Positions 1 through 32,479 of a DNA stretch of 32,479 nt are shown here, piece by piece. Source of the stretch: Discostella pseudostelligera (taxonomy: Eukaryota; Bacillariophyta; Thalassiosirophyceae; Thalassiosirales; Thalassiosiraceae); assembly GCA_036940085.1 (NCBI GenBank), contig JALLBK010000774.1:1-32479 (forward strand), given 5' to 3'. The translations under genes were made by a program, and so were the position numbers. The notes beneath the pieces were generated by a model. It searched no databases, was not told the DNA's origin, and saw nothing but the letters and a program-made list of their open reading frames with translations. Numbering within the stretch: the first letter of the stretch is position 1; each line of letters opens with the position of its first letter.

Positions 1-24
1 AACAACAACAACAACAACAACAAC
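1..24. repeat. AAC trinucleotide microsatellite at window edge
   Basis: Eight perfect AAC units open the window. They are in frame with the kelch gene and would encode Asn if the coding region begins further upstream; otherwise they are 5' untranslated. Confidence 0.9.
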
Positions 25-27
25 ATT

Positions 28-1912
28 ATGGACACGATAACAATACGTCGTCTGCGTCCCAAAAGGGGTGCATCCAATTGTCCCCTGACAATCTACCCCC
101 CTCGATACATTGAGCTTCCATCGGTACTAGAAATAGGATCATCCATGGTGGAAATTTGTCGATTTCATAATTTTGATGTCGAGCGAGGATGTCTCCGCCG
201 CTCGCGTTCGCGTGCTGTTGGCTCGTCGTCATCATCGATGTTGGTATCGTCGTCGTCGTCGTGTTGTAACATGGATCATGAGCACTGCTACACATGTGGA
301 CAGAAGGGGCATCGTGCATTTGAGTGCAGTACCAACTATTCTGATTCAACTTCATCATTATCATCTGTTGTCTTTCGATTCAAAGATAATGCTTCTGATC
401 CGGAAGTAGTTTACCCAGTTTTGGTCGATTCCGCCACGTCAATGTCAACAGCGTCGATCTTGGCTGATGGAAACGACAATGATGCTTCCTCCCTATCATC
501 ATCACCATCACCACCATCGTTGCCATTGCCAGCACTACTTGTCCTTGGTGGTAGACTCCGCGGGCGGACACTTGCTGCATGCGAAATGCTACCACTACCA
601 ATATCTTCCTTGTCAACAGCAATACTACCATCACCAGCAACTAAAGCAGCAACAACTAATGTACCCTCCTCATCTTCTCCATCACTGAAACAATGGTCAA
701 AGCTTCCCAATTTGCGTGAACATCGTGGTTCTGCCGCGGCATGCTCACCAATGGGTTCTGGTTTAGCCTTTGTTTTAGGTGGCGGGACAGCCGATGGTAA
801 TTCGGATGCAGTGGAGATGCTAGACTTTGGGTTCTTGGGTGGTGGACGACAGAGGAGTAGGCGAAGACAACCGCGACGGGTGCAAGATGACGGAGGAAAT
901 TGTTGTGATGAAACCAACGACGCTGATTTAGATACTGATGTAGGTGGAAATAATGATCAATGGCGCTGGCAAGAACTGGAAGGCAGGCTCTCGGAGCCAC
1001 GTCATGCATTTGGGGCGGTAGCGTGCATCTCAAAAATTGCTTGCAGAACTACCGAAGCAAATACGACTACGACAGTGACGCATCAAACAACTATATCGGC
1101 GAGTCTCTATGCCGTCGGCGGGTGGAGCCATGGAACAGTTTCTTGTGGTAGTGTCGAGCTGCTGAGATTTGAATATCATTTGCCACCTTCTACTGATGTT
1201 GGCGGTGGAATAATTTCTACGTCCGCAACTCCACTTCCCGAATCCAAGTGGGAGGAATGTGCACCACTTCTTCTACCCCGTCGTCTACATTCCGTCGTCG
1301 CTAGTTCGGATGGTTGCTACATATACGTCATGGGGGGATATGTCGATGATCGTCGAACAACGTCATCGATTGAATGTTATGATGTCCATGCGGATAAGTG
1401 GATTGAAATGGAGGAAAGTTTACCTTATACTGAGCGCGGGTGTCCACTTGTACAGGCTGTATCGGATGGAGAGGACGGATTCTTAATCTTCCCTTTTGGC
1501 TGTGGCTGTGGTGGTGGCGGCAGCAACAGCAAGAAGGATGGCCGGGCGCTGGTGTTGAAATACATGCCNTGGCTGTGGCTGTGGTGGTGGCGGCAGCAAC
1601 AGCAAGAAGGATGGCCGGGCGCTGGTGTTGAAATACATGCCAAAGCAAGTAGCGTCGACATTTTCTCCGATACCCATCTCTACTACGAGCGACGAAAACG
1701 GACATGGACACTTGAGATTGCCGGTTGCCGGCTGGCACTCCTTCTCGGCGACTGCATCAACTACTCTACGCAAGGCCTACCTCGTTGGCGGCACGATCGA
1801 TGGGAAATGGACGAAACGTGGTTACGAATTGGATTTGCAAACGTATGAGTGGACAGAACTGCCACCAATGGCGTTCGCGCGCCGAAGATTGGCAACGCTA
1901 GTGTTAGAATGA
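28..1912 (+). CDS. Kelch-repeat protein with CCHC zinc knuckle (frame broken by assembly duplication)
   Basis: Seen: a retroviral-type zinc knuckle at about residues 87-100 (C87-x2-C90-x4-H95-x4-C100, CYTCGQKGHRAFEC), then at least five kelch-like blades with the GG...W pattern (for example LLVLGGRLRG, FVLGGGTADG, YAVGGWSHGT, YVMGGYVDD, YLVGGTIDG), so a beta-propeller of about 500 residues. The frame breaks at a single N (1569) flanked by two identical 72-bp copies (1497-1568 and 1570-1641). Removing one copy plus the N (73 bp) restores one frame from 28 to the TGA at 1910-1912, giving 603 residues. The frame is open to the left edge of the window through AAC repeats, so the true start may lie further upstream. 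Known: kelch propellers are protein-interaction scaffolds and CCHC knuckles usually bind RNA or single-stranded DNA. The combined function is unknown; an RNA-linked adaptor is inference. Convergent with the next gene, 62 bp between stops. Confidence 0.85.
1497..1641 (+). repeat. Exact 72-bp direct duplication around a single N
   Basis: Bases 1497-1568 and 1570-1641 are identical, separated only by N at 1569. The 73-bp period shifts the kelch reading frame, and collapsing it restores a continuous protein. This is the expected look of two contig ends that overlap but were joined with a placeholder base, so it is most likely an assembly artefact. Confidence 0.9.
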
Positions 1913-1974
1913 AGTAGATTGTAAGAATCCAAAGTGTATTTTAACTATTGTACATTTCTTGAATACCAACTACT

Positions 1975-4158
1975 TCAATCACCCCAAGCAATCGCCACAG
2001 CCTCCGCAGTCCATTTGATTGTGCGTGGCCGGACCCACGAAAAGTCATTAGACCAAACCATTGTGCATGCATTCTGCCTAGCAAATGCGCCACCAATATC
2101 GCCGCCACCTCCTCCCGTGACACGTCGGACGCGTAGGCATGCATCGGCACCTCGTCGCGTTCGGGCATCCTCGCATAATCCCTTAAGTACAGAAAAGTCA
2201 ATGTCCAAGTCGGCAGGAGTTATGTCAAACTTCCATCGCAGCATAACTGTTTCAGATGGCTCGACAATTACAGAGCCAAGCTCCAAAATTGCATGTCCAA
2301 CCATACCAGCGCCAACGACAAGAGATGCTGACTTGGTCCACAACTTGCGCTCGCGACCTGAAGAAGAATCGCCCAGAGTGTTTCCAGGAGCAGAATCGTC
2401 TGCATCGCCAAGGTCAAAATTGGACAGTGAACAACCCTCGTTGTCAAAGGCCACTACACTTGACGAATTAAACGCAGTACCCTCTCCGCCGCCCCCCCCA
2501 GAAGACATGGCTTTCTCTTCAAGCTCTCGCACACGTTCCTCAAGCTCCATACATCGCTCGGCAGTCAACCTCTTACTCTCGGCACTTGCCAGTGCCCACT
2601 CTTGCAATGCTGCCACCTTGGCCTCCAAGCCTGCCACATAGTCACTGTCGGACTGATCCCACCCCGTAGAAGCACCAGAACCTCGTGCCGATGTTGACGA
2701 TACTCCCATCCCACCACCACCTACCGTCATACCCAACTCGGCATACGATGCACGTCGATTCGCCTCAGCCGCTGCCCTCGTCGCCAAATCCACCTCGAGA
2801 CGCATCTCCTCGACCGTAGCCAATGCCATGCGGCACTCACGTTCCAATTTTTCTGATTCGGATTTTGAACCGCGTAATTCGAGACGTAGGATGGCACATG
2901 TGTCCGTTAGGGACTTGCGTTCCTTTTGGATTGTCACATGGGATTTCTCCAGTGAGTCGTATTGATTTTGTAGCGTCGAATTGATGAATTCGAGATGTGC
3001 AATTTGAGAATTGGCCTCGTCGATTTCGGCCAGTAAGAGAAGGTGGGCATTGCCACCCGCGGTGGTGGTGGTTGTGTGCATCAGCAGACCATCACTTAAA
3101 GAGGAGCCAATACCCCCATCCTCGATAGTCGGGGAGGATGACGACGACGCCTCGGCAGCATCTTCCCCCCCACTCTGCCCACTCTTACTACCTTCATTAC
3201 CAATGGACAACAATGCCCTATCAAAATTTGCCTCAAAATCCGCCAACAAATCCATATGCGTGGGTCTATTCGCCAATGCCTCGACACGTCTGCCCAACTT
3301 TTCATTCTCCACCTTGATCGATTCATAGAGTCGTTTGGTGCGTTCCAATTCATGTTTCGCATCGCGTTGTGCTTTTGCAGAGCGACCTAGTAACGACTTG
3401 AGTTTGTCATTCTTCTCGCGAAGGGTTGTATTTTCGAGTTGTAGTTGTTGGAGGAGTGGTGGTGATGGTGAAGTGATTTTTGTCGTCGGAATACTAGTAC
3501 TAGTGGCAGTGGATGCCTTTTGAGTGGCAGTAGTTTCGTTGTCACTTCCGAGGGATAAATAATCTTCATTGGCGTTGCTCCGGCAAATATTGTTACCGGA
3601 GTTGCTGCTCCCCTGATGCTGATGATTGTCAGTGATATTCAGATTGTTATAATGGCTGCTGCTGGTGGCAGCATGAGTTGTGACATGAGAACGAATTGGT
3701 GATTTTGCAGCTTGTTGCGGCGGCAAATTATTGGCTGATGGTGAGGATCGTCCAGACGGCTCCACAGCTTTAGGCTCCATCATGATGCAACTGTTCGACG
3801 ATGGCAGCATCGACGATGAATTATTATTGGCAGCAGTAGTAGTAGAAGTAGCAGCAGCAGCAGCGGCGCCGGGAGGGGGAACGGCATCGCTCATCCCAAG
3901 CAACGATGCGACGGGATCCTCATTGTCTTCATTGACATCATTGACATCATTGACATGATCGAGGAGGATGTCATCGTCATTATCGTCGGCAGCAGCGACT
4001 GTGGAACCTTGTACTACTACGCCCGGCTTCATCATCGTCGTCATCGTCGTCGTCGAGCGTCGAGCGTCGAGGTGACCGGGCGGTATCTCTACAGTGAGCT
4101 CTTTGGCGGGAACATCACGGTCACTGTTTTGGCGGGAACACTCCAAGGAAAGGTCCAA
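1975..4158 (-). CDS. Coiled-coil protein with C-terminal GOLD domain
   Basis: Single exon, 727 residues, TGA stop. Residues 1-230 are low complexity (Ala, Ser, Asn, acidic DVNDVNEDNED). Residues from about 240 to 585 are largely coiled coil, interrupted by Ser/Gly linkers (LENTTLREKNDKLKSLL, LEERVRELEEKA). The last 97 residues resemble a GOLD beta-sandwich: VEPSETVMLRWKFDITPADL, then DIDFSVL, then a closing strand WSNDFSWVRPRTIKWTAEAV, matching the family pattern of hydrophobic WxF strand, D-I-x-F and (F/W)xNxxSxxxxKxxxY. Known: GOLD domains occur in p24 cargo proteins, SEC14-like proteins, ACBD3 and FYCO1 and mediate Golgi or membrane-trafficking contacts. Inference: a trafficking tether; no RUN, FYVE, CRAL-TRIO or transmembrane segment is visible. 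An alternative start is Met39 (base 4044), because two E2F-like sites lie between 4102 and 4138. Divergent from the FkbM gene by 370 bp. Confidence 0.8.
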   Translation of the reverse strand: MDLSLECSRQNSDRDVPAKELTVEIPPGHLDARRSTTTMTTMMKPGVVVQGSTVAAADDNDDDILLDHVNDVNDVNEDNEDPVASLLGMSDAVPPPGAAAAAATSTTTAANNNSSSMLPSSNSCIMMEPKAVEPSGRSSPSANNLPPQQAAKSPIRSHVTTHAATSSSHYNNLNITDNHQHQGSSNSGNNICRSNANEDYLSLGSDNETTATQKASTATSTSIPTTKITSPSPPLLQQLQLENTTLREKNDKLKSLLGRSAKAQRDAKHELERTKRLYESIKVENEKLGRRVEALANRPTHMDLLADFEANFDRALLSIGNEGSKSGQSGGEDAAEASSSSSPTIEDGGIGSSLSDGLLMHTTTTTAGGNAHLLLLAEIDEANSQIAHLEFINSTLQNQYDSLEKSHVTIQKERKSLTDTCAILRLELRGSKSESEKLERECRMALATVEEMRLEVDLATRAAAEANRRASYAELGMTVGGGGMGVSSTSARGSGASTGWDQSDSDYVAGLEAKVAALQEWALASAESKRLTAERCMELEERVRELEEKAMSSGGGGGEGTAFNSSSVVAFDNEGCSLSNFDLGDADDSAPGNTLGDSSSGRERKLWTKSASLVVGAGMVGHAILELGSVIVEPSETVMLRWKFDITPADLDIDFSVLKGLCEDARTRRGADACLRVRRVTGGGGGDIGGAFARQNACTMVWSNDFSWVRPRTIKWTAEAVAIAWGD
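4102..4138 (+). promoter_or_regulatory. Two E2F-like sites (TTTGGCGGGAA)
   Basis: TTTGGCGGGAA at 4102-4112 and TTTTGGCGGGAA at 4127-4138, same orientation, core starts 26 bp apart. They match the conserved E2F/DP consensus TTTSSCGC/GGGAA. They fall inside the first 20 codons of the longest ORF of the coiled-coil/GOLD gene, so either the start is further in (Met39) or the sites are transcribed. Binding is inferred. Confidence 0.45.
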
Positions 4159-4528
4159 AATCCAAATCCAAGTTGAACATTTTTTGATGACTATTACTAA
4201 TTCCTACGCCAAGGCTGTACAAAAAAATCACTGGATGGGGGACATCCGACGTAGGTGGATCAGGTATCAGCCATCAGCCCCTTCACGGGGTCACGAGAGT
4301 CATCCACCCAAAATAATCTGCAAACGAAGTAGGAGTACTACGAAATACGAAGTCATCATAAACTCTTGCCCGAAACCCCGACGCCAATCTCCACCAGGAA
4401 TCCGCCAAATCCATCCGTCACCATGTCGCACGCCCTTTTCTAATTTCAATTGCAATTGTAGCGCAATCATTTCATTGGCCGCACGCCTATATCTTTCCAT
4501 CGCGTAGCTATTCTACCATCGCCTAGAA
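4159..4528. other. Divergent intergenic region (coiled-coil/GOLD and FkbM)
   Basis: 370 bp between two divergent starts. I see no convincing ORF, tRNA or repeat. It must hold both promoters unless the left gene starts at Met39. No clear TATA box at a useful distance. Confidence 0.5.
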
Positions 4529-5527
4529 ATGAACGGTCTAGATCCAGAAGAGGACAAGTACTCTAAATCCGCGGCGAGCTCTCGCAATAATGTTGTTTTA
4601 GCGGTTGCCATGGTTGTATCATTTGCCCTCGGCAAATTCGCCATGACCCCTCCCCCTCTAGCTCCATCGTCCTCTGCGGCTGCGTCCCTCCGTGCTCATG
4701 CTGACGACCATCAGCAAGTATTCCTCCAATTCCCACCATCGACCAAAGAAATCGTCATCAATATTGGATCCAACCTCGATCCCATCCTGCCTGCCTACTC
4801 CATGGGGCCGTGCGCACATTCCATTGCCGTCGAGCCCATAATTGGGTGTGAAATCGTTGAGCATCGCCAGCTGAGTGTCATAAATGCCGCCGTTTCGGAT
4901 AAGGCTGGTGTTGCCACCATGTTCAAGTACAACACTGGGGGTCAATCATCGAGCTTTGCCAAGGCAGCTACGAATGCGAAATGGAATACGAACAAGGAGC
5001 GGAATGATGGAAAACATGTCATCGTTCCAGTTATCACACTTTCTTCCTTTTTGAATGCCATCCCAAGCACGGTGAAAATATCATTCTTGAAAACTGATAT
5101 GCAGGGATTCGATTATGCTGCAATAAAGGAAGCCGGAACACTTCTAGTGGAGAAAGGAGTTTATCATATCTCGAGTGAGGTCTGGTATGATGATGTGTAT
5201 TCATACGACGTCGCCAACGATTTCTGCAGGGACTGGCTGCCTTTGATGACTGAGCTGGGCTATATATTGTCACATTTTGACGGGACGGGTAATCGTGGTG
5301 GGATTGGTAATAAACCAGCGAACATGGAAAAGATCGAAGCTAAGTGTCATGATCAGCTCAATCAATTTCCGGAGCGACCGACTGCTGAAGAAAGACATGG
5401 GTTTTCTGAAGGAAATGCATGGTGGGTCCATCGGAATGCAATTGAAGTGCCTTTTCCTGATACTCCCCTTAATTATCAGTTTGATAACAATCATTTCACG
5501 GAGGAGGATTATGCCACCTGTGTGTGA
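4529..5527 (+). CDS. FkbM-family methyltransferase, membrane-anchored
   Basis: 332 residues, single exon, TGA stop. Residues about 20-38 (VVLAVAMVVSFALGKF) form a single N-terminal helix preceded by a short acidic/polar tail, so a type II anchor or uncleaved signal is likely, with the catalytic domain in the endomembrane lumen. The S-adenosylmethionine-binding core is visible: motif I IVINIGSNLDP, acidic residue after strand 2 in IAVEP, and the family signature SFLKTDMQGFDYAAIKEAG. Known: FkbM-type enzymes O-methylate sugars and small molecules, and anchored eukaryotic members are common in algae. The substrate cannot be read from sequence. An AATAAA at 5638-5643, 111 bp after the stop, may be the polyadenylation signal. 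Start chosen because the helix follows it directly. Confidence 0.85.
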   Translation: MNGLDPEEDKYSKSAASSRNNVVLAVAMVVSFALGKFAMTPPPLAPSSSAAASLRAHADDHQQVFLQFPPSTKEIVINIGSNLDPILPAYSMGPCAHSIAVEPIIGCEIVEHRQLSVINAAVSDKAGVATMFKYNTGGQSSSFAKAATNAKWNTNKERNDGKHVIVPVITLSSFLNAIPSTVKISFLKTDMQGFDYAAIKEAGTLLVEKGVYHISSEVWYDDVYSYDVANDFCRDWLPLMTELGYILSHFDGTGNRGGIGNKPANMEKIEAKCHDQLNQFPERPTAEERHGFSEGNAWWVHRNAIEVPFPDTPLNYQFDNNHFTEEDYATCV

Positions 5528-6107
5528 TGACATGATGCATCCTCGTCCCGCCACCCGCCACGTGACCACTGACCACATGGGTACCTCCCCCGCTTCATGT
5601 TCTTGTTTGGACGGTGCATGAATTGAGAGTGTCTTAAAATAAATTTGGATTAAATACTAAAAGATACAGGATAATAGATATGAGAGAGGAGAGAGAGTGA
5701 GGAATCATCAATTCTCGCGTCTCTCGCATGGTAGCCCATAGCCCATGCAACCATCATAATCTACCACGTTCCCGCCTTTTCGACATGGCACGGCCTGCCT
5801 TGCTTCCTGCCTGCCTTATTGAAACTGCTTCGTCCTATGTAGGAATTTGGTACGACATTTTCCCGCCATATTTTTAAAAATGGCGCGCCCAGACTTTGAG
5901 AAGGTGGGTCATTGTCGGGGTCATTTATGCCTGTGGGCGGTCATCGGTGGTCATCGTACTTTATTTTTTATTTTTTGGCGGGCTGCCCGCCACCTCCATC
6001 CAACACAATAACAATGCAAAGCTCATGCATGCCGGCCATCGCCAAAGATGAAAGATGTAAGATCTTAATACGATGTTGGCGGCCGACACCGACGCTATTA
6101 TCTACTA
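5528..6107. other. Intergenic region with inverted repeat and GC-box-like motifs
   Basis: 580 bp between two plus-strand genes. It contains AATAAA at 5638-5643, a purine-rich GAGAGA tract near 5682-5698, an E2F-like TTTTCCCGCC at 5858-5867, and an AT-centred inverted repeat at 5865-5884 (GCCAT...ATGGC) followed by GGCGCGCC at 5882-5889. CAA-rich sequence near 6000-6020 and CCACCACC runs near 6120 look like 5' leader. No gene seen. Confidence 0.5.
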
Positions 6108-7448
6108 TTGCGACGCGTCGCCACCACCACCAACCACCCCCTCCCCGACGAGGCATCAGCGCAGCAGGGCGAAGAGAGGGTCAAGAGAGAAGCAACGATG
6201 ATAATGTCTCTGGCGACAGGCAATCGTAGTGGCAGTGGTAGCGTCTTTGGCTATGGCAGCTGCATCCGCACGGCGTCAGCAGCGTCACCGTTGCGATCAT
6301 CTACTACTTGCTCACGGTGTCACATCATATGCAACACTGATCGACGAAGACGACGACAGGTTGGAAAACACATCCTTGGTAATTTTCATTCAACAATACT
6401 AATTCTATTGTCCTTGGCCGCGACGACGACGACGACGACGACGACGACAGCAATACCAGTAACATCATCCACCAGTAAATTGAAATATAATGTCGCCATG
6501 ATGAATAGTCACGTCAACAACAACGACAATAATAATAGCATAGGACGACGACTAAGAAGAAGGAGTAGGAATTGGAAGAGACGACGGATGATTCAGCCGC
6601 GACGTCCCATAATGGAAAGCAGTAGCGAACCTACGATGGAGATTGGCGAGGACGACAATGGCGCAACCATGGCAGCAGCATTCACTTCCACGGAAGAGGG
6701 GTTGAGTGGAGGAGGGAATAGTGGGTATGGCACCTACAAGAGTGGTAGCAATTATTATGCCAGTAGTAATGGTGGTGTCGGTGACGGCGGAGGTGGCTCC
6801 TCCTCCTCTTCGTCGTCGTACGGGGAAAGTTCCTCCTTTGGGAACAGCGCAATTGGTGGGTCATCCTCGCACGGTGGTGGTGGCGAAATCAGCTCTTCTT
6901 CCATCGGAGGTGGATCTTATTACTCTTCGTCTTCGGCGGGAGGTGACGCCATCACCTCTTCCTACTACGATAATGATGGATATTCTTCTTCCCGATACAA
7001 ATCCTCCTCCTCTACTACTAAATCCAAATTCGCGACATCACAACACAAGCCGCTACCCACCATTACCATATCCATCATTCCAGCCATCCTTTTCCTCCTA
7101 TTTCTTACCTTGGGTGGAATGCTCTTGACGGCACATCGAATGGAACACAATCCTGAGGGCTATTTCGCCAATTTTTGTCGTGTAGTACTCCACTCCATTA
7201 CCTGCTTTTCTGGACTACTGTACAATCTCTATCATGGACGATGGGGGGATATCGTTCAAAGAGCACTGGGAGACGAGGACGATGAAGAGGATTATACTGA
7301 TGAAGAGATGGAACGGATGAAATTACGACCGGGGATTGAACGTGCGTTGGATGTGGAGCATACCAAGGCATTACGACGAGTGGGGATTGAGATGGAGAAG
7401 ATAACGAGTACAAAGAAGTCGAAGACAAAAAGTAGTCGGGGAAGATGA
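6108..7448 (+). CDS. Ser/Gly/Tyr-rich transmembrane protein, unknown function
   Basis: 446 residues from the first ATG; 416 if translation begins at the ATG-ATA-ATG cluster at 6198, which follows a purine-rich leader and is as plausible. Order: hydrophobic stretch STILILLSLAA near residue 95-105, a Thr run encoded by an ACG microsatellite (about 6421-6447), an Arg-rich patch (RRLRRRSRNWKRRR), a long Ser/Gly/Tyr low-complexity region, a clear transmembrane helix TISIIPAILFLLFLTLGGML followed by RMEHNPEGYFANFCRVVLHS, then an acidic stretch DEDDEEDYTDEEMERMK and a Lys-rich tail. The Tyr-Gly-Ser-rich part resembles diatom cell-surface and wall-associated proteins in composition only. I do not recognise a family. 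The conserved part is probably the transmembrane region and the 90 residues after it. Confidence 0.7.
   Translation: MRRVATTTNHPLPDEASAQQGEERVKREATMIMSLATGNRSGSGSVFGYGSCIRTASAASPLRSSTTCSRCHIICNTDRRRRRQVGKHILGNFHSTILILLSLAATTTTTTTTTAIPVTSSTSKLKYNVAMMNSHVNNNDNNNSIGRRLRRRSRNWKRRRMIQPRRPIMESSSEPTMEIGEDDNGATMAAAFTSTEEGLSGGGNSGYGTYKSGSNYYASSNGGVGDGGGGSSSSSSSYGESSSFGNSAIGGSSSHGGGGEISSSSIGGGSYYSSSSAGGDAITSSYYDNDGYSSSRYKSSSSTTKSKFATSQHKPLPTITISIIPAILFLLFLTLGGMLLTAHRMEHNPEGYFANFCRVVLHSITCFSGLLYNLYHGRWGDIVQRALGDEDDEEDYTDEEMERMKLRPGIERALDVEHTKALRRVGIEMEKITSTKKSKTKSSRGR
6421..6448. repeat. ACG trinucleotide microsatellite (coding poly-Thr)
   Basis: Run of GAC/ACG units encoding consecutive Thr residues in the unknown transmembrane protein. 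A likely length-variable site. Confidence 0.85.
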
Positions 7449-7706
7449 TGTCGTCCGACGAGGAACTAGAGCTATGTGTGGATATATTATGCTAGGATAA
7501 GCAGCAGCGAGGAGACAACGCATGCAAAATGGGGTCAATGAATTAGTTTTGTACAATTGTATCTTGCTCTCTAGATGCTGTAATACATGTCTACTTAATT
7601 TGGGACACTTTCATAACTTTGACAGTTTCCATTGTTGGCCTAAATGCTTCCCGAGTTCTCTTTTTGTTAACGCAATTGATCGCCTCACACACTCCATTAT
7701 ATTGAC

Positions 7707-9344
7707 CTATCCCTCCCTCCCAAAACCATCTAATTTGCGACGACGACTCTTCTTTGTCCTTGGGGAATAACTCATCTCGACATCCTGACTATCCGTACCA
7801 CTGTCTACAGCGGGCACCTCCAGGAGCTCCACTCGACTGGTAATCCCCGTCGAGTCTGTCCTAGTCGAACTTCCCAAGTCGGAGACATTATCATCATCAT
7901 CATTGACCACCGAGGATGATGGCTCCTGCGTAGTAGTTGGGAAGGTCACATCCTGATCTCCACCCACAATTTCTTCAACACCCTCCTCCAAACCTTCTTT
8001 GGCACGACGTTGTCGTTTCTTATACCGAAACACCGTCGCGGCAATAAATCCCGTCCCCAAAATGGCCACGAAGCAAACAAACAGTACACCATATCTACTA
8101 AGATAACTCTCCTCATTGGAATTGCTACTACTAGGCTCCTCCATCCCCCGCGCCGTCGTTAATGAAATAACCTGTCCACTTTCAGAGACTGGTGCGGTGT
8201 CCCCGGCTTTTAAGAATTCCAATGCCAATGCTGGACTGTTCGGTGGGATAAATGATCCATCTTCCATACCAAGTTTGATTTGTTCAATGACATACTGAAT
8301 AACGCCATATTCATTAGGACCGGAGTATGCCACAGAGACCTGCCCGAGGATGGAGGTGCATGTTGGATCTGGGACAGTGCATCCTTTCATAATTTGGTCG
8401 ATTTTCAAGGAGCAAAAGACGGAGCAATGAAGCAAACCAAACAGTTGGAAAACGTTAGGCACACAATAACATCCAAAGATTCAATGGAGAGAGAGAAAGA
8501 GAGATAGTCGAATGAAAGAGAGAAGAAGGGGAAGAAACTCACCATCCGGATTGACATAATCCAAAGGTTCATGAGTCAATCCCAACAATTTTGTAACCTC
8601 CTCCTCTACCGTTGCCGAGGTAGATTCATCATCAATGACCAAACCTGCGCACTCCTCCTCCTTACCAGCATTATCATCTGTGCTAGTACTAGTCGTCGTC
8701 CAAGTCATTCTATCATCGTTCAAGACATTCCTCCAAAGTTCCGAGGCCATATATTTTTCAAGACGAGTTAATTTCGCATTCCCCCCACCAATATTACTAC
8801 TGCTTTCATCCGTACCTCCCTCCTCCTCTGTCACTTCTATTTGTTGTGATTGGCCATCGGAATTGTTGCTGTCGTCAAACATTCCACCAAAGAAATTCTG
8901 AGCAGTATCAATCCAATCACCAATAGTACCGCTGACACTTTCTCCACCACTTCCGTTGGCATTTTCACTATCACTAACATCTTCCCATGATACACCCTCG
9001 GCATGATGAATTTCATAATAGTAAATCATGCCAATTTCATGCACCTCCACTTGTGTTGTATAGTACATGGTTTCATTGGTGATGGAGTTGTAGTGGGAGG
9101 TGTTTTGAGGGGGTGGAGGGGCGCAGCTTTGACTTGTTTGGGTAGTTGTGGTGGTGGTACTGTTATTATTGGTATTGGTGGTTTGAGTTTGCATCCTTCG
9201 AATGAAGGAGTGATGAGGTCGATTGAGAGGAGCAGCCGCAGCCGCGCGTAGAGATGGGTCAGTCGACGACGACGACGACGGCGCCGCTGCTAATACCGAT
9301 TTTGGAATTGCCATGAGTTGAGCAGATTCAGATGATGCCATCAA
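7707..9344 (-). CDS. Single-pass membrane protein, diatom-type, two exons
   Basis: Two exons: 9344-8543 and 8383-7707, with a 159-bp intron (GTGAGT donor at 8542, AAAG acceptor ending at 8384). The junction is phase 1: ...VNPD-G then CTVPDPTCTSILGQ..., giving 492 residues. The N-terminal half is Ser/Thr/Asn-rich with a FIRR patch. A folded segment (CTVPDPTCTSILGQVSVAYS, GVIQYVIEQIKLGMEDG) precedes one transmembrane helix YGVLFVCFVAILGTGFIAAT and a strongly basic stop-transfer RYKKRQRRAK, with an acidic Ser-rich tail ending in RTKKSRRRK. By the positive-inside rule the N-terminal part faces outside or the lumen. The membrane-proximal module looks like one I associate loosely with many diatom membrane proteins, but I cannot name a family. 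No classical signal peptide is seen, so a further 5' exon is possible. Confidence 0.75.
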
Positions 9345-10322
9345 ATTAGCAATCCACCTCTCTTAGAACTCCCGCAACAGGACAACGACGAGAAGACGAG
9401 GAGAAGGGAGGAGGGCATGGAGCGGTCCAGCGTCACCTCAACCAATTCAATGCAGTGTTCAATTTTCAATTCCAATTCACTTGTTTTGAGTTTTGTGCAT
9501 TGTGCATGATGTATGAGCAAAACCCCCTGGTTGGAGAGTTGGGCTCTTCAAATTCAACTTTCAGAAAAGAAAGCGAGAAGGGTGCGTCTTGAATCCGAGA
9601 AAGATCTCCAACGTAAGACTTCCTCCTTCTTGACTCCCTCCGCTCCATCACAAATTCTTTACTACGTCTGCCCGCTGCCGGAAGTTGAAGATCCTTCCAC
9701 CAGCAAATCTTTTGGTGCCGACGCTTGACAGACGATGCGATGACGCTGACGCAAGCCACGCATGTGAACATCGAAGGACAGACGATTTCGTCTCCTTGAA
9801 TTTTTTGCCAGCGGCGATCTTCTTCGTCTTGTGCGTGGCCGTCATCACCGTCACGCGTCCACAACTCCGCTTTGCAAGGTGTGTACCATGAAGTCTGCCG
9901 CCGCCGGCCGCCGGCCGCCGGTATGCGTCTGCTGCAATGAGAGAATGGCCAAGCGAGAGGGTCTGGTATCGTAGATATGAATGGTGTCGGCGGTGATGAG
10001 CGTGCGTTTCGTTGAGAGTCGGTGATGGAACAATGGGATTATATCCTACCGTCGAAGTTGGTGTCGATGTCGGCTTCGGTGCCTATCCACGTTCATGGCA
10101 ATGGCGCCGATTGACGCTATGAATCTCTCTGACTTCTTCGCGCATCCCCATCGAAGCAATGGAATAGTTGTCACTGCGTCTTGTCTGCGGTGGTCGGCCT
10201 TTTCTCACCCTTTTGATATCATTTTACCCTTGCACACCCAACATATCTGACCATATTGCCTGCTTTTGTTCTCTCTTCTCCTCTGTGATCGCAGTCTTTT
10301 TGTCACCCTTCCATATTCAAAA
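9345..10322. other. Long divergent intergenic region
   Basis: 978 bp between divergent genes. ORFs of 60-130 codons here show no recognisable motif and no coding-like composition. Visible features are a short CCGGCCG tandem at about 9897-9921 and a pyrimidine-rich, A-ended leader just before the plastid gene at 10323. This is probably the promoter of the highly expressed Rieske-like gene; no discrete element can be called with confidence. Confidence 0.5.
9897..9921. repeat. Short GC-rich tandem (CCGGCCG units)
   Basis: About 25 bp of CCGCCGGCCGCCGGCCGCCGG-type sequence, about three 7-bp units, self-complementary and able to form a hairpin. No gene association beyond lying upstream of the plastid protein. 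Confidence 0.6.
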
Positions 10323-11007
10323 ATGAAGTCCGTCATCGCCCTCGCCCTTGTTGGCTCTGCTGCCGCATTTGCCCCATCTGCACAGGGACCGGTAAGTTTT
10401 TGCATGTGCTCGAATTCCATAACTATCAGCTGAGACTTCCCATTCAATGATTCTCTTCAATATTTATCTCATTGTACATACACTCTCCTTATTCATGTTT
10501 TGATCAATAAAATGAAACAACAATAATATCTAGGCCTCCACCGCCCTCTACGCCGCCCAGAAGGGTCCCAGCCTCAAATACGTCGACTGCATCCCCACCG
10601 CGGACCTTCCCGCTCCTGGCTCAGCCACCTCGGGTGTTGCCGGTGGACTTGCCATCTGCATTGCCGTCGATCCCAAGGGAGCTGTCTACGCCCTTGGTGA
10701 TAAGTGCCCCCCGGTTAACCAGCCATTGTCCTTCGGCAAGGTTGGATCCGACGGTACCATCTCAGATCCCGTCCTTGGAACCAAGTTCAGCCTCAAGACT
10801 GGTGAGGTGGTGAGCTGGTGCCCCTCGGGTCTTGGAAAGTTGATTGGTGGTCTCTTCGATCCCCAGGGTGTTCCCACCTACCCCGTCAAGGCCCAAGGCA
10901 AGGTTCTTCAGGTTCAGGTCGATGTCAACTACAAGGCTAACTTTGAGGCAAATTACTGGTCGGGTATTCTTGATGCCCAGGGAAAGGCCAACGGAAAGTA
11001 CTATTAA
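10323..11007 (+). CDS. Plastid-targeted Rieske-like protein lacking cluster ligands
   Basis: Two exons: 10323-10391 and 10534-11007, 142-bp GTAAGT...TAG intron in phase 0, 180 residues. Residues 1-15 are a signal peptide, cleaved as SAAA|FAPS with Phe16, the diatom bipartite plastid-import motif. The mature domain follows the Rieske fold pattern: AVYALGDKCPPVNQPLSFGK aligns with the first ligand loop (normally C-x-H) and VLGTKFSLKTGEVVSWCP with the second (normally CPxHGxxFDLKTGE). The first His is replaced by Pro, the second Cys by Asp and the second His by Leu, so no 2Fe-2S cluster is expected. Codon use is strongly C-ended, unlike the neighbours, which suggests high expression. AATAAA lies at 11095-11100. 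Function unknown; an abundant structural or assembly protein of the plastid is inference. Confidence 0.85.
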
Positions 11008-11810
11008 ATTGTTGTTGTCGCCGCCTGTTACGAGGAATGATAGGTGTGTGTGTGTTGACTCTTCTCCTTCCTCGTCAATCCTTGCTACACAACAAATAAA
11101 GACCAAACCATCATGTGCCGCTTGGTAGAACAACTGTGGAGTGATAATCCTTTTTTTCCTATTCGCTTTGGTCGAAGTCAGCATCAATGTTGGCCCTTTG
11201 CCTGGTGTGTAGGGAAACCGATATTTCTTCTGGTACTAGTAGATCACACACTTCTCTTATGAGATATGTTTCGATCGAGAGGGAATAGTAAGATTTTAAT
11301 AAATTTAGGTGCTTTTAGTACTTGCCGAATATGGACTATGTTTTCGAATGCCTGAGCATGGTAATGGTACTTCTATCCTTCAATTCAATGATTGGAAGAC
11401 GCAACTTAGTAATGACGTGCGGACAAAATATACCCGCCCTGTTCCACCAATGGTCAGGAGTTAAGAACGCCAACATTACCTAAGCGTTTGCTTCGACGAT
11501 ATAATTGCTCTTCTTTCCACACAAATAATTCACTTACGAAGTACGACTTCGAGCTCATTCGGAACTTGGCACATGATGTTAGACTAAGTATCAAGACTAT
11601 TCTATCTACTGCTGATATTTGACTCTCTTTCGTCGTTTCTGCCTGTCTTTAGTCTCGGATTGCTGGCAGCAATTTCCCATCATCATAACACAAGCAGAGT
11701 TACCAACCTTCTATTTCATCATTTATTTCTGCTCGTAACGCTAGCAACAGATCAATATTTTGAATGGATCAAGATGTGATCCAAAAATCATCACCAAACC
11801 AAGACCGAAA
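11008..11810. other. Convergent intergenic region
   Basis: 803 bp between convergent stops. Apart from the AATAAA and TG tract near its left end I see no ORF of note, no tRNA B-box and no repeat. The longer ORFs that run into 11760-12347 are antisense shadows of the NAD(P)-binding gene. Confidence 0.6.
11095..11100 (+). terminator. Polyadenylation signal AATAAA
   Basis: Canonical AATAAA 88 bp after the stop of the Rieske-like gene, preceded by a TG-repeat tract near 11045-11055. Confidence 0.5.
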
Positions 11811-12760
11811 TTACTGCTCTCCCCTCGCCGCCTTCGACCGATCCTTGACCCAACTAGTACCCCCCACCGAACTAATGCACGGTGTCTGTCCTACATATGG
11901 GAAATTCACATCCTTCACAGCCTCCAAACAAAATTGGGCCACATCGGCACGCGGGATACTCCCCGCCTCACCATCAATAACATTAATCACCCCCGTAGGT
12001 TTCTCCACAGTCAACCCACCGGGTCTAACAATGCAATACTCCAATCCACTCTCTTGTACAGCCTTCTCTTGATTATTCTTATCGGTAAATATCTTTTTCA
12101 TTACTGTCATCATAAGGATTTTGAATGCAAAGGGCGCCTGGTCTTTGGAATTTCCGGCACCGATACTAGTGACGACGGCGATGCGTTTGACACCCTTTTG
12201 TTTCATGGCAGACATGATATTGTTGGTGCCGACGGTGAGCATGGTATCACCGACATCGCTGGTTTTGCCACCAAGGGCTACGATGACACCGTCAATGTCA
12301 TTTTCAAATACTGATATATATCCATAAAGTGAGAGAGATATGAACATAAAATAGAGTTAGAATTGGAAACAGTCAATCAGAAGTGAGTGGGCATATTACT
12401 TATTCGGTTCGTTAAAAAAATCGTACCTTTGGCAACATCGACAGGATTTGTCACATCCCCCGCAATCACTGTCAAGTTTGAATCGACCAATGGTTTATCG
12501 GCATCGACGCCCCCCGATCCTTTTGGAATAACAAGCTTCGATGGATTGCGTGTCAAGCCCACGACTTTGTCGCCATCCTTGAGGGCTTGGTAGATACATT
12601 CTTGGGCGGTGAGTCCGGATGCTCCAAAGACGGCAATGGTGGCGTCTAATGCGGTGGTTGTGCTAGTGACGGCGACGCTGGGCTTTGGTGTGATGAAGGC
12701 GGTGGCAGTGGTGGTGGTGCCGAGGATGGCGGCGGCGGATAGGAGAGCAACGAGCTTCAT
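11811..12760 (-). CDS. Plastid-targeted NAD(P)-binding (NmrA/atypical SDR-like) protein
   Basis: Two exons: 12760-12427 and 12310-11811, with a 116-bp intron (GTACGA donor, TATCAG acceptor), phase 1 junction DVA-K then VFENDIDGVI; 277 residues. Start chosen at MKLVALLSAAAILG because it begins a signal peptide ending ATA|FITP with Phe22, the plastid motif; an upstream in-frame Met at 12838 would bury it. The Rossmann dinucleotide motif IAVFGASGLTAQECIYQAL replaces the usual GxxGxxG with GASGLTA. The typical atypical-SDR segment GLEYCIVRPGGLTVEK and the terminal ADVAQFCLEAV are present. Known relatives include TIC62-like and HCF173-like plastid proteins that bind NADPH or act as photosystem assembly factors. 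There is no classical YxxxK pair, so catalysis is uncertain. Confidence 0.85.
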
Positions 12761-13133
12761 GGTGCTGGTGCGGTACGGTGGCGAGCGGCGATCGAATGAA
12801 GAATGTGAAGAAGTGTTCGGTAAAAGATACGGCTCCAATTGAAAAACACTCCCAATAATCGAAATCGAAGGTCAAAAGAATTTTGCCTTTTTTCCCCTTC
12901 TCTTCCCGCCATCACTAAAGTTGCTCTTGAGGAAAATTACACGTGTCACTTCCTCACAACCGCACATTCGTTCCACTCCCATCTCACCACTCCACCAACA
13001 TCAACCATGAACTCAATCATCGCGTAGGATGGTAGGAGTCCGAGGCCAACACACATCGTTCGTCTCTTGATCCATATCTTCAGCTCTTCCACCACCATCG
13101 TCACTTTAGCTAGAGTCAAAGAGAAATGCAACG
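12761..13133. other. Divergent intergenic region (NAD(P)-binding and Derlin)
   Basis: 373 bp between two divergent starts. Contains a CTTCCCGCC motif near 12902, the reverse of the GGCGGGAA element seen elsewhere in this window. CACGTG occurs at 12941-12946. No ORF of note. Confidence 0.45.
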
Positions 13134-14186
13134 ATGAGAGTATCGGCTTCAATAAGTGTCGGAGCGGTGGGGTTACTTGCTTCCATCGGTACAGTCGTCA
13201 TCTACGCCAAACCAGCAGTCCATCCGCGACGAATCATCCCTCCACCATCGTCATCATCTAATCAACAACAACACCGTCATGCTCCGGACACTTTCAATAC
13301 CCTATTAGACTTACGTGGTGGAGCATCCAGAAAAAAGAAGGGCGGTAGCCGAACGGCATCCCTCTACAGCAGCTCAAGTGACAAAGCGTCGACCAAAACA
13401 GCCACTACCGCCACGGGGAAACAAAAAGTACGCGGTTCCATCAAGGAAACACCTCAGAAATCATCATCATCGGACATGTTAACCAAATACAAGTCCATCT
13501 TACCACTAACACGCATATACATCACCATGGTCGGTGTCGTTACACTCTTGGGATTGGTCCTCGGTGAGGAAATGTCTCAGGGTCTACTAGCCTTGGATCC
13601 CATCCGTACCGTCTATGGATTAGAACTATGGCGTCCAATTACTGCGGCATGTTTCTTCGGCCCACCGTCCATTGGGTGGCTCATGAATGCGTACTATCTC
13701 TTTGAATATGGATCCAGTCTCGAACGAGCTTTTGGGACCGCACAGCATCTCCTCTTTTTATTCCTCCAAATTACATTTTTGTCGATATGTAGTGCTTTCT
13801 TCGGCCAACCCTTCTTCTCCCAATCGGTAATCACCAGCATGTTGCATGTATTGAGTCGGTCGATGCCCAATCAAAAAGTTAAGTGGTTAATCTTCACCGT
13901 GCCATATTGGACATTACCCTACGGTCTTATGGCAAGTGATGTATTACAGTCGGGGAATGCCATGGCGGCACTGCCACATGTTTTGGGTATTTTGAGTGGA
14001 CACTTGTATTATTTTCATAAGAATGTATGGCCCAAGATTGATGGTGGAGAGGATTGGCTTACTCCGCCGGAGTTTCTGAGGAGGAGGATAGATGGTGATT
14101 ATGGAGGAGCGTCAAATGCGAAGGAGAGTATTAGTAATGCGTTGAAGTCGAGGAAGAAGGGACGGGGTAAGAAATTGGGCGGATAA
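13134..14186 (+). CDS. Derlin (Der1-like) protein with N-terminal extension
   Basis: 350 residues, single exon. After about 115 residues of Ser/Lys-rich extension comes a Derlin core: LPLTRIYITMVGVVTLLGLV, then LELWRPITAACFFGPPSIGW with the family WR and FFxGP residues, LFEYGSSLERAFG, PNQKVKWLIF, and HVLGILSGHLYYF carrying the GxxxG helix motif. Known: Derlins form the retrotranslocation channel region for ER-associated degradation. Diatoms also use a duplicated set (SELMA) to import proteins across the second outermost plastid membrane. Here MRVSASISVGAVGLLASIGTV looks like a signal peptide with no Phe at +1, followed by a basic, Ser-rich stretch; that pattern suits periplastidal proteins. 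Host-ER Derlins normally lack such an extension. Assignment to SELMA is inference. Confidence 0.85.
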   Translation: MRVSASISVGAVGLLASIGTVVIYAKPAVHPRRIIPPPSSSSNQQQHRHAPDTFNTLLDLRGGASRKKKGGSRTASLYSSSSDKASTKTATTATGKQKVRGSIKETPQKSSSSDMLTKYKSILPLTRIYITMVGVVTLLGLVLGEEMSQGLLALDPIRTVYGLELWRPITAACFFGPPSIGWLMNAYYLFEYGSSLERAFGTAQHLLFLFLQITFLSICSAFFGQPFFSQSVITSMLHVLSRSMPNQKVKWLIFTVPYWTLPYGLMASDVLQSGNAMAALPHVLGILSGHLYYFHKNVWPKIDGGEDWLTPPEFLRRRIDGDYGGASNAKESISNALKSRKKGRGKKLGG

Positions 14187-14420
14187 TGTTTCTTTATCAG
14201 TGTTTGAGTGCGGAAGGGGTCGGGGGGAACGTGGAGGGGTTATCAATAGAAGGGATAGTGTCCTAAACTTCATAAAACCTTATGTAAGTAGTGTCAACAA
14301 CCTTTCATATAGATAGGATCAATATTATTGCCATCCTAAATCTCTATTCTACACATTTCAACAGGATATTTACATTCAAAACAGCTCATACAAAAGTTGG
14401 AGACTCATAACTTCCTCCAG

Positions 14421-15219
14421 TCACTCCTCGACAATAACTGAGTTGTTGCTTTTCCTTTTTCGTTTCCGTAATGTGGAAAAGGCACTAAACAGTAGTGACC
14501 TCGGTGCATACATCGTCTTGTTCTTTTTTGACGCATTAACATTTTTTGCACCATCAACAACATCTACCCCTTTCTCGTTGCTACTTGTACCCCAATTTGT
14601 ACCAACAACGTCATCACGATCGATGTATGTCAATAGTAATAAATTACCAGAATGGTACGCTGCTATGTCCTCTTTTAGATTTTCAATTTCTTTCATTATT
14701 GCATCCTTTACAATTGCGTGCCAACTTCGAATTTATCAGAGAGAGATGTCGCATGTACAACAACTCGGTACACTAGTCTGCACACATGAAAGAGACTCAC
14801 CATTTGATCTTGGACTTTGCTCGCATCAATGTCTTTTCTTGTGCCACAGCACTCAATACAGTTGCGGCCACAACGATCATACCGAAAGCTGCCACAATTA
14901 CTGCAATTAATACAACAAATCCATATTGTACTACAATGAAAAATCCACCAAGTATTGTCCCGATGAATAAAGTGGATATGAAGAGTAGGTACAGCATGAC
15001 CACGAGGCCGGCAGTGTCGTCAGTCACCACATCATCATCATCTTTATTTGTGGAAGTGTTAGTGGAATCGGCCGGCGGTAGAATATCTCGATCATGGTCG
15101 TCATGCTCATCGGGCTCTTGGAGAGCGTATTCATGTTTGAGCATTGATGATTTTGGTAGTGCACCCACTACTGCTTGCAGGCTGGTGCTCGGATCGGCTG
15201 TCGTCGTCGTCGTCGTCAT
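14421..15219 (-). CDS. Two-helix membrane protein, two exons, unknown function
   Basis: Two exons: 15219-14801 and 14724-14421, 76-bp intron with GTGAGT donor and GAAG acceptor. The phase 2 junction (TG then T) makes SKIK-C-WHAIVKDAIMKEIE; 240 residues. The acceptor is the only one fitting phase downstream of the in-frame TAA that ends inside the intron. The N-terminal 70 residues are acidic and polar; two adjacent transmembrane helices follow (VVMLYLLFISTLFIGTILGG and FVVLIAVIVAAFGMIVVAAT), then a short amphipathic stretch and a basic C-terminus RKRKRKSNNS. No family recognised. It is divergent from ctpA with 218 bp between starts, so co-regulation is possible but unsupported. Confidence 0.7.
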
Positions 15220-15437
15220 CGTCCATGGCTCTCCCGATGGCGGGAAACTCTGGCGGTTACGTAGGAATATTAGAACTTTTTCGATTCATTCTACCTTGTG
15301 TAGGGGATTTGAGTACTTACCAAAATTGCGCGTCGGAATCCAAGATCTTCACTAGCGACGGCCGCCGCCATGGCCGATGGCCTATCCTAGCATGCAAAAA
15401 GCAATTCATTCTCCTTACTTGCCGCCCGAATCACGAC

Positions 15438-17018
15438 ATGACATATTCTCGTACACTTCGACGGATGATCTCTGTGACGGTTGTTTCGCTGCTACTGCTA
15501 CTGCTACATCTCGATGAAATCTTTGCTTTTGTCACAATTCCCCCGGCCTCGTCTGCCACTACTGCACGGGTGGCCATCCTACCAAAGCCGAGAAGTGATG
15601 CGGCATCGCCAATACATCCAACCAAAGTACTGTTACAAAGTCACCGACGATTGCAAACAACATTCAATTCAAGCAACATCAATGTCGATAATTTCTTAGT
15701 AGACGTGGCATTACGAACGCTACGTCAATTCACGCAATCTTTCGGCGCCGCGACACTTTTCATTGCCGTGCTAACATCTCCAATAGTATCCATTCATACT
15801 ACTGCACAACATCAATACCACCTATCTATCAAGCAATCTCACGCATTGGCAATCACAGAAAATCAGCAATTCATAGCTGACATTTGGTTTGCCGTCTCGG
15901 CACAATACTTTGATCCAACCTACAATGGTCTTGGCGAAGATGGATGGCGTAAGAAAGAACAAGAGGCAATGAAAGCCGTTGCCAACACTGGACCAGAAGA
16001 TACAGATGTAGTCGAGGGTGCAATACAAACCATGTTATCAGCATTAAATGATCCATATACACGATATCTACCTAAAGAGAAGTATGCAGCGTTGACTGCC
16101 TATGCTACCAACACTCTCGATGGTGACACGGGAGGAGGAATTGGTGTACAACTATTGGAGAATCCGCGTACCAAAAATGTCATGATCATGGCAACTACCT
16201 CAGGTGGACCAGCCGAGTTGGCAGGATTGCAAATTGGTGATGTCATTGTCAAGATTGATGGGATGGATGTGAGTGAATCGTCTGCGGAATTGGTTGCGGC
16301 CAAGTTTCGAGGGCTGCCTGGTGGTAAAGTCGATGTTGATTACCTTCGCAATGATGATGGCGGTGCAAAGAAAGAGGAGTTTCGCCCTGGACATGTAACA
16401 TTGACCAGGGCGAAACTCAAATCCAACAATAATATTCAAGCTACGACGTTCGTGTCGGCGGGGGGTAAAACTATTAGTGTACTCAAGGTACCATCCTTCA
16501 CTACCGACACTGTGCAACAACTTGTGCATGAACTGCGATCATCGTCTTCCTCCGTCGATGCTATTGCCATTGACCTGCGTGGCAACGTCGGAGGATACAT
16601 GCCCGCGGGTGTCGATGCTGCCAAATTATTCTTACCCGCCCGGGCACACATTATTGCCGAAGTTGGACAATCCTCCTCCGCCATCAAGACATACGATGCC
16701 GATGGCATTGGTGCGGAATTATCCCTTCCATTGTACATTCTCGTAGATGCACGTACAGCAAGCGCGTCGGAAATATTTGCATCGGCATTACAAGACAATC
16801 GTCGTGCCGTGATTGTTGGGACTACCAATACCTTCGGGAAAGGTAGGATACAAAATGTCCAACCATTGCAAGGTGGAAGTGGTATTGCCGTAACACGAGC
16901 ACGATATATAACGCCCTCGGGACGGGATTTGAATGGTGTGGGTATCCCACCGGAAAGAAAACCTGAACAATGTGAGGAGAAGGATGCAGCTCGAATTTGT
17001 CTTGCGAATATAGTGTAG
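15438..17018 (+). CDS. CTPA: C-terminal processing protease CtpA (D1 protein processing), thylakoid lumen
   Basis: 526 residues from the chosen start; the frame is open upstream to 15144 but only MTYSRTLRRMISVTVV puts a signal peptide at the N-terminus, cleaved at IFA|FVTIP (Phe31), the plastid motif. A second hydrophobic segment (FGAATLFIAVLTSPIVSI) ending near HALA is consistent with a lumenal targeting signal. The body has the peptidase S41 fold: an N-terminal helical part (DPYTRYL), a PDZ domain with GGGIGVQLLENP and SGGPAELAGLQIGDVIVKID, and the catalytic core with Ser444 in TASASEIFASALQDN and Lys468 in TFGKGRIQ. Known: CtpA removes the C-terminal extension of photosystem II D1 so the manganese cluster can assemble. 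Convergent with eRF1, 93 bp between stops. Confidence 0.93.
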   Translation: MTYSRTLRRMISVTVVSLLLLLLHLDEIFAFVTIPPASSATTARVAILPKPRSDAASPIHPTKVLLQSHRRLQTTFNSSNINVDNFLVDVALRTLRQFTQSFGAATLFIAVLTSPIVSIHTTAQHQYHLSIKQSHALAITENQQFIADIWFAVSAQYFDPTYNGLGEDGWRKKEQEAMKAVANTGPEDTDVVEGAIQTMLSALNDPYTRYLPKEKYAALTAYATNTLDGDTGGGIGVQLLENPRTKNVMIMATTSGGPAELAGLQIGDVIVKIDGMDVSESSAELVAAKFRGLPGGKVDVDYLRNDDGGAKKEEFRPGHVTLTRAKLKSNNNIQATTFVSAGGKTISVLKVPSFTTDTVQQLVHELRSSSSSVDAIAIDLRGNVGGYMPAGVDAAKLFLPARAHIIAEVGQSSSAIKTYDADGIGAELSLPLYILVDARTASASEIFASALQDNRRAVIVGTTNTFGKGRIQNVQPLQGGSGIAVTRARYITPSGRDLNGVGIPPERKPEQCEEKDAARICLANIV

Positions 17019-17111
17019 AGTTGGATAGATTTCACATTAAACTCTTCCAACTACCACACACGCAGCTGTAATCCTTATTAATCTTCTCGCAACATTCGCT
17101 GCGTAGCATAT

Positions 17112-18506
17112 TTAGAATCCAAAATCTCCATCATCAAAGCCATACTCATCGGCATCATCCCCACCCCCCTCACTATCACTATCGTCCCCACCATCCTTCC
17201 CATCACGTGCCACAGCATCCTCATAATCTCCCAACTGAACAAAGTCCACCTTCCATCGCAATATCCCGCCAATACCACCAAATCCCTTCACAAACTGCGT
17301 CCCCTCGCCACTACGATCAGTAACAAATTCCAACTTGCATCCATAATTCTTATAGTTATTGGCCAGCCATTCCACCATGGCCTCTTTTTCCAAGACTTCC
17401 AATTCGGCACCAGTGTCGGCATCACGAAAAAATGTATCATTCTTCTCCTGTTCTGGTGTGAGATACACAATCCGTTTCCCTTCGTCGCCCGACGACGACG
17501 ATGGTCGTAGTATGTATCGATTAATTTCAAGATTTTCCCAAACAATCAAATCTTCCACAGCCCCCAAATCCAATGCCTTTAGTGTATCCTCGACCATGAA
17601 GCAATACTTGCCAGTATCTTGACTAATTTCATCCATATACTTTTGCAATAATTTCTTCTCTTTCATAAGCTTGACATTTCCCAGGGTGTCGGCACTGAAT
17701 TCAATGGCTTGATTGAAGCCATTTTCGCCACCGTAGGAAATGTCAACCATTTTGATGACAATTTTGGCTAGACGAGGATCGAATAAATCACTGCGCATTA
17801 ATTCACTCTTGAAATCGGCCGATCCGGCCAAGACCAGGCCTTGAATGTTGGGCATCTGACCATTGGGAACGAATAGTTGCGTAGCAAGTTCCGCCACCTT
17901 ACGGACGTAATTGTGTCGTTTCTCAAGACGTAGACGTGCAAAACGCAAGGCCGATTGTCCACCCCTACCATGTTTTTTGGGTAAGTCGACCGAGAACTTG
18001 TGCAGTACCTCCCGTGCCGAACCCTGCACCGTGCCGTAGAGTGAACCGTTACCATCCATGACAATGAATCCAAATGCCTCATCGTCGATGAGGAGCTCAT
18101 TGAGATCTTCAGTATGGAACTTATTGTCACAGAGATAGAGTGAGGTATTGATTGGCTTGAATGGTTCAAAATCAATATTCACCTTCTTTTCCTTCCCCTC
18201 GTCGGTCATGACTGTGCCACAGTACATGACGAGGCCATTCTTGGGGCATTTGTTGTACAGCTTCAATCGTTGCTGTGTGCTAGTAATAGCACCCAAGACG
18301 GATAGACGATTTACGCGAGATTTGATGTTGGAGGCCGTGCCGTACTCGTCGGCTAACATTTTGGCGATTTGACTAATCTGTGTCCCCGGGGGAATGATGA
18401 GCGAGATCATGGAGGTGCCATTGCCCTTGGCGGCGGTGAGATTTTTGATGAGCTTTTTGACCTTGAAGATCTCGATTTGTTGGTCGGTCTCTTCTTCGGT
18501 TGGCAT
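17112..18506 (-). CDS. ETF1: Eukaryotic peptide chain release factor 1 (eRF1)
   Basis: 464 residues, single exon. All diagnostic motifs are present: [13 protein letters not shown] near residue 28, [13 protein letters not shown] with NIKS at 60-63, YLCDNKF (YxCxxxF) near 125, and [20 protein letters not shown] with the universally required GGQ near 183. The middle and C-terminal domains are full length, ending in a long acidic tail ([19 protein letters not shown]). Known: it recognises all three stop codons in the ribosomal A site and triggers peptide release with eRF3. Nothing in the stop-decoding motifs suggests a changed code, which matters for the adjacent TGA-containing gene. Divergent from that gene, 237 bp between starts. 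Confidence 0.97.
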
Positions 18507-18743
18507 GGTTGGAATTAATCTATTACTTTATTATGAAGGATGCTCTCTGGAGAGAATGATGAAATTGTTTTAGATTGAGAGACGAGCAATGATAATGTTG
18601 ACGACGATGAAGCTCGAGGCGCCGGCCCTTGCTCGATTGAATGAATGACGACTGACGACAATGCTGTGACTGTAAGNTCAACACCAATATCAACCACCAA
18701 CAACCCGTGCCGACCCCGGACCCCGGACCCCGCCGACGAGCCC
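18507..18743. other. Divergent promoter region of eRF1 and the TGA-containing oxidoreductase; contains an N
   Basis: 237 bp between starts. N at 18676 is a single ambiguous base; unlike the N at 1569 there is no flanking duplication. A CCCCGGA tandem (about 18713-18730) lies in the leader. Confidence 0.5.
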
Positions 18744-19829
18744 ATGGTCCGAATGGCAGCAGTAGCAGCCATCATCGTTATCAGCAGCCGCCGGAACACC
18801 ATCTTCGCTTCATGTTTTGCAACTCATCGTCCACTTTCATTTTCTACACAGGCAAATAGTAGTAGCATGTCGGCGTCTCCGGCTTCGTCTTCGGCTTCGA
18901 CGTCTTCGACGTCAGAAGCAGATCGACGCGTCATATCCATCGATATTGTCTCGGACACGTGAGCAGATGTGTGAAATCATGTCAAACTCATGTATTCTAC
19001 CTACATTCTCTCGTGCCTCATCGATTCTTTAATTTTTGTGTACAGAATCTGACCTTGGTGTTACATTGGCAAACGTCGGCTTGAACAAGCCCTCGCCATT
19101 GCCCATAAAACATTCCCCAAATTGACCTTTGATATCAAATGGCGTCCCTATGAATTACAACCATCTTTACCCAAGGGGAAGGGATATAACAAATTACAAT
19201 ACTATGAATCGAAATTTGGGAAGGAGTTGGTACGCAGTATGATCCCTCGAATGAAAGACGTGGCTAAGGAGTGTGGGATACAGATGGAATATGATGGGTG
19301 TGTGGGTAATACGCTGGATAGTCACGTGAGTGGGGTTATTAACTTCCTTGATTGCATCATTTACCTCTACCATCTTTGTAATATTTGGTGATTCCCAAAC
19401 CATTTGTGCAGCGTTTGATTTGGAAAGCACGTGAGGTAAGTCGGTTCGATTATTCAATCATTTACCCACACATCATCATGTCCACACATCTCGCGCTCAT
19501 AATGCGTTTTCGCTTCTCTTTAGGTGGGCGGATCGGAATTGCAAGACAAGGTCGTAGAGCGACTCTTTCGTGCCTACTTTGAAGAGAATCATTCTCTCGG
19601 CGAGCACTCCGTATTGGAAATGTGTGCCAAGGAGGCGGGCTTGTCCGACATGGAGCCTAACTTTCTATCCAACTCGGAGTTGGGTACTCGGGAGGTGATG
19701 CAGGAAATGCAGGATTATGGACGTGCATATCAGTGTTCCGGTGTGCCCATGTTCATTATTGATGGGAAGGTGAAGTTGAGTGGTGCACAAGAGCCCGATG
19801 CGTTTCTTCGCGTGTTTGGGAGGTTGTAA
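18744..19829 (+). CDS. DsbA/FrnE-type thiol oxidoreductase with TGA in the active site (predicted selenoprotein)
   Basis: Four exons: 18744-18958, 19046-19325, 19412-19435 (24 bp), 19524-19829; introns of 87, 86 and 88 bp, all GT-AG and phase-consistent; 274 residues. The first junction gives VSD-T-I then TGA (19050-19052) then PWCYIGKRRLEQAL. In this family (PF01323, 2-hydroxychromene-2-carboxylate isomerase/FrnE branch) that position is the first Cys of CPWC, so the codon is best read as selenocysteine (U74), giving a UxxC redox centre. Downstream exons are intact: NTLDSH-RLIWKARE, CSGVPMFIIDGK with the cis-Pro loop, and SGAQEPDAFLRVF. The N-terminus (MAAVAAIIVISSRRNTIFAS) is hydrophobic and basic, possibly an organelle presequence. 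A C-to-A error or a nonsense mutation is the alternative. Start uncertain: Met at 18744 or 18753. Confidence 0.8.
19050..19052 (+). other. In-frame TGA at active-site Cys position (predicted Sec codon)
   Basis: After splicing, the codons read ACA ATC TGA CCT TGG TGT, aligning as T-I-U-P-W-C with the family T-I-C-P-W-C. Codons on both sides and all later exons stay in frame. Confidence 0.7.
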
Positions 19830-19942
19830 ATCATCTGTGAAAGAAGGGTGCGTGCAGGGTAGTTGGGAGATTGCGACAAACCATGACTAGAAATGAGGGA
19901 CACGTTATTTGAACGAGAGAGGAAAGAAGATTGATGTTAGGA

Positions 19943-20003
19943 ATGACGAGCCCTATTGCAAATTACACATTCAAGCGAAAAGTGATAAGGAAAAGGCTCT
20001 GAT
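19943..20003 (+). promoter_or_regulatory. Weak SECIS-like hairpin candidate
   Basis: 114 bp after the stop: ATGA at 19943-19946, 13 bases, then AAA at 19960-19962 where the apical adenosines should be, and TGAT at 20000-20003. Stem GAGCC (19948-19952) pairs with GGCTC (19995-19999); an inner stem CTATTGC can pair with GTGATAAG if a 3'-side A-rich bulge is allowed. Spacing fits a eukaryotic SECIS but the bulge and the C/T mismatch beside the quartet do not. Low confidence. Confidence 0.2.
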
Positions 20004-20207
20004 GAAAAATGCATTGCTCCTTGACAGTTCTCGTCGCGACATCATGCTTTCATTTGTCACTGGGTTAATGGTATTAGAACAGATAATTCTTGTCTATTGG
20101 AAGAGTTCTTTTTCAAGTATCGTTAATCCTTTGCCCTTCGGCACATCGTCACCGTTTTGCGCATCATGTTGTTACAATAGTTGTGCGGGAGACAAATAGT
20201 GGCGACA

Positions 20208-20237
20208 TTTTGGCGGGAAATTCGTTTTAGCGGGAAA
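20208..20237 (+). promoter_or_regulatory. Pair of E2F-like sites upstream of the YchJ-like gene
   Basis: TTTTGGCGGGAAA at 20208-20220 and TTTTAGCGGGAAA at 20225-20237, same orientation, 17 bp apart. The first is a near-perfect E2F/DP consensus. Similar GGCGGGAA elements occur at 4102-4138, 5858-5867 (reverse) and 29116-29125 (reverse). Function inferred. Confidence 0.5.
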
Positions 20238-20401
20238 CAGTACTGATTCCGTACGTACGCTGAATTTTGAAATTAAAATTTGAAATTAGCTGGTATGCTT
20301 CTACGATGGAATGTTGTGTGTAGACTTTGTACTAGTTCATAGCATAGAACTCACTATCAAATAATCGGCTCCGCATCGCGCATCGCAACAAACCCAACAA
20401 C

Positions 20402-21166
20402 ATGCTTCAAGACAGGTCTTTACTCTTCGTATTTGCATTTATTTTAGTATCGTCGAAGGCAGTACAATTCGTCGATGGCTTCGCTGTGAGGAGGCCGATG
20501 ATCACCGTCACGGCTTCACCACAAACGATGCCATCCTCCTCTTCATTAGCTGCCAAGGGGGGAGGGAAGAACAAGTCGTCCAAACGGTCCGCCCAGACTA
20601 CAAAAGGATTTGGTTTGCCTCCACCAACGTTAGAAGATGTACTCGCCACCTTCAAAACGCGTATTCCGGAGGATGCCGATAACCAGCCTTGTCCGTGTGG
20701 AACGGGACAAACGTATGGTAGATGTTGTGGACCATTTCACCGTGGCGATCGCAAGTGCGCCACCATGACAGATGTATTGCGGTCGCGATATTCGGCATTT
20801 GCATGGAGAAATATCGAGTATGTTATGGACACAACGCATGAATCTTGTAGAGATTATCGAGAGGATCGTGTTGCTTGGGCAAACGATCTCCATCGAAAAG
20901 GCATGTTCGATGGCTTTGAATTTGAAAAGTTATCCGCGGGAGACGAGGAAATGGATCAAGAAAATGATAACGAGGGATACATTGAGTTCAAAGTTACATT
21001 CAGGGCACGACATGATGGAAAACACTCTGTTGCTGGCCAGGAGACGGTGATTTCTGAACGATCTCGATTTCTTCGTAATCCTACTGATGGAACTTGGAGT
21101 TATGCTAGTGGAGACGTACGATCAGATGTTGCTGGATTGGAAGGTGCAACTCTCAATGTTGGATAG
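20402..21166 (+). CDS. Plastid-targeted YchJ/UPF0225-like SEC-C motif protein
   Basis: 254 residues, single exon. Residues 1-26 form a signal peptide (SLLFVFAFILVSSKAV) with cleavage at VDG|FAVRRP, Phe27, the diatom plastid motif, followed by a basic Ser-rich transit region. The SEC-C zinc motif is at residues 97-109, C97-x-C99-x8-C108-C109 (PCPCGTGQTYGRCCGPFH), followed by the YchJ core: DVLRSRYSAFAWRNIEYVMD, a variable acidic insert, VTFRARHDG and the terminal SERSRFLR with TWSYASGDVR. Known: bacterial YchJ is an uncharacterised NTF2-like fold protein with one or two SEC-C motifs; here only the N-terminal one is seen. Role in the plastid unknown. Two E2F-like sites lie upstream. Confidence 0.88.
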   Translation: MLQDRSLLFVFAFILVSSKAVQFVDGFAVRRPMITVTASPQTMPSSSSLAAKGGGKNKSSKRSAQTTKGFGLPPPTLEDVLATFKTRIPEDADNQPCPCGTGQTYGRCCGPFHRGDRKCATMTDVLRSRYSAFAWRNIEYVMDTTHESCRDYREDRVAWANDLHRKGMFDGFEFEKLSAGDEEMDQENDNEGYIEFKVTFRARHDGKHSVAGQETVISERSRFLRNPTDGTWSYASGDVRSDVAGLEGATLNVG

Positions 21167-21288
21167 ACAGCATTAACGATAGATAAATTCAAATAATGGT
21201 AAGCAGCTCATCATTTACTCGTTTCGTACTGCATATAATTAGCCTACTATTAACAGTGTCAAAGACATCCCCCCGCTCGTCATGTCAA

Positions 21289-24200
21289 TCAACGATGCGC
21301 AAGTTTCCCATCGAGTCCGGACATTGCCTTCTTCTTTCCATCAGGAATCATAAACAATATCAACGGTTTGGTCTCGTTAATGTATGGCCTGTCAACCCTG
21401 TAAAATCCCCTCCTCTCCAGCTGGATAATGTCATTCTCTTTCAGTGTCTTCATCCCTACGTCGCCAAGGACCTCAGTCTCTGCCTGTGTATCGGGGTTGA
21501 TAAAGTCTTCAAACTGGTCATCTTCCTCGAGTTTCTCCTTCGAAATGAGGTTGTCGAATTCAAAGAGAGTAGTTGGGATGATGTTCTCGGGTGCATCGGC
21601 AAGCCAGGATAGTTTGCGCTTGGCAGCTTTGACATCACCATCGGGGATAAAGACACCCTCGAGTCCACCTTCAACTTTGGTGAGTTCGACGACTCCTGAA
21701 GGTGGTTCACAAATATGAACGAATTGTGAGCTGGCGAGATTGAGATAAGGGAGAAAATGATCAGAAGATTTCAAATGGAACCTACCCCAACGCGTCAAAA
21801 CAATCTTCTCTCCAACCTCCATCCCCTCTGTATCCACCTTCTCCAGCATCACCGTCTTCCCAATCCTCACCAATCGCTTCCCAAAGCTAGGATCTTTGGG
21901 CAAGTAATCCGTACTCAGATACTCAACACTGTCTCCCGCATTCGTCACCGTCAATACTACATGCTCCGTTTTATCAATGGCCATGAACCGCTTCGCGCGC
22001 TTGTCGATCTCCTTCTTATTCTCTGCCCAAAACTTACTCCACTCCATATTCACCACCCGTCGACTAGCTCCCTGGGAGCACATGAATCGTTTCAATGCAG
22101 AAATGTCAATGCCCCGACGGCTCACACCACGAATGGTGGGGAAGCGCGGATCATCCCATCCCGAAACACGACCAGTGTCAACAAACCAGGTCAGCTTGCG
22201 CTTGCTCATGACAGTGTACATGAAATTCATTCTGGCAAAGGTCTGGATGCGTACGCGGCGTAATCCTAATGCTTTTTGAATCCACATGAATTGGGCGTTC
22301 CTGCATCGTACACCAATGAAGTTAAGTAGGACGAGTGACAAAAACGAGTTATGGCAATGGAAGAAGGAAGGCACAGTTCATTGAATGAAAAAGAGTGTAT
22401 GGATGACTTACCGATCATCATATTCGGTAGTACGAAGTGCATGCGTAACGCCCTCAATCGCATCCACAATGGGGCATGCTAAATCGTACGTCGGATAGGC
22501 CTTGTACATGGTGCCACTCCTATGATGCGGAGTTGTATTCTGACGATACAACACCGGATCCCGTAATGTACCATTGTCGGAGGTCATGTCGATTTTGGCC
22601 CGGAGACACCATGCCTTTCCTTCTTCATTACCAGAACACATGAGTTGAAAGTATTTCAATGCGTCCTCGGGAGTTTGACCCCGATGCTTGGAATTTTGGC
22701 GTTCCATACGTTCCTTTTGCATTTGTTCTTGATTGGTATCGTCCATGTAGGCCAGACCATTTTCAATCATCCACAGTGCATACTGCTCAATAGTACGAAA
22801 GTAGTCGGATGTGAAGGTAATGATATCGGGTTTGACACCAATTTTCCCCAAATCCTCCACGATACTCGCTTGATATTCATCCTTTTCTTTACTGGGATTG
22901 GTATCATCAAATCGTACCACGAGGCGTCCCTTGTATCGACGTGCGTAGTAGTTTCCGAGCAATACCGCCTTGGCATGTCCAATGTGCAAGTAGCCACTGG
23001 GTTCGGGGGGGAAACGTGTCGTGACACGTCCCGGTGTAGCACCCTCGAGGTAACTCATTCCGGTCACCAGGGAAGGTAAGGATGATCCATACTCGAGCTG
23101 TATTTCCTCGTTTTTGGCCACGCCAATGGCAAGTTGCGATGCCTCCATCACGGCCGGATGGATGGATATTATGTCTATCCAACGGAGTGTAGGACAACCA
23201 TGTGGGAGGATCGAGGCAAGTTCCATTCGAGCTACATCCGAGGATGGAAATCCCAGCATGGCAAAGAGCGCAATGTCTGCCAAGGTTAACGAATATCCAA
23301 CAATATATGTCGAAGTAACGAGGATGGGATCCAATGTGCGTTGAATTGCCAGTGCCCGACGCGCCAATCCAAATTTGGATAGTGAGGATGCATAATCCAT
23401 CCATTGATCCATAATGGCAACATGTTCATCCGATGTTCCCCCCAAGAAGGAAAGGTTACTGTTGTTGCTGCTGCCCAGTGCCTGTTTGGCAATGAATCGA
23501 GCCATGGCCAAATCTCCACGAACTTCTCCATTCGTTGTTCCCGAGGGCAATCCCAAAGCACATCCACATCGGGTATGATCGCTAATCAATTCATAATCAA
23601 CAATGGTATTGCATAGGACGGCAGTGGTGAGGGCAACGACTGGTCGTTCCATGAGGGATACATTGGGATTGAATGCAATTTGATTTGGTTTTAGTTTGGA
23701 AGTTGCAGATGCAACGGGGGCTGTTCGAGTAGAAGACGGGAGGGTGGGCGTTGCACGAAGTGTAGTAGGAAGACCCTGAGCAGGAGCAGCGGCAGTACTA
23801 GTGACGGCTGATGAGGCAGTTGCTGCTTTCAATGCAGTCTTTTTGGCCTTGGCTTCTGCCTTCTTTGCGGCCTTTTTGGATGCGTTGGCTTTGGATAATA
23901 GGAGTAACATGAATCAACAATGAAAGCAACGTGAGATATGATTGAAGTGCACACACAAGCTGTCTACAGTGAAGCAATACGCCATGCCCATGCTCACCTT
24001 CGTTCGCCGTCCCAGGAGCTGCCGCCGCCTCCGCAGCAGCACCAGCAGCCTTCTTCTCCTTCTCCAACTTCTTCTTTTGGCTCTTTGTCAATGGTTCCTC
24101 CCACGGCTTGCCATCTACGCCCACACCGCCATTATTTTGGGCATACAATCGCTTCGCGTCGAGGAGTGCAGCCACGGCAGCAGAAATGGCATCGGCATCA

Positions 24201-24319
24201 GGCTGTTCGGAGGAGGATTTTAGAAGCTTGATGTTCTCCCCGAGAGACGAGATGCGTGACGCGAGCTCGGTGAGGTCGATGGGAGCGGGTGAGGCTACAG
24301 CATTGGCCTCGGACGACAT
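21289..24319 (-). CDS. Cytosolic glutamyl-tRNA synthetase (class I), four exons
   Basis: Exons 24319-23998, 23888-22412, 22300-21786, 21695-21289; introns of 109, 111 and 90 bp, all GT-AG; 906 residues. Exon 1 encodes a WHEP-like helical region and a Lys-rich linker. Then come a GST-C-like domain (MDYASSL to SLTLADIALFAMLG) and the catalytic core: RFPPEPSGYLHIGHAKA holds the HIGH signature, VRFDDTNPSKEKDEYQ and ALRTTEYDDR follow, and VMSKRKLTWFVD is the KMSKS-like loop. The C-terminal anticodon-binding barrels end with IIQLERRGFYRVD. The MSKRKL loop and the sequence after it fit eukaryotic GluRS rather than GlnRS. It charges tRNA-Glu for cytosolic translation. The last intron is a multiple of three with no stop and is only recognisable by homology (TRWG then VVELTKVEGG). 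The 122-bp gap to the YchJ stop is convergent. Confidence 0.93.
21696..21785 (-). other. In-frame 90-bp intron inside the GluRS gene
   Basis: GTAGGT donor and TTCAG acceptor flank 90 bp that would translate as 30 residues without a stop. In eukaryotic GluRS relatives the WG of the first barrel strand is followed directly by a short strand, matching WG-VVELTKV after removal. An automatic ORF call would wrongly keep it. Confidence 0.75.
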
Positions 24320-24838
24320 GGTGCATGCGGATAGATAATATGGTACTATTACTATGACTGATCGATGGTATCTCTGGATATTATATTATCGGCAGGCGGC
24401 GGGCCAACAAAACGCCACCCGCACGACGGAGTTAGCATAGAACCTAAACTATCTAATAATGTGTGGCGGGGACGATGCCGCCGTGGCAGCAGGGGTTCGT
24501 TCGGCGATAACTTGAATTTCCTGCCACGTGGAATACAGATACGGATGCCCATCAGCGCAGTCTCAAGCCACGTGGAGTGTCATGTTTAGCGATAATTTGC
24601 CTCTCCCTGCCACGTGGATCAAAGAGATCACAGGCAAAGGTTGAAGTGGGACGGCACTTCGATCCATGAGATGTGGGTATCTCATCGTAGAAGATTGAGC
24701 TGCGAATCATCATGCGCAGCTTTGGATTGGCAACTCCAATTAGGCGGAGAGCGGAGAGCTATGTGGAGGTTGTGGGCGACTGTGTATAGCCATAAATCGT
24801 TTGGGATCGGCTAGTACAAAAGGTATGTAACCTTAATC
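24320..24838. other. GluRS promoter region / intergenic
   Basis: 519 bp between the GluRS start and the stop of the next minus-strand gene. Contains three CACGTG boxes inside a partial direct repeat. No ORF of note. Confidence 0.55.
24504..24618. promoter_or_regulatory. Three CACGTG (G-box/E-box) sites in a partial direct repeat
   Basis: CACGTG at 24525-24530, 24569-24574 and 24611-24616, each as CCACGTGG, spaced 44 and 42 bp (about four helical turns each). The first and third sit in matching sequence, GCGATAA-TTG then CTGCCACGTGGA, 86 bp apart. CACGTG is bound by bHLH and bZIP factors. They lie 206-295 bp upstream of the GluRS start; regulation is inferred. Confidence 0.5.
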
Positions 24839-26658
24839 CTAATTATTTACCATTCGTGGGTTTCTGGCTTGAAGAACCTCAGTAGCAGTAGTATCATCGG
24901 GTTCTCCACTAATCTCGACACGTTGAAGGTCTTGTTCCATTTTCTCTCGAGTCTCGGGTCCTAAAAAGTCCCTTTCACTGAGCATCCGCACGCCCGTATT
25001 CACTTCACTGAGTTCTACCTGCAACGCAGCTCGATGTTCAATGAGTAACTCAACAATACGGTTAGCGGTTGGCTTGACAACATACTGCGGACTACCATAC
25101 TTGCTGATCAAACGATCGAGCTCTGCGATCATGGCATCGAGCATCTCGCTTGAGAAATTGTAGTCGTACAAATCATAGTTTGGGCGGTCGGCTGTCACCT
25201 TGAGACCCTTGTGATTTTGAATCATCTCCTCCCAAATGCAGTTCCACGCTTCGGAAGCAATCACGTACTGTCCAGTTCGTGAATCCGTCAACAAGATGTT
25301 GGCAATTCGCGCCGTCTCCAATGGTCCTTGGGTAGGGTCGAGGAGTTTATCGGCAGATAAAACTGCCACGGGCTCGCAGCCAGAAGTCACATCTCCATAT
25401 GTGCAGTGCGGATCGTAGTATTTCACAGGATTCTTTCTTTGATGCTTGTTAGGTCGGAAGGTACTTCGCCTCCATTTCCAAGGAACAGAGAGTTGATGGT
25501 TGGCAACGTTTCTCATCAAGCCTTGTTCCATCTGCGTGCATTATGAGATACAATGTAACATTCGGTTGAGATCATCACAGTAATTGACATGGCGTAGATA
25601 ATAGAATGAATGCATCTCACCCAATAGTCAATGTACCAACTAGGTGCACGTGGAATTTTGCACACGGATAGAGTTATCAGTTTAACCAGGCTCGGAAGCG
25701 TCCAAAGAGAAGACGAGGAAGAGGTACACTCACCCATACCAATGAATCTCGTCCATCGCCTTATGATCTCTCCATGTATAAAAGTTCTAGAAGAATACAC
25801 ACCACAATTACGATGGAGAGTACTGGTGAGAGAATACAGGGCCCGACGAGACAACAAAACGTCAGTTGAAACGATGCACTTACCGATTCTGGGGGTTGCC
25901 CGATGTAGAGTTGCATCTTGTGAGCTTCGGATTCATACCAATCGTTCGAGTCTGTAGGGAAGAAGACATCGGTGAGAAAGATGAGATATACACACAGATC
26001 GACTTTGAGTAAACAGTACAAGATACAACAACTTACATTCAAGGTCCCATTCGATGTCATGGTCTGTTATGAAGGTGAACTTGTGCGTTAATGGCTGAAG
26101 TATTGGTAGAGTGCAAAGCAAGTGGTAAACATAATCAATGATATACTTACATTCAACAATGGATTTACGAAGATTGGTAATGAGCAAGACAACCTGATCA
26201 GCCACATTCCCCCACGCCCAGATTCCCTCGTGGTGGGGGTAGTTGACCTTGATGAAAGGATGATTCGACATGCCTACATACTTAAAGTCCCATTCAGACT
26301 TCGCAGCTGGAGGTTGCGATTCAAACAAAGTGCATGAGTGTTAGTGAAGATGATGTGTGCTTCAAAATAACAAACGCTACAAAAACATGACAGCAAACTC
26401 ACGATAACCAGTGAGAGCCTCCATCTGCTCAGTTCACGTCGATCGATGTTCACAGTCTCTTTTGCGTTGTTGAAATACTTGAGAGGCTACAAGAGAAAGA
26501 CAGGAAGAGATCGCAACATCGTTAAATTGAGTCGGCGAAAGACATCATGGGCAAGCAAGTTGAAACCGACGTACCGACAATTCGTCATTGAACACCACTA
26601 CCACCATGAGCCCGAGGCCGATTGCGCCGGCGTACTTGCAATACATCATCGACTTCAT
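24839..26658 (-). CDS. Sulfotransferase-like type II membrane protein, eight exons including micro-exons
   Basis: Exons (minus): 26658-26575, 26424-26403 (22 bp), 26306-26151, 26063-26037 (27 bp), 25951-25884, 25786-25734, 25639-25621 (19 bp), 25531-24839; introns 85-150 bp, all GT-AG and phase-consistent; 373 residues. The first exon encodes a membrane anchor (GAIGLGLMVVVVF). The spliced body reads EALTGYPAKSEWDFKYVGMS, VNYPHHEGIWAWGNVADQVV, then LLITNLRKSIVEYHDIEWDL, EIHWYGWYIDYW and a C-terminal region with YDPHCTYGDVTSGCEPVAVL and MLDAMIAELDRLISKYGSPQ. The pattern hydrophobic-strand, (R)N(P)xxxxxxxY resembles the PAPS-binding strand of sulfotransferases, but the key Arg and Pro are Thr and Leu here, so activity is doubtful. 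The 22-bp exon is the least certain; the body from exon 3 on is well supported. No intact P-loop motif is seen. Confidence 0.7.
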
Positions 26659-27225
26659 TGTATTTTGATGTCAGGAGTAACTTGGGAAAATATGGCATTT
26701 TGGCTGCAGTGATAGGAGTAGAAGCGAATGGAACGAGGGTGCGATAGGCGAAAGGGTGCGATGACATTTTTTATTCTGTGACCTCTTTGAGCAGGAAGGG
26801 ATGGGGTCATGGGCGCGCAAAAAAAATGTCGCAGGTATCGTAAGACCGTACTGACGCAGTGGTATCGCATTTTGTCACAACAGCAATTATGTTGTGAGGT
26901 CATCAGGCGGATCACGAAATGTATTGAGACCTCGCGACGACCAGCACCACCACTTCCAATGAAGGAGACCCTCCACCATCGTCATGCCTTCTTCAAACTT
27001 CAAAACTTCATCAACATTACTTCAAACTTCATAGATTGGCATAGCTATCGCAGAAGTCATTCTAGTCTAGAGTCTGTCCCCCAATTCCTGGAGTCATCCT
27101 TCATAGCATGCAATGGTAGCTTGGATGAGAGTTATTGGGCTCTCTATCGCGGCAGCCTAAGCAGGATCGTACTACCATACGATATCTACGAAGTGCGTCA
27201 CATAGAGTCACAAGCTTCAGGAAGG

Positions 27226-27657
27226 GAGAGAATGAAGTCAATAATCGTTGGATGATTGAAAAATTGCATGAATTGAAGCTATTGACATGTGTACTCTCAC
27301 CACACTCTCTTCATTATTCCTCAACATGAAGTTGATGATGGGTCGTCGTCTATCGTCGTAGCGATTAACGAGAGAATAAAGTCAATAATCGTTGGATGAT
27401 TGGAAAATTGCATGAATTGAAGCTATTGACATGTGTACTCTCACCACACTCTCTTCATTATTCCTCAACATGAAGTTGATGATGGGTCGTCGTCTATCGT
27501 CGTAGCGATTAACGAGAGAATAAAGTCAATAATCGTTGGATGATTGGAAAATTGCATGAATTGAAGCTATTGACACGTGTACTCTCACCACACTCTCTTC
27601 ATTATTCCTCAACATGAAGTTGATGATGGGTCGTCGTCTATCGTCGTAGCGATTAAC
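27226..27657. repeat. Tandem repeat, three copies of 144 bp
   Basis: Exactly 432 bp, three units of 144 bp (27226-27369, 27370-27513, 27514-27657), each beginning GAGAGAAT and ending GCGATTAAC. Only a few substitutions distinguish them: AATGAAG versus AATAAAG and GATTGAAAA versus GATTGGAAA in unit 1, and GACACG versus GACATG in unit 3. Although 144 is a multiple of three, every unit carries a stop in the frame I checked, so it is not a coding repeat. Near-identity implies recent expansion or gene conversion. Confidence 0.93.
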
Positions 27658-27770
27658 ATCCTCCTCCATAACGTCCATCTCCTTCAACAACGCTAAAGAT
27701 AAACCATCGGCTTCTATCTGTTCTCTGATATTGCGTATGGTATCCGGGCCGAAAAGAAGTTTGTGTTTCT

Positions 27771-27950
27771 ACATTCCAACCTTGATAACATCATCCATTG
27801 CATACTGCATACCCGCGCCAGATCAGGTCCACACGCATAATGGCTATGTTGTTAGGTGTTGTTATCACCCACAATGAATCCGTGCCGACATCACATCATC
27901 ATAGACAAGTAGCATATTATAGCCGATGATATATTGTCACCGACCATGAC
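27771..27950 (-). pseudogene. Decayed tandem copies of the last exon of the FMN-binding gene
   Basis: On the minus strand two partial matches to the functional last exon (28175-28012) lie end to end. Copy nearer the gene: GTCGGTGACAATAT (27931-27944) through GATGTGATGTCGGCACG, matching VGDN...DVMSAR. Next copy: TTCATTGTGGGTGATAAC (27861-27878), then GCCATTATGCGTGTGGAC and GGATGATGTTATCAAGG, matching FIVGDN, IAMLRVD and DEVIK. Small insertions and deletions break the frame several times. A third, weaker match (TGATATTGC...GCCGAAA) lies at 27724-27757. Hand alignment only. Confidence 0.6.
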
Positions 27951-28011
27951 CATGACGAAAAGGCACAACATGATGAAGTGTGTCTGTGTGTCGGAGTTGA
28001 TACATCATGTT

Positions 28012-29042
28012 TTATCCATCAAAAACATTCCACTTGATAACCTCATCCTTGATATTGCATATTCGCGCCGAAATGACATCTACGCGGAGCATGGCAATAT
28101 TGTCACCGACGATGAATTGAGGATAATCAGGGTTGTTTTTTAGGTGAATTTGTCGGTACTTTTCGGCAAGGAGCACTGATGATGATAATAATAATAATGG
28201 CCATAAAGGAGGGAGAGAGAGGAGTGGGAGAGGGAAAAAATGATGGAGCGTTAAGATGTAAATCTGACTTGCCACTCTGCAGTGCATGCAAGGCAAAGAT
28301 GAATACGATATCACAACAATCCTTACCGTCCTTGACTACAGAACATGTCCCATTCAATGTAATACTGTACATCCCCCCTCCACTATTTGCCTCTTCACTC
28401 GACGACGACGATGATGATGAGCGAGATGAAAAGTGTGAAGAGTCGGCAAAATCATGCACCAACAATGCTACCAATGCCCCACCCTCTCCGCCTTCGCATT
28501 CGCCTCCCCCCCCAACACCCGCTGATAACATGTCATACTTCTTCGTGTAAACATTGGTAGACATCAGTATAGAATCTTCTTCAGGAAGATAGGTAAATCT
28601 CATTAATGACAAATGGGGACATGGAACACCGCCACCACTGCTGCTAGTTACAGTGCCGAGATAGGCCAATCGACGACGAGACAGCGATTGTCGTACAATG
28701 GCGGGAAGGGGCGGACGGAGCGAGCCCTGTTCCCGTGACACTATGGAGGATAGGAAGGCTATACATTTGACAAAATAATTCAGTTATGCGCGTTCATGTG
28801 TGAGAGATTCATAGTTCGAAAGAGCAAAGCAAGTGGCAGGCGGCAGGTTGATGGTGATGGTGCCACTCACACTCACCTCGTTCTGCCTCCCGTTCCGTCC
28901 GTCGTCCCCCCTCTTGAACCCGTCGTCGGTGTCGTTTCGTAACGGTATACACAATAGGACAGAGGAAGAGAGTGAATGAAATAATGGAGGAGGACGCATG
29001 GATGCGAGGGGTGGTGGTAGTGTTGTCGGTGACGGCCGTCAT
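28012..29042 (-). CDS. FMN-binding split-barrel protein (pyridoxamine-phosphate-oxidase-like), three exons
   Basis: Exons 29042-28877, 28740-28327, 28175-28012; introns of 136 and 151 bp, GT-AG; phase 1 at both junctions; 247 residues. Core: LPAIVRQSLSRRRLAYLGTV, then CPHLSLMRFTYLPEEDSILM, MSTNVYTKKYDML, ALVALLVHDF, YSITLNGTCSVV, and, after the second intron, AEKYRQIHLKNNPDYPQFIV plus GDNIAMLRVDVISARICNIK. This is the pattern of the eukaryotic family that includes yeast YLR456W/YPR172W, related to pyridoxamine 5'-phosphate oxidases; these bind flavin but their substrate is unknown. The variable middle loop carries Gly and Ser runs. The N-terminal exon is supported only by splice phase and includes a hydrophobic stretch (SIISFTLFLCPIVYTV), so its reality is less certain. 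Decayed copies of the last exon lie immediately downstream. Confidence 0.83.
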
Positions 29043-29338
29043 GGTTGGATTCGGATTTGATCGATATTATTGTACTCCTCTTAACGAACTGAAATCTTTC
29101 GCCACGATGTGAGTAGTTCCCGCCATAATTGCACTCTCTGTCCGTCGACCGGGGACTCCCCTTTCTGTGTCTTCCGCGTGGAAGGTTTGAGTCGAGTCGT
29201 CAGGGTTTCCGCGCGAAACTCGGCGCTAGAAGACTCAGCATAGTAGTATTAAGCGATAACAACCATCAACCATACCACCACACCATCTATTACCCATCGC
29301 GAAGATGATGACCACAAAAATGAAATAGAACATAGACC
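29043..29338. other. Divergent intergenic region (FMN-binding protein and polyQ protein)
   Basis: 296 bp between starts. Contains GTTCCCGCCA at 29116-29125, the reverse of the GGCGGGAA element, and TTTCCGCGCGAAA-like sequence near 29208-29218. No ORF. Confidence 0.45.
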
Positions 29339-30008
29339 ATGACAATGATGAACCGCGAGCAACAACAGCTTCGACAATTCCAACAGCAGCAGATGCTCCA
29401 GCAGCAGCAGCAGCAGCAACATCAACAGCGAGGCATACTCCCTCCGCACATTCTCAATGCGTTGGATAATCTGGTCGATCGTCTCAATGCCTGCTCGGGA
29501 TATTTTCCTGGTGGCGGTGGCGGTGGCGGTGGTATCAATTCGTCAACAATACAGGCCACAGCTGCTGCAGGAGGTGGAACTACGCCCTCCATCTCTGCAA
29601 CTTCAGAAGCTCCTCTTTCATTGAACAATAATGTTGCTGCTGATGCTGTCGATGCCCCGGCTGGTGGCGGTGATGGCGGGGATGCACCACCTCAATCTAT
29701 CATCAATTCCAACAGCAATCCCTTGCAACTACGTCAAGCAGTATCACCACCACCACCCATCAAGGCCCTCCTCGTGGGGACCAACGAGGGGGTTGGTCTC
29801 TCTCGCTCTCTTGGCACGACAGTATCATCATCTTCTTCTACTTCCTTCACGAATTCGTCGGCAGTGGTAGCAGGGGGTGACGACGAATCCGACAATCTAA
29901 ATAATAATTCAATGAGTGAGGAGATACTAAGCATCATTGAAACGGTATGGGCAACCTTGCCTAGTGCGGTCCCTCCCCATTCCATGGCTTCGGTGGCGGC
30001 ATCATCAT

Positions 30009-30049
<41 letters not shown>

Positions 30050-30676
30050 TCAACTACCTCGAATACTGTTACAGCTGAGGAGGATGCCAACTCCACCTCT
30101 CATCATCAACAACCGCCTCATCCACTCCTTACTCCTCTCCTACTGGGATCCATCGTCAAGACAACCACAGCCACCTATTCCAATTGTATTGTCATGCATG
30201 TCCACTATCCTCCATTGGTTGTTACACTAATAATGAGTCCAGATGTGAATTTGGGTGCGGTACGACATGTTTTGTTTGGCAATTATCATGGGAAAGAAGT
30301 GACGGAGAAAAAGGGAATATTGGAAGTATTGCTAGAACCAGTTAGGAGGGCGTTGGTTCGTAGTCGTTTTGGGGATGGTGCTCCTCCTCCTGGAATGGGG
30401 GTGGGTGGTGTTGGCGCCGCACCAGGTGGTAGCATGATGATGGGGGGGATGGGAAATACTACCAACAAAGACATGACGATGATGATGTCTCAGCAGCAAC
30501 AACAACAGCAGGCTATGGCATTTTTGCAACAGCAGCAGCAGCAATTGCAGCTGCAGTCGATGCAAAATATCATGCCGATGGATCCGTATCAGCAACAGCA
30601 GCAGATCCTATATCAGCAACAGCAGCAGATACTTTATCAACAACAACTGATGATGGCTCAACATCATCAGCATTAA
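29339..30676 (+). CDS. Glutamine-rich protein with a short conserved core, unknown function
   Basis: 445 residues, single exon. N-terminal Gln run (29345-29430), then PPHILNALDNLVDRLNACSG, a long Gly/Ala/Ser/Asn low-complexity region with a CAG-encoded Ala run (about 30008-30042), a segment MSEEILSIIETVWATLP, and a compact hydrophobic core from about residue 255: LLLGSIVKTTTATYSNCIVM, HVHYPPLVVTLIMSPDVNLG, then GILEVLLEPVRRALVRSRFG. The C-terminus is Met/Gln-rich. The core's two strands followed by PDxNLGxxR and a helix recall roadblock/LC7-type or Ragulator subunits; this is a weak shape resemblance, not an assignment. Gln/Ala runs are of the kind seen in transcription and scaffold proteins. 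Convergent with the next gene, 234 bp between stops. Confidence 0.7.
29345..29430 (+). repeat. CAG/CAA repeat (coding poly-Gln)
   Basis: Interrupted CAG/CAA tract encoding most of the first 30 residues of the Gln-rich protein. A second coding CAG run, read as Ala (GCA), is at about 30008-30042, and more Gln runs lie at 30491-30650. Confidence 0.85.
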
Positions 30677-30910
30677 CATCGTTGTATCTGGCGTTAGAGA
30701 TAAATAGCAGTTGATGGGGAAGAAAATCATTGTTCACTGCGGTGGGGAACACAACCCGAAAGCCGTACACTGTGTCGAGATTGCAAACAGATTTATGTAT
30801 TAAACGAATATCTCACAGACCACTACCACCACCATCCTTAAACAATCGAACCCCCGTATCTAATCCTCCTCTTCTGTCTCCTCTCGGCCTCACCCCTTCT
30901 TTTCTTTCGT

Positions 30911-32032
30911 TTACACGACGGCAATGTTAACACCATTTTCCTCCATCGTCGACGAACCAGAACCTTCATTCAATCCCAACAACTTCGCCCAATCACCCTT
31001 GCGTTTCTTCCATCCCTCAATATCCAAAAGCAACTCCTTTCGTACCTCCTCATCCGTCTCCTTCTTCAAATCCTCACGCAATTGCTTCAGCTCATTCTTG
31101 GCATCTTTCCACATTTCCATCCAATGACGTTCTTGGATACGTAATTCCTCCACGGTAAGCATCTTCTCAGCTGTCCCTGCTGTCCCCACGCCCCCACCCC
31201 CCTCGACATCCTCATGGAATTTCCTCTTCTTGCGTGACGACAATAATGCCAAACCCGATTCTGGAATAAGTGGATACATACGCAAATAATTCTCCTTGGA
31301 TTCTTTTAGACGAGTAGCCTCGGCTTCGTCAAGACGTTCTTCTTCGTATTTCAAATGACATTTGAATTCAAAGTGTCGAGTGTAGCCGTAGGCGTCCCAT
31401 TTGTAAGTGGGCTTGTGATTGCAGGAACAGCGAATGATGCCGGCAGAGAAGAGGCCATCACCACTACCCGCTACAGTAGCGATGCCAGAGGTGGAGCTGC
31501 CATCAATAATGCCCCCACTTTCACCAACGAGGCTGCTGTTGCTATTGGCTTCGCCCAAGGTAGTACTACTGCTGGTACTATTGGCGGCATTGGCAGCGGC
31601 CAGATTGGTTGGATCGACATCGATATATATGCCACGATGGAAGAAGGTCAATGCCTCATGGGGGGTGAGCGGACACTTCTTGTTGCGACGGACCCGATGA
31701 TTATCGTCGGTATTGGTATTGGGGGTCGTTGTCGTTGCTTCCTTCTTGATATTATTATCTTCATCGTCATCTCCGACATCATCTTCGTCATCCACATCAT
31801 CGACAACGACATCATCATCGTCGTCTTCGGGACCATCGACACAAGCTAATGCAGCTACCGCGGCGGCTTCGGAGACTTCTTCATCAATGGTAGTAGTATT
31901 AGTAGTAGTAGTAGTGGCGGTGTTGCCCTCAACCTTGATGTTGATGCCCGGGAGCTCTGGCAATGTGGGCACGCCGATGCCGATGACGCCGATGCCGATG
32001 GGGGGGAGAGATTCGTCGGTGGCGGGGGACAT
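30911..32032 (-). CDS. Acidic/basic protein with a Cys/His patch, unknown function
   Basis: 373 residues from MSPATDESLPPIG at 32032; the frame is open to 32377 but that extension is low complexity and crosses typical leader sequence, so the internal Met is preferred. Order: repeated IGIGV near the start, a long Asp/Glu run (DDDDDVVVDDVDDEDDVGDD), the basic patch RVRRNKKCPLTPHEALTFFH, a Ser/Gly linker, then IIRCSCNHKPTYKWDAYGYT, RHFEFKCHLKYEEERLDEAE with four Cys/His that could bind a metal, a nuclear-localisation-like SRKKRKF, and a charged C-terminal helix ELRIQERHWMEMWKDAKNEL. No known domain recognised. A nuclear protein is plausible from the acidic run and basic patch; this is inference. 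Confidence 0.7.
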   Translation of the reverse strand: MSPATDESLPPIGIGVIGIGVPTLPELPGINIKVEGNTATTTTTNTTTIDEEVSEAAAVAALACVDGPEDDDDDVVVDDVDDEDDVGDDDEDNNIKKEATTTTPNTNTDDNHRVRRNKKCPLTPHEALTFFHRGIYIDVDPTNLAAANAANSTSSSTTLGEANSNSSLVGESGGIIDGSSTSGIATVAGSGDGLFSAGIIRCSCNHKPTYKWDAYGYTRHFEFKCHLKYEEERLDEAEATRLKESKENYLRMYPLIPESGLALLSSRKKRKFHEDVEGGGGVGTAGTAEKMLTVEELRIQERHWMEMWKDAKNELKQLREDLKKETDEEVRKELLLDIEGWKKRKGDWAKLLGLNEGSGSSTMEENGVNIAVV

Positions 32033-32479
32033 GATCACTTTTCTTCTTGCTTGTTGATAATGGTATTGTGTATTGTGGGGGGGGGCGAGAGCGGGGAGGA
32101 GGTTGGAAAGAGGGCTGGCGACGACCAATCGATGCGATATCGTCGATGAAGGTGTCGGTGACTGTGACGATTTTGTAAGTGTTCTTATGTTGCTTGGCTG
32201 GGTGTGTGCAAGGGCGACGTGTGTGCTTGCTTCTTGCTTGGTGTTCGGGCTTTTTTGTTGAGCTTTGGGATACGAGCCTTCTCTTTTTTCAAAATCAAAA
32301 ATCAAAAAATTCAAAATTTCAAAACCCTGCGATTTTGTATCCAACATCACTTCCGAATTGTGTCCGCTTGTATCCACAACCTCGCCCTATTCAAGCAGAT
32401 TCAAGTAGGGATTGGGCCCGGGTCGTGTTAGTGTCTGACTGTCGTCCGTCCCAGCTCGCTCTCGTAGCCCCACAATAAA
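32033..32479. other. Upstream region of the acidic/basic gene to window end
   Basis: 447 bp. Contains a G-rich tract near 32077-32085, a TTCAAAATTTCAAAA-type A/T-rich stretch at 32285-32325 and no convincing gene. ORFs crossing it are low complexity. Confidence 0.5.

Follow-up and report, generated by a model that had tools for sequence, protein, structure and literature searches.

FrnE/DsbA is an already published selenoprotein family, to which the gene described here adds one member. It is listed as 'FrnE (DsbA)' in SelenoDB 2.0 (PMC3965025), a selenocysteine (Sec)-containing DsbA is reported in Ciona and amphioxus (PMC2874816), Sec-FrnE is reported in the Mamiellophyceae (PMC6627142), and an algal DSBA family is counted among published selenoproteins (PMC7539508). 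As described in two of these sources, the upstream position of the DsbA CXXC motif is occupied by Sec instead of Cys (PMC3965025, PMC2874816), and the Ciona gene was misannotated, the part with the Sec-TGA being taken as UTR (PMC2874816). The present gene is similar in both respects. The sea squirt protein, however, belongs to an animal lineage, and it is likened here by description rather than by sequence. The Mamiellophyceae Sec-FrnE and the algal DSBA family are alike in being algal Sec forms of FrnE/DsbA (PMC6627142, PMC7539508). The text of these two sources on algal FrnE/DSBA, figures and supplements aside, describes no diatom FrnE sequence, SECIS element or gene structure, and the 2007 selenoprotein list of Thalassiosira pseudonana, in the part of that source available, does not name DsbA (PMC2375036). 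The FrnE/DsbA gene of the present contig was not met in the literature search, and databases and supplements may hold it.

The best solved relative of the protein is FrnE of Deinococcus radiodurans (5cnw, E = 4e-22), followed by SCO1869, a putative DsbA oxidoreductase (E = 8.6e-15). In the available passages on the Deinococcus enzyme, the active site is 22-CXXC-25, an intermolecular disulfide Cys22–Cys244 is reported, and a C-terminal CxxxxC motif helps to recycle the protein (PMC8945050). The same passages give this motif as missing in FrnE of D. maricopensis and S. roseofulvus (PMC8945050).

The locus lies in a window of 32,479 nucleotides (the whole stretch of DNA analysed), which is contig C722 of a 23.0-Mb genome of 963 contigs. 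The genome is judged diatom-like from its nearest named relatives, which, among the best 120 of 2785 matches, come from Thalassiosira, Cyclotella, Cyclostephanos and Skeletonema. The gene comprises four exons and three GT-AG introns, with the following features:

18744..18958, + strand: exon 1, predicted to encode a presequence (with a possible second start at Met42) and the first beta strand
18959..19045, + strand: intron 1, gtgagc...acag, 87 nt, GT-AG
19046..19325, + strand: exon 2, starting just before the active site U-P-W-C-Y-I-G
19050..19052, + strand: in-frame TGA, proposed Sec74, the attacking residue of UPWC
19326..19411, + strand: intron 2, gtgagt...gcag, 86 nt, GT-AG
19412..19435, + strand: exon 3
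19436..19523, + strand: intron 3, gtaagt...ttag, 88 nt, GT-AG
19524..19829, + strand: exon 4, containing cis-Pro248, with the stop TAA at 19827-19829
19623..19625, + strand: codon of Cys207, a clade-specific cysteine by alignment
19734..19736, + strand: codon of Cys244, a clade-specific cysteine by alignment, four residues before the cis-Pro
19940..20003, + strand: weakly supported candidate SECIS core, GGAAUGAC-GAGCC ... AAA ... GGCUC-UGAU, starting 111 nt past the stop

The spliced frame is 825 nt long (274 codons plus the TAA stop) and has exactly one internal stop, the TGA at 19050-19052, in the context SDTI-U-PWCYIGKRRLE. With this TGA read as Cys, residues 66-268 match the Pfam DSBA domain (PF01323, E = 1.9e-33, 116.3 bits against a cut-off of 25.6). 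Opposite the TGA residue, FrnE has the first Cys of its CPWC motif (Cys22, counted along the 5cnw alignment). The active site reads UPWC, corresponding to the FrnE CP(W/F)C with its first Cys replaced by the TGA residue. The original prediction had proposed a splice at 18958/19046 that yields I-TGA-P-W-C-Y-I-G at the CPWC site of the family, with the remaining exons in frame and a conserved C-terminal SGAQ. Both the frame and the FrnE alignment agree with that splice, the 274 codons hold no further stop or frameshift, and SGAQ is common to the protein and 5cnw. The window protein thus resembles D. radiodurans FrnE in domain, position of the CPWC site and SGAQ, and differs in having the proposed Sec where that enzyme has Cys. 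It also lacks the C-terminal CxxxxC, an optional FrnE feature, and ends in FLRVFGRL.

Two neighbouring genes frame the locus. An eRF1 gene (17112-18506, minus strand; named by eye from TASNIKS and YxCxxxF) is placed head to head with the FrnE/DsbA gene, with 237 bp between them. Downstream, the product of the next gene (20402-21166, plus strand) is YchJ-like by eye and carries a SEC-C-like CPCGTG motif; despite its name, this motif has no relation to selenocysteine.

Homologues were compared as protein sequences only, in a set of the best 120 of 2785 matches. The motif CP[WF]C is present in 45 of these, one (P0013, from JGI) has WPWC, and 74 are without the motif. P0013 shows 3 differences from the window over 190 residues, starts at the residue corresponding to Met42, and has a W for each of the five TGA codons in this stretch, those in introns too; it is the same gene, unspliced, from a gene caller that takes TGA as W. 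It is very probably a second, non-identical sequence carrying the TGA, and a local sequencing error is unlikely because this near-identical sequence has W at all five TGA codons. P0002, from Thalassiosira sp. and marked as partial, has exactly PWCYIGKK as its first residues.

A tree was computed by a quick method (LG+G4) from 134 rows, namely 117 of the 120 listed homologues (P0013, P0024 and P0025 having been removed), 16 of 63 usable bacterial Sec rows (every fourth) and the window protein. One clade (SH-aLRT 99) unites the window protein with 71 of the 74 rows that lack the motif and contains no Cys row, among the best 120 of 2785 matches; P0111 is placed outside it. All members of the clade are presumably diatoms. 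None of its 71 relatives, again among the best 120 of 2785, has CP[WF]C. The Sec column is empty in 69 of them, and in the other two a foreign N-terminus puts I or H there; the record starts at the residue 122 column in 26 of the 71, at residue 79 in 13 and at residue 75, just past the Sec, in one. On the simplest reading, these protein records reflect a failure of gene callers at one TGA shared across the whole clade. These being protein records, a TGA in the relatives is presumed. The search proposed earlier for homologues with Cys or TGA at this codon recovered 45 Cys forms and P0013, with its probable TGA written as W, and it places a TGA in the clade only indirectly. The accompanying claim that a standard annotation would truncate or split the gene fits the records, as the lack of CPWC in the 71 listed clade relatives and the many starts downstream of the TGA suggest.

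These record starts could also be taken at face value, with the TGA terminating translation and a product made from a downstream Met (for example, Met139), or with a variant splice that skips the active site. When splice pairs were tried at intron 1 (GT donors at 18860-19039, AG acceptors at 18960-19129, intron of at least 40 nt), only one, 18862 to 19089, avoided the TGA and kept an open frame, and it deletes the active site. Either product, however, would be without CXXC and without the first strand of the thioredoxin fold, and the PWCYIGK just past the TGA is conserved in P0002, which makes termination or variant splicing very improbable. Another account holds that the locus is a pseudogene, or an ordinary Cys gene with a one-base sequencing or assembly error. 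Single-base errors happen, the window contains two N, and the SECIS element is only a candidate, but P0013 keeps W at all five TGA codons despite three residue differences, the rest of the 274 codons is free of stops and frameshifts, the listed clade relatives are devoid of CPWC, and the genome holds Sec machinery. We regard such an error or decay as very improbable, and read the TGA as a Sec codon.

The organism very probably makes selenoproteins. The genome has a tRNA-Sec (77.9 bits against a cut-off of 47; called by ARAGORN as tRNA-SeC with anticodon tca), SecS (E = 9.1e-97) and a selenophosphate synthetase, SPS2, with one internal TGA in the context LKG-U-ACK. An internal TGA is also present in one of four GPx matches (NVACE-U-GLT), in two of three Rdx matches (SelW-like CGG-U and SelT-like CTS-U, named by eye) and in the single SelM/Sep15 match of the genome, which is SelM-like. 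No internal stop was found in the six MsrA and three AhpC-TSA_2 matches of the genome, so some families that have Sec in other algae do not show it in this genome. A selB/eEFSec profile returned 20 translation-GTPase matches, none above the cut-off, and the best two were recognised by eye as eEF1A and IF2.

TGA probably also serves as a normal stop codon, because the eRF1 of the window retains TASNIKS (and also YxCxxxF) and three of the seven long window frames, taken as genes by eye with introns not modelled, end in TGA. The same observations bear on the idea that TGA has been reassigned in this organism to an ordinary amino acid, for example Trp. A gene caller did read P0013 with TGA as W; against this stand the retained eRF1 motifs, the frames that terminate at TGA and the identity of the tRNA with anticodon TCA, which is tRNA-Sec. 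Such a reassignment is scarcely credible. The preferred reading, as in the original prediction, is that the TGA is decoded as Sec, and it is supported by tRNA-Sec, SecS, SPS2, the other TGA-containing genes, the W of P0013 and the CPWC-free clade. With a probability of roughly 0.92, judged from sequence, this nuclear gene of a diatom-like genome codes for a thiol-disulfide oxidoreductase of the FrnE/DsbA family that is a selenoprotein.

The only DSBA match of the genome outside the window lies on contig C23, at about 22,920-23,850 (locus L021, TGA near locus base 774). Its sequence VPVELVSDTL-TGA-CCC-AAT-GG|gtgagt, joined to C-TAC-ATT-GGA-AAG by a splice proposed by eye, reads SDTL-U-P-N-G-Y-I-G-K; its TGA aligns with that of the window gene, and it has no resolving Cys. 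Among the best 120 of 525 homologues, three have WPNGYIGK, one CPNGYIGK and one IPSGYIGK, and 115 are without the motif. About 70 nt past the stop there is a SECIS-like fold of -30.5 kcal/mol (AUGAC-GGA...UCC-UGAG; no shuffle control). By these features, the C23 gene looks like a second DsbA-family selenoprotein, one without a resolving cysteine.

The candidate SECIS core of the FrnE/DsbA gene was first seen by eye in the 3' region, ahead of the reading of control genes, and it falls within the range 19830-20400 proposed earlier for this element. SECIS elements are recognised by quartet and apical rules. At 19940-20003, a 5-bp helix stands in register with a UGAC/UGAU quartet, and an AAA follows 12 nt on. 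A strict SECIS rule, applied to both strands of the window, selects the candidate alone. When the 573-nt 3' region is shuffled, a site occurs in 8 of 5000 sequences (26 of 5000 if the AA/CC condition is dropped). As the rule was drawn up with the candidate already known, it is not an independent test; nor is it a validated detector, because it finds none of the five control Sec genes (no site in the six 3' regions of these genes and the second DsbA gene). A looser rule gives 11 window sites at -9 kcal/mol or below on both strands, of which four, the candidate included, have the form ATGAC...TGAT. Applied gene by gene, it finds a single site each in GPx and the FrnE/DsbA gene, an identical pair in SPS2, three sites in SelT and none in SelW and SelM; the 3' regions of the GPx- and SelM-like controls start at provisional points, their 3' exons being not fully defined.

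The stability of the candidate hairpin is ordinary (z = -1.12; 29 of 200 shuffles fold as well). Rfam gave no match in 18500-20900 at E up to 5, which tells little because no SECIS was found by it in the five control Sec loci either, where the only matches were sub-cut-off snoRNA, miRNA and lncRNA ones. The motif GAATGAC occurs within 300 nt past the stop in SPS2 and the SelW-like and SelT-like genes (three of five controls), and is absent from the 3' regions of the GPx- and SelM-like genes (as provisionally started) and of the second DsbA gene; its background is six occurrences in 64,958 window bases, counting both strands. A longer pattern, GGAATGACG-N22-52-YCTGAT, which was fitted to the FrnE/DsbA gene and two controls, has five sites in the genome (the SelW-like gene, SPS2 twice, the FrnE/DsbA gene and one apparently unrelated site), against one for its backward control. 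The apparently unrelated site (C95, L035) follows an ATPase-like gene, named by eye, has no matching helix and was taken as chance. Two further approaches were set aside, a first SECIS scanner (at least seven helix-II pairs, apical AA/CC), whose energies were dominated by unrelated hairpins, and a covariance model from six SECIS-like cores, for which the MAFFT alignment misplaced a 3' quartet. The candidate core resembles the SelW- and SPS2-like 3' regions, and 19940-20003 is a plausible SECIS.

Repeated cores were seen at two of the control genes. There are two copies of the SPS2 3' region, SECIS-like cores included, at C683:5564-5607 and 6441-6484 (minus strand), 877 bp apart, through duplication or an assembly effect. 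The SelT-like gene (C686, L012) has two tandem SECIS-like cores about 95 and 200 nt past the stop, both beginning TGAATGACGAGA.

Bacterial proteins carry the same residue and motif. The DNA pattern (I/V)-TGA-PWC(Y/F)-(I/V)G-K was found in 67 stretches (L039-L105) of GTDB contigs, mostly titled Betaproteobacteria or Burkholderiales, and in 64 of these an open frame of at least 150 residues runs from just before the TGA. These UPWC FrnE-like selenoproteins (for example, VSDVV-U-PWCFIGKR) differ from the window protein in their position in the tree: the 16 rows included form a separate clade (99) adjoining bacterial Cys forms, whereas the window clade is placed among eukaryotic Cys forms. Gene transfer from the bacterial UPWC selenoproteins was rejected, since the 16 rows stand apart from the eukaryotic ones. 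Because the bacterial Sec rows form their own clade beside bacterial Cys forms, Sec probably arose at this codon at least twice, with a diatom origin independent of the bacterial one. The tree is without Sec-FrnE of green algae or animals, and a Sec origin shared among eukaryotes is compatible with it.

A 3' UTR SECIS, for which 19940-20003 is the best candidate, would recruit Sec-tRNA along with SBP2/eEFSec and thereby allow UGA74 to be decoded as Sec. Sec74 would then attack a substrate disulfide, Cys77 would resolve the selenenylsulfide, and the enzyme would be recycled by a thioredoxin or glutathione system, possibly aided by Cys207 and Cys244. Among the relatives listed, Cys207 is present in 69 of 71 clade members, 1 of 45 Cys homologues and 1 of 16 bacterial Sec rows, and Cys244 in 65 of 71, 0 of 45 and 0 of 16, respectively. 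The cis-Pro loop had been noted as conserved, and cis-Pro248 is indeed found in all 71, all 45 and all 16 rows of these groups. The two cysteines possibly help recycling because the C-terminal CxxxxC of Deinococcus FrnE is absent, although such a role is a guess. A broader and tentative proposal, which we consider unlikely as a whole, is that FrnE of the diatom lineage exchanged Cys for Sec in an event separate from that in the bacterial UPWC proteins and gained C207 and C244 as an internal selenol-regenerating relay in place of CxxxxC, giving a distinct selenium-dependent variant alongside which the UPNG DsbA would work.

A well-supported Sec-FrnE gene with defined introns is thereby added for a diatom-like genome. 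The records of its relatives suggest that public annotation of Sec-FrnE breaks at the active-site codon, and, as all 71 clade relatives listed are without the motif, the catalytic part would escape surveys of thiol enzymes. Cys207 and Cys244, the additional conserved cysteines, offer a testable idea of how Sec-FrnE may be recycled.
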